Shown here: piece after piece, positions 1 through 54,916 of the stretch
Layout: every line of letters starts with the position of its first letter
Numbering within the stretch: the first letter of the stretch is position 1
DNA from: Candidatus Moraniibacteriota bacterium
Lineage (GTDB): Bacteria; Patescibacteriota; Minisyncoccia; CAIUEV01; JAHKAQ01
Direction of reading: 5' to 3'
NCBI GenBank assembly: GCA_014729795.1
Contig: WJJI01000047.1
Span: 1-54,916, forward strand
Length of the DNA: 54,916 nucleotides
The notes under the pieces: generated by a model
Seen by the model: only the letters and a program-made list of their open reading frames with translations
Told to the model about the DNA's origin: nothing
The model's database searches: none
Made by a program: the position numbers and the translations under genes

Positions 1-1
1 C

Positions 2-82
2 TTAACCTACTACCGCAAATACAAAGTCATGTACAAAGTCAAAACCGACTCGGACAAAGACCTGAAGCTGAAGATGAATTAA
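2..82 (+). CDS. C-terminal end of a CDS that starts before the window (…LTYYRKYKVMYKVKTDSDKDLKLKMN*)
   Basis: Open frame 2 from the window edge to TAA at 80-82; no family recognised. Confidence 0.4.
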   Translation, partial: LTYYRKYKVMYKVKTDSDKDLKLKMN

Positions 83-265
83 AAAACCGCTTTTAACTCT
101 TCTTAACTCAAACCTTATGGGTAACTTTTACTTGTTTGCTTGAAGTTGTTGATATATAATATTATTATTAGAAATTAAATCAGTAGATAAAAAGCGCGAA
201 TAAGGCAAGTAATTTTGTTAACGCATTAAGGTTTAATAAACTTAAGTTTTCAAATCTAAACCAAA

Positions 266-1831
266 ATGGGAATAAAAGCAATATTTACATATAATTTTTT
301 TAAATTTTTTCTATTGTTATTAGCGGTTTTATTAGTATCGGATTGGCAAACAAAATCCGTGTTATCAGATGAACAGGACAATAAAACCGAACAACAAACC
401 CAAGAAGACCAAGAGATTTCAACCATGACCCAAGAAGAAATCCAAGTTCAAGAGGAACAATTGGAAGAAATAGAAAAAAAAATTAAAACCTATGAGAACT
501 TAATTGAAAAAAAGCAAGAACAAAAAGCAACCCTGAACAATCAAATAGAAATCATTGAAAACGAGATTGAAACTACCAATCAGAAAGTTAAAAAGACAAA
601 CAATGAAATTGAACAAGTGCAATTGGAAGTTGAAAATTTAGACAGAGAAATTAAGATTAAGAATCTAGAAATCCAATATAAGCAGAAGATATTAAGTGAA
701 TTGGTAAAAGATATTTACTATCAAAAGAGATATTCATCAATCGAGCTGATTTTAAAATACAAAAATTTGGGAGATTATTTTGCTAGCCTCGAGCAAATCA
801 ATAAAATTAGCGCAGAAACTAAGAAAATTCTTGATCAAATCAATCAAAGCAAACAAGAATTGGAAGCGGAAAAAAATAAAAGAAATGAAAGGCTAATTCA
901 ACTAAAGGGTTTGAAAAACGAAAATTTACGCAATAGGGATTTTCTAGAGTCACAGCAGAATTCCAAAGAGTCTTTACTGGAAACAACTCAAGGCCAGGAA
1001 GAAAAATATCAGGATTTATTAAAAAAATTCGAACAACAACGAGAAACTATTTTAGGAAATTTTGAACAGCTAACCAGTGAAAAATCCGGCGAATTAGCTC
1101 GAGTTAGAGCCAGTCAAAAAAAACCAACCTCGGGATTGGCTTCATCGGCTTGGTATTTTTCTCAAAGAGATTCACGCTGGGGTAGTGATTTTATTGGAAT
1201 GAGTCGTACTCGAATGGATCAATATGGTTGCGCGGTTACTAGCGTGGCGATGGTTTTAAGGTATCACGGAGTAAATATTGATCCAGGAGTTTTGGCCGCC
1301 CAACCAATTTTTTACTATGATTTAATTGTTTGGCCAAGTTATTGGCAAGACGTTTCCAGAGCAAGTAGTTCCGGTCATGGTAATATTGATTGGGATAAGA
1401 TTGATAAGGAATTAAGAAATAAAAATCCAGTGATTATTTTTGTTGGAGCTAAGGGAAAAGGAGCCGGTCATTATGTGGTAATTCATGGTAAGGATAAAAA
1501 AGGCGAGTATGTGGTGCATGATCCTTACTGGGGATCAAATATTTATTTAGATTCAACCAGAGAAAATATTTCCGTCCTATATGGAGCCAGTACATATATT
1601 GATCAGATGATAATTTACCATGGTAAAGGCGGGGTTTATAGCGATATTGATGAAGCCGAATCGCCTTCAGAGGAAGAGGAAGAAAAAGAGAAAGAAGATG
1701 CCGATGATGAGGAGGAAGAATCTCAAGAGCAATTAGACTGTGAGGATTCCGGGGGAAGATGGGAAGAAAAAGACCGGGAATGTGACTGTCCAAGCGGTTA
1801 TGAAGAAGATGATGGAGTTTGCGAAAAGTAA
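266..1831 (+). CDS. Secreted PcsB/CwlO-like coiled-coil protein with C39-like (Peptidase_C39_2) cysteine peptidase domain and acidic linker plus Cys-rich tail
   Basis: N-terminal hydrophobic segment; long coiled coil with 'SSIELILKYKNLGDYFASLEQINKI' typical of PcsB-like hydrolases; 'DQYGCAVTSVAMVL', 'GAGHYVVIHG', 'VHDPYWG' C39-like catalytic motifs; tail DCEDSGGRWEEKDRECDCPSGYEEDDGVCEK. Confidence 0.8.
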   Translation: MGIKAIFTYNFFKFFLLLLAVLLVSDWQTKSVLSDEQDNKTEQQTQEDQEISTMTQEEIQVQEEQLEEIEKKIKTYENLIEKKQEQKATLNNQIEIIENEIETTNQKVKKTNNEIEQVQLEVENLDREIKIKNLEIQYKQKILSELVKDIYYQKRYSSIELILKYKNLGDYFASLEQINKISAETKKILDQINQSKQELEAEKNKRNERLIQLKGLKNENLRNRDFLESQQNSKESLLETTQGQEEKYQDLLKKFEQQRETILGNFEQLTSEKSGELARVRASQKKPTSGLASSAWYFSQRDSRWGSDFIGMSRTRMDQYGCAVTSVAMVLRYHGVNIDPGVLAAQPIFYYDLIVWPSYWQDVSRASSSGHGNIDWDKIDKELRNKNPVIIFVGAKGKGAGHYVVIHGKDKKGEYVVHDPYWGSNIYLDSTRENISVLYGASTYIDQMIIYHGKGGVYSDIDEAESPSEEEEEKEKEDADDEEEESQEQLDCEDSGGRWEEKDRECDCPSGYEEDDGVCEK

Positions 1832-1869
1832 TATTAATCGCGGCTAAGCAGATAAATTAAAAAATATTT

Positions 1870-2952
1870 ATGGAAACAACAAAGATTAAAGGCATAGCTT
1901 TGACTTTTGATGATGTTAATTTAATTCCCGGAATTGCGAGGGTTCCAGCCCATCAAGTCAAATTAGAAGTCAACTTAACCAAAAAGATCAAATTGAAAAT
2001 TCCAATATTAAGCGCGGCCATGGATACGGTTACACAAGCCGAATTAGCCGCCGAATTAGCCAAATTAGGAGGATTGGGCGTGCTTCATAGAAATTGCACA
2101 ATTGAAGAGCAGGCTCAAATGGTGGCTCAAGTAAAAAAACAAGATTTAAAAGTGGCGGCCGCGATAGGCACTAGTCAGGATTTCTTGAAAAGAACTCAAG
2201 CTTTGGTTAAACAAGGTGTTGATTTAATTTGTATTGATTTAGCTCACGGAGCAACCAGCTGGGCCAAGCAAGCAATCGAAGAAATTAAGAAAAAGTTTAA
2301 GGTTGAAATTTTGGCCGGCAACGTGGCTACTTTTGAAGGAGCGCAATATTTAGCTAATACCGGAGCCGACGCGATAAAAGTTGGCATTGGGGGTGGCTCG
2401 ATTTGCACAACTCGAATTATTACCGGAGTAGGGGTGCCAAATATAACCGCGATCAGACAAGCAAAAAAAGCTTTGGTTAACCAAGGTATTCCTATAGTAA
2501 TAGATGGAGGAATAAGATATTCCGGCGATATTGTTAAAGCTATAGCCGCTGGAGCAGACTGCGCAATGTGTGGTAATTTGTTGGCCGGAACCCAAGAATC
2601 ACCCGGGCAGGTTGTTACCATTCAAGGTCGTAAATATAAACGTTATCGGGGTATGAGCGTGAAACAAGCTATGAACAAGAGAACTCAGGATCGTTATTAT
2701 TTAAAAAAAGAGCAAAAAACTCATGTTTCGCAAGGAGTAAGCGGAATGGTAAATTATAAGGGAGCTTTAAAAAAAGTGATTGAATTATTGGAAGGCGGAC
2801 TTAGGTCGGGTATGGAAAACGCAGGATCAGCTAACATTCAAGAACTCAAAGAAAAAACCGGCTTTTATCAAGTTACCGGTTCCGGCGAAAAAGAAGCTCA
2901 TGCTCATGAGCTGAAGATGATTGAGCAAGAAGAAAATTATTCTAAAAAATAA
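1870..2952 (+). CDS. guaB: IMP dehydrogenase-like protein lacking CBS domains
   Basis: LTFDDVNLIPG, GIGGGSICTTRIITGVGVPN catalytic loop, YRGM…DRYY flap and QGVSGMVNYKG; 360 aa leaves no room for a Bateman domain. Confidence 0.85.
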   Translation: METTKIKGIALTFDDVNLIPGIARVPAHQVKLEVNLTKKIKLKIPILSAAMDTVTQAELAAELAKLGGLGVLHRNCTIEEQAQMVAQVKKQDLKVAAAIGTSQDFLKRTQALVKQGVDLICIDLAHGATSWAKQAIEEIKKKFKVEILAGNVATFEGAQYLANTGADAIKVGIGGGSICTTRIITGVGVPNITAIRQAKKALVNQGIPIVIDGGIRYSGDIVKAIAAGADCAMCGNLLAGTQESPGQVVTIQGRKYKRYRGMSVKQAMNKRTQDRYYLKKEQKTHVSQGVSGMVNYKGALKKVIELLEGGLRSGMENAGSANIQELKEKTGFYQVTGSGEKEAHAHELKMIEQEENYSKK

Positions 2953-3014
2953 TTAAACAAAAGCATAAGAAAATATTACTTTTTTGAAAATCAGTTAAAT
3001 AATTGATATTTTTT

Positions 3015-5423
3015 ATGGCCAAAAGAAAAAAAAGAAGCGGGAAGAGCAAGCAAAAAACAAGCGGAGAAGTAGATCCAAGGATTAAAAAGACAATTTTAGG
3101 AATAATCTTGATAAGCTTGGGTATTCTTTGGTTGTTAGCGGTCTTAAACGTGGCTGGAGATTTAGGTGAAAAAATCGATGATTATTTGGCTCTTATTTTT
3201 GGAGTTGGTCGATTCTTCATCCCGTTTGGTTTAATTTTTTTGGGTTTCAAGCTTTTCAAAAAAAAGAGCAGCTTCTCATTAATGATTATTTTAGGCGGTA
3301 TCTTGATTTTTATTAGTTTTTGGGGACTCCTGCACTTTTTTCACGACGCGGATAAGTATAAAAAAACCGCTCAAGTCGGTGAAGGCGGAGGTTTGGTTGG
3401 TTATAAAATCGCTAATCCGATATATGATAGTCTGGGTTTATACGGAGGCGCGGTGGTTCTCCTAACTTTTTTAACCGTTGGTTTTTTATTGGCTTTTCAT
3501 TCTTATATTTCTGAAATAATGAATCGGGAAGAAGAGGTTGAAGAAGGAGAGACAGAAACGGTTGAAAAAGACGATAAAAAGAAATCGCGAGCAAAATCGG
3601 AAGTTCAAAAAAGCAATATTTTTGTTCAATTAGGCTCAATCATAAAAGGTTTGATATTTAAGGCCCAACAAGTAGAACCGATTGATGATGAGAAATCTGA
3701 AGATGACGATCGGGAAGAACAAGCCTTGGATAATCGGGATGAATCTGTAAATGTGGTTAAGATTAATTCTGCGGTTGATGATTCCGGTAATAAAGATCTA
3801 GGTCAAAATATGGTTTTAGCCAAACAAAGACCGGAATGGATTTTACCTGCCACCAATTTATTACAAAAAGGCTCCAGTCAACCTGAAGCAGGCGATATTA
3901 ACGAAAATTCTCAAATTATTCAAGATTCTTTGGCGAATTTTGGTATTACCGCTGAGGTGGTTGAAGTAAACGTGGGCCCAACAGTCACCCAATATTCAGT
4001 AAAACCGGCTCAAGGGGTGAGGTTATCTAAGATTGTTGCTTTGCAAAATGATTTATCCATGGCTTTAGCGGCTCATCCATTACGTATCGAAGCGCCAATA
4101 CCCGGGAAATCATTGGTAGGAATTGAAATTCCAAATCATAAATTTGCTATTGTAAGATTACGAAGCGTATTGGAAAGCAAAAATTTTCAACAAGCGGAAA
4201 AATTACCAGTGGCTTTAGGTCAAGATGCTTCTGGAAAATTTGTAACCGCAGACATAACCGCAATGCCTCATTTATTAATTGCTGGAGCCACGGGCGCGGG
4301 TAAAAGCATAGGAATCGCAGATATTATTATTAGTTTTTTATATAAATACGCTCCGGAAGATTTAAGGTTAATTTTAATTGATCCGAAAAGAGTGGAATTG
4401 TCAGTTTATAATGGTATTCCTCATCTTTTAACTCCGGTGATTGTGGAAGTTGACAAAATGGTAAATGCTTTAAAATGGGCGGTAAATGAAATGGAGCGAC
4501 GATATCGGATTTTACAGGAAGCCGGCACCAGAGATCTTGATTCATATAATGATTTTTTAAAAAAAAGCCAAGAAAAACAACAAAATAAAAAACAAAAACC
4601 GGTCGCGCAACAGACTGTAAAGAATTTTGACGGCATTAGCCACGGACCTGTTGTGGACTTAAGAAACGTAAGTCAAACACCCACCAACAATGAACAAGAA
4701 AAAACCGAAACAGAAGAACAAGAAAAGCTTCCCTATATTGTTATTGTTATTGATGAGTTAGCCGATATTATGGTAAGTCACGGTAAAGAGGTGGAGGTTT
4801 TAATTGTAAGAATTGCTCAGAAAGCAAGAGCGGTAGGAATTCATTTAATATTATCTACTCAACGGCCAAGCGTGCAAGTGATAACCGGTTTAATTAAAGC
4901 CAATATACCGGCCCGGATTGCTTATCAGGTGGCCTCTCAAATTGATTCACGCACTATATTGGATATGGCTGGGGCGGAAAAACTTTTAGGTAAAGGCGAT
5001 ATGTTATTTTTAGGGCGCGACACTAGTCGACCGGTCAGAATCCAAGGAGCTTTTATTCAAGAAAAGGAAATTAAAAAAGTGGTAAAATATTTAAAAAAGC
5101 AGGCGGATCCAAATTATGATCAAGAGATTCTGCAAGCTCAAGAAGTGGAAGGATTGAACACGCAAAAGGGCAAAGGCCCCGATTCAATGAGGCAAGCAAA
5201 TGACGAAGAATTTGACGATGATTTATTTCCAGAAGCCAAGGAAACTGTGATTCAAAACCAAAAAGCTTCAGCGACTTTACTGCAGCGAAAATTAAGAATT
5301 GGATATGCTCGAGCCGCAAGAATAATGGAAATGCTAGAAGAAGCCCAAGTTATTGGCCCGGCTCAAGGCGCTAAACCCAGAGAGATATTAATAAAACCCG
5401 ATCAAGAAGAAACAATTAAATAA
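3015..5423 (+). CDS. ftsK: DNA translocase FtsK/SpoIIIE
   Basis: N-terminal TM segments, Walker A 'LIAGATGAGKSIG', 'IVIVIDELADIMV', 'LSTQRPSVQVITGLIKANIPARIAYQVASQIDSRTILDMAGAEKLLGKGDML', C-terminal gamma winged helix; the ORF call begins at 3003 but MAKRKK at 3015 is the likelier start. Confidence 0.95.
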   Translation: MAKRKKRSGKSKQKTSGEVDPRIKKTILGIILISLGILWLLAVLNVAGDLGEKIDDYLALIFGVGRFFIPFGLIFLGFKLFKKKSSFSLMIILGGILIFISFWGLLHFFHDADKYKKTAQVGEGGGLVGYKIANPIYDSLGLYGGAVVLLTFLTVGFLLAFHSYISEIMNREEEVEEGETETVEKDDKKKSRAKSEVQKSNIFVQLGSIIKGLIFKAQQVEPIDDEKSEDDDREEQALDNRDESVNVVKINSAVDDSGNKDLGQNMVLAKQRPEWILPATNLLQKGSSQPEAGDINENSQIIQDSLANFGITAEVVEVNVGPTVTQYSVKPAQGVRLSKIVALQNDLSMALAAHPLRIEAPIPGKSLVGIEIPNHKFAIVRLRSVLESKNFQQAEKLPVALGQDASGKFVTADITAMPHLLIAGATGAGKSIGIADIIISFLYKYAPEDLRLILIDPKRVELSVYNGIPHLLTPVIVEVDKMVNALKWAVNEMERRYRILQEAGTRDLDSYNDFLKKSQEKQQNKKQKPVAQQTVKNFDGISHGPVVDLRNVSQTPTNNEQEKTETEEQEKLPYIVIVIDELADIMVSHGKEVEVLIVRIAQKARAVGIHLILSTQRPSVQVITGLIKANIPARIAYQVASQIDSRTILDMAGAEKLLGKGDMLFLGRDTSRPVRIQGAFIQEKEIKKVVKYLKKQADPNYDQEILQAQEVEGLNTQKGKGPDSMRQANDEEFDDDLFPEAKETVIQNQKASATLLQRKLRIGYARAARIMEMLEEAQVIGPAQGAKPREILIKPDQEETIK

Positions 5424-5479
5424 TATTAGGATTTGCGCTCTTCTTAAATTACTTATTCTCTTAAGCAATTTTTATAAAT

Positions 5480-5508
5480 TTGACGATTAAGCTAGGTTAA
5501 ACTAGAAT
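5480..5508 (+). promoter_or_regulatory. Sigma70-type promoter upstream of the RodZ-like gene (TTGACG-N17-TAGAAT)
   Basis: TTGACG 5480-5485, TAGAAT 5503-5508. Confidence 0.6.
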
Positions 5509-5577
5509 TTTTTGAATTGCCAAAAAGGCCGGGAATATTTTATATTGATTTCAATTAAAGATTGAAAATAAAAAATA

Positions 5578-6561
5578 ATGAATCCATTACAGGAAAAAAA
5601 TCAAAATATTATGACCTTGGGAGAGCTGCTCAAAAATGAAAGAGAAAAATTAGGCATTAGCATTGAGAGAGCGGCTAATATTTTAATGGTGAGACAAAGA
5701 CACTTGGTAAGTTTGGAAAATGATTTATATGATAACTTTCCCGCAGGAGTTTATTTTCGCGGTTTTTTAAGAAGTTACGCTCGACTTTTAGGTCTGGATG
5801 AGCAAAAAGTTTTTGAATATTATGAATGCCAACTTGAAATTTTTAATCAAAATCAGGAAAAGGATGAACCAAACAAAGGTAAATCCACGACCAAAGGATC
5901 AGATACTGATGCGGGTAAAAAAATAAAATTGGTTATTACCCCGGAATGGATTTTACGAGGAATAGGTTTGGTGGTGGTTTTAATTATTATTGGGTACTTT
6001 GTATTGACTTTAAGAGGAGTAGCTAGATTACCAGAACTTACAATCGCTGAACCGGTAAATAATAAAGTGGTAAAACAGGATAAAGTCACAATCAGAGGCA
6101 CTACCACTAGAGAATCAGAATTGTTTATAAATGGAGAGGAAATCAGTATTGATGAAAATGGATATTTCGAGACCCAAATTAGCTTAATGCAAGGCTTAAA
6201 CGAAATAAATTTTAAAGTCAACAATAAATTTGATAAAGAGACCGAGAAAACGATTTTTGTTAATTATCAACCTGAGCAAAAACAAGACCAAGAAAAAGCC
6301 AAGCGCATTACTTTACAAACCGACACGCAACCGGTTTGGGTTAGCGTAAAAAGCGACTCTTTGGATTTTAACGAAACATTGCCGGCAAACACCGAAAAAG
6401 TTATTGAAATAAAAAGTCCGACCACGGTAATTGTAGATAAGGGTAATGCGATTTATTTTACTGAAGAATCAACAGATCCAAAGCAAGCTTATTTAAACCC
6501 ACCAAATTTAGAATTATTTAGCGACGAGCAAGGGGAAAGCCAAAGAACCTTTAAGCCTTAG
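5578..6561 (+). CDS. RodZ-like helix-turn-helix membrane protein
   Basis: N-terminal HTH 'LGELLKNEREKLGISIERAANILMVRQRHLVSLENDLYDNFPAGVYFRGFLRSYARLLGLD', single TM, extracellular domain. Confidence 0.85.
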   Translation: MNPLQEKNQNIMTLGELLKNEREKLGISIERAANILMVRQRHLVSLENDLYDNFPAGVYFRGFLRSYARLLGLDEQKVFEYYECQLEIFNQNQEKDEPNKGKSTTKGSDTDAGKKIKLVITPEWILRGIGLVVVLIIIGYFVLTLRGVARLPELTIAEPVNNKVVKQDKVTIRGTTTRESELFINGEEISIDENGYFETQISLMQGLNEINFKVNNKFDKETEKTIFVNYQPEQKQDQEKAKRITLQTDTQPVWVSVKSDSLDFNETLPANTEKVIEIKSPTTVIVDKGNAIYFTEESTDPKQAYLNPPNLELFSDEQGESQRTFKP

Positions 6562-6580
6562 TTGAAAGTTTAAAGAGCAG

Positions 6581-6608
6581 TTGACAATTAATTTTGATTT
6601 CATATAAT
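6581..6608 (+). promoter_or_regulatory. Consensus sigma70-type promoter upstream of recA (TTGACA-N16-TATAAT)
   Basis: TTGACA 6581-6586, TATAAT 6603-6608. Confidence 0.7.
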
Positions 6609-6747
6609 AGTGTATATAAAGTAAACAAAATATTTTTCCCGAACTTAAAATTAAACACAAATACTTTATAAGCAATTAATATTTTTTTTTGGTTCTTTTC
6701 ATAATAATAGTTTAGGTTATAATATAAATAATAATTAAATAACAATA

Positions 6748-7794
6748 ATGGCAAAAAAGAAAAAGGCAAAAACAAAAGCTGAGAAAAAAAACAATAAACA
6801 AAACAAGGTTAATCAATCTATAGATAAAGCGATTGAAAGCATCAAGGAACGTTATGGCGAAGGCTCCATCATGAAGTTAGGTGAAGCTAAGAAGATTGAC
6901 GTGGAATCAATTTCCACAGGTAGTATATCTTTGAATTATGCTTTGGGTATTGGAGGAGTGCCCAAGGGCAGAATAGTAGAGATTTACGGACCTGAATCTT
7001 CAGGTAAGACTACCTTGGCTTTGCATATAGTAGCAAACTGCCAGAAAGGCAAAGGGACCGCTGCTTTTATTGACGCTGAGCACGCTTTAGATCCGGAATA
7101 TGCTAAAAAAGTCGGGGTAAAAGTGGAAGATTTATTAATTTCTCAACCTGACACCGGAGAACAAGCTCTAGAAATTGCCGAAACCTTAGTTTTATCAAGC
7201 GCGGTTGATGTGATTGTGATTGACTCAGTAGCGGCCTTAACTCCAAAGGCGGAAATTGAGGGGAAAATGGGGGATAGCCATATGGGTTTGCAGGCGCGTT
7301 TAATGTCCCAGGCTTTAAGGAAGTTAACTTCCATAGCTTACAAAAATGGAACAACCATAATCTTTATTAACCAAGTCAGGATGAAGATCGGAGTATTTTT
7401 TGGCAACCCGGAAACCACTACCGGGGGTAAAGCCTTGAAGTTTTATTCATCTGTTCGCATAGAAGTTAGAAAATCGGCTCAAATAAAACAAGGGGATAAA
7501 GTTATTGGTAATAGAGTTAAAGCCAAAGTAGTTAAAAATAAGGTTGCGCCTCCTTTTAAAACCGCTGAATTTGATATTATGTACAATGAAGGAATTTCTT
7601 GGACTGGCGATTTAATTAATATGGCTTCAAGCTATAATGTTGTGGAAAAAAGCGGTTCCTGGTATGTGTACGGGAGCGAAAAATTGGGTCAAGGCTTAGA
7701 AGCGGCAAAGAAAAATTTAAAAGAAAAGCCTAAGCTGGTTAAAGAGATTATTAAAAACTTAGATATCGCGGTTGAGGAGGATAACCAAGAGTAG
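6748..7794 (+). CDS. recA: Recombinase RecA
   Basis: [82 protein letters not shown]. Confidence 0.98.
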
Positions 7795-8007
7795 TCAAAT
7801 TGCAAAAATCGTTTTATTTGGCAACGGTTTTTTAAAAGAAGATTATTAAAATAGGGTAGTTAGATTGATTAAAAGATGTTTTAATATTATATTATAGACA
7901 AGCGATCAATATTATTTTTTAATAAATAAAAGTATAATATTGAAATAAAAAAGAAAGCGGAAAATTAGAAAACAAATCAGCAAGGTTAAAAAACAAAAAA
8001 CCGTTTA

Positions 8008-9288
8008 ATGGAATTCCTACAAATATATTTTGAAAACTTTTTCCACTTCGCCATAACATGGTGGTGGCTTTTGTTGCCTTTTTTTATGTACCCGATTATG
8101 AAAGGTCTTTGGATATATGATTTATATGCAAGACATTTTCAGAATAATCCATACGTGGTGCTTTCGGTAAAAGTGCCTAAGGAGCAAGAAAGATCTCCTC
8201 AATTAATGGAATATGTTTTGCACGGGATTTGGAATTTATATGGCGAAAAGAGACATGAAATGGATACCTGGGTGTTTGGAGTTTTTGAGGATTATGTTTC
8301 TTTGGAAATTGCCGCGGTGGAAGGTAAAGTTTATTTTGGGGTTTGGGTGCGTAAAATTAAATCCGAGTTTGTAATGTCACATATATATGCTCATTTCCCT
8401 CAAGCCGAAATTGAAGTATTGGAAAATGATTATTTAGATTTTTTGCCTGATAATATTCCCAATAAAGATTGGGATTTGTGGGGAACCCATTTGACCTTGC
8501 AAAAATCTGATGTTTATCCTATACGAACTTACCCAAAATTCGAAGATTCAAAAAAAGGAGAAATGGTTGATCCCCTGGCGATTCTTATGGAAATGGGTAG
8601 TGAAACCGGACCCGGAGAATTTTTTTTGGTACAGCTTTTAATTCAAGCAATTCCTGGAGGAGAATGGCATGATAAATTCAAAGAAGAAATGGAAAAAATT
8701 TTAGATCGAGGTAAAGCTCGAGAACCGTATTCGGCTAAACAGGATTTGATTAGGCATTTCGGTACTTTACCCTGGGATACGGTTTATGCGATTTTTAAAT
8801 ACCCGGAATTTGAATCAACCATGTCTGAACAAGAACAAAAAGAAAAAGAAGCTTTAATGTTTAGACTATCTCCGGGAGAACACGAGGCAATCAAGGAAAT
8901 GGAAAGGAGCCATGAAAAAAAATCTTTTCTAGCTCAATACGCTTTTATGTACGCGGCCAGGCGAGAATCTTTTAATCCGGCTAAGTTTGTTGGAGGAATT
9001 TTTGGAGCAATAAATCAATTTGGCACTGAAGAATTAAATCAATTTTTACCTTTTTTCCCTTATATGAGCAGTTCTAAATATTGGTTTGAAAAATCAAGAA
9101 TTGCTTTTATCAAAAGGAGGCTAGTGAGATTATTAAAAAATAGGCAATATCAAGCAGCTAATTACATTCTAAACGCGGAGGAAGTAGCAACTCTTTGGCA
9201 TTTTCCAGATTTAACAGTGAAATCGCCGAAAACGCCTTGGGTTGAGGATCGAAAAGCTAGCGCGCCCACTAACTTACCTATTGAGTAA
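8008..9288 (+). CDS. Conserved membrane-anchored protein preceding a VirD4-like ATPase (DUF8128-like)
   Basis: N-terminal TM; immediate co-orientation with the DUF87/VirD4-like ORF; family assignment from recalled CPR gene context. Confidence 0.55.
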   Translation: MEFLQIYFENFFHFAITWWWLLLPFFMYPIMKGLWIYDLYARHFQNNPYVVLSVKVPKEQERSPQLMEYVLHGIWNLYGEKRHEMDTWVFGVFEDYVSLEIAAVEGKVYFGVWVRKIKSEFVMSHIYAHFPQAEIEVLENDYLDFLPDNIPNKDWDLWGTHLTLQKSDVYPIRTYPKFEDSKKGEMVDPLAILMEMGSETGPGEFFLVQLLIQAIPGGEWHDKFKEEMEKILDRGKAREPYSAKQDLIRHFGTLPWDTVYAIFKYPEFESTMSEQEQKEKEALMFRLSPGEHEAIKEMERSHEKKSFLAQYAFMYAARRESFNPAKFVGGIFGAINQFGTEELNQFLPFFPYMSSSKYWFEKSRIAFIKRRLVRLLKNRQYQAANYILNAEEVATLWHFPDLTVKSPKTPWVEDRKASAPTNLPIE

Positions 9289-9296
9289 AAAATTTA

Positions 9297-10940
9297 ATGG
9301 TTAATTATTTTGCTAAAACTAATTTTCGCGGTAAAGACCAGGTTTTTGGAATAAAGGAAGATGATCGACGACGACATATGTATATAATAGGAAAAACCGG
9401 AATGGGAAAAACTAACTTACTGCAAACAATGATTATACAAGATATTAATGGAGGCAAGGGCGTTGCTTATGTAGATCCGCATGGTGATACAGCCGAGGAT
9501 TTACTGAATTATATCCCAAAAGCCAGATACAATGATGTTGTTTACATTAATCCGGCAGACATAGAAAATCCAGTGGCTTTTAATGTTTTAGAAACCGTGA
9601 ATGAGGAGCATAAACATTTAGTAGCTTCCGGAATGATGGGGGTTTTTAAAAAAATTTGGCCAGATGTTTGGAGTCCGAGAATGGAGCATATTTTGACCTA
9701 TTCGATTTTAGCCTTATTGGATTTTCCCGGTTCAACAATGCTGGGAATAAATCGAATCCTTTCAGATAAACAATATCGAAATCGGGTATTGAATCGAGTA
9801 AAAGATCCTATTGTTAAAGGTTTTTGGGTAAATGAATTTGCTAAGTGGAACGAGAGGTATATGAATGAAGCGATTGCGCCTATTCAAAACAAGGTAGGGC
9901 AGTTTATTGCCACACCGATTATTCGTAATATTGTGAGTCAGACTAAATCGTCTATACAAATGCGAGAAATTATGGATCAGGGAAAAATATTGATTGTGAA
10001 TTTAAGTAAAGGTCGAATCGGAGAGGAATCCATGCAGTTATTAGGCGGAATGATAGTAACTAAAATGCAGTTAGCAGCTATGGAAAGGGTAGATATTCCC
10101 GAGCAAGATCGCAAAGACTATTATATGTTTGTGGATGAATTTCAAAATTTTGCTACTGAGAGTTTTGCAAATATTTTATCTGAAGCTAGGAAATATCGGT
10201 TGAACCTGACAATGGCGCATCAATACATCAATCAATTGGTTCATGAGGGTAATACTTATGTTCGAGACGCGGTTTTTGGTAACGTCGGCACTTTAATATC
10301 TTTTCGAGTAGGGGCTGAAGATGCCGAAGCTTTGGAAAAAGAATACGAACCTGTCATTGCGGCTAATGATTTGGTTAATTTACCAAAATATCAATTTTAC
10401 ATAAAGTTAATGATTGACGGAATTGCCGGGGATGCATTCTCAGCCGATAGTCTGTCTCCCATGAGTCCTCCTATTGGCAATGATGCTGAAAAAGTAATCA
10501 AGGTATCAAGACAAAGATATGCAAAATCAAGAGAAAAAATTGAAGAAAAAATTTCTCGGTGGAGCATTAACACAGAAAAAGGCCTGAAAAAGACTGATTT
10601 TTTAAAAAAACATAAAGACAAAAAAGATAAAATTTCAACAAAAAGCCTTAATCAGGATCAGGGCTCAAAAATAAAAAACGACCAATTATATTCATATCAA
10701 TGCAAAGAGTGTCATAAAAAATATTTACTTAAACAAAAATCAAAATCAAGCGATCAAGAGTTTATATGCCGAAAGTGTCAAAATAATAAAAAGAGCAAAG
10801 AGAACCAGCCAAAAAAGCAACCTTTAAAACCAATTCAGAACAATAATTCTGAAAAACAAGACTCTCGTATTGATCAAGAGCAGATTCAAGAATTAATAAA
10901 AGAAGCTCAAAGAGACAAGAATAATTTAGATTTATTATAA
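9297..10940 (+). CDS. VirD4/TraG-like type IV secretion/conjugation ATPase with C-terminal zinc ribbon
   Basis: Walker A 'IIGKTGMGKTNLLQ', 'VYVDPHGDTAEDLL'-like region, 'YYMFVDEFQNFATESFANILSEARKYRLNLTMAHQYINQL', CxxC…CxxC 'YQCKECHKK…FICRKCQN'. Confidence 0.85.
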   Translation: MVNYFAKTNFRGKDQVFGIKEDDRRRHMYIIGKTGMGKTNLLQTMIIQDINGGKGVAYVDPHGDTAEDLLNYIPKARYNDVVYINPADIENPVAFNVLETVNEEHKHLVASGMMGVFKKIWPDVWSPRMEHILTYSILALLDFPGSTMLGINRILSDKQYRNRVLNRVKDPIVKGFWVNEFAKWNERYMNEAIAPIQNKVGQFIATPIIRNIVSQTKSSIQMREIMDQGKILIVNLSKGRIGEESMQLLGGMIVTKMQLAAMERVDIPEQDRKDYYMFVDEFQNFATESFANILSEARKYRLNLTMAHQYINQLVHEGNTYVRDAVFGNVGTLISFRVGAEDAEALEKEYEPVIAANDLVNLPKYQFYIKLMIDGIAGDAFSADSLSPMSPPIGNDAEKVIKVSRQRYAKSREKIEEKISRWSINTEKGLKKTDFLKKHKDKKDKISTKSLNQDQGSKIKNDQLYSYQCKECHKKYLLKQKSKSSDQEFICRKCQNNKKSKENQPKKQPLKPIQNNNSEKQDSRIDQEQIQELIKEAQRDKNNLDLL

Positions 10941-10969
10941 ACAAAAGATTGATAATTATAAAGCTTAAA

Positions 10970-11614
10970 CTAGTCAATGTAGCGTTGTTCTTTAAGATAA
11001 GCAATGAAGTTTTTTCCTATGGTAGAGATTTCAAATCCATTAAAACTATCTTGATTAATTAAAGCGGATTTTTCCAAAATAAATAAGAAATCCGCTAATT
11101 CATGTTTTTGAAATTGAGAATTCTCTTTGTTTTGAATAGCGGAAAAAAGTTCAGCCAGGTTTTCATAAGTTAAGCTAGACATAGAAAGCATTAAAAGAAT
11201 CTCGAGCTGTTCGGAAGTTAAAAAGTGATAAGTTTTTTCAAAGTAAAGCGGCCAATTTAATAGATGTTTTTTTTGCAATTTTTTTTTATTTTCAAGAGCA
11301 GCTTGTTTTTGTTGATTAATACTCGGGGTTTTGTAAACTTTTATATTTTTAATATGATATTTTTGATTATCAAGAGCCTGATTTTTGATTTTTCTTAAGA
11401 TCTCGAAAAAATCTTTGCTAAAAGTTAAGATTGATGTTAAAAAAATTAATTGCCAAACGGTTAAAATAGTAATATATTCAAGGACCATTAAAGCGATTTT
11501 ATTTTTTTGAAGGGTTTCCACAGCTGGTCCAATTAAAAGCAAAGTTGAAAGAACTAAACTGACAAGAATAACTATTTTAAAAAATAATAAAGTAAAATCT
11601 TTTTTGTTATTCAT
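10970..11614 (-). CDS. Hypothetical two-TM protein with possible C-terminal winged helix
   Basis: Intact 214-aa ORF on the minus strand between two plus-strand genes; two hydrophobic segments then a charged helical C-terminus. Confidence 0.6.
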   Translation of the reverse strand: MNNKKDFTLLFFKIVILVSLVLSTLLLIGPAVETLQKNKIALMVLEYITILTVWQLIFLTSILTFSKDFFEILRKIKNQALDNQKYHIKNIKVYKTPSINQQKQAALENKKKLQKKHLLNWPLYFEKTYHFLTSEQLEILLMLSMSSLTYENLAELFSAIQNKENSQFQKHELADFLFILEKSALINQDSFNGFEISTIGKNFIAYLKEQRYID

Positions 11615-11732
11615 AAGGATTTGCTTATATTTAAGGCAAACTGCATCAAAACAAGAAATTGATTGGTTGTAAAATCCAGTTATTTTAGCTGATTATTTGA
11701 TTTTGGCAATAAAGTCGAAGTATAATTAAAAA

Positions 11733-12872
11733 ATGGGAGCAAGAAGTAAAAAACAAGTTTTAGTAGGTCTTTCGGGTGGAGTAGATTCAACCGTGGCAGC
11801 TTGGTTATTAAAAAAACAAGGCTTTTTAGTAATAGCAGCGCATTTTAATTTATTTGATGATGAGAGATTAGAGCAAAAAAAATATAACTCAAGCAAACAA
11901 AAATTGATTAAGAAATTTTGCCAAAAAAATTGCATTGACTTAAAAGTTATTAATTTAAGGCAAGATTTTAAAAACAAAGTGATAAATTATTGTTTAAAAA
12001 AATCTTACGCAGGACTAACTCCCAACCCTTGCGCGATCTGCAATCAAAGGGTCAAGCTAACCGGTTTGAATCAAGTTGCTCAAAATTTTGGTATTGAAAA
12101 AATAGCCACTGGTCATTATGCTAGAAAAATTTCCAAGCAAGAAATGGTTGATATGATGAATAATCAACAAATAAAAGAGTTAAATCCAAATGCTTTCAGT
12201 CAAAATTATTTTCTCGCTAAAGCCAAAGATACTTCCAAGGATCAATCATACTTTTTAAGCATGGTTAACGAAACAATTATTGATAAGCTGATTTTTCCGC
12301 TTGAAGGATATTATAAAAAACAAGTTTGGGAACTAGCTAAACAAAATGATTTATTACCAAATCAAAAATCAAGCGCAAGCCTTTGTTTTTTAAATCAAGA
12401 TTTTAAGGACTTTATTAAGAATAAATTGGGTACTAAAAAAGGCAGAATTATAAACATAGCTAATCATAGAACTATTGGCTATCATGAAGGTCTTTGGTCT
12501 TATACAATTGGTCAGCGACAAGGTTTAAGAATTGATCAAGGTGGGCCCTATTACGTGATCAAAAAAGATAATATGAATAATATTTTATATGTTTCAAATA
12601 TTGCGGACGAGCCGGAGCTTTATCAGAATAAAATTCAAGTTCAAGTTAAGAGCCTAGGTGTTTTATTGAAAAAAATAATTAACAAAAATGATTTTAATAA
12701 CTTAACCCTTAAAACCCGTTACGCGAAAAGTGAAATCGCGATAAAAAAGATAAACATTGTTGATCAGGTAATTCAAATTGTGACCAAAGAAAAGATAAGA
12801 GCGGTAACCAAGGGTCAGGTTGCAGTAATATATTATCGAGATAGCGTTATTCAAAGCGGAATCATTATATAA
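11733..12872 (+). CDS. mnmA: tRNA-specific 2-thiouridylase MnmA
   Basis: VGLSGGVDSTVAAWLLKKQG, TPNPCAICNQRVK, GHYAR, KDQSYFL, SASLCF, YTIGQRQGL. Confidence 0.95.
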   Translation: MGARSKKQVLVGLSGGVDSTVAAWLLKKQGFLVIAAHFNLFDDERLEQKKYNSSKQKLIKKFCQKNCIDLKVINLRQDFKNKVINYCLKKSYAGLTPNPCAICNQRVKLTGLNQVAQNFGIEKIATGHYARKISKQEMVDMMNNQQIKELNPNAFSQNYFLAKAKDTSKDQSYFLSMVNETIIDKLIFPLEGYYKKQVWELAKQNDLLPNQKSSASLCFLNQDFKDFIKNKLGTKKGRIINIANHRTIGYHEGLWSYTIGQRQGLRIDQGGPYYVIKKDNMNNILYVSNIADEPELYQNKIQVQVKSLGVLLKKIINKNDFNNLTLKTRYAKSEIAIKKINIVDQVIQIVTKEKIRAVTKGQVAVIYYRDSVIQSGIII

Positions 12873-12914
12873 ATCCCGGAACGATTTTTAAGCAAGCGTT
12901 AAACATTATCTCCT

Positions 12915-12942
12915 AAGCCCCTTTTTGATAAGGGGTTTTTAA
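12915..12942 (+). terminator. Rho-independent terminator after mnmA
   Basis: AAGCCCCTTTTTGATAAGGGGTTTTT stem-loop plus T-tract. Confidence 0.8.
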
Positions 12943-13056
12943 TATGAAATTTTTAAATTCATAATCTATATTCTTTTAAAAAACCTTCAGGTAGGGTATC
13001 TCAATATTGTTCAAACAGGATATTAACATGTTACTACAAAAAACAACAAAAAAAAT

Positions 13057-13085
13057 TTGACAAATAAAATTAAGTGGATTAAAAT
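13057..13085 (+). promoter_or_regulatory. Promoter of the mraZ block (TTGACA-N17-TAAAAT)
   Basis: TTGACA 13057-13062, TAAAAT 13080-13085. Confidence 0.75.
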
Positions 13086-13117
13086 GTAATTCCGTGTTTA
13101 AAAGTGGTTAAATGTGG
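13072..13117 (+). promoter_or_regulatory. Candidate MraZ-binding box array (GTG[G/T] repeats in 10-bp phase)
   Basis: GTGG at 13074, GTGT at 13094, GTGG at 13104, GTGG at 13114, spaced in multiples of 10 bp, overlapping the promoter. Confidence 0.65.
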
Positions 13118-13125
13118 ATAAATAT

Positions 13126-13560
13126 ATGTTTATTGGCGAATATTCTCATACATTAGATAAGAAGAATCGATTAGCCGTACCGGTAAAATTTCGCAAAGAT
13201 CTGGGAGATAATGCTGTTATAACTAGGGGTTTGGATAATTCTTTGCAGCTTTACCCAATGGCAGCCTGGAAAGAAATCGCGGTTAAGTTAGGAGAAATGC
13301 CAATAGGCGAGAGCCAAACTAGAAGCTTTGTGCGATTAATGTTGGCAGGAGCGGCCGAAGTTAGTCTGGATAAGTTAGGTCGAATATTAATTCCAGAATA
13401 TTTAAAAAAGTTTGCCGGTTTAAAAAAAGACACGAAAATAAATGGTTTGTTTAATAGAGTTGAAATATGGGATACCGCTTCTTGGGATAGTTACAAAAAT
13501 AGAGCTGAAAAAGACTCCAATAAAGCAGCGGAAAAATTGGGTGAATTAGGTGTATTTTAA
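13126..13560 (+). CDS. mraZ: Transcriptional regulator MraZ
   Basis: MFIGEYSHTLDKKNRLAVPVKFRKDLG and a second SpoVT/AbrB-like half AAEVSLDKLGRILIPEYLK; ATG 13126 preferred over GTG 13114, which is an operator box. Confidence 0.93.
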   Translation: MFIGEYSHTLDKKNRLAVPVKFRKDLGDNAVITRGLDNSLQLYPMAAWKEIAVKLGEMPIGESQTRSFVRLMLAGAAEVSLDKLGRILIPEYLKKFAGLKKDTKINGLFNRVEIWDTASWDSYKNRAEKDSNKAAEKLGELGVF

Positions 13561-13826
13561 TTGAAATTTGGTTTTTTGTTGATAATTGAATTTCAATTTG
13601 AATGCTCGGGAATAATATGAAAAGCAAAAAAAATTTGACAGCTGAAAATTGAATGAATTTTATTTTTTGGCTAAAACAAAAAAAATAATAAAAACTATAA
13701 AAAATACCTTCCGGCAAACAAGTTGATAAAAAGTGAAATTTTGCTAATTTAAAAGGTTTCATGCAAGTAATGTTTTAAAAAGCATAATTTAAAATAAAAA
13801 ATTGAATTAATTTTTAATTCTTTAAG

Positions 13827-14759
13827 ATGCAACAGCACAAACCAGTATTGATTAAAGAAGTATTGCAATATTTGAAACCGAAAGCGGGCGAATCAATAGT
13901 GGATTGTACTTTTGGTCAAGGAGGGCATGCATCTAAAATTTTAAAAAAAGTAAAAAGTAAGGGTTTGGTTTTAGGTCTAGATTTTAATCAAGACAATATT
14001 GAGCAATATAAAAAAAAGTTTAAGCCGCCAAGGAATTTGATTTTGATTCAAGAAAACTTTAAAAATTTAAAACAAATTTTGAGAGATCAAGAAATCGGGA
14101 AAGTGGATGGTATTTTATTAGATCTTGGATTTTCCAGTAATCAGTTAGACCAAATAGCCGGTTTAAGTTTTTTAAAACCGGAAATGCGTCTAGATATGCT
14201 GATTAATGATCAAGTTCGAGAAAAAAAAACCGCAAAAGACTTACTTAATCAGGCAAATCAGGTTGAATTAGAAAAGATTTTCCAAGAATATGGTGAAATT
14301 AAAAACAGTAATGTTTTGGCCAAAAGAATCACTAAGAGCAGACAGCAAAAAAATTTTGAAACTGTACAAGACCTTATTGGTTTTGTCAGAAACAACAAAG
14401 ATCTTTTTAGAAATAAAAGGATGAATCCTGCTACAAAACTTTTCATGGCATTAAGAATCGCGGTTAATCACGAACTGGATAATTTAAAAGCATTTTTAAA
14501 AATTTATTTGGATTGCTTAAAAACCAGAGGAAGAATTGTTTTTATTAGTTTTCATTCTCTGGAAGATCGAATGATCAAGCTAAAGTTAAAGCAGGACGCC
14601 AGTAATTGTATTTGCGCCGAAGATGAATTTCAGTGTAAATGCGACCACAAAGCCGAAATAGAATTGCTGACAAAAAAACCGATTCGACCCACACAGGAAG
14701 AGATAAGGATCAACCCTAGGTCCCGAAGCGCAAAGTTAAGAGCGGGAATCAAGATATAA
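13827..14759 (+). CDS. rsmH: 16S rRNA (cytosine(1402)-N4)-methyltransferase RsmH
   Basis: HKPVLIKEVLQYL, VDCTFGQGGHASKIL, GILLDLGFSSNQLD, FISFHSLEDRMIK. Confidence 0.95.
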   Translation: MQQHKPVLIKEVLQYLKPKAGESIVDCTFGQGGHASKILKKVKSKGLVLGLDFNQDNIEQYKKKFKPPRNLILIQENFKNLKQILRDQEIGKVDGILLDLGFSSNQLDQIAGLSFLKPEMRLDMLINDQVREKKTAKDLLNQANQVELEKIFQEYGEIKNSNVLAKRITKSRQQKNFETVQDLIGFVRNNKDLFRNKRMNPATKLFMALRIAVNHELDNLKAFLKIYLDCLKTRGRIVFISFHSLEDRMIKLKLKQDASNCICAEDEFQCKCDHKAEIELLTKKPIRPTQEEIRINPRSRSAKLRAGIKI

Positions 14760-14843
14760 CTGAATTCTTCAATAAGAACCTAAGAACTTCAAGACGTAAA
14801 CACGATTTATTAATAAATGATAATTAAAAATAAAATATTTTAA

Positions 14844-15239
14844 ATGTCAAAAATTGTTGAATTAAATCAATTTAAAAGCGGCTCCGGGAGTTTAAGAAAA
14901 CGAACCATCAAGCAGCCGATGCGTTTCGGGGTTGTTTCGGTAGGGTTTGTGACAATTTTAATTATTTTTATTTTATCCTTGGTTTATTTAATGCAAGCTA
15001 ATCGAACCGCGACTTATGGTTTTGAAATTGATAAATATAACGAAAGACTTCAAGAATTGGAGAAAGAGCGGGAAAAAATTGAAATTGAAGCAGCTCGATT
15101 AAAATCAACTAATGAAATTAAAAGCAACTTGGATAAATTAAATTTTTTACAAGTTGATCAGACAAAAGTGGCAGCTCATTATATAACCAAAGAATTAGCC
15201 GAAGCTAATAATAAAGATAACAATAACGATCATTTTTAA
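14844..15239 (+). CDS. FtsL/DivIC-like septum formation protein
   Basis: Short cytoplasmic N-terminus, single TM, coiled coil; position directly after rsmH in the dcw order. Confidence 0.6.
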   Translation: MSKIVELNQFKSGSGSLRKRTIKQPMRFGVVSVGFVTILIIFILSLVYLMQANRTATYGFEIDKYNERLQELEKEREKIEIEAARLKSTNEIKSNLDKLNFLQVDQTKVAAHYITKELAEANNKDNNNDHF

Positions 15240-15256
15240 TTAATATAAATAAGTAA

Positions 15257-16075
15257 ATGCCGGGGATTTTGAATAGATTATTAATTTTTTGGGCTAGCAA
15301 ACGGATAAAAGCGATTAATCCTGATATTTATTTAATATTTGATCAAAATAATAATTTTTTAATCAATATGACATATCAATTACTTAAAACCGATTTAGCG
15401 GGTTATCTACAGCTTATTAAAGTTAACAATAGCGAAATTGAGAAAAATTTCCCATCAATTGTTGGTAAATTATTGTTTAAGAGTAAAATAAAAAATCAAG
15501 GCAAAATAAGCAAGTTAAAACTATTGGTATTTTTGATTTTTAAAACCAAAGGCCAGCACAAGGAAAGCTCTAATAAAAAAGCGTTAGTGGTTGGGGTTAA
15601 CGGTAAAAATTTTAATTTTATTCATAGAAACTTAATTAATAAAAATCGGACCTTCTTTGTTATAAGCGAAATGAGCAAGATTTCAAATCAACTAAAAAAA
15701 CAACTACGGTTGGGGATTGGAAGCATAATAAATAAAATTGGCAATTATCAATTGCGACTGTTAATTAACGGAGATAACCCCGATTTATTAAGATTAAGCA
15801 AGTATTTAAACCCAAAAAAAATCATTACTTTCGGTTTAAGAGATAGCAATATGATTTATATCAAAAAACTTGGCTTAAAGGCAATAAACAGAAAAGATAA
15901 ACAAAATTACTATAAATTAATTTATAAAAAAAATTACATTCCGATTGTTTTAAAAAGAAAATTAAACCAACAGGGTTTAGCTGATCTAAGTGCGATCTTC
16001 GCAATTGGTTTCGCAAAAAAATTAAACATGTTGAAAATAGCGGAAAAAATTAAGCAATTAAGTTTTTTAAGATAA
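15257..16075 (+). CDS. Degenerate Mur-ligase-like protein (putative)
   Basis: 'LVVGVNGKNFNFI' resembles a degraded Mur P-loop, 'RLLINGDNPDLLRLSKYLNPKKIITFGLRDSN' resembles the 'NaDDP…fG' segment, 'LADLSAIFAIGFAKKLNMLKIAEKI' resembles the Mur 'NalaAiAia…lG' segment. Confidence 0.45.
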   Translation: MPGILNRLLIFWASKRIKAINPDIYLIFDQNNNFLINMTYQLLKTDLAGYLQLIKVNNSEIEKNFPSIVGKLLFKSKIKNQGKISKLKLLVFLIFKTKGQHKESSNKKALVVGVNGKNFNFIHRNLINKNRTFFVISEMSKISNQLKKQLRLGIGSIINKIGNYQLRLLINGDNPDLLRLSKYLNPKKIITFGLRDSNMIYIKKLGLKAINRKDKQNYYKLIYKKNYIPIVLKRKLNQQGLADLSAIFAIGFAKKLNMLKIAEKIKQLSFLR

Positions 16076-16977
16076 TGTTGGAATTTTGGCAAAATTTACC
16101 TTATCAGATTGACCCGGTTATTTTTAAGATTGGTGGTTTTAAGGTTAGTTGGTATTGGGTAATGTATTTGGTTGGTTTTAGCGTGGTTCTTGGTTTAACC
16201 AAGTTTAGATTAAAAAAACAAGGAAAAAATAAAAGAATTCAAACTAAAATTTTTGATTTACTTTTTTGGATGTTTTTAGCTGCGATTATTGGAGGAAGGC
16301 TTGGCTATACTTTGTTCTATGGACTAGAAGAATTCATGCACAATCCGATTTGGTTAATTAATCCTTTTACCAAAACAGCTGATGGTAATTGGGTTTACCA
16401 AGGAATATACGGCATGAGCTACCATGGAGGTTTATTGGGAGCTTTAATTGGAGCATGGATTTATACAAAAAAGAATAAATTAAATTTTTTAAAAATATTG
16501 GACTATTTGATTCCATCAATTGCTCTGGGTTATACCTTTGGCAGAATCGGAAATTTTTTAAATGGAGAATTATATGGTCGGGAAACTGATTTTAGTTTGG
16601 GAATGTACTTTCCAAAAGCTAATATCACTAGCAATCAAAGTAACTTGCGACACCCATCGCAATTATACGAGGCTTTATTCGAAGGATTGATTGTCTTTAT
16701 AATTTTATGGAACCTAAGAAAAAAAATTACCAGTCCCGGCGTGCTTTCTGCTTTGTATTTAATTTTTTACGGTAGCTTTCGTTTTTTAATTGAATTCGTG
16801 CGTGAACCGGATTCGCACCTTGGTTTGGTTTTTTTGAATTTTACCATGGGGCAGGTGTTATGCTCAGGCATGATTATAGCGGGAATTTTAATGATAATAT
16901 ATTTAAAAAATTCAGATTTTTTTAAAAAAAAAGTTAAGAAATTTGATTACAAGAGCAAATTTATTACTTTAGATTAA
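16075..16977 (+). CDS. lgt: Prolipoprotein diacylglyceryl transferase
   Basis: YWVMYLVGF, GGRLGYTLFY, GMSYHGGLLGAL, GRIGNFLNGELYGRETD, HPSQLYEALFEG, REPDSHLG. Confidence 0.95.
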   Translation: MLEFWQNLPYQIDPVIFKIGGFKVSWYWVMYLVGFSVVLGLTKFRLKKQGKNKRIQTKIFDLLFWMFLAAIIGGRLGYTLFYGLEEFMHNPIWLINPFTKTADGNWVYQGIYGMSYHGGLLGALIGAWIYTKKNKLNFLKILDYLIPSIALGYTFGRIGNFLNGELYGRETDFSLGMYFPKANITSNQSNLRHPSQLYEALFEGLIVFIILWNLRKKITSPGVLSALYLIFYGSFRFLIEFVREPDSHLGLVFLNFTMGQVLCSGMIIAGILMIIYLKNSDFFKKKVKKFDYKSKFITLD

Positions 16978-16999
16978 TTTTAAACATTAAACAAAAAAT

Positions 17000-17197
17000 A
17001 TGCATAAAAGCAAAAAACAAGTCCTTTCCCAAGAACAAAAGGAGATCTATGAGATTATCAAAAACGCGAGCAATTCATCACGCAGTCCGCAAGAAGAATT
17101 AAAATGCGAAGATAATTTTTTAAGCTGTAAGTTGATTTCCATGATTTTTGGTAAAAAAATAGGCAAAATTTACGTGGACATTTATTTAAGAACTTAA
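17000..17197 (+). CDS. Small hypothetical protein
   Basis: 65-aa ORF with ATG in an otherwise vacant interval; no family recognised. Confidence 0.4.
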   Translation: MHKSKKQVLSQEQKEIYEIIKNASNSSRSPQEELKCEDNFLSCKLISMIFGKKIGKIYVDIYLRT

Positions 17198-17303
17198 AAG
17201 TTAGGTAATTACAACTTTAAATATAAAAAATAGTTTAAATAATTAACATAATATTAAGTTTTGTTAGTGTTTAAACTTCAAAATTAAAAATTAAAAATTA
17301 AAA

Positions 17304-18137
17304 ATGGACCAAAAAAACAAAAAAGGTATTATTCGGGGATTAGGTATAATTGTCATTATAACTATCATCCTGATAGCCAATCAAGCCCGGGCCTTCAACA
17401 GCAAATGGAAGCCTTACTTTCCTGATCGTTATCAAAGAAGAGCGCTACAGGAAATAGCGGAAGAGCACGTGGTGGATTCTTTTAAGGATGGAAAAGACGA
17501 AACTTCCATGAAAAAAATTATTATGAATTACCACATTAAGTATGATACTATTAAAGGTAATCGAATTAGAAACGAAACCATAGAATCTGTTGATATTATG
17601 AACAATACGCTTTTATCAGAAGATATTCATGACGAAACCATAGAATCTGTTGATATTATGAACAATACCGTTAATTCAGCGGACATTGAGAATGAAACCG
17701 TGGCTTCAGTTGATATTTTAAATGGTTCCTTGATTCTTGATGATTTAGCCGCTGATTCGGTTGATTCTTCAAAAATTGTTGATGGCACAATTACTGATAG
17801 CGATGTTGCTAATGCAGCCGCGATTAGTTCTGATAAAATAAATTTTACTAATAATAATGTTAATTTGGGAACCGGGGACATTACCGCAGCTAATGTAAGA
17901 TCAAATAATATTGTTACCAATTCTGGTAATTTAAACTTGGATCCTAGTGGCGCAGCGACAGTTCAGATAAATGGTGATGATTTAAACTTGGCTTCGGCTT
18001 CAAACCTGATAATTCCTAATATAGGAAGTGATTTAACCGATGGAGATGCTTGTACAACTAGCGGAGCTTTGGTTATTGATTCTAGTGGAGAATTTTACGG
18101 TTGCGATGGCATTAACTGGCAGCAACTCGAAATATAG
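17304..18137 (+). CDS. Surface protein with N-terminal signal/TM and repetitive 'NETIxSVDIxNxT' stalk
   Basis: Hydrophobic N-terminus, ~20-aa repeats NETIESVDIMNNT / DETIESVDIMNNT / NETVASVDILNGS, Asn/Ser/Asp-rich low-charge C-terminus. Confidence 0.7.
   Translation: MDQKNKKGIIRGLGIIVIITIILIANQARAFNSKWKPYFPDRYQRRALQEIAEEHVVDSFKDGKDETSMKKIIMNYHIKYDTIKGNRIRNETIESVDIMNNTLLSEDIHDETIESVDIMNNTVNSADIENETVASVDILNGSLILDDLAADSVDSSKIVDGTITDSDVANAAAISSDKINFTNNNVNLGTGDITAANVRSNNIVTNSGNLNLDPSGAATVQINGDDLNLASASNLIIPNIGSDLTDGDACTTSGALVIDSSGEFYGCDGINWQQLEI
17572..17668 (+). repeat. Tandem 60-bp repeat unit inside the stalk gene (two identical 37-bp cores)
   Basis: acgaaaccatagaatctgttgatattatgaacaatac at 17572-17608 and 17632-17668. 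Confidence 0.9.
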
Positions 18138-18251
18138 AATTTGTTAATATTTATTTTAAAAAAATTTAATTTAATACGGCTATCTTGTAATTGGAAGGAA
18201 TTCATGGATCAATCGTTGAAACCGTAATTTAAAAATTGAAAGGAGTTGGAA

Positions 18252-18599
18252 ATGAAACGTTTAATAGTAATGGTAGTTTGTTTTTTTTTGGTGGTAGGAT
18301 TTTTAACCCAAGCTTCAGCTTATGAATATCCGCCGCCTTTTCGGATCAAACATATCAAAATTAGCAACGATACTAACTTTCACGTACGAGCATATTCTGA
18401 CAATCCCAACCAATGGCTATGTCATAATGGTCAGACCTGGGGCTACGTGAATATTGATAGTAGCGGTTTTGAAGCTAAAACCGCCGTAATTTTACTGGCA
18501 TATTCTCTCGGTCGAGCTGTGCAAGTAGTTACCGTGGGTAAACCTTTTATGGGTAGAACCTTCTGCCATATTGAAGAAATCAAAATTTTAGATCAATAA
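18252..18599 (+). CDS. Small secreted protein with signal peptide
   Basis: MKRLIVMVVCFFLVVGFLTQASA signal peptide; canonical AAAGGAG ribosome-binding site at 18238-18244; the ORF call at 18246 uses TTG. Confidence 0.7.
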   Translation: MKRLIVMVVCFFLVVGFLTQASAYEYPPPFRIKHIKISNDTNFHVRAYSDNPNQWLCHNGQTWGYVNIDSSGFEAKTAVILLAYSLGRAVQVVTVGKPFMGRTFCHIEEIKILDQ

Positions 18600-18644
18600 T
18601 TAGTCTAAACTATCCACTCTTTGTGAAAACGATTGATCCATTTT

Positions 18645-18678
18645 AAAAGCCTTTGGGTTTCCACCTAAAGGCTTTTTT
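18645..18678 (+). terminator. Rho-independent terminator
   Basis: AAAAGCCTTTGGGTTTCCACCTAAAGGCTTTTTT. Confidence 0.8.
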
Positions 18679-18761
18679 AATTGTTAGTTTTTAAGCGCTT
18701 AACTCCTACAAACAAGCATTTATTATCAATTATATTCATGGAAAAAATTAGTTGGCAAAAA

Positions 18762-19136
18762 TTAATCTTTAAGGTAATGTCTAACCTTTTGAGTAAATTC
18801 TTGATTACTAAGTTCAGATTTAACTAAATAATCTAAAGCACCTTGTTGTAAGCAGTCGGTAATAAATTTGTGCTCTTTGTAGTTAGAAAGTATTACTACC
18901 TTAAGATTTTTAGTAGTGGAATCTGATTTTAATTTTTTTAAAATTTTATACCCATTATCCTCACCTAAAAGCATGTCTAATAAAATTAAATCAGGTTGAG
19001 TTTCTTTAGCCAGTTGCAAAGCTTTCTTCATGGTTTTGGCATTAATTACCGTATAGCCAAGGTTTTTTAACCTAGTGCCGTACATGGAGATTTGGTAAGA
19101 GTCGTCTTCAATTAATAAAATTGTTTGAGCAGACAT
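18762..19136 (-). CDS. Single-domain (CheY-like) response regulator
   Basis: ILLIEDDSYQ, PDLILLDMLLGEDNGYKILKKLK, VVILSNYKE, ALDYLVKSEL. Confidence 0.9.
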   Translation of the reverse strand: MSAQTILLIEDDSYQISMYGTRLKNLGYTVINAKTMKKALQLAKETQPDLILLDMLLGEDNGYKILKKLKSDSTTKNLKVVILSNYKEHKFITDCLQQGALDYLVKSELSNQEFTQKVRHYLKD

Positions 19137-19404
19137 ATATTTTTTAAATTATTATTGAATTCATGCGAGTGTTTGGTAAGTTTTAGAAAAATGTTGGGTT
19201 TTTGGCATTTATTTGCTTGAAATGGCTTATAATTAAACTCGGGTAGCTTGTGTATAATCCTTTTTAAGCTAATAAGTTATGGTTTAAAAAAATTGTAGAG
19301 TGAAAATAAGCATTTAAGGATCTAACCAAATAAGCGCAAATGGTTGTAATATTTTAATAGTGATATATAATAATGTAATTTAATAGAGTAAATAAAGCAA
19401 ATCA

Positions 19405-20232
19405 ATGCCCAAAACAAAAAAGAAATTAGGATTAGCCCTGGGGAGCGGAGGCTTAAGAGGTTTTTTTCATTTAGGCGTTTTAAAGTGTTTAAATAAGCAT
19501 AGTATTAAAATTGATTATTTAGCCGGTAGTAGTATGGGGGCTTTAATTGCCACTCTTTATGCGCTTTATCAAGATGTGGATAAAATCGAAAAAATAATGA
19601 CTAAAAACAAAAGTTCAACCTTTAGGTCATTGATCGATTTTTCAGTTAAAGGTGGTTTGATTCGTGGTAATAAATTTGAGCAGAGATTAAGACACTGGGT
19701 AAATAACAGCAGTTTTAAGGATACTAAGATACCCTTAAGCATTGTAACCACTGATTTGGTAAAAGGTAAAGAAAAGATATACACAAAAGGGAAAATTGCA
19801 AAATACTTGCGAGCCAGCATGTCAGTGCCAACCATGTTTGAACCGGTTTCGATTAAAGGTAAAATTTTATCTGATGGAGGCTTGACTAATCCAGTGCCTG
19901 ATGATGTGGTTAAAGAAATGGGAGCAGAGGTGGTTATTGGAGTTAGCCTGGATGATTATCGTAAAAAAAGGGATTTTACTGCTAAGGATATTTCCATCCG
20001 TCGAATCGCCATGAGAAGCATTGAGATTTTGCGATATAGTTTGTCAAACTTTTCCACCTGTAATTCCGACTTTGTCATTAAAAGGCAAGTCCCGATCGAC
20101 TCTATTAGTTTTTCAATATTAAATGAATATTTTCGCAAGGGCAATGGAAAATGGCGGAAAGTTATAAAAATGGGAGAAACCGAAACTGAGAAAAAAATAA
20201 AAAAGATTAAGAAAGCTTTAAGGAATAGCTAA
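19405..20232 (+). CDS. Patatin-like phospholipase (RssA-type)
   Basis: LALGSGGLRGFFHLGVL, AGSSMGAL (GxSxG), SDGGLTNPVP (DGG). Confidence 0.93.
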   Translation: MPKTKKKLGLALGSGGLRGFFHLGVLKCLNKHSIKIDYLAGSSMGALIATLYALYQDVDKIEKIMTKNKSSTFRSLIDFSVKGGLIRGNKFEQRLRHWVNNSSFKDTKIPLSIVTTDLVKGKEKIYTKGKIAKYLRASMSVPTMFEPVSIKGKILSDGGLTNPVPDDVVKEMGAEVVIGVSLDDYRKKRDFTAKDISIRRIAMRSIEILRYSLSNFSTCNSDFVIKRQVPIDSISFSILNEYFRKGNGKWRKVIKMGETETEKKIKKIKKALRNS

Positions 20233-21608
20233 TTTTTAAAGCCGGTAATTGGCGCTGGCAAGGTACCTTTGCGCCAAATGAATTGATCGCTTTTAGCTGA
20301 ATGAGTTTTTAATAAGTAGCTGCCGCCTAACAAGCCCCCAAAGTTGACGTAGTCGCCAGCCTTTTTGTTTTTTACCGGAATTATTCGAACAGCTGTAGTT
20401 TTATGATTGATCATTCCAATAGCGGCTTCATCAGCAATGATAGCAGCCAGAGTAGTGGTTTTGGTGTTGCCCGGAACCGCCACCATGTCAAGACCAACTG
20501 AACAAATTGAGGTCATTGCTTCTAGTTTGTCAAGACTTAACACATTTTTTTTAACCGCATCTGACAATACTTTATCTTCGGCTACCGGGATAAAAGCGCC
20601 TGAAAGGCCCCCAATATTTGAAGAGGCCATTAAACCGCCTTTTTTTACCGAATCGGTAAGCAAAGCTAAAGCAGCGGTAGTACCGTGCGTTCCCACTGTT
20701 TCTAATCCGAGCTTTTCTAAAATTTCACCAACGCTGTCGCCCTTTTGAGTGGTTGGAGCCAGACTTAGATCGATTATACCAAATTGAACCCCGATTGATT
20801 TAGCCAATTCTCGACCAATGGTTTCACCGGCCCGAGTAATCTTAAAGGCGGTTTTTTTGATTTGAGCGGCGATTTCATCTAAGCCTGCATCTTGAGGTAA
20901 TTTTTCTATAGCTCGGCGCACCACGCCTGGACCGGAAATACCAATATTGATAACCGAATCTGGTTGATCCAGTCCATGAAAACCGCCAGCCATAAATGGA
21001 TTATCAGTTACTGCGTTGCAAAAAACAACAAGTTTAGCCGCGGCGATTGCTCTGTTTTTTCCCAAGGATATTTTGTGAATAATATTGCCCATTTTGACAA
21101 CAGAGCGCATATTTATACCGGAACGACTAGTGCCTACATTAACAAAAGAACAAACCCGCTGAGTTTGGTTTAAAATTTGAGGCAGGCTTTCTATAACTAT
21201 TTGATCGGCGTAACTTAAACCATTTTCCGTTAAGCAACCAAAACCCCCAATAAAATCTATATTTAATTTTTGAGCGGTTTGATCAAGGGTTTTAGCGATT
21301 TTTAAGCAAAGTCGATAGTCCCTTTCTTTGTTTCCGGATAATGCTGGGCTAATTACAGCAGCGATAGGAGTAATGGTAACTCTTTTATTGATTATGGGAA
21401 TACCGTATTGTTCTTCAATTTCATGGGCTTGTTTAACAAGATTTTTTGCATTTTGATATACGGTTTTTTGGATATTTTTAACAAGGTTCTCGGGTTTCTT
21501 GTCGCTTGCTTTGAGAAGATTGATTCCCAAGGTAACGGTACGGATATCAAGCTTATCTAGTTTAACCATTTGGATGGTTTCTAATATTTCATTCACTGAA
21601 TATTGCAT
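20229..21608 (-). CDS. UPF0210 (DUF711) family protein
   Basis: Full-length 459-aa match by eye to PFL/UPF0210 (IDLSLAPTTQKGDSVGEILEKLGLETVGTHGTTAALALLTDSVKKGG…), paired with the ACT protein. Confidence 0.9.
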   Translation of the reverse strand: MQYSVNEILETIQMVKLDKLDIRTVTLGINLLKASDKKPENLVKNIQKTVYQNAKNLVKQAHEIEEQYGIPIINKRVTITPIAAVISPALSGNKERDYRLCLKIAKTLDQTAQKLNIDFIGGFGCLTENGLSYADQIVIESLPQILNQTQRVCSFVNVGTSRSGINMRSVVKMGNIIHKISLGKNRAIAAAKLVVFCNAVTDNPFMAGGFHGLDQPDSVINIGISGPGVVRRAIEKLPQDAGLDEIAAQIKKTAFKITRAGETIGRELAKSIGVQFGIIDLSLAPTTQKGDSVGEILEKLGLETVGTHGTTAALALLTDSVKKGGLMASSNIGGLSGAFIPVAEDKVLSDAVKKNVLSLDKLEAMTSICSVGLDMVAVPGNTKTTTLAAIIADEAAIGMINHKTTAVRIIPVKNKKAGDYVNFGGLLGGSYLLKTHSAKSDQFIWRKGTLPAPITGFKN

Positions 21609-21635
21609 AGAATGATTTTAAAGATTGAACTTGGA

Positions 21636-21923
21636 TTAAAGTCGATGCATAGCGTTGATAATTTTTTCATCATGTACATGGATTTCACAATTGATTTTTC
21701 CACTAAGTTTATTAAGTTTTCGACTTAGCTCGGCTACGCTTAAGCTTACCTGGGTTAAATCTACCAACATAACCATGGTAAAAATTTTTTTTATGATCGT
21801 CTGGTTTAACTCTTCAATATTAATATTATTCTCAGCCATGACCTGGCTGACTTGGGCGATTATACCAACTTTATCACGGCCAATAACGGTGATAATAGCT
21901 CGTTTCTTTTTCTTTTTTTGCAT
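21636..21923 (-). CDS. ACT domain protein (UPF0237 family)
   Basis: ITVIGRDKVGIIAQVSQVMAENNINIEELNQTI; directly upstream of the UPF0210 gene. Confidence 0.9.
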   Translation of the reverse strand: MQKKKKKRAIITVIGRDKVGIIAQVSQVMAENNINIEELNQTIIKKIFTMVMLVDLTQVSLSVAELSRKLNKLSGKINCEIHVHDEKIINAMHRL

Positions 21924-22216
21924 AAAAAATAATGAAAATGGTAATTAATTTATTCATGCTTTATTAAAGCAAAATTGAAAAAATTAGCAAATATATTGAT
22001 TTTTAAAAGTATAATTCATAATACTTTTTCAAAAAAATAAAGATTTCTTAGAGAAAATGTCGATCAATTCAATGATAAATTAATAGAACATTTAATCCGT
22101 TATAATACGAAAAGATCTCACAGGGTATTTAATAATAAATATTCATCTTTAGAATATATAATTTAGTAAAAAAATTCCCAAGAGTGCAATAAATGGTGGA
22201 CTCATACATATATTAT

Positions 22217-22244
22217 TTGACATAAAATCTGTTTCTGTTATTTT
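22217..22244 (+). promoter_or_regulatory. Candidate promoter of the T-box/trp transcript (TTGACA-N16-TATTTT)
   Basis: TTGACA 22217-22222, TATTTT 22239-22244. Confidence 0.5.
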
Positions 22245-22277
22245 TTTAATTAAGATTTTAAAATATATAAAACCAAT

Positions 22278-22532
22278 AATTAGTTCCTGAAAAAGTTTTC
22301 AGGGTTGGGGCTAATTTAATTTATAAATGAATAACGGTGGTTCTTGCGAAAGTGAGAACCCGGCTTCCTCCGTAATCATAGGAACATCGATGTCGTTCAA
22401 TTTAATTGAAGTCCGAGTCGATAAAAGTGTCCGCGATAATTGCGGGAAAAAAGGTGGTACCGCGGGAATAAAACCTCTCGTCCTTTAGGCCAAACAATTA
22501 ATATTTGGGCTAAGAGACAAGAGGTTTTTTTA
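22278..22532 (+). promoter_or_regulatory. T-box riboswitch leader of the trp operon (transcription attenuation type)
   Basis: T-box core AGGTGGTACCGCG 22452-22464; antiterminator AAAGG/CCTTT; mutually exclusive 20-nt terminator arms 22472-22491 and 22507-22526 followed by T-tract; upstream stem-loops including AATTAG…CTAATT with TGG at 22306-22308. Confidence 0.9.
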
Positions 22533-22548
22533 ATTATAAACAATAGTT

Positions 22549-23913
22549 ATGTCAAAAATTCCCAAAATCAAAATTGAAAATCAAAAACCAAATTATATTA
22601 AATTTGCGGAAGATATTGATTTTTTTAAATTTTTTCAAAAAATTGAAAACAATTTTGATTGTTGTTACATATTAGAATCTCTAGGAGCAGAAGAAGATAA
22701 ATCAAGATATTCAGTTGTTGGCTTTGATCCTGAAAATATAATAAAAGGCAATGGAAATATTTTAACCATTGATGATAAAGATTATATAACTAAAAACCCT
22801 TATCTTGAACTCAAAAGCATTATTCCTCAAAATATTATTTCTAGACAGTATTCAGGAGGATTAGTGGGGTATTTAGGTTATGATTGCATAAATTACTTTG
22901 AAAAATGCTTAAACGTTAAAACGCATAATAAATTTGATCAATTTTTATTTGGCGTTTATAAAGACGGCATAGTGTATGATAAAATGACCGGTGAAATTTT
23001 TTATTTTTATTATAAAAAAAACAGATTAAGTTTAATAAAAAAAATTTTTAAACAAAAAAATACTGAAAAAATGAATTTAACAACAGGTTTTGTTAACGAT
23101 TCAAAAAACAGAAGACAGCATTATAAAATGGTAAAATCGGTTAAACGGGAAATAATTAATGGAAATATTTTTCAAGCGGTAATTGGTTTTAAATCAAATT
23201 ATCAAATAAAAGGCGATGAAGTTATGCTTTACCGGGAATTAAGAAAGGTTAACCCTTCTCCTTTCATGTATTATTTAAAATTTAAAGATAAAAAAATAAT
23301 TGGAGCCAGTCCCGAGTTATTGTTTAGATTAAGGCAAGGAGAAATGGAGACCTTCCCATTAGCGGGGACGATCAAAAGAGGAAAAAACCCGCAACAAGAT
23401 AAAAAATTAGCCAGGAAGTTATTAAACGATAAAAAAGAAATCGCGGAACATTCAATGCTTATTGATCTTCATAGAAATGACATTGGAAGAGTGGCTCAAA
23501 TCGGAACGGTGAAGGTAAGAAACATGATGAATATTAAAAAATTTAGTCATGTTCAACATATCTCATCCGAAGTTATCGGGATTATTAAAAAAAATCAAGA
23601 CATGTTTACCGCTTTAAGCTGCAATTTCCCTGCCGGGACCTTAACCGGAGCTCCAAAAATTGAAGCTATTAAAATAATTGATGATCTTGAAGATGAGCCA
23701 AGAGGCCCCTACGGTGGAGGGGTGGGGCATTTTGGATTTAATGGAGAATGTACCTTTGCTATTCCTATTAGATCCTTGTTTATCGAAAATGAAAACGCGT
23801 TTGCTCAAACGGCCGGAGGTGTTGTCTATGATTCGGTTCCGGAAAAAGAATACATTGAGATAAAAAATAAGCTAGCGGCCATGAAGCGGGTTTTAAACAA
23901 ATTTAGTAAATAA
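22549..23913 (+). CDS. trpE: Anthranilate synthase component I
   Basis: FQAVIGFK, LRKVNPSPFMYYLKF, IGASPELLFR, PLAGTIKRG, HSMLIDLHRNDIGRV, FPAGTLTGAPKIEA, GGGVGHFGFNGE. Confidence 0.93.
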   Translation: MSKIPKIKIENQKPNYIKFAEDIDFFKFFQKIENNFDCCYILESLGAEEDKSRYSVVGFDPENIIKGNGNILTIDDKDYITKNPYLELKSIIPQNIISRQYSGGLVGYLGYDCINYFEKCLNVKTHNKFDQFLFGVYKDGIVYDKMTGEIFYFYYKKNRLSLIKKIFKQKNTEKMNLTTGFVNDSKNRRQHYKMVKSVKREIINGNIFQAVIGFKSNYQIKGDEVMLYRELRKVNPSPFMYYLKFKDKKIIGASPELLFRLRQGEMETFPLAGTIKRGKNPQQDKKLARKLLNDKKEIAEHSMLIDLHRNDIGRVAQIGTVKVRNMMNIKKFSHVQHISSEVIGIIKKNQDMFTALSCNFPAGTLTGAPKIEAIKIIDDLEDEPRGPYGGGVGHFGFNGECTFAIPIRSLFIENENAFAQTAGGVVYDSVPEKEYIEIKNKLAAMKRVLNKFSK

Positions 23914-23925
23914 TATTAAAAAATC

Positions 23926-24513
23926 ATGAAGGTATTAATAATTGACAATTATGATTCGTTTACTTACAACTTATATCAATACATTGGAGAAATCCTTGAT
24001 AGAAAAGCCAAAATTGAAGTTAAGCGAAATGATGAAATCACAATAAGTCAAATTAAAAAAGAAAAATATTATAGAATAATTATATCTCCCGGGCCGGGAA
24101 GCCCCGATGATCCAGCTTATTTTGGAGTTTGCGCTAAAGTATTAACGGAAATCGGGAAAAGTATCCCGGTTTTAGGGGTTTGTCTTGGTATGCAGGGCAT
24201 GGCACATTATTTTGGCGGCAAAGTGACAAAAGCTAAATCACCAATGCATGGAAAAACAAGTGAAATTAACCATAACAATGAAGGCGTTTTCAACGGTCTT
24301 CCAAAAAAACTTGAAGTAATGCGTTATCATTCTTTAATTGCTGATAAAAAGACCATACCCAAATGTTTAAAAATTACAGCCGAGACCATGGATAAAGAAA
24401 AAGATATTATGGGATTAACCCATGTAAAATTTCCGATTCAGGGAGTTCAATTTCATCCGGAATCCTTTGCCACTGAAGGTGGAAAATTATTATTAAGCAA
24501 TTTTTTGTGTTAA
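23926..24513 (+). CDS. trpG: Anthranilate synthase component II (glutamine amidotransferase)
   Basis: IDNYDSFTYNL, ISPGPGSPDD, PVLGVCLGMQ, RYHSL, GVQFHPESFATEGG. Confidence 0.95.
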   Translation: MKVLIIDNYDSFTYNLYQYIGEILDRKAKIEVKRNDEITISQIKKEKYYRIIISPGPGSPDDPAYFGVCAKVLTEIGKSIPVLGVCLGMQGMAHYFGGKVTKAKSPMHGKTSEINHNNEGVFNGLPKKLEVMRYHSLIADKKTIPKCLKITAETMDKEKDIMGLTHVKFPIQGVQFHPESFATEGGKLLLSNFLC

Positions 24514-25490
24514 AAAATTTAACTCAAAATCAGGCCTATTTTATGCAAAAAAAGATTATTAATGGCAAGCTAAGCAAGAAACAAATAATCGGTATTTTTC
24601 AAAAATATGAAAAAATAGGAATAACCGACCAAGAGCTATTGGGAATTGTTAAAGCAACAAAGGAAAAAATGAAAAAGGTAGAGGTCGAATTTGATTGTTT
24701 GGATACTTGCGGAACCGGAGGCGATAAGTTGAACACATTTAATATTTCAACCGTTTCTGCAATTGTTTCTTGCGCTTGTGGCGTTCCCGTTGCCAAACAT
24801 GGTAACCGGGCTGCCTCAAGCAAATGCGGGAGCGCAGATGTTTTAGAAGCATTGGGAATTAAATTAGTATTAAATTCATCTCAAGCGAAAAAATGTTTAG
24901 AAAAAGTTGGTTTTGTTTTTATGTTCGCCCCGATTTTTCATCCGGCATTAATTCATGTCAAAGAGGCAAGAATTGAGTATGGGAAAATAACTTATTTTAA
25001 TCTATTGGGACCCATGTTGAATCCTGCCAATGCTAAGTATCAAGTCATTGGAGTAACTTATCCAAATAAAATTGATTTAATGAAAAATGTTTTATTAAAA
25101 ACCGGCTCCAAAAGAATAATGTTTGTTCATGGAAAGAATGGCATGGATGAAATATCAGTTTCTGGAGAAAGCGCCATAATGCAAATTAGCCAAAATTCAT
25201 GGAAGGTCTGGGGAATAACCCCTAAAAAAATGAAGTTAAAATCATACCCAATATCACAAATAAAAGGTGGAGATTCCAAGCAAAACGCTAAAATAGTTAT
25301 GGATATTTTAAACAACCAAGCAACAGAAGCTCAATTAAATGTCGTGTTGTTAAACACCGCCGCTGGTTTGGTGGTTTTTGGTAAAGCTCGAGATTTTAAT
25401 CATGGAGTTGAGCTTGCAAAAAAAATCATTAAATCAAAAAAAGCGTTAAAAAAACTACAATCAATTATTAGAATCTCAAACAATGTATAA
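24507..25490 (+). CDS. trpD: Anthranilate phosphoribosyltransferase
   Basis: DTCGTGGDKLNTFNIST, KHGNRAASSKCGSADVLEALG, FMFAPIFHPAL, LLGPMLNPA; GTG start at 24507 or ATG at 24543. Confidence 0.95.
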   Translation: MLKNLTQNQAYFMQKKIINGKLSKKQIIGIFQKYEKIGITDQELLGIVKATKEKMKKVEVEFDCLDTCGTGGDKLNTFNISTVSAIVSCACGVPVAKHGNRAASSKCGSADVLEALGIKLVLNSSQAKKCLEKVGFVFMFAPIFHPALIHVKEARIEYGKITYFNLLGPMLNPANAKYQVIGVTYPNKIDLMKNVLLKTGSKRIMFVHGKNGMDEISVSGESAIMQISQNSWKVWGITPKKMKLKSYPISQIKGGDSKQNAKIVMDILNNQATEAQLNVVLLNTAAGLVVFGKARDFNHGVELAKKIIKSKKALKKLQSIIRISNNV

Positions 25491-26265
25491 AAAAACAGGA
25501 ACAATTCTAGATAAAATTTGTGAAGAAAAAATCAAACAAATAGGTTCTCTGAACCTGCTTCGATTTAGTAAGACCAAGACTGATAAGGGCAAGTTTTGTA
25601 ATGCGTTAAAAAAAGGGGGACTTTCTCTGATCGCGGAAATTAAAAAATCCTCTCCAAACCATAAAGGTAAATATATTAATAAAAATTTTAATTTTAAAAA
25701 AATACTGAAAATTTATAATGAATCAAATTGTGTAAACGCGATTTCTGTTATCACAGAGAAAAAATTTTTTTTAGGCAGTTTAAATTATTTTAAATTTGTT
25801 AAAAAAAATTCTAAAAAACCAATCTTAAGAAAAGATTTCATAATCCATCCATTTCAAGTGATTGAATCGGCTTGTTTAAAAGCTGATGCGATTTTATTAA
25901 TCGCCGCGATTTTAAAACAAAAACAATTAAATGATTTATACAACTTATCCATATCTCTTGGTTTGGATGTAATGGTTGAAGTTCATAATAAAAATGAATT
26001 AAATTCAGCTTTAAAGTTAAAACCAAAAATCATTGGCATTAATAATAGAGATTTAAAAACCATGAAAGTTGATATTAATAATTTTGTTAAACTTTCTAAA
26101 GATATACCTAAAAATATTATAAAAATTTCAGAGTCAGGGATTAACAACAGAAAAGATATTTTAAAATTAAAAAAAGCCGGTGCTGATGCGATTTTAGTGG
26201 GAACTTGTTTAATAGAGTCTGATAATATTGATCAAAAAATTAAACAATTGATGATTCAAACATGA
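25483..26265 (+). CDS. trpC: Indole-3-glycerol phosphate synthase
   Basis: LIAEIKKSSPNHKG, ILRKDFIIHPFQ, IIGINNRDLKTMKVD, ISESGINNRKDI. Confidence 0.95.
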   Translation: MYKKTGTILDKICEEKIKQIGSLNLLRFSKTKTDKGKFCNALKKGGLSLIAEIKKSSPNHKGKYINKNFNFKKILKIYNESNCVNAISVITEKKFFLGSLNYFKFVKKNSKKPILRKDFIIHPFQVIESACLKADAILLIAAILKQKQLNDLYNLSISLGLDVMVEVHNKNELNSALKLKPKIIGINNRDLKTMKVDINNFVKLSKDIPKNIIKISESGINNRKDILKLKKAGADAILVGTCLIESDNIDQKIKQLMIQT

Positions 26266-26912
26266 ATATAAAAATTAAATTATGTGGCTTTACTAATTTT
26301 GAAGACGTCAAGCAAGCCGTTGATTTAAAAGTTGATTATTTAGGTTTTATAGTAAATTACGATCAAAGTCCAAGAAATATTACTTTAAAAAAGTTAAAAT
26401 TTTTATTAAAAAAAATTAAGTTATACAAAACAAAATATAAAAAACCGAAAATTGTTTTAATCCTAATTAATCAAACTGAAAATAAGATTTATCAGATTTT
26501 AAACCAAGTAAGTGTTAATGTAATTCAATTTCACGGCAAGGAAACCCCGGAATTATGTAAAAAGTTAAAAAAACAAGTTGAAGTTTGGAAGGTTTTTAAT
26601 CCCGATGATAAATATGAACAAGTAATAAAATATAAAAAAAATATTGATAAATTCTTATTAGATGCCTCAAGATTAAAAGATAAGCAAGCCGATCAGAACG
26701 TAATCTTAAAAGACACCAAATTAATTCACAATTTACAAAATGAAAAACAGTTTGTTATTATAGCAGGAGGTTTAAACCAAAATAATATTATAAGAATAAT
26801 TAAAAAATTTAAACCTAATATGGTTGATATTTCTTCCGGTATTGAAATCTCTCCGGGCAGGAAGAGCAAAGAAAAAATCAAGAAAATTATAAAATTAATT
26901 AAAAAACAATGA
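26262..26912 (+). CDS. trpF: Phosphoribosylanthranilate isomerase
   Basis: IKLCGFTNFEDV, YLGFIVNYDQSPRN, VIQFHGKETPE, LLDAS, IAGGLNQNNI, VDISSGIEISPGRKS. Confidence 0.93.
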   Translation: MNIKIKLCGFTNFEDVKQAVDLKVDYLGFIVNYDQSPRNITLKKLKFLLKKIKLYKTKYKKPKIVLILINQTENKIYQILNQVSVNVIQFHGKETPELCKKLKKQVEVWKVFNPDDKYEQVIKYKKNIDKFLLDASRLKDKQADQNVILKDTKLIHNLQNEKQFVIIAGGLNQNNIIRIIKKFKPNMVDISSGIEISPGRKSKEKIKKIIKLIKKQ

Positions 26913-28168
26913 AAAATATCAAAAACATATTTATCAAAACCAAGTATGATTCAGATAATTTGGGTCATTTTGGAAAACTAGGAGGAAGATACGCGCCCGA
27001 GATGCTAATTCCGGCCTTAGAAGAACTGGAAACCGCTTTTAATAAAGCCAAAAAAGATCCGGAATTCCAAAAAGAATTAATGGATTTATATGAAAATTAT
27101 GATGGTCGGCCCACCCCTCTTTATTACGCAAAAAATTTAACCAAAAAATTAGGCGGCGCGAGAATATTTATAAAAAATGAAGGCCTAAACCATACCGGAG
27201 CCCATAAAATGAACCATTCTTTGGGTCAAGCTTTACTTGCAAAAAGAATGGGCAAGAAAAGATTAATAGCTGAAACAGGCGCGGGCCAACATGGTCTAGC
27301 CACCGCTACGGTTGCTGCCAAGTTTGGTTTTGATTGTACCATTTTTATGGGTAAAGTGGATTACGAGAGACAACGCCCCAATGTTTTTTGGATGGAGCAG
27401 TTGGGCGCCGAGGTGGTTCAGGTACTACATGGTACGCAGCGGCTTAAAGATGCGGTAACAGCCACGCTACAAGATTGGATTGCGAATGTTGATAACACTT
27501 ACTATCTGCTTGGCTCGGTACTTGGACCTCATCCATATCCTTCAATGGTTCGTGATTTCCAAACAATAGTAGGGCTGGAGGTTAAACAGCAGTTAAAGGA
27601 AAATTATAATATTAATCAGCCTGATTATATTATCGCCTGTGTTGGCGGAGGCAGTAATGCTATAGGAATTTTTCATCCATTTTTAGATGACAAAAAGGTA
27701 AAATTAATCGGGGTAGAAGCTGGAGGAAAGGGAGTAAAAAAAATTGGCGATCATGCCTCGAGGTTACAAAAAAATCCTAAAATTGGAGTCGTGGAAGGTT
27801 ATAAATCTTATTTTATTCAGGATCAAGATGGTCAAATTCAGGATACTCATAGCATTTCAGCCGGACTTGATTATTCGGGGATTGGGCCTCAACACGGCTT
27901 GCTTTTTCAAAAAAATCGAGTTGAATATCATTATGCCACGGATAAAGAAGTTATTAAGGCTTTTAAGATCCTAGCTAAACAAGAAGGCATTATTCCGGCC
28001 TTGGAAAGCTCCCACGCGGTAGCCGAAGCGGTAAAAACAGCTCCTAAGCTTTCTAAAAATAAAGTGATTGTAGTGAATTTATCAGGACGAGGAGAGAAAG
28101 ATATTTTCATTGTGGCTAAAGCGCTTAAAGATAAAAAATGGCAAAGCTTTTTAAAAACTCAAATTTAA
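26909..28168 (+). CDS. trpB: Tryptophan synthase beta chain
   Basis: GRYAPEMLIPAL, EGLNHTGAHKMNHSLGQ, ETGAGQHGLATA, CVGGGSNAIGIF, GLDYSGIGPQH, LSGRGEKD. Confidence 0.97.
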   Translation: MKNIKNIFIKTKYDSDNLGHFGKLGGRYAPEMLIPALEELETAFNKAKKDPEFQKELMDLYENYDGRPTPLYYAKNLTKKLGGARIFIKNEGLNHTGAHKMNHSLGQALLAKRMGKKRLIAETGAGQHGLATATVAAKFGFDCTIFMGKVDYERQRPNVFWMEQLGAEVVQVLHGTQRLKDAVTATLQDWIANVDNTYYLLGSVLGPHPYPSMVRDFQTIVGLEVKQQLKENYNINQPDYIIACVGGGSNAIGIFHPFLDDKKVKLIGVEAGGKGVKKIGDHASRLQKNPKIGVVEGYKSYFIQDQDGQIQDTHSISAGLDYSGIGPQHGLLFQKNRVEYHYATDKEVIKAFKILAKQEGIIPALESSHAVAEAVKTAPKLSKNKVIVVNLSGRGEKDIFIVAKALKDKKWQSFLKTQI

Positions 28169-28172
28169 TAAT

Positions 28173-28946
28173 ATGAACAAAATTTTAACTCAACTGCAAA
28201 AAATTAAAAAAGAAAACCGTTTAGGAATTATGACACATATTGTCGCAGGATATCCTAGCTTGCAAAAAAGTGAAAAATTACTTTTAACCATGGCCGAAGC
28301 CGGAGTTGATTTTATAGAAATGCAAATACCTTTTTCCGACCCCATGGCTGATGGCCCAACAATCATGAAAGCAAATAAAGTAGCTCTTAATAATAAAACA
28401 AAAATTAAAGATGCCTTAGATTTAATGAGCAAACTAACAAAGAAGATTGATATCCCCTTATTATTTATGGGATATTTTAATACAATTTATAATTATGGTT
28501 TGGAAAAATTTTGTCTTGACGCTAATCAAGCAGGTTGTTCCGGTCTTATTTTTCCAGATATTCCACTTGATGAAGAACAACAAGAAAATTATATTGAAAT
28601 TGTTAGGAAGAATGATTTAATCGATATAAGATTACTCTCACCCGCGTCAACACAAGATCGTATTAAAAAAAATGCTAGATTAGCCAAAGGATTTGTATAT
28701 TTTGTGGCAAGAAAAGGAGTTACGGGTTCTGAAAAATCTTTAGATAAATCTTTAGAAAAAAACTTAAACAAAATAAAAAAACATCTTAAAACCCCAATCG
28801 CGGTCGGTTTTGGAATCTCGGAAAAAGCTCATTTAAATGCTTTAAAAGGAAAAGCGGAAATTGCCGTTATCGGTAGCGCTTTATTAAATCAATATAACGA
28901 TAAAGGAATTACCGGAGTTAAGAATTTTTTGAAAAAGATTGGATAA
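28173..28946 (+). CDS. trpA: Tryptophan synthase alpha chain
   Basis: VDFIEMQIPFSDPMADGPTIM, PLLFMGYFNTIYNYG, GLIFPDIPLDE, GVTGSE, VGFGISEKAH. Confidence 0.95.
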   Translation: MNKILTQLQKIKKENRLGIMTHIVAGYPSLQKSEKLLLTMAEAGVDFIEMQIPFSDPMADGPTIMKANKVALNNKTKIKDALDLMSKLTKKIDIPLLFMGYFNTIYNYGLEKFCLDANQAGCSGLIFPDIPLDEEQQENYIEIVRKNDLIDIRLLSPASTQDRIKKNARLAKGFVYFVARKGVTGSEKSLDKSLEKNLNKIKKHLKTPIAVGFGISEKAHLNALKGKAEIAVIGSALLNQYNDKGITGVKNFLKKIG

Positions 28947-29075
28947 AATCAAAAATATCTTGGGTCGGTTAAACTAAATTTTTGAAATTTTAGCTTATTT
29001 TTATTAATTTTATTAACTAATTTTCATGTTAACTAATAAATTTAGGAAGGCGGACTTTAACTATAATGAAAGGCC

Positions 29076-29103
29076 TTGAAAAAAATTAAAAAAAGGTTAG
29101 AAT
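29076..29103 (+). promoter_or_regulatory. Candidate promoter for the pnt operon (TTGAAA-N16-TAGAAT)
   Basis: TTGAAA 29076-29081, TAGAAT 29098-29103. Confidence 0.5.
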
Positions 29104-29183
29104 AAAAATTAAAATGTATAAATCGATAAGAAAATAGGAAGCTTAATCCAGCGGTTGGCAATAATCGAACTCAACTAATAAAA

Positions 29184-30362
29184 ATGCAAGATCAAGAAAA
29201 AAAACCAGAGAACAAGAATAAACTTAAGCTTTTAGTATTGAAAGAGCAAAATCAGGAAGAAAACAGAGTTGCGTTAAATCCAAAAACCGCTCAGGAATTG
29301 AAACGGAAAGGCTTTGAAATAATGATCGAACAAGGCGCGGGAGAAAAAAGTTTTTTCCAAGATAAAGCTTATGAAAAATTAGGCATGGAAGTAATTAAAC
29401 GGGCGGAAGTAGCAGCTTCTCAAGCTGATGTTGTAATAGCTATTAACGGGCCAGCTGATTACAAAATTGAGGTGTTGAAAAATATTAAACAAAATAGCTA
29501 TTGGATTTCTTCTTTTACTCCCAATAAACATTTGGAAGTAATCAAAAAACTGAATTTGAGGCAAATTGGAGTGTTTTGTTTGAATTTGATACCCAGAATA
29601 ACTCGGGCACAAAATATGGATGTTTTAAGTTCGCAAAGTAATCTAGCCGGTTATAAAGCCGTGATTCATGGCGCTTATTATCTAAAAAAAGCTTTCCCAT
29701 TAATGATGACCGCGGCAGGAACCATAAATCCGGCTAAAGTAGTGGTATTGGGAGCCGGGGTAGCGGGCTTGCAAGCAATTGCAACCGCTAAAAGACTTGG
29801 GGCTCAAGTAGAGGCCTCTGATGTTCGAGCTTCAACCAAAGAGCAAGTAGAGAGCCTGGGAGCAAAATTTATTCAAGTGCCAATTGAAGAATCCATGGAG
29901 GATGAGAAAGGTTATGCAAAGGAAGCCGATGAAGATTTCTTAAAAAAACAAGCCCTTGAGGTAGCTAAAAGAATTAAGCAAGCGGATGTTGTGATTACCA
30001 CGGCTTTAGTGCCGGGCAAAAAGGCTCCGATTTTAATTACTCAGGAGATGGTAAAATCAATGCAGCCGGGTTCAGTGATAGTTGATATGGCCGCGGTCAT
30101 GGGCGGGAATTGCGAGTTAACTCAGCCGGACCAAGTTAATCAGAAACATCAAGTCACGATAGTAGGGGATACCAATTTACCATCCGGAGTTGCTCAGCAC
30201 GCAAGCAAGGTTTATGCTAAAAATATTCAAGCATTTCTTGAAGAAATTGCTCCAAAAGGCGAGTTAAAAATTGATTTGGAAAATGAAATAATAAAACAAA
30301 CCCTTTTAGCGGATAAAGGAGAGATCCTACATTCTGAGCTAAAAGGCTTATTATCCAATTAA
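29184..30362 (+). CDS. pntAA: NAD(P) transhydrogenase subunit alpha part 1 (NAD-binding domain I)
   Basis: KEQNQEENRVALNP, VVVLGAGVAGLQAIATAKRLGAQVEASDVR, VITTALVPGKKAPILIT, VDMAAVMGGNCELT. Confidence 0.93.
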   Translation: MQDQEKKPENKNKLKLLVLKEQNQEENRVALNPKTAQELKRKGFEIMIEQGAGEKSFFQDKAYEKLGMEVIKRAEVAASQADVVIAINGPADYKIEVLKNIKQNSYWISSFTPNKHLEVIKKLNLRQIGVFCLNLIPRITRAQNMDVLSSQSNLAGYKAVIHGAYYLKKAFPLMMTAAGTINPAKVVVLGAGVAGLQAIATAKRLGAQVEASDVRASTKEQVESLGAKFIQVPIEESMEDEKGYAKEADEDFLKKQALEVAKRIKQADVVITTALVPGKKAPILITQEMVKSMQPGSVIVDMAAVMGGNCELTQPDQVNQKHQVTIVGDTNLPSGVAQHASKVYAKNIQAFLEEIAPKGELKIDLENEIIKQTLLADKGEILHSELKGLLSN

Positions 30363-30372
30363 AATTAAAATT

Positions 30373-30660
30373 ATGGATATAGAGATTCTATTTTTAACTA
30401 TAACAATTTTCGTTCTGGCGATTTTTGTGGGATTTGAGTTAATTACTAAGGTGCCTCCGACTTTGCATACACCTTTAATGTCCGGAGCAAATGCGATATC
30501 GGGCATTACTATAGTGGGAGCACTCTTGCAAATTCCTAACGCTCAACCCACAACTGCCAATATTTTAGCATTTATTGCTTTGATTTTAGCAACTATTAAT
30601 GTAATTGGCGGTTTTATGGTTACTGACAAAATGTTGGCCATGTTTAAGAAGAAAAAATAA
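30373..30660 (+). CDS. pntAB: NAD(P) transhydrogenase subunit alpha part 2 (membrane)
   Basis: VGFELITKVPPTLHTPLMSGANAISGITIVGAL, GGFMVTDKMLAMF. Confidence 0.95.
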   Translation: MDIEILFLTITIFVLAIFVGFELITKVPPTLHTPLMSGANAISGITIVGALLQIPNAQPTTANILAFIALILATINVIGGFMVTDKMLAMFKKKK

Positions 30661-30664
30661 AACT

Positions 30665-32077
30665 ATGGAGATATTTATTAAAATTTTATATGTTGTAGCC
30701 GCGGTATTATTTATCTTTGGTATTAAGTTATTGAGTCAGGTTAAATCCGCTAAAAAAGGTAACTTAATTTCAGCCTTGGGAATGTTAACCGCGGTGATTG
30801 CTATTTTATTAAAAATGAATTTCATTACTGGCACAATTGGTTTAAGTACCATAATTGCCGGTTTGGTAGTTGGAGGATTAATTGGTTTAATCCTGGCAAG
30901 GCAAGTACCAATGACGGCTATGCCGGAATTGGTAGCGGTTTTTAACGGAGTTGGCGGTGGAGCTTCGGCAATGGTTGCTTTATCGTTTTTATACGCTAAC
31001 AAGGGTGGCTCTTTGGAAACCGTAACCGCTGTAACTGTTGTTTTGAGCTTAATTATAGGAACTTTGACTTTTTCCGGCAGTATTATTGCTTTTTTAAAGT
31101 TAAAAGGCTGGATTAAAGGCGAGCCAATTGTTTTCTTGGGAAACAATTACTTAAATTTAGCTTTGCTTTTGGGAATTTTTTATTTTGCTTTTCAGGCAAT
31201 TAGTTTAAGCATAATAAATATAAATGAACAAAGTTTATTGAAGTTTTTTATCCTCATGGGTTTAGCTTTGGTTTTGGGGGTCTTATTAGTAACGCCAATA
31301 GGTGGAGCTGATATGCCAGTGGTGATTTCTTTGTTAAATTCTTATTCCGGTCTAGCCGCGGCTTCAACCGGTTTTGTGTTAAATAATTTAGTTTTAATTA
31401 TTAGCGGTTCTTTGGTGGGAGCATCTGGAATTATTTTAACCAAAATAATGTGTAAAGCCATGAACCGATCATTAAGTAATGTACTCTTTGGAGGTTTTGG
31501 TCAAGCAGATTCATCATCTCAGCAGGGCCAAAGCGGTGAATATGAAAATGTTAAAGCTACCAGCGCTCAAGAGGTCGCCATGTTGCTTGAATCGGTCAAA
31601 AATGTGGTTATTATACCCGGTTATGGTTTGGCCGTAGCTCAAGCACAACACGCAGTACAAGAATTGACAACCTTATTGGAAAAAAGAGGGGTAGAAGTCA
31701 AATTTGCAATCCATCCAGTAGCCGGTCGAATGCCGGGTCATATGAATGTCTTACTAGCTGAAGCCAACATTGATTACGATAAATTGAAAGACTTGGATGA
31801 AATTAATAATGAATTCAAGAATACCGATTTTGTCTATGTAATAGGAGCTAATGACGTGGTTAATCCAGCAGCAATTGAAGACGAGCAAAGCCCAATTTAT
31901 GGTATGCCAATTTTAAACGCTCACGAAGCTGGTACGGTAGTAATCGTGAAAAGAAGTTTAAGTCCGGGTTTTGCAAATATTAAAAACGGTTTGTTTGAAA
32001 GAAGTAATAGCTTAATGTATTTTGAAGACGCAAAAAAAGCTACCGAAGATATCATCAAAGAACTAAAAGAGTTATGA
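30665..32077 (+). CDS. pntB: NAD(P) transhydrogenase subunit beta
   Basis: PELVAVFNGVGGGASAMVA, GGADMPVVISLLNSYSGLAAASTGF, VVIIPGYGLAVAQAQHAV, HPVAGRMPGHMNVLLAEA, GANDVVNPAA; ATG 30665 rather than the 30605 ORF start. Confidence 0.96.
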   Translation: MEIFIKILYVVAAVLFIFGIKLLSQVKSAKKGNLISALGMLTAVIAILLKMNFITGTIGLSTIIAGLVVGGLIGLILARQVPMTAMPELVAVFNGVGGGASAMVALSFLYANKGGSLETVTAVTVVLSLIIGTLTFSGSIIAFLKLKGWIKGEPIVFLGNNYLNLALLLGIFYFAFQAISLSIININEQSLLKFFILMGLALVLGVLLVTPIGGADMPVVISLLNSYSGLAAASTGFVLNNLVLIISGSLVGASGIILTKIMCKAMNRSLSNVLFGGFGQADSSSQQGQSGEYENVKATSAQEVAMLLESVKNVVIIPGYGLAVAQAQHAVQELTTLLEKRGVEVKFAIHPVAGRMPGHMNVLLAEANIDYDKLKDLDEINNEFKNTDFVYVIGANDVVNPAAIEDEQSPIYGMPILNAHEAGTVVIVKRSLSPGFANIKNGLFERSNSLMYFEDAKKATEDIIKELKEL

Positions 32078-32184
32078 ACCAACATTAAACTTAAAATTTT
32101 ACGGAAAAAACTAAGATAACCAAGTATATTATTATTTCATACTATATCTTATAAAAGCTTATATTTAGTCCCAATATACTATTA

Positions 32185-32213
32185 TTGACATCGTAACACA
32201 ATTAAATTAGAAT
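32185..32213 (+). promoter_or_regulatory. Consensus promoter of the acl-acn-icd block (TTGACA-N17-TAGAAT)
   Basis: TTGACA 32185-32190, TAGAAT 32208-32213. Confidence 0.75.
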
Positions 32214-32332
32214 GGCAGTCAATATACATTGAAATTAGAAAATATTACTCTCTTTTTTCCTTATTTTAAAAAATTAGAAATTTAAATACAGTTAAAACTC
32301 ATTAAGATAATAATTATAAAAAAGTAAAAAAT

Positions 32333-33607
32333 ATGGCCCAAGTTGGCATAAGAGAATTCCACGGTAAAAAAATCATATATCAAGCATTAGAGAAATGCAA
32401 TGAATTTAAGAAATTCAAGCAAAAGAAACTAGCATTATATAATGTTGATAATTCCTGGCAAGCTCTTATAAAAAACAATCAATGGTTAAAAAACAAGCAT
32501 AATTTAGTAGTGAAGCCGGATCAGCTATTTGGTAAAAGAGGTAAAAATAATCTAATCGGAATAAGATTAAACCTGAACCAAGTCCGAGAGTGGATAAAAC
32601 AAAAATCAGCAAAGCCAATAAAGATTGGCCAAAACCAAGATCGGTTGACTCACTTTTTAATTGAACCTTTTGTAAAACATGAACAAGAATTTTATGTATC
32701 AATAACCCAGAGAAGGGATTGCGATGAAATCGGTTTTTCGGTTCAGGGAGGGGTTGAAATAGAAAAAAATTGGAAACAGGTAAAAAAAATTAAAATCGAT
32801 TTGTTGGATTTTGAAAAAGACCTAAAAGCAATCCAAAGGCTTTTGGTAAAGGTTGACGCAAAAAATAAAAAAATTATCAATCAATTCATAGTTCAACTTT
32901 ATAAAGTTTTCAAGAAATATCATTTTACTTTTTTGGAAATCAACCCATTTACGATCACCAACCAAGGTATTGAAATATTAGACTTGGTTTTGAAGCTTGA
33001 CGACACTGCGAGTTTTGAGTGTAAAAATTTATGGGGAGACTTAGAATTTCCAGTACCGTTTGGTCGTACTATTTCAGAGGCCGAAGCCTATATAAAAAGC
33101 TTAGACCAAAAAACCGGCGCTTCTTTGAAGTTAATTATGCTTAATCCAAAAGCCAAGATTTGGACAATGGTAGCCGGGGGTGGAGCAAGCGTGATCTATG
33201 CCGACACAATAACCGATTTGAAGCTAGGCCAGGAGATGGCAAACTATGGAGAATACAGTGGAGATCCAACCACTAATGAGACTTATGAATACGCCAAAAC
33301 ATTATTTAGCCAAATGATCAAGCATAAATTAACTGGCAATAAAGCCTTGATTATCGGCGGAGGTATTGCTAATTTTACCGATGTAGCAAAAACATTTTCC
33401 GGGATCATTATGGCCCTGGATGATTTTCAAGAGGCATTTAAGCAACATAAAGTTAAAATATTTGTTCGTCGTGGCGGGCCAAATTATGAACAAGGATTAA
33501 AAGAAATTGAAAAAGCAGCCAAGGAGTTTGGTTTAGATATAGAAGTACATGGCCCCGGGACTCATATGACTGAAGTGGTGAAACTTGCTTTAAATTATAT
33601 TCAATAA
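32333..33607 (+). CDS. aclB: ATP-citrate lyase small/beta subunit (succinyl-CoA synthetase beta-like)
   Basis: ATP-grasp/citrate-binding layout; WTMVAGGGASVIYADTITDL, GEYSGDPTTNETYEYAKTLF, RRGGPNYEQGL typical of ATP-citrate lyase. Confidence 0.9.
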   Translation: MAQVGIREFHGKKIIYQALEKCNEFKKFKQKKLALYNVDNSWQALIKNNQWLKNKHNLVVKPDQLFGKRGKNNLIGIRLNLNQVREWIKQKSAKPIKIGQNQDRLTHFLIEPFVKHEQEFYVSITQRRDCDEIGFSVQGGVEIEKNWKQVKKIKIDLLDFEKDLKAIQRLLVKVDAKNKKIINQFIVQLYKVFKKYHFTFLEINPFTITNQGIEILDLVLKLDDTASFECKNLWGDLEFPVPFGRTISEAEAYIKSLDQKTGASLKLIMLNPKAKIWTMVAGGGASVIYADTITDLKLGQEMANYGEYSGDPTTNETYEYAKTLFSQMIKHKLTGNKALIIGGGIANFTDVAKTFSGIIMALDDFQEAFKQHKVKIFVRRGGPNYEQGLKEIEKAAKEFGLDIEVHGPGTHMTEVVKLALNYIQ

Positions 33608-33622
33608 ATTAATAATTTTTTA

Positions 33623-35479
33623 ATGAATAGAAAAAACTACGAGTTATTTAACCGAGAAACTCAGGCTTTAATATATGGGAATCAGGAAAAAGCAATTCAG
33701 CGTATGCTTGATTTTGATTATGTTTGCAATCGAAAGACTCCAAGCGTGAAAGCAATAGTTAATCCAACCGGTGGTGGACCGCAAAAATTTTTCTATGGAG
33801 ACAAAGAGATTTTAATACCAATGTACCGATCCATTAAAAAGGCGCTTGCTTTTCATCACAATATTGACGTGATGGTTAATTTCGCCTCTTTTCGAAGCGC
33901 TTTTATTAGCACTAAACAAGCGATTTTTCATAAAAAAATTAAAACCATAGTTATTATCGCTGAAGGAATTCCGGAAAGAAGAACTCGAGAGTTAATCGCT
34001 TTGAGCAAAAAACACAAAAAATGGATTATTGGGCCGGCCACGGTTGGGGGAGTGGTAGCCGGACAATTTAAAATTGGTAACACCGGAGGTACAATTGAGA
34101 ATATGATTGCTTCTAAACTGCACCGAAGCGGATCCGTTGGCTTTGTTTCTAAGTCCGGAGGTTTATCCAATGAAATGTATAATGTAATCGGAAGAAACTC
34201 TAATGGTATTTATGAAGGGATTGCTATAGGTGGGGATGCGTTTCCGGGAACAAGGTTGGTTGATCATTTAATTAGGATGGAAAAAAACCCAAAAATTAAA
34301 ATGCAAGTAGTTTTAGGAGAAATTGGCGGCACTGATGAGCTTGAAATCGCCAAAGCAATTAAAGATAAGATTATTAAAAAACCCTTAATTGCCTGGGTAA
34401 CCGGAACCTGCGCTAAACAATTTTCTACCGAGGTGCAGTTTGGTCACGCCGGAGCAAAATCCGGAGTTGACATAGAGAGCGCCGATGCAAAAAATAAAGC
34501 TTTAAAACAGGCAGGCGCTATTGTGCCTAATTCCTTTAATGATATTGGAAAAAAAATCAAACAAACTTATCAAAAATTAGTAAAAGCAAAAATTATTCAA
34601 GAGGTGAGGGAAAATAAGCCTGCAGCTATCCCGAACGATTACGAAACGCAACTTAAAGAGAAAAAAATCAGAAAACCCACCCAGGTTGTTTGTTCAATTT
34701 CTTGCGATACTGGTGACGAGGCAACCTATTTGGGCGAACCTATTAGTAAAGTCACAAACAAAGAAAGCCTTGGATTAGGTTATGTTATTGGTTTGTTATG
34801 GTTTAAAAAGAAGCTTCCCTTATTTGCTTGTAATTATATAGAAATGATTTTAAAAACCGTGGCTGATCACGGTCCTTGTGTTTCAGGCGCCATGAATACA
34901 ATTGTTAGCGCTAGAGCTGGTAAAGATTTGATTTCCTCTTTAGCAAGCGGTTTATTAACCATTGGCCCGAGATTTGGAGGAGCGATTGATGGGGCGGCTA
35001 AGCACTTTAAGCAAGCTTATGACCGGAAACTAACCGCTCAAGAATTTGTTAAGGAAATGAAAGCCAAAGGGGTGAATATACCCGGAATCGGTCATAAAGT
35101 AAAAAGCATTAAAAACCCAGATAAAAGAGTTGAAATTCTAAAAAAATACGCAAAAAAACATTTTAAAATAAATGATTATTTGGATTACGCATTAGCGGTA
35201 GAACAAATAACCATTGAGAAAAAAGAGAATTTAATTCTAAACGTTGATGGTTGCATCGCCACCACTTTTATTGATATGATGATGAGCTTACCCAATATTT
35301 TCTCAAAAAAAGAAATCGATAAATTAATCGAATTAGGCTTTTTAAATGGTTTATTTGTTTTAGGCCGAAGCGTGGGTTTAATGGGACATTATTTTGATCA
35401 ACTTCGTTATAAACAGAGATTGTACAGGTTCCCAACCCAAGATGTGCTTTATCTAACAAAAGGGAAGAGCAATGAGTAA
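33623..35479 (+). CDS. aclA: ATP-citrate lyase large/alpha subunit with citrate-synthase-like domain
   Basis: VGFVSKSGGLSNEMYNVI, VQFGHAGAKSG (phospho-His), TVADHGPCVSGAMNTIVSARAGKDLISSLASGLLTIGPRFGGAIDGAAK, GIGHKVKSIKNPDKRVEILKKY. Confidence 0.95.
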   Translation: MNRKNYELFNRETQALIYGNQEKAIQRMLDFDYVCNRKTPSVKAIVNPTGGGPQKFFYGDKEILIPMYRSIKKALAFHHNIDVMVNFASFRSAFISTKQAIFHKKIKTIVIIAEGIPERRTRELIALSKKHKKWIIGPATVGGVVAGQFKIGNTGGTIENMIASKLHRSGSVGFVSKSGGLSNEMYNVIGRNSNGIYEGIAIGGDAFPGTRLVDHLIRMEKNPKIKMQVVLGEIGGTDELEIAKAIKDKIIKKPLIAWVTGTCAKQFSTEVQFGHAGAKSGVDIESADAKNKALKQAGAIVPNSFNDIGKKIKQTYQKLVKAKIIQEVRENKPAAIPNDYETQLKEKKIRKPTQVVCSISCDTGDEATYLGEPISKVTNKESLGLGYVIGLLWFKKKLPLFACNYIEMILKTVADHGPCVSGAMNTIVSARAGKDLISSLASGLLTIGPRFGGAIDGAAKHFKQAYDRKLTAQEFVKEMKAKGVNIPGIGHKVKSIKNPDKRVEILKKYAKKHFKINDYLDYALAVEQITIEKKENLILNVDGCIATTFIDMMMSLPNIFSKKEIDKLIELGFLNGLFVLGRSVGLMGHYFDQLRYKQRLYRFPTQDVLYLTKGKSNE

Positions 35480-35514
35480 CTTCAACATAAATAATTAGTT
35501 TAACAAAAGCTTTC

Positions 35515-37806
35515 ATGAGTAAATTCATCTCGACAACTAAATTGGAAAAAATTTATAAAAAAATGGCGGATAATTTGGAAGAAGTTCAAACAAAATTTGA
35601 TCAACCTTTGACTTTGACAGAAAAAATAATTTTTACTCATCTATACGATCAACAATTTGACCTGGAAAGCGTTAAAAGAGGCGAGACTGAACTGGCATTA
35701 GCCCCGGATCGGGTTGCTATGCAGGACGCAACCGCTCAAATGGCGGTTTTACAATTTATTTCAACAAACGTGCCTAAAGTAAAAAAGCCAACATCTGTGC
35801 ATTGCGATCATTTAATAGCTGCTATCAAGGGAGGGGATCAGGACCTTGAAAAAGCTAAACAAGTTAACAATGAGGTTTATCGTTTTTTAGAATCAGCGGC
35901 AAAAAAATATGGTATTGATTACTGGGAACCGGGTTCCGGGATTATTCACCAAATAATTTTAGAGAATTATGCTTTTAGCGGTGGTCTGTTAATTGGCACT
36001 GATTCACACACTCCCACAGCTGGAGGTTTAGGCATGCTAGCGATAGGAGTCGGCGGCGCGGACGCGGTTGATGTGATGACGGATCAGCCTTGGTGGTTAA
36101 AAATGCCGAAAATTGTCGGAGTTAAATTAACCGGTGAACTTAAAGGTTGGGCATCGGCTAAGGATGTGATTTTATATATATGTGGCAAACTAACCGTAAA
36201 AGGTGGAACCGGTAAGGTTTTGGAATATTTTGGACCCGGGGCAGAAAGCTTAAGCGCTACAGGAAAGGCAACTATTACCAACATGGGAGCGGAAGTGGGA
36301 GCTACTAGTTCGATTTTTCCTTTTGATGAATCTATGAAACGCTATCTTAAAGCAACCGATAGAAAAGCGGTGGCTGATTTAATGGAAAGAAATAAAAAGT
36401 TACTTGAAGCAGATGATCGGGTCAAGGAAAATCCGAATAATTATTACGATCAGGTTATCGAAATAGATTTAGCCCAAATTGAGCCGGCTTTTAATGGCCC
36501 AGATACTCCGGATGCTTATCATAGGATTTCTGAAATTAAACAAGATATTAAAAAATTGAATTTACCGGAAAAAACATCAGCGGCTTTGATTGGAAGTTGC
36601 ACCAATTCTTCTTATGAAGATTTTCAACGGATAGCTAGCGTGGCTAAAAGCGCAAAAGAGCAGGGTTTGAGTCAAGTTAAAACTCGGTTATTAATTTCAC
36701 CAGGATCAACTCAAATTGCGCAAACTTTAGCCGATGAAGGAGTATTTGATTTACTTGAAAAAATGGGAGCGGTAATTTTAACAAATTCATGCGGGCCATG
36801 TATTGGACAATGGGAACGAGGCGAAATCCCCATTCAAGAAAAGCAGACCATTGTAACAACCTTTAACCGGAATTTTAAACAAAGAAATGATGGCAGAGAA
36901 GAAACCTATGCATTTTTGGCTAGCGCTGAGATGACCTTTGCCACGGCTTTGGCAGGGAGAATAACCTTTGATCCAACTAAAGATAAATTAACTAATGATC
37001 AAGGCGAGGAAATTGAATTAAAAATTTCCACCCAAGAGCATGATGTACCAAAGCAAGGCTTTAGCCAAACTCAATTAGGTTATGAGCCACCAGCCGAGGA
37101 TGGCAGCGACTTAACTGTTGATGTTGATTTTGATTCTGATAGAATTCAGCTTTTAGAGCCTTTTAATAAATGGAATTTAAAAAAAGATTTTAAGGATTTA
37201 CCGATTTTATTAAAAGTGAAGGGGAAATGCACCACTGATCACATTTCACCGGCTGGCAAATGGTTAAAATATCGAGGACATTTGGATAATATTAGCCAAA
37301 ATATGTATTCCGGGGCGTTAAATCTATTTAATGGTAAAGTAGGAATGGGAATCAATGTTTTAAATGATCAAGAAAAGGAATTCCATCAAATAGCCAGAGA
37401 TTATAAAAAACAAGGAATCGGTTGGGTTGTGGTGGCTGATGAAAATTATGGAGAAGGAAGCAGTCGTGAACATGCCGCTATGGAGCCGAGATTTTTAGGC
37501 GCTACAAGCATTCTAGCAAAGAGCTTTGCCAGAATCGCAGAAACGAATTTAAAAAAGCAAGGAATTTTGCCATTATGGCTTGAAAATGAACAAGATTATG
37601 AGAGATTTAAAGAAAAAGACCGTATAACCGTATTAAACTTACAGGAACTGGAACCTAATAAGACAGTTAAGGTGAGGATTGAACATCAGGATGGAGAAGT
37701 TGAGGAAATAACAACTCAACACACTTTGAGCCCGGAACAAATTGAATGGATTAAGCAAGGATCTGCGTTAAATAAAGCAGCTAAAGATTTAAAGCAAGCC
37801 CAATAG
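35515..37806 (+). CDS. acn: Aconitate hydratase
   Basis: GTDSHTPTAGGLGMLAIGVGGADAVDVM, GSCTNSSYEDF, TNSCGPCIGQW, CTTDHISPAGKWLKYRGHLDNIS, YGEGSSREHAAMEPR. Confidence 0.96.
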   Translation: MSKFISTTKLEKIYKKMADNLEEVQTKFDQPLTLTEKIIFTHLYDQQFDLESVKRGETELALAPDRVAMQDATAQMAVLQFISTNVPKVKKPTSVHCDHLIAAIKGGDQDLEKAKQVNNEVYRFLESAAKKYGIDYWEPGSGIIHQIILENYAFSGGLLIGTDSHTPTAGGLGMLAIGVGGADAVDVMTDQPWWLKMPKIVGVKLTGELKGWASAKDVILYICGKLTVKGGTGKVLEYFGPGAESLSATGKATITNMGAEVGATSSIFPFDESMKRYLKATDRKAVADLMERNKKLLEADDRVKENPNNYYDQVIEIDLAQIEPAFNGPDTPDAYHRISEIKQDIKKLNLPEKTSAALIGSCTNSSYEDFQRIASVAKSAKEQGLSQVKTRLLISPGSTQIAQTLADEGVFDLLEKMGAVILTNSCGPCIGQWERGEIPIQEKQTIVTTFNRNFKQRNDGREETYAFLASAEMTFATALAGRITFDPTKDKLTNDQGEEIELKISTQEHDVPKQGFSQTQLGYEPPAEDGSDLTVDVDFDSDRIQLLEPFNKWNLKKDFKDLPILLKVKGKCTTDHISPAGKWLKYRGHLDNISQNMYSGALNLFNGKVGMGINVLNDQEKEFHQIARDYKKQGIGWVVVADENYGEGSSREHAAMEPRFLGATSILAKSFARIAETNLKKQGILPLWLENEQDYERFKEKDRITVLNLQELEPNKTVKVRIEHQDGEVEEITTQHTLSPEQIEWIKQGSALNKAAKDLKQAQ

Positions 37807-37982
37807 AGCTTAGTTATTTTAATAATATTAAAAAGTTTAGGGCTTTTCGGGCTTGTCGATTTACAAGAGAAAATAATATGAGTTTGTTAATGGATGCTCA
37901 ATATTTATAACAAAAATTTTTATTTTTTACATAATTTTCTTAAGCGCGAAAAAGTCTTAAAATTAATTAGTTAAAAAAATAT

Positions 37983-39209
37983 ATGGAAAAAATCAAAGTA
38001 AAAAATCCAATCGTAGAAATTGACGGCGATGAAATGACCAGAGTTTTATGGAAAATGATCAGAGAAAGATTAATTTTGCCATTTTTGGAAGTAGAGCTAA
38101 AATATTATGATTTGCACGTAAAAAATCGAGATAAAACAGATGATAAAATCACGATTGAAGCGGCTAAGGCTATAGAAAAACACAACGTTGGCGTTAAATG
38201 CGCGACTATTACCCCGGATCAAGACAGAATTAAGGAATACGATTTAAAAAAAGAATACAAATCCCCGAATGGTCAAATTAGAAATTACCTAGGCGGTACT
38301 GTTTTTAGAGGCCCAATCATTTGTAAAAATATTCCTAAATTGGTTCCGGCTTGGAAAAAACCGATTGTGATTGGTCGACATGCTCACGCGGATCAATATA
38401 AAGCCACGGAAATGGAAATAAAAAAACCAGGGACATTAAAATTTAGCTATAAGAGCAATGATGGCGAAACTCAAGAGGAAACCGTGTATGATTACGATGG
38501 ATCCGGGATAGCATTGGGTATGTATAATACGGAAGAGTCAATTAAGGATTTTGCTCGAGCTAGTTTTGAATACGGCTTAATGCTTGCTTATCCGGTTTTT
38601 TTCAGCGCAAAAGACACGATCTTGAAAATTTATGACACTAAATTTAAACAAATTTTTCAGGCTATTTATGAGAAAGAATATCGGGATAAGTATGAAGAAA
38701 AGGGAATTTATTACGAATATAAACTTATTGATGATATGGTGGCTAGAATTTTGAAGATGGAAGGTGGAATATTATGGGCGCTAAAAAATTATGATGGTGA
38801 TGTAGAATCCGATATGGTAGCCCAAGGGTTTGGTTCTTTAGGTTTAATGACTTCGATTTTAATGTGTCCAGATGGTAAGACTATTGAAGCTGAAGCAGCC
38901 CATGGAACTGTAACTCGGCATTATCGACTTCATCAGCAGGGCAAAGAAACCAGCACTAATCCGGTGGCCAGTATTTTTGCTTGGACACGAGGCTTGGCTC
39001 ATCGAGGAAAATTAGATGAAACCCCGAACGTGGTTGACTTTGCTCAGACTTTAGAAAAAGTTTGCATTAAAACAATTGAAGAAGGTAAGATGACCAAAGA
39101 TTTGGCTCGATCGGTTTATGAAGAAGATGATCCGTCTCGTGATAAGTGGCTTTCAACTGAAGAATTTTTTCAAGCCTTGGAAGATAATTTAAAAAAAGCA
39201 TTAGCTTAG
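37983..39209 (+). CDS. icd: NADP-dependent isocitrate dehydrogenase (eukaryote-like type)
   Basis: VEIDGDEMTRVLWKMIRERLI, NVGVKCATITPDQDRI, SPNGQIRNYLGGTVFRGPIICKNIP, NYDGDVESDMVAQGFGSLGLMTS, EAAHGTVTRHYR, ETSTNPVASIFAWTRGLAHRGKLD. Confidence 0.96.
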   Translation: MEKIKVKNPIVEIDGDEMTRVLWKMIRERLILPFLEVELKYYDLHVKNRDKTDDKITIEAAKAIEKHNVGVKCATITPDQDRIKEYDLKKEYKSPNGQIRNYLGGTVFRGPIICKNIPKLVPAWKKPIVIGRHAHADQYKATEMEIKKPGTLKFSYKSNDGETQEETVYDYDGSGIALGMYNTEESIKDFARASFEYGLMLAYPVFFSAKDTILKIYDTKFKQIFQAIYEKEYRDKYEEKGIYYEYKLIDDMVARILKMEGGILWALKNYDGDVESDMVAQGFGSLGLMTSILMCPDGKTIEAEAAHGTVTRHYRLHQQGKETSTNPVASIFAWTRGLAHRGKLDETPNVVDFAQTLEKVCIKTIEEGKMTKDLARSVYEEDDPSRDKWLSTEEFFQALEDNLKKALA

Positions 39210-39229
39210 TTTCTTTATAACTAGATTAA

Positions 39230-39258
39230 AACAGGGGCCTAAGAGCCCCTGTTTTTTT
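39230..39258 (+). terminator. Rho-independent terminator after icd
   Basis: AACAGGGGCCTAAGAGCCCCTGTTTTTTT. Confidence 0.9.
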
Positions 39259-39504
39259 AATTGGCATTTAATTGCAAAAATGATAAGTTAATATTAGATA
39301 CTAATGCCGGATAAAACAATTGCTCAAGTTTTTATAGGTTGATATCTCATGAATAACTTACCATTAGTTTATTTGTAATAATTCAATTTTAATTACAAAA
39401 AAATTCCTAAAATATAAATCAATTGATAAATATTTTTAAAGAAAAAGCCAATCTAGTTTATAATTAAAATATCCGGTTAAATTAAAAATAAAGTTAAAAT
39501 TTTT

Positions 39505-41001
39505 ATGGAGAAGTTAATTATTTTTTTTAAGAAATATATTTTAATATTTATTTTAATATTTGCTGCTGGCATGCGCTTATATGAGCTTGATTTAAGAGAT
39601 TTTTGGTATGATGAGGCTTTTACTGGAATTGCGGTTAAAGCGAGCTTTGAAAAAATGCATGAGATTATCAATAACGATGTGCATCCGCCATTATATTATT
39701 ATTTATTAAAAGTATTTGCTTATTGGTTTAATTACTCAGTATACGGAATTAGATTACTTTCAGTTATTTTTGGAATTTTAGGAGTGGCTGCGGTTTATTA
39801 TTGCGCCCTGGTATTAATGAATAAAAAAACCGCGGTTTTAGCGGCTTTTATTACCGCAATTTCCCCTTTTGCTATTCAATATTCGAAGGAAGGGAGGATG
39901 TACTCGATGTTTGCTTGTTTAATATTAGTTGCGAGTTATTTTTTTATTCAAGCGTTGCAAAAAAATCGAATCCGATACTATGTTTTGTGGGGAATATTTA
40001 TGGGATTGGCTACATTGACTCATTACATTAGTTTAATATACATTGGAATTTTTTATCTTGCCTATTTGGTGTATTTTCTTCAAACCAAGCATAAAGACAT
40101 TAAACCGGGTAGTATAAAGTTGTGGATTAAAAATATCATAAATCCAAAATTTGTTTGGGGCTTGGCAGCTTTTTTATTAATATTTTCGGTTTGGTTAAAA
40201 AATTTCTCAAATCATTTGCTTCAACAAGAAAGAAGCAATAGCTTGGGTTGGATTGAACCGGCCAATTTTGCTGATATTTTTTTAAATATTCAGATTTTTT
40301 TATTTGGCACTCCTTTGGGTGAAATGTCTTCCGGTATGGCCAAGCCAAATGAAATTATTTTATTCTCCAATCAATCAATATTTACAATAGTGGTTATGTT
40401 TGTGACCATTATGGTTTTTTATTTTATTAAAAAAAGAGACTATAGAGCATTTTTAGTAATGGTTTTATCAATTGGGTTTATGTCAAGTGTTTATTTTATA
40501 TCTTTACTGGATAAGCATTATATGGTAGCCAGGTATTTACTCCCAGCCACTTATTTTATGTATATCTTGTTGGCTTTTTTCCTAAACCAGATATCGACTA
40601 GAGCGCGTTTCGCGTTTTTAAGTGTATATTTGTTTAGTTTATTAATGATTGTTCCGGTGGGATTTTCCACGGGTTGGAATAAGTTTTACGCGAATTTGGA
40701 TGCTTATCAAGGCAAAGAATTTTATATTTTAAATTCTTTTGATTACGTGATAGCAAAATATTATTTAGGATCGGAGCGGTTAATTTTGTATAACATTGAT
40801 TGGCCAAAATATAATCCAAGCTATTGGGCCGCTGTTGGCCATGAACTAAGACGAACTGAAAATTTTAAAGACCTAACAAATAATCAAAATGCTTTAATAA
40901 TTTCTAATACCCAATTAGAAGGAATTGATAATAAAAGTTTTAACCCTATCGGATTGGAACTTGTCGAAAAATATGATAATATTTTGCTTTATAAATATTA
41001 G
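39505..41001 (+). CDS. GT39/PMT-type membrane glycosyltransferase
   Basis: LRDFWYDEAFTGI, NNDVHPPLYYYLLKVF, YSKEGRMYSMFACLI, multiple TMs. Confidence 0.85.
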   Translation: MEKLIIFFKKYILIFILIFAAGMRLYELDLRDFWYDEAFTGIAVKASFEKMHEIINNDVHPPLYYYLLKVFAYWFNYSVYGIRLLSVIFGILGVAAVYYCALVLMNKKTAVLAAFITAISPFAIQYSKEGRMYSMFACLILVASYFFIQALQKNRIRYYVLWGIFMGLATLTHYISLIYIGIFYLAYLVYFLQTKHKDIKPGSIKLWIKNIINPKFVWGLAAFLLIFSVWLKNFSNHLLQQERSNSLGWIEPANFADIFLNIQIFLFGTPLGEMSSGMAKPNEIILFSNQSIFTIVVMFVTIMVFYFIKKRDYRAFLVMVLSIGFMSSVYFISLLDKHYMVARYLLPATYFMYILLAFFLNQISTRARFAFLSVYLFSLLMIVPVGFSTGWNKFYANLDAYQGKEFYILNSFDYVIAKYYLGSERLILYNIDWPKYNPSYWAAVGHELRRTENFKDLTNNQNALIISNTQLEGIDNKSFNPIGLELVEKYDNILLYKY

Positions 41002-41051
41002 AAAAAATAAATCAGGTTAACGATCCAAAATCTCATCACTAAAATTTATAT

Positions 41052-42047
41052 ATGAAAGATAAACCATTATTTTTAGATTTTTTTAAGTTCATAATAAGGC
41101 CGACTTATTTGGATAAAAAACAAAACAAGCATTTTTTGTTAAAAATTTGGAATACCTTACGTTTATGGGCTTTAGGGCTGATCCTTGCTTTGTTTTTTGG
41201 CTTTATTACCGAAAAACTTATGAGACTAGTAAATTATGACGTAACCGATCATGCTATTGTTAACCTTTTACAACAACAAAGCGTTCTGCTGGTTTTATTT
41301 TTAGCGGTTATTTTGGCTCCAATTATTGAAGAATTGACATTTCGAATGATTTATAGATATTCACCGTTTAGGTTAAGTTTTTCTATAGTTTTTGTTTTTT
41401 TAACAATTTTCGAGCTGATAATAAGCTCGCTTAAGCTAAATATTTTTGAAAAATTTAACGCTTTGCTTGGTTTAAATGATTATTTGCAAATCTTGGGACC
41501 TTATTTAATTTTATTTAAAGCGGGCATTTTTTTGATAATGATTGTTGGTTTTGGTTTGGCTTTGGGATTTATTATTAAATTTTACATTGACCAAAATAAA
41601 ATAATAAGTTTTTTTAAAAAATATTTTTTTGTTTTATTTTATGCATTTATTATTTTTTTTGGTTTAATGCATTTAGTTAACTTTTCCAATATTTTGAAAT
41701 ATTGGTACTTGGCGCCGGTTTTCATAATTCCTCAGTTGGTCATTGCTTTATTTTTAGGTTACGCAAGAATTAAGTATGGTTTAATATATTCCATAATGCT
41801 GCATGCGGTTTATAATGGAGTAACTCTATTACCGTTTTTTTTGTTTAGTAATATTTTAGAACAAGAATTTATTGAGAAATTGCTAATGGGTGGAGACTTG
41901 GAGGAATTTCAAATAAGCCAAGTAATCAATTATGATAAATTAGCAATCGGCTTAGTAATAATCGGGGTAATGTTGCTTTTTGTTTTGATTTTTATTATGG
42001 CTGTTTTGCATTATATTTTGGAACTTTTTTTCTACTCAAAGAGATAA
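41052..42047 (+). CDS. CPBP family intramembrane metalloprotease
   Basis: APIIEELTFRMIYRYSP (EExxxR), FGLMHLVNF, MLHAVYNG, multiple TMs. Confidence 0.85.
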   Translation: MKDKPLFLDFFKFIIRPTYLDKKQNKHFLLKIWNTLRLWALGLILALFFGFITEKLMRLVNYDVTDHAIVNLLQQQSVLLVLFLAVILAPIIEELTFRMIYRYSPFRLSFSIVFVFLTIFELIISSLKLNIFEKFNALLGLNDYLQILGPYLILFKAGIFLIMIVGFGLALGFIIKFYIDQNKIISFFKKYFFVLFYAFIIFFGLMHLVNFSNILKYWYLAPVFIIPQLVIALFLGYARIKYGLIYSIMLHAVYNGVTLLPFFLFSNILEQEFIEKLLMGGDLEEFQISQVINYDKLAIGLVIIGVMLLFVLIFIMAVLHYILELFFYSKR

Positions 42048-42106
42048 TTTCTTCGCTTATGCATCAAATAGGACTTGAATAGACTTAAAATTATTAATAT
42101 TTGTAT

Positions 42107-42135
42107 TTGACAGATTTTTAAATCTTTGTTATCAT
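42107..42135 (+). promoter_or_regulatory. Promoter of the sigma4/HARE-HTH gene (TTGACA-N17-TATCAT)
   Basis: TTGACA 42107-42112, TATCAT 42130-42135. Confidence 0.65.
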
Positions 42136-42231
42136 TATTTATATTTTAAAAATAATTGATTAATAAAGACATTAAACAGATTTTATTAAACTTTATTATG
42201 AAATCTGCTTCGTGTTGATTATCTACTTAGG

Positions 42232-43350
42232 ATGAAGAAAAAACCTACTAGTAAGAATCATACAGCACATAACACTAAAAGAGGTGAGCCCAAGAGAGCA
42301 AACCTTGATTATAAAGTATTGAAATTGCCATATGAAACTATCAGAAAAGCTATAGATGGCCTACCCAATAAAAGAATGAAAGAGGTTGTCTTGGAAAGGT
42401 TTGGATTAAATAACAATAGTCCAAAAACTTTAGAAAGAATCGGGGAAAAGCTTAAAATAACCAGAGAAAGGGTCAGACAAATTGAAAACGAAGCCTTGAA
42501 AAAGATTTTTAAAGCAAAAGCGAGCAACAAAGTCGATTATGTTTTAAATAGAATTAAGCAAATTATTGAAAAATACAAGGGAATAGCAAGCGAACTTAGG
42601 ATTTTAAAAGAATATAATCCACAACAATTAGGTAATAACAGTCAAAAGTCGATTTTGTTAGCTTTGCGAATGGGAAATGATTTCAGCCTATTAAACAAAC
42701 CGAAAGAATTTGAAAGAGCCTGGTATTCAAAAAAAGCGAATTTGGGATTTATATATAAACTGAACAAACATTTGAAAAAAAACTTAAGTGATTTTAATAA
42801 ACCAATACAAGATCAAGATATTGTCAAGTTAATCAATCAAGAAAAAGAATTAAGCAAGCTGCCTGATGAAGTACTGTACTCATATATTGATATTCCAAAG
42901 CAGATTCAAAAAAATATATTTGGCCAATGGGGGTTGGTAAGCTGGCCGATTATTGCACCGAAAAAAATAAAAGATAAAATTTATTTGGTGTTTCAAGGTG
43001 AAAAAAAACCCTTACATTACGAGGAAATTGCGAAAAAAATAGATGAATATAAGCTAAATAAAAGAAAAGTTTGTATTCCGACAGTACATAATGAATTAAT
43101 AAAAGACCCAAGGTTTATTTTGACTGGTAGAGGAATATATGCCTTAAAGGAATGGAATTTTTTCCCTGGCACAGTTAAACAGGTTTTAATCAGGATTTTT
43201 AAAGATAACGGCAGTCCTTTGAGTAAAGAATTTTTAATTCAAGAGACATTAAAACAAAGACAAGTAAAGGCTTCAACTATTTTATTAAATCTTCAAGATT
43301 CAAAAATTTTTAAAAAAAGAAAAGACGGAAAATATTCTTTAAAAAAATAA
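42232..43350 (+). CDS. Sigma-70 region 4-like HTH fused to HARE-HTH domain
   Basis: LPNKRMKEVVLERFGLNNNSPKTLERIGEKLKITRERVRQIENEALKKI (sigma4); KPLHYEEIAKKIDEYKLNKRKVCIPTVHNELIKDPRFILTGRGIYALKEW (HARE-HTH); no region 2. Confidence 0.85.
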   Translation: MKKKPTSKNHTAHNTKRGEPKRANLDYKVLKLPYETIRKAIDGLPNKRMKEVVLERFGLNNNSPKTLERIGEKLKITRERVRQIENEALKKIFKAKASNKVDYVLNRIKQIIEKYKGIASELRILKEYNPQQLGNNSQKSILLALRMGNDFSLLNKPKEFERAWYSKKANLGFIYKLNKHLKKNLSDFNKPIQDQDIVKLINQEKELSKLPDEVLYSYIDIPKQIQKNIFGQWGLVSWPIIAPKKIKDKIYLVFQGEKKPLHYEEIAKKIDEYKLNKRKVCIPTVHNELIKDPRFILTGRGIYALKEWNFFPGTVKQVLIRIFKDNGSPLSKEFLIQETLKQRQVKASTILLNLQDSKIFKKRKDGKYSLKK

Positions 43351-43375
43351 AAAAGCCCTCAATGCGGGAGAGGGC
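43341..43375 (-). terminator. Rho-independent terminator (minus strand)
   Basis: Minus strand reads GCCCTCTCCCGCATTGAGGGCTTTTTTATTTTTTT. Confidence 0.8.
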
Positions 43376-43493
43376 ATGAATCCCTTGAAAATAAATATCG
43401 GAAAAAAAATATTTTTCCCCGGGTTTCAGGTGGGTTTCAGTTTTTCCGCTCTCCGTTCTGAAGGCTTTTCCATGCCAATAATATTAAATTGGC
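43341..43493 (-). ncRNA. Candidate structured ncRNA gene of unknown family
   Basis: Own promoter on the minus strand (TTAACA-N17-TATAAT), internal helices (GGCATG/CATGCC, TTCAG/CTGAA, CCTGAAA/TTTCAAGG) and a canonical minus-strand terminator; no ORF. Confidence 0.5.
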
Positions 43494-43500
43494 AAATGAT

Positions 43501-43529
43501 ATTATAGTTTGTAATATTATTTTTGTTAA
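43501..43529 (-). promoter_or_regulatory. Minus-strand promoter TTAACA-N17-TATAAT for the ncRNA candidate
   Basis: Plus-strand TGTTAA 43524-43529 and ATTATA 43501-43506. Confidence 0.6.
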
Positions 43530-43601
43530 GAGCCTTACCGTGAAATATTAACCGTGGGTGGGCCAGATAAGTTCGGATTAATTTTAATGGCTATATTAAT
43601 C

Positions 43602-44723
43602 TTAATCATTATTAATCTCCGGTTCTGAATTCGTGGTAATGGAATCTTTTCCTAAAATTATTAATATATCCGCTGTAGATGTAGATTCTCGTTCTGGAAT
43701 TTGTTCCTTAACCTCAAATTCAAACTCTTGGGTTAGCATTTTTATTATTGGCTCTTTTTCTTGACCGGATAAATTAATTATTACTGTTTTATTAAAGTTT
43801 TGATTTTGCGCGTTACCAACATCAATATTTTTTTCAAAACTTAATTCCTGAAGTTTGTCTGAATAATCTCCGGCTAAACCGGTCTTTTTTGTTCCATTTC
43901 TGATCTCCACTTTTACTGATCCAAGTAGTTGGTTTAGCTGTTCTTGGTTTATTTCTGGCTTTTGTTCAGCTTCAGCGTCAGCTTGTTGGTTATCTTGGGT
44001 GTTATCATTTAGATTTTTTTTTGCCGGTTTTAAACTATCTTGAAAAAATATTGGCCCGGAATTAATAATTTGGTGGTCTTGCTCGCGATAAATATGAATT
44101 TTTCTTGATTTGGGAAAAATCACAATCAAGTCATTATTTTGAGCATCTTCAAAAAATGGTTCTTGGTCTTTGAAGTATTGAGCATCCTTAATTTCCGTGA
44201 TAATGGGCTGTTCGTCATTGGGAATGGAAATTAGGGACTCAAGATCTTTTATAATCTGATTCTTTTCATTTTCAGCTAATATTTTACCTTTACTTATTTT
44301 TTTTAGTTCTTGGTTTTCCTTAATAATATTTTGATTTTGAATAAAGAGCAGAATTGCAATATTGATAATTGCCAAAATCAGGATAAAGATAACTATCCTT
44401 AAAATCCAACCAAGAATATTTACTTTTTTATTTGAGGTTATTTCCTGATTATCTTGAGTTTGATTTTTGGAAGTTTGTGTCGAATCGTACTGAATCTTGG
44501 CTTGTTCTTTTTCTTGCTCTTCTTTATGCTTGCTTAAATTCTTAAGCCATTTTTTTTGATTTGTTTGCTTTTTGTTTTGATTTTTAACCTTTTTGCTCTT
44601 TTGGGTTAAGTTTTTGGATTGTTTTTTGCCCTGTTCAGCCTTATTATGAGCTTTTTTTTTCGACTTGCTATTGATTGATGTTTTTCTCTTAGTTGTTTTT
44701 GTAGATGATTTTTTTTTGCTCAT
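43602..44723 (-). CDS. Lys-rich membrane protein with C-terminal LytR_C domain
   Basis: Basic low-complexity N-terminus, one TM, 'SVKVEIRNGTKKTGLAGDYSDKLQELSFEKNIDVGNAQNQNFNKTVIINL' = LytR_C. Confidence 0.8.
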   Translation of the reverse strand: MSKKKSSTKTTKRKTSINSKSKKKAHNKAEQGKKQSKNLTQKSKKVKNQNKKQTNQKKWLKNLSKHKEEQEKEQAKIQYDSTQTSKNQTQDNQEITSNKKVNILGWILRIVIFILILAIINIAILLFIQNQNIIKENQELKKISKGKILAENEKNQIIKDLESLISIPNDEQPIITEIKDAQYFKDQEPFFEDAQNNDLIVIFPKSRKIHIYREQDHQIINSGPIFFQDSLKPAKKNLNDNTQDNQQADAEAEQKPEINQEQLNQLLGSVKVEIRNGTKKTGLAGDYSDKLQELSFEKNIDVGNAQNQNFNKTVIINLSGQEKEPIIKMLTQEFEFEVKEQIPERESTSTADILIILGKDSITTNSEPEINND

Positions 44724-44914
44724 TTTTATGGAATTTTACTTTTTTGAAAATATAAATTATTATAACATTTTTTAAAACAATGTGGAAATTTTCCTTTCTG
44801 GCCAATATAATGCTAGTTTTGAGAAATTTAATAAAAATTAAATATTAAAATTTAATAAAAACTTAAACTTATGATATGATCGTAGAAATAATATTTTAAT
44901 ATTTTGCATCAATA

Positions 44915-45878
44915 ATGAGCGAGCTAAGAAAAGATTACTTTTTTGATGATTATGTAATTTTTAATAAGCAAAGAAAAAAAAGACCAAAAGATTATTACAC
45001 GAATATTTCACAAGAAGCAACCTTAAATCAAGGTGATTGTTTTTTTTTGTCCAGGTAATGAAGACAGCACCCCTAAAGAAATTACTCGCTGGCCAAACCA
45101 ACAAGATTGGCAAATTAGGGTTTTTCCAAATAAATATCCGGTGATTGATAATAAAAATCAAAAACATACTCGAGGTGAAAATTCAAAATTTATCAATAGA
45201 AAAAAAATCAAGGGAGTTCATGAGATTATTGTTGAGTCAAGAGAACATAACGCTCAAATGAGTGACCTGGGGCTGCATTATTTAAAGCAAGTTTTGGTTA
45301 TTTATTTTGAACGTTTGAAAAAATTAAAACAGCAAGATTCAATCAAATATGTTGCTATATTTAAAAATCACGGTGAAAGAGCCGGAGCTTCATTAAAGCA
45401 TACCCACACTCAAATAGTTGCTTATTCAAAAATTCCCGCGGTTATTCAAGCCAAAGAACAAGTTTGTAAGCAGCGTAGTTGCGGTTATTGTGAAATTATT
45501 AAATATGAAAAAAAACATCAAAAGAGAGTAGGTTTTGAAAACCAAAATTTTATCGCCATTACTCCCTTTGCCGCAAAGTATGCTTATGAAATTTGGATTT
45601 TACCAAAAAAACATTTGGTTGATTTTGCTCAATTCAACCAAGAAATGTTAATTGATTTAGCGGCAATCATGCATAAAATCTTTAAAAAAATTACTCAATT
45701 GAATTGTGATTATAATATGATCTTTCAATATGGAGTTAAGGATTTGCACGTTCAAATAATTTTTACTCCAAGGATTGATAATTTTGCCGGATTTGAGATT
45801 GCTACCGGAACAATAATCAATAGTGTTTTCCCTGAAGAAGCAGCTTATTTTTACGCAAAAGACAATATAAGCTTTTAA
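44915..45878 (+). pseudogene. galT: GalT-like nucleotidyltransferase (HIT superfamily) interrupted by +1 frameshift at a T9 tract
   Basis: Frame 44915-45058 encodes MSELRKDYFFDDYVIFNKQRKKRPKDYYTN…GDCFF; the other frame continues FFCPGNEDSTPKEI…; HTHTQ-type motif 'KHTHTQIVAYSKIP' downstream. Confidence 0.8.
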
Positions 45879-45926
45879 TAGAAAATTTTAAGCTAATATT
45901 TGAGCTAATAACAATTAAGAGATCTA

Positions 45927-47093
45927 ATGAATTTAAATCAATTTTGTCATACCGGCTTAAATTATAAAGTTAGAAAACCTGGGCCAGCATTGGTTAAAAT
46001 CATGAAAAAATTAAGAAAAATTAGAAAAAGAAAGCTTTGCGGGCTTTGCGCTATTGGAGAATTTATCGTGGATATTATCACGGAAAAATCCAATCTTGAA
46101 GAGGCCTCGGAGACAACCGATTTTCATGATCGGCCGGGCGGTTCACCGGCCAACGTAGCGGTTAATTTTTTCAAAGTCGGTTCTCGCTCTCATCTGATTG
46201 CCAAAATTGGTAATGATTATAGAGGCAAGTTTTTACTTAAACAATTAAATAAAGAGTTGTTTCCGCATGATGGTATTGTAATAGACAAGCAAAAACCAAC
46301 CACAAAATTATTATCAGCTACAGGAAATAAATATTTAGGGGATATAACCAAACCAATAAGAAAAGCTGATGTGAATTTACATATCAAGGAAGTTGATTTA
46401 AATTTAGTAAAAAGTTCTTTTGTTGTAGTAAGCGGAGTTTTTTCAATTGAATATCCAAAAACTCGCGAAACAATCCTTAAAACTCTTAAGGAAGTACACA
46501 ATAATGACCAATTGATTTTAATTGATCCGAATTTTAACGGTTACTCGCGCTTTTGGGGTTTTGATGAACGTAAGCCAAAGGCAATTCAGTATAGTATACA
46601 AATAAACAAAGAATCAAAATTGCCAACCGGTACAATAAAAAAAATTGATGATTTTCTGCAAAAATATTATGGTTTAGCTGACATTATTACCCCTTCGGTT
46701 GAAGATTATTTACGCTATTTTGGTAATGACACCAAGCAACCTAAACAAATGGCCCGGAAATTTTACGAAATTTCAAATAAAGCTTTAGTAATTTTATCAA
46801 TGGGAGCCAAGGGGAATATTTTATACGATGGTTTAAACTATTATCACATTCCAGCCTATAAAGATGTAAAAGTAGTTTGCACTAATGGAGCAGGGGATGC
46901 GATGAATGCGGGTTTTTTAGCGGGTTTAGAAAGGAGTAGCACTTACGAAGAAATTATTTACAGCTGCGCCTTGGGAAATGTTTTAGGGGCAATAACCACC
47001 TCGAAATACGGTTCCTGGATCGAATTTCCAGGATTGGGAAAGTGGTATACTTTAGGTCGGAAATTAATGAACAATCATTTAAAAATCCTTTAA
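45927..47093 (+). CDS. PfkB family carbohydrate kinase
   Basis: DRPGGSPANVAVNFFKVGSRSHLIAKIGNDYRGK, TNGAGDAMNAGFLAGL. Confidence 0.9.
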   Translation: MNLNQFCHTGLNYKVRKPGPALVKIMKKLRKIRKRKLCGLCAIGEFIVDIITEKSNLEEASETTDFHDRPGGSPANVAVNFFKVGSRSHLIAKIGNDYRGKFLLKQLNKELFPHDGIVIDKQKPTTKLLSATGNKYLGDITKPIRKADVNLHIKEVDLNLVKSSFVVVSGVFSIEYPKTRETILKTLKEVHNNDQLILIDPNFNGYSRFWGFDERKPKAIQYSIQINKESKLPTGTIKKIDDFLQKYYGLADIITPSVEDYLRYFGNDTKQPKQMARKFYEISNKALVILSMGAKGNILYDGLNYYHIPAYKDVKVVCTNGAGDAMNAGFLAGLERSSTYEEIIYSCALGNVLGAITTSKYGSWIEFPGLGKWYTLGRKLMNNHLKIL

Positions 47094-47178
47094 ATAATAT
47101 TGAATATAATGGTTAAAAAAAGGAGTGTTTTTTTATTTTTATAAAAATTTGTTAATAATTTTAATATTTAATTATCAT

Positions 47179-48573
47179 ATGTTGAAAAAAACCAAGGATC
47201 AAAAATTTAACCAATCAAAAAGAAAGCACGTTTTAATGATTACCAATCATGGTTGCCATGCTCCTAAGATAACTGTGACCATCGATACAGCCGGCCAAAA
47301 TTTTTATGTTAATGATTACTGCAAGACTTTGGTGCACCTTGGATATAAAGTGACTATTTTAAACAGAGGGGGGTTTTGTCATCCAATCAACAAAAACCGA
47401 CACACCGGGATTGTGTATTACAGCGAAGAATGGGGCGAGGAGATTGGCGATTTTTGCCGAATTATTTATCTTGAAGATGAAAATAAGAAATTTATCGAAA
47501 AAGAAAAATTAACTCAAGAAGGAATCAAACAAGAAGTGGATGATTTTTTTAAAAAATGTGAAATTATAAACCTAGATTTAAAAAAGATCTATTATATGAA
47601 TTCGCATTATTGGGATTCAGGAATATTAGGATTAATGATTAACAAAGAAATCCAAAAAAAAGGTGTTAAAAAAATTCCTCATGTCTGGACCGCTCATTCT
47701 TTAGGAATTTTAAAACAAAAAAACTATAAAGATGAAGACCCGGAAGTGGTTAAAAAATTGAACTTTGAGCAAAGAATTGCTTATGAAAAAAAGGTACTAA
47801 ACGAAGTTGATGGAGTGGTGGCTAACGCAAAGGTCATTAAGGAAGTTTTGCCTGAATATGGGGTGGATATAAAAAGTGAATTTTGGTTTCCCCCCGGAGT
47901 TGACACCACTAATTATCATCCGCGAAACAAAGAAGATTGTCTCGCGGCTATTCGAATTTTAGTTGAGGAAACCGGGATGAATCAAAAACAAATAATCCAG
48001 ATAATAGAAAATAAAGTTGTGTTTTTTGAAATTAGTCGAACTCAAGAATCTAAAAGAAAAGATGTGGTTTTGCAAGCTTATCAGCAATTAAAAAATAGAG
48101 ATCAAGCTTACTTAATCATGGCTATTAATCAAGGAAGTTCAGCTTATAATCAGCTCATAAAGCTTTTCAAAACTGGCGATAATGGCGATAATCAGGATAT
48201 TGTTTTGTTGGATCGATTTATCAAGAGAAACGAAGGAGCTGAATTATATGCTTTAAGCGATGTTTTTGTAACCGCAAGCCAGGTAGAGAGCTGGGGGATG
48301 ACCAGCCATGAAGCTGCCGCCAGTGAATGCGCGATTATTGCTTCTCAATATGTTCCTTCAGTTTATGAAGTTTTAAAACCCGAAGCGGCTATAATTGTTT
48401 CCGGCGATAGGCCCGAAGATTACACTCAAGCCATGGATCGATTAATTCAGGATAAAAAATTAAGAATAAAATTAGCCGGGAAAGCGAAAACCAAAGTATT
48501 TGATCATTATTCATGGCTGTCTTTAAGTAAAAATTTTTTAGATCAAATGAAAACACAAGGGGTGGTGGAATAA
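47179..48573 (+). CDS. GT4-type glycosyltransferase (sucrose-phosphate-synthase-like layout)
   Basis: GQNFYVNDYCKTLVHLGYKVTILNRGG, HVWTAHSLGILK, WFPPGVDTTNYHPR, E-x7-E motif 'ESWGMTSHEAAASECAIIAS'. Confidence 0.8.
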   Translation: MLKKTKDQKFNQSKRKHVLMITNHGCHAPKITVTIDTAGQNFYVNDYCKTLVHLGYKVTILNRGGFCHPINKNRHTGIVYYSEEWGEEIGDFCRIIYLEDENKKFIEKEKLTQEGIKQEVDDFFKKCEIINLDLKKIYYMNSHYWDSGILGLMINKEIQKKGVKKIPHVWTAHSLGILKQKNYKDEDPEVVKKLNFEQRIAYEKKVLNEVDGVVANAKVIKEVLPEYGVDIKSEFWFPPGVDTTNYHPRNKEDCLAAIRILVEETGMNQKQIIQIIENKVVFFEISRTQESKRKDVVLQAYQQLKNRDQAYLIMAINQGSSAYNQLIKLFKTGDNGDNQDIVLLDRFIKRNEGAELYALSDVFVTASQVESWGMTSHEAAASECAIIASQYVPSVYEVLKPEAAIIVSGDRPEDYTQAMDRLIQDKKLRIKLAGKAKTKVFDHYSWLSLSKNFLDQMKTQGVVE

Positions 48574-48657
48574 AAAAATCATTAACCAATCGATTTTTGT
48601 TTTCAATATATAAAAAAAATGTTAAAGTAAAAAAAATTATATTAAAGAAAAATATAC

Positions 48658-51483
48658 ATGCAAGATAATAAAAAAATAAACTTTATATACTTTTATTTAT
48701 TATTAGTAGTTGGATGCTTTAGCTTGGTTTTATTTTTTTACTCAGCCATAATTATTGGATTGGTAATTTTGGCTATTTTGATTTTAGCCGGTATTTTTTT
48801 GAATTACTCAACACCGATTCTTTCAGGAATTTTTAAACAATTTTTTCTTGAATCAAAATACCGGTTGATGCATACAAGAAAAGGAGTTTTTAGGTTTTTA
48901 TTAAAAACCAAATTAAATTTATTGGGTTTTTTTGTGATTATATTTAATGATGCTTACTCAAGTTATGAATTAATGAACCCTAAAAAACCAAAAAGAGCTG
49001 AGCAATCAAGAAATGGAATTAAATTTTCATCCGAGCAGTATCCAAAGCCTATATTTAAAATTCACCAAAAAAGACGAAAAATAGCGGCAATAATCTCCTT
49101 CTTTTCCTGTTTAGCCATTGTGTGTTTATTGATCTTTTTACCCAATAGGTTGCCAGCATTGGCAGGCGTTTATGAGAAATCAATTTGGCGCTATTTTTTT
49201 ACCTGGGATGAAAAAAAAGTCATTGGTTGGTTTGCTTCAAAACAAGTTGCTCATGATTTGGAAACAAAACACACAAGATTTAAAAACATTATTAATAATT
49301 ATCATTTAGAAGATAATAGTATAGGCATGGATAAAATTGAAAATTTGATACCAACCATAGAACAAGTGGACTCTAACATAGAACAAGTGGATTTTAGCTT
49401 GGATGATGGAACGCAAACTGGTCAAATGGCATATTGGAACAATGAGGAAAATCGATGGTATCACACTGAAATAAATGATCTTTATTGGGATCATAATAAC
49501 AAAAGATTGGGCGTTGGAACCGCCAATCCAAGATCGGTTTTTAGCTTGAAAGGTAACCGGGGTTTAATTATTGAAAATCAAGGAACAGATTATTGGAATT
49601 TACAAACTTTCATTGATGGATCCTTGAGATTTAACCAAAGTTCTGGATTAACTAGGTTAATAATGAATCAAGGAGGTAATATTGGGATTAACAATTTATC
49701 GCCAAACCGAAAACTTGAAATCACGGATAATACATCCGCTCAATTAAGATTAAGCTATGATCAGAGTAATTATTTTGATATGCAATCTTTAAGCGATGGC
49801 GATGTTTATGTAAATCCTTCAGGTTCTGGTATTGGTTTTTGGGAAAATAATCCTACACCTTCATCTTGGTTGGGCGGAAATGCTAATGTCTTGCATGTTT
49901 CCAGAGGATCAAAAGAAGCTGCTGAATTAGTACTGGACGGAACAGCGAGGTTTTATTTTAGAGGAGGAGTAACTCATGCAAGATTAGGTTCTTTAACTAA
50001 TAATAATTTTATTTTTGACATCCACAGATCTCCGGTCATGCATTTATCCTCAAGCGGTTTAATAATTAGCAATGCCTCGGCGACAACCTCTGCTCGTAAA
50101 TTGGAATCATATGATCGTTCCAATCCTCAACTAAGATTATCTCAAAATCCTGGAAGCGTATACACAGATATGGGAACTAACAATAGCGGAGTATTAGATA
50201 TTTCGCCAACCGGAAGCACAGTAAGAGTAAACTATAATGGCTCTCCTTATTATTCTTCTACTCGTAGCGGTACAGAATTTGTTTTAGACCCAACAACTGG
50301 CTCGGCAAGAACAATTTTGGGCGCATATGATGCTCAAGGAGCGCCTTGGTCAGTGTTTGGGAATAATTTTTACATAACAAATAGCGATTTCGGAAGAATT
50401 GATTCCACTTGGTCTGGCTGGGGCTTTGTTTTTGACGGCCGGCCGGCTGAGGATCTGTTTAAGATGACTTATGTAGGAGCGGGAGGGGCTACAAAAACTT
50501 CGAAATTTGCAGTCACAGCCAACGGTAGTATTTATGCAGGTAATAATTTAGGGGCAAATCCAAGGCCCAATCCTGCCAATACTTTTTACTTTAATGGAGC
50601 AACCGGCCGCCTAGGAGTTAATAGAATGGGAGCGCCTGATAGAAGAATTGAAAGTGTTGACAACGCTAATCCACAATTAAGGCTTACCCACACCCCGGCA
50701 ACCGCTTTTGTAGATTTACGATCCGACAGTAACGGAGATTTATACATATCCTCAAACAACACCGTAGGTAATACCGATATTTATCTTGACGGCGCGATTA
50801 TTCATACTTCTGATGTTGCCAAGAAAAAAGACATAAGAGCATTGGAGTATGGACTTAAAGATGTGATGAAATTAAATCCGGTTAATTATAATTGGAAAAA
50901 TGGCGGTAAAGCGGAAATTGGTTTTATTGCTCAGGAATTAAAAAATATTATTCCGGAGGTGGTACATGGCAAGGATGGCAACATGGGAGTGGCATACGCT
51001 CAATTAACCGCTCTTGCAATTAAAGCAATTCAAGAGCAACAAATCCAAATTGAGGAAATAAAATTAGCAAACAAAGAACAAACAGAAAAGATTACTAATT
51101 TGACTCAAAATACCGAGCTGATTAAAGATAGGCAGGAATTAAATGAACAATATTATAAAGATTTAACCAGTGAAGTAGCATTCATTGATGAAAGATTTGA
51201 AGATTTAGATAAAATAATCGAGGATCATGAGGAAAAAATTGAGGAATTGGAAGGTAATCCAGATTATCAAAAAGGTTCATTTGTTATAAAAAAGGGGGAG
51301 GAATCCATCAAAGTTGATACAAAAATAATTCATAAAGAATCATTAATATTTTTAAGTCCTGTAGGAGAAAAGCCAGTTAGCTGGATTATTTCAGATATCG
51401 ATGAAGGAGAAAGCTTTGAAGTTTTATTAGATCAAAAAGCTCAAGAAGATATTAAGTTTAACTGGTGGATCTTGGCGGATTAA
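48658..51483 (+). CDS. Large membrane-anchored fibre protein with C-terminal S74 intramolecular chaperone domain
   Basis: N-terminal TMs; 'HTSDVAKKKDIRALEYGLKDVMKLNPVNYNWKNGGKAEIGFIAQELKNIIPEVVHGKDGNMGVAYAQLTALAIKAIQEQQIQIEEIK' = S74/endosialidase chaperone; terminal coiled coil. Confidence 0.85.
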   Translation: MQDNKKINFIYFYLLLVVGCFSLVLFFYSAIIIGLVILAILILAGIFLNYSTPILSGIFKQFFLESKYRLMHTRKGVFRFLLKTKLNLLGFFVIIFNDAYSSYELMNPKKPKRAEQSRNGIKFSSEQYPKPIFKIHQKRRKIAAIISFFSCLAIVCLLIFLPNRLPALAGVYEKSIWRYFFTWDEKKVIGWFASKQVAHDLETKHTRFKNIINNYHLEDNSIGMDKIENLIPTIEQVDSNIEQVDFSLDDGTQTGQMAYWNNEENRWYHTEINDLYWDHNNKRLGVGTANPRSVFSLKGNRGLIIENQGTDYWNLQTFIDGSLRFNQSSGLTRLIMNQGGNIGINNLSPNRKLEITDNTSAQLRLSYDQSNYFDMQSLSDGDVYVNPSGSGIGFWENNPTPSSWLGGNANVLHVSRGSKEAAELVLDGTARFYFRGGVTHARLGSLTNNNFIFDIHRSPVMHLSSSGLIISNASATTSARKLESYDRSNPQLRLSQNPGSVYTDMGTNNSGVLDISPTGSTVRVNYNGSPYYSSTRSGTEFVLDPTTGSARTILGAYDAQGAPWSVFGNNFYITNSDFGRIDSTWSGWGFVFDGRPAEDLFKMTYVGAGGATKTSKFAVTANGSIYAGNNLGANPRPNPANTFYFNGATGRLGVNRMGAPDRRIESVDNANPQLRLTHTPATAFVDLRSDSNGDLYISSNNTVGNTDIYLDGAIIHTSDVAKKKDIRALEYGLKDVMKLNPVNYNWKNGGKAEIGFIAQELKNIIPEVVHGKDGNMGVAYAQLTALAIKAIQEQQIQIEEIKLANKEQTEKITNLTQNTELIKDRQELNEQYYKDLTSEVAFIDERFEDLDKIIEDHEEKIEELEGNPDYQKGSFVIKKGEESIKVDTKIIHKESLIFLSPVGEKPVSWIISDIDEGESFEVLLDQKAQEDIKFNWWILAD

Positions 51484-51518
51484 TGCCTTATTAAATAATT
51501 CTAATTGATTGAATTAAG

Positions 51519-54146
51519 ATGAATGATTCTCAAAATAGATTAGTTAGCAGAAAATTAAAGGTTGAGGATGGAGATCAAAAACCAGTATTTAATCAAGATT
51601 TAATTAAGAAAAAAAAGCCTTTATTAAAACCAACCCAAACTAAAAAAAAATCAAACAACGAAGATCTGCTACTAAAGATTTTAAACAATATTATTTTTTT
51701 TGCGATTTTTTCCTATGTTGTTTTCTTGCCCGCTGTTTATATTCCAATCGTTCCCAGTCCTTTAAATTTAAATAAACAAGCCTTTTTAATCTTCTTTGTA
51801 AGTATTGGATTTTTGGCTTGGTTCGGCAAAATGTTTATTAAAAACCAGTTGGTTATCAAAAAGGATTTTATCTTAGTTCCTATAGCTATTTTTTTAATAG
51901 TCTTTGGTTTAAGCGCCTGGTTTTCACAATATCCGGAAGTTAGTATATGGGGAGCTTTTGAAAACGAACACTGGTCATTTATAACGGTTTTAGCATTGGT
52001 TATGATTTTTATTTTGGTTTTTAATAATCTAAGTAAATCTGGAATTGTTAAAATATTGGCTTCAATCATTGCAAGTGGTTTTATAATTTGTTTTTTTGCC
52101 GTATTACAATATTTTGAAATATATATTTTACCGATTCAGGCGTTTAAAAATCCTTTTTTTAATACCATAGGTTCATTTTATTTTTTGGGAATTTATAGCG
52201 GTTTCTTATTTTTGCTTTGCTTAGGGTCTTTAATAAAAGAAAAAACATCAATAATCCTAAAGATATTATTATTTGGCCTTGCTTTGTTTTTCTTTTTTAT
52301 TTTGACAGTGGTTAATTTAAAAATTATTTATGTTGCTTTAATATTTGCTTTGGCATTGTTTTGTGGCTCCTTATCAATAAGACCAAAAAAGAATAAAAAT
52401 GGCGGAATTCAACTAATCATGATGTTTTTTTTAATCCTTGGTGTTTTATTTTTGATTAGGAATAAACCTTTAATGGTAAAAAATTCATTAGTCGAGATTC
52501 ACCTAAACGCTTCAAATTCAGTTTCCGTGGCTTTAAAAAGCCTTAGTCGGGATTCTTTACTCGGAGTAGGTCCGGGTAATTATGTTTATCAATATAGATT
52601 ATTTAGGCCTGAAATTATGGGAGATTTTTGGCAAAATGATTTTGAAAAAGCTTATAGTTATTTTTTTACTTTAGTTAGTACAACTGGGGTCTTGGGAAGC
52701 TTAGCTTTTTTGTTTCTAATTATTTATGGTTTATATTATTTATTTAAAAGAATAACTCAGGTTAACCTTAATAAAAAAGCCGAATCCGGTTTTTTCTTAC
52801 TGCTAACATTTGGTGGTGGTTGGCTTTACTATATGGTTATTATGTTTGGTTTTAACTTAAACATTACTTTATTGTTTTTTTTCTGGTTAAGTTTAAGTTT
52901 ATTTGTAACTTCTGGATCTATGTTAACCAATAACAATAAAGACTTAATAACTAGCGAATCAAGCCCAAAAACATCTTTAGTGTTTTCATTCTTATTTGTT
53001 TTAGTGCTTATAAGCTTTATATCGTTAAATTATACCTTTATTCAAAAATATGCTTCCGCTTATTATTTTCAAAAAGCTCTTAATAAACAAGCAGAGAATC
53101 AGCCCTTACAAGAAATTGGCGATCAATTGAACAAAGCTATTTCTCTTAATGCTAATAAAGATATATATTATAATCAAATGTCAAGAGTTTTATTTGCCTT
53201 AGCTAATCAACGAGCTAGTGAAAATCAAGAAAACCTAACAGTGGAAGATTCTGATTATATCAGTCAAATGATTAAAGGAGCTCTAGATTATTCCCAGGCG
53301 TCAGTAACCTTAAACTCGAATAATTCAAAGAATTTTCAAAATCAAGCTCATATCTATGAAGGTGTAATAGGCGTTTTGGAAGGAGCACACGAGAAGGCAA
53401 TTGATTTATACGAGCAAGCTTTAAAAATTGATCCAAAGAATCCTTATCTTTATTATGAGATTGCCAATATTGAAGTTATAAAATTTGATGTTCTAATGTC
53501 TGAAAAAATCATTGAATTGGAGAAAACACAAAAGAATTTGCCTCAGGATTTTCAGATACCAGAAGATATAAAAAAGCATTTATATTCAGCAAAGACTAAC
53601 ATTGAAAAGGCTTTAGCTATTAAACGGGATTTTTTGGAACCTAATTTGTTGCTAACAGAGATATATGAAAGAGAAGGTGAAATTAATAAAGCGATTGATC
53701 AAGCTCAAAAAAACAAGGAAATATCTAAAAATCAACCCAGGGTCATTTTTAGGCTTGGTTTATTATATTATAAAAATAATCAAATAAATGAAGCCAAGCA
53801 AGAATTTGAGCAAGCAATAAAAATTGATCCAGATTACGCAAATGCTAGATATTTTTTGGGGTTAATTCTAGATCAGCTTGGCAATAAAGAGATGGCAAAA
53901 GAGCATTTTATCAAGATAAAGGAACTAAATCATGAAAATAAAGACATAGATAAGATTCTGCAAAACTTAAACCAAGGAAAAGAAGCATTAGCGGGAATTC
54001 AAAAAAATGAAGAAAAAATTAATCAAGGCATTGAGCAGAATGATCAACAAGAAGATAATATGATTAAAAAACAAGATGATCAATTACAGATAGAAAAAAA
54101 CGATCAAGATGAAGATTTTACAGAAAATCAGAATCAGAATGATTAA
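51519..54146 (+). CDS. O-antigen ligase/Wzy-like polytopic protein with C-terminal TPR repeats
   Basis: ~12 hydrophobic segments, 'LLGVGPGNYVYQYRLFRP' Wzy_C motif, TPRs such as 'AIDLYEQALKIDPKNPYLYYEIANIE' and 'AKQEFEQAIKIDPDYANARYFLGLIL'. Confidence 0.88.
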   Translation: MNDSQNRLVSRKLKVEDGDQKPVFNQDLIKKKKPLLKPTQTKKKSNNEDLLLKILNNIIFFAIFSYVVFLPAVYIPIVPSPLNLNKQAFLIFFVSIGFLAWFGKMFIKNQLVIKKDFILVPIAIFLIVFGLSAWFSQYPEVSIWGAFENEHWSFITVLALVMIFILVFNNLSKSGIVKILASIIASGFIICFFAVLQYFEIYILPIQAFKNPFFNTIGSFYFLGIYSGFLFLLCLGSLIKEKTSIILKILLFGLALFFFFILTVVNLKIIYVALIFALALFCGSLSIRPKKNKNGGIQLIMMFFLILGVLFLIRNKPLMVKNSLVEIHLNASNSVSVALKSLSRDSLLGVGPGNYVYQYRLFRPEIMGDFWQNDFEKAYSYFFTLVSTTGVLGSLAFLFLIIYGLYYLFKRITQVNLNKKAESGFFLLLTFGGGWLYYMVIMFGFNLNITLLFFFWLSLSLFVTSGSMLTNNNKDLITSESSPKTSLVFSFLFVLVLISFISLNYTFIQKYASAYYFQKALNKQAENQPLQEIGDQLNKAISLNANKDIYYNQMSRVLFALANQRASENQENLTVEDSDYISQMIKGALDYSQASVTLNSNNSKNFQNQAHIYEGVIGVLEGAHEKAIDLYEQALKIDPKNPYLYYEIANIEVIKFDVLMSEKIIELEKTQKNLPQDFQIPEDIKKHLYSAKTNIEKALAIKRDFLEPNLLLTEIYEREGEINKAIDQAQKNKEISKNQPRVIFRLGLLYYKNNQINEAKQEFEQAIKIDPDYANARYFLGLILDQLGNKEMAKEHFIKIKELNHENKDIDKILQNLNQGKEALAGIQKNEEKINQGIEQNDQQEDNMIKKQDDQLQIEKNDQDEDFTENQNQND

Positions 54147-54189
54147 TTACCAATAATATTTTTCCTCAAACCATGATTATATCAGGAAT

Positions 54190-54218
54190 TTGACAATATT
54201 TGTAAGTTAAATTATACT
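54190..54218 (+). promoter_or_regulatory. rRNA promoter (TTGACA-N17-TATACT)
   Basis: TTGACA 54190-54195, TATACT 54213-54218, ~220 nt before the 16S. Confidence 0.75.
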
Positions 54219-54443
54219 CAATTATATAAATAAATGTTTTTAAGTTAAATATTTAGTATATAGTACCTTTAAAAAACACCGTATACATTTGATTGTTAAT
54301 AACTTGTTGAAAAATCAACATAAAAACAAAAGGTGAAAATGCCTTGTTTTTGTATTTGTAAATCCTAATAAATTTAGGTTGTTGATTTCAGCAATTAAAA
54401 TTTTTCTAAATTTATACGGTCAACCAAATTATATCCTTATATT

Positions 54444-54916
<473 letters not shown>

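Follow-up and report, generated by a model that had tools for sequence, protein, structure and literature searches.

A probable natural circularly permuted 6S RNA in Candidatus Moraniibacteriota

We estimate at about 0.9 the probability that a small RNA gene on the minus strand of a 54,916-nt stretch of Candidatus Moraniibacteriota DNA (the window) specifies a 6S RNA with a natural circular permutation, one that most likely works as 6S RNA does. The Moranbacteria-type hosts are ultra-small bacteria. 6S RNA is a decoy that holds RNA polymerase and a near-universal bacterial regulator of this enzyme. Descent of the window RNA from 6S RNA, with its parts permuted, is strongly supported. It is also very likely that the window RNA is the first circular permutation of 6S RNA seen in nature, that it is fixed in the Moranbacteria line and in relatives of the same class, and that an open-promoter mimic tolerates being cut at its apical loop and sealed at its outer stem.

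The gene and the order of its parts

The RNA locus lies between a gene with Sigma70_r4 and HARE-HTH domains (42232-43350, plus strand) and a LytR_C-domain gene (43602-44723, minus strand). The former, with its sigma-70 region 4, may encode a transcription factor, and it is not conserved beside the RNA. The initial annotation had proposed an orphan non-coding RNA gene at this site, and sequence reading located on the minus strand the promoter, helices and terminator that it described, namely TTAACA (43529-43524), a 17-nt spacer and TATAAT (43506-43501); a GCCAAT/ATTGGC inverted repeat (43493-43474); GGCATG (43476-43471) with CATGCC (43378-43373); and GCCCTC-N9-GAGGGC (43375-43355) with a T-rich tract (43354-43341) behind it. 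The stretch is also free of open reading frames, as had been claimed, with none of at least 60 aa inside the RNA region in an ORF check of the window. The single-sequence fold has an energy of -50.1 kcal/mol (z -5.1), which none of 200 shuffles equalled.

The features of the locus are given below; R1 and R2 are covariance models of the RNA family, and R3 is a model made from rotated ordinary 6S RNAs.

43350..43474, minus strand: permuted 6S RNA, conserved body of ~125 nt, with its 5' end near 43474-43467 (R1/R2 and R3 matches)
43338-43474, minus strand: match of R1/R2 to the window RNA
43372-43446, minus strand: match of R3 to the window RNA
43501..43529, minus strand: upstream promoter TTAACA-N17-TATAAT of the initial annotation (sequence)
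43478..43483, minus strand: -10 box TATTAT, at about the family-conserved distance
43458..43467, minus strand: P1 5' strand, AAGCCUUCAG, at the position of the end of the apical arm in ordinary 6S
43449..43454, minus strand: P2 5' strand, GGAGAG (fold and covariation)
43432..43439, minus strand: P4, UGAAaCCC, the upstream edge of the bubble (covarying pairs and R3; gggcaCCC in ordinary 6S)
43418..43431, minus strand: non-template side of the bubble, ACCUG...CGG, with the 3'-CB hairpin (R3 alignments)
43400..43419, minus strand: P5 hairpin, GGGAAAAA/UUUUUUCC, equivalent to the ordinary 6S downstream helix (P2) with a small-loop cap
43385..43401, minus strand: template side of the bubble, CCGAUAUUUAUUUUCAA, with the predicted pRNA start opposite U 43397
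43377..43384, minus strand: P4 partner, GGGaUUCA (covariation and R3; GGGagccc in ordinary 6S)
43367..43372, minus strand: P2 3' strand, CUCUCC (fold and covariation)
43353..43362, minus strand: P1 3' strand, UUGAGGGCUU, a terminator together with the U-tract after it
43341..43354, minus strand: terminator U-tract (sequence)

Ordinary 6S RNA runs from the outer stem through the template side of the bubble and the apical arm to the non-template side, which carries the ACCCACCUGG hairpin, and back to the outer stem. The window RNA holds these core parts in the opposite order, that is, arm (P1-P2-P4), non-template side with the ACCCACCUG hairpin, capped P5, template side, arm and terminator. It would differ from ordinary 6S RNA (RF00013) in its swapped halves, in the small loop that replaces the outer stem, and in the position of both its ends and its terminator, which would lie in what was the apical arm. 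The predicted path begins in that arm, passes through P4 and the non-template side into the capped downstream helix, and returns along the template side, CCGAU...UUUUCAA, followed by GGGaUUCA and the arm, where the closing stem and U-tract would act as terminator; the ordinary outer stem would thus have become a small-loop cap and the ordinary apical loop would have been opened. The template side keeps CCGAUAUUU, identical to nt 40-48 of E. coli 6S RNA, with its fifth base at nt 44. This places the template start at the downstream edge of the bubble, as in E. coli, by sequence only. The U of CCGAU corresponds to E. coli nt 44, which we take to be the known pRNA start in that species.

Because the 6S halves are encoded in swapped order, the RNA is hidden from the standard 6S model. 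Rfam 6S in its natural order had no match in the window or in the rest of the window's own genome, and all of Rfam yielded only chance matches in the window, both at the gathering threshold and up to an E-value of 10. The initial annotation had recognised no SRP, tmRNA, RNase P or known riboswitch here. Its hint at 6S RNA was correct, even though this RNA escapes the Rfam 6S model. Its proposal of an orphan gene was half right: the gene is probably free-standing, has a predicted promoter and terminator of its own, is conserved and covaries, but it is a 6S RNA with permuted halves and so not an orphan.

Homology to ordinary 6S RNA

The permuted homology was tested with R3, a covariance model for which 25 6S RNAs of ordinary order were taken from other Patescibacteria and the second half of each was put before the first (alignment A6). 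Its anchors were set by hand, and its input consisted solely of ordinary 6S RNAs, with zero members of the permuted family. Against the window's 1.08-Mb genome, R3 ranked the window RNA at the top (34.1 bits, E 3.4e-6), the runner-up having 14.1 bits and an E-value of 1.7. All 16 permuted loci tested were matched, with a best E-value of 1.6e-9; the match at L020 was weak (17.5 bits). Across 188 genomes of the class, R3 gave nine matches at E<=0.01, which were the nine genomes (9/9) that carry the RNA by R1/R2, and none in the other 179. The family was modelled before 6S RNA was considered and R3 holds no family members, which limits circularity.

Sequence-only profiles gave a similar picture. 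A rotated-order HMM matched 51 loci at the RNA, a natural-order HMM matched just the ACCCACCUG half (15 bits), and three column-shuffled control HMMs found nothing significant. The best supported homology is a core of ~65 nt around the bubble, the outer arm having diverged from ordinary 6S arms.

We consider it improbable that this is an unrelated new small-RNA family that shares the ACCCACCUG and GGGA motifs with 6S RNA by chance. The arm sequence does differ from 6S RNA and Rfam 6S has no natural-order match, as such an origin would have it, but the order and spacing of the parts, the A-A mismatch and the flanking helices all match 6S RNA, and R3, which is blind to the family, singles out the RNA in its own genome and finds no other match in the 188 genomes.

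6S RNAs of ordinary order occur widely in Patescibacteria (L007, L008, L027-L030, L070-L096), but nearly all are below the Rfam 6S cut-off, so that 6S RNA is probably under-annotated across the phylum. Only four of 27 such matches exceed the cut-off; the matches, sub-threshold or true, have the core GGGAGNC...GNCACCCACCUGG-hairpin. A sub-threshold match in G162 (L026) is false, being inside an open reading frame. In family f167 the matches (L093 and L096) cover model positions 39-148 only and the outer closing stem is seemingly very short, perhaps representing a reduced 6S RNA. We found no relatives with the RNA in both orders. Among 286 genomes of the class, five have a real ordinary 6S RNA and 17 the permuted one, with no overlap, although chance alone predicts as much.

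Distribution, promoter and conserved structure of the family

The suggestion that the RNA be sought in related genomes was borne out, since it is conserved beyond its own genome and shows covariation. When related genomes were searched with the DNA, the RNA turned up in one relative of the same family and in two genomes that belong to another family of the same class, and R1, a covariance model made from four sequences of the RNA family, detected it in 17 genomes of a class sample of 286. Scanning named genomes for a pattern gave 39 loci, 36 of which are real; nearly all of these have the title Candidatus Moraniibacteriota or Parcubacteria group. The pattern loci were selected in part by ACCCACCUG, and the unbiased tests are therefore those of R3 on the window's own genome and on the 188 genomes. 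Loci titled Oscillibacter (L039), Desulfobulbaceae (L052) and Deltaproteobacteria (L065) were chance motif matches and not the RNA. In the window's own order the RNA was not detected in genomes G001 and G003-G008, which may reflect loss, incomplete MAGs or divergence, and weak R2 matches in the same order (L106-L114) lacked the core motifs. A phylum-wide R2 search found no further carriers outside the class, and a scan of viral contigs did not find the RNA.

Of the 45 sequences, 44 have a -10 box (at least five of six matches) located 8-12 nt before the GCCUUCAG start; the figure at random places is ~7%. In the window, TATTAT is at this position besides the upstream TTAACA-N17-TATAAT, so two promoters are possible; the upstream one, if used, would add a 5' hairpin leader of ~20 nt. 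Neighbouring genes differ at almost every one of the 45 loci, and the window's flanking genes are not shared. Taken with the covariation described below, the conserved box and the varied neighbours indicate an independent RNA gene with its 5' end at the closing stem. The RNA does abut the stop codon of the convergent Sigma70_r4/HARE-HTH gene, as might a 3' UTR, bidirectional terminator or attenuator; however, given its own -10 box, its changing neighbours and the strand-specificity of its covariation, we regard a cis-acting element of the flanking genes as highly improbable.

The 45 distinct sequences share a long-range closing stem (AAGCCUUCAG/UUGAGGGCUU), a covarying UGRRaCCC/GGGaYYCA stem, a CCUG/CAGG hairpin and a GGAAAA/UUUUCC stem. 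In their alignment 95.8% of cells are paired, and there are 142 double-change cells, spread over 17 pairs, compared to 47 in shuffles; when partners were slid by one column, all covariation measures collapsed. The bubble-adjacent stem illustrates this, as it varies by species between UGAAaCCC/GGGaUUCA, UGGAaCCC/GGGaUCCA, UGAGaCCC/GGGaCUCA and UGGGaCCC/GGGaCCCA. The structure is a 6S-type rod with a central bubble between two helices, in which P1, P2 and P4 covary and P5 is conserved; since P5 is almost invariant, covariation speaks neither for nor against it.

Inspection of the same 45 sequences also separated family features from those particular to the window. The GCCAAT hairpin and the local GCCCTC/GAGGGC terminator hairpin are present in the window as described but absent from relatives, and the second CTGAAACCC copy of the reported twin motifs is not kept in relatives. 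The proposed competition of GGCATG/CATGCC with the terminator did not hold up beyond the window sequence, this helix being absent in relatives.

A few loci depart from the common form. L055, L021, L017 and L044 have extra hairpins inserted at a single point of the arm, between ACGC and the 3' strand of P2, where growth is thus tolerated. An 84-nt copy in G230 (L023:1501-1584) has the arm and terminator without the entire bubble domain, and is either a decayed copy or an assembly collapse of the hairpin. In L043 and L063, CCCCGTTAGA replaces the closing-stem 3' strand and terminator, through either terminator loss or a rearrangement just downstream.

Proposed mechanism and relation to known RNAs

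We infer that the RNA is transcribed, bound by polymerase, copied into a pRNA and released. The rod with its open bubble would mimic an open promoter and bind the RNA polymerase with its housekeeping sigma factor, which would start a short pRNA opposite U 43397 (predicted 5'-AUCGGAAAAAAAA...). As the ends have moved to the apical loop and the outer stem is sealed, pRNA synthesis would have to run into a capped hairpin and not towards a free 5' end. It would open the weak, A-U-rich capped helix, and the freed GGGAAAAA strand could pair with the U-rich bubble, forming a bubble-collapse helix as in B. subtilis, whereupon the RNA would be released. The predicted pairing resembles the B. subtilis helix but is suggestive only. 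When the template was blocked in silico, the collapse helix formed in 42 of 44 sequences compared to 57% with shuffled bubbles, a weak test because the sequences are related and A/U-rich.

The closest known counterpart is man-made. In B. subtilis 6S RNA, the role of the -10 element falls to the 3' side of the bubble, beta and beta' are contacted by helix P2, and the molecule can do without its terminal stem P1 (PMC8876501). This dispensable stem is exactly what the window RNA is missing. The engineered 6S82cp, a minimal 82-nt permuted 6S-1 RNA with a loop-capped downstream helix P2, bound polymerase, templated pRNA and was released, although its pRNA synthesis was poor, which was blamed on the cap (PMC8876501). 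It has the same kind of permutation as the window RNA but lacks a -35-like arm, whereas the window RNA is natural, its arm is long, and it has a promoter and a terminator. Its P5 consists almost entirely of A-U pairs and may melt more easily for that reason.

The low pRNA synthesis of the engineered RNA with its capped helix (PMC8876501) would suit a 6S-derived RNA that is no longer a polymerase decoy and has turned to another partner, or to the core enzyme as has Ms1, a 6S-like polymerase-binding RNA of actinobacteria, a different host group (PMC9130861). We consider this unlikely, as conservation in the RNA is highest in the bubble, at the template start CCGAU and on the -10-like side. The features shared with ordinary 6S RNA (RF00013) are a central bubble with a GGGa.../...aCCC edge, a long rod, a predicted promoter of its own, a small ACCCACCUGG hairpin on the non-template side and, as in E. 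coli, the CCGAU template start.

Permuted gene order is also seen in another housekeeping RNA, the permuted tmRNA of alphaproteobacteria and cyanobacteria, which is processed into two pieces. Unlike it, the window RNA appears to be one continuous molecule without excision, as suggested by the promoter position and the closing stem. To our knowledge, permuted housekeeping RNAs are very rare. For 6S RNA, we found no natural case in the open full-text literature, only the engineered RNA (PMC8876501), although an earlier description is possible.

A natural permuted 6S RNA would show what the polymerase requires of the molecule, and offers a natural test of how release by pRNA synthesis proceeds with a downstream helix that lacks a free end. 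It accounts as well for the apparent lack of 6S RNA in a large uncultivated bacterial group, and shows that permuted members escape standard RNA family models. The permuted gene plausibly arose when an ordinary 6S gene was duplicated in tandem and the outer halves were then lost. In an RpoB tree, a single change separates the carriers from the genomes with ordinary 6S RNA, with weak support at the deepest fork.

Elsewhere in the window, positions 48658-51483 encode a 941-aa protein with an N-terminal hydrophobic region and a C-terminal Peptidase_S74 (endosialidase chaperone) domain; the contig that carries it is bacterial, with a 16S rRNA at its end.
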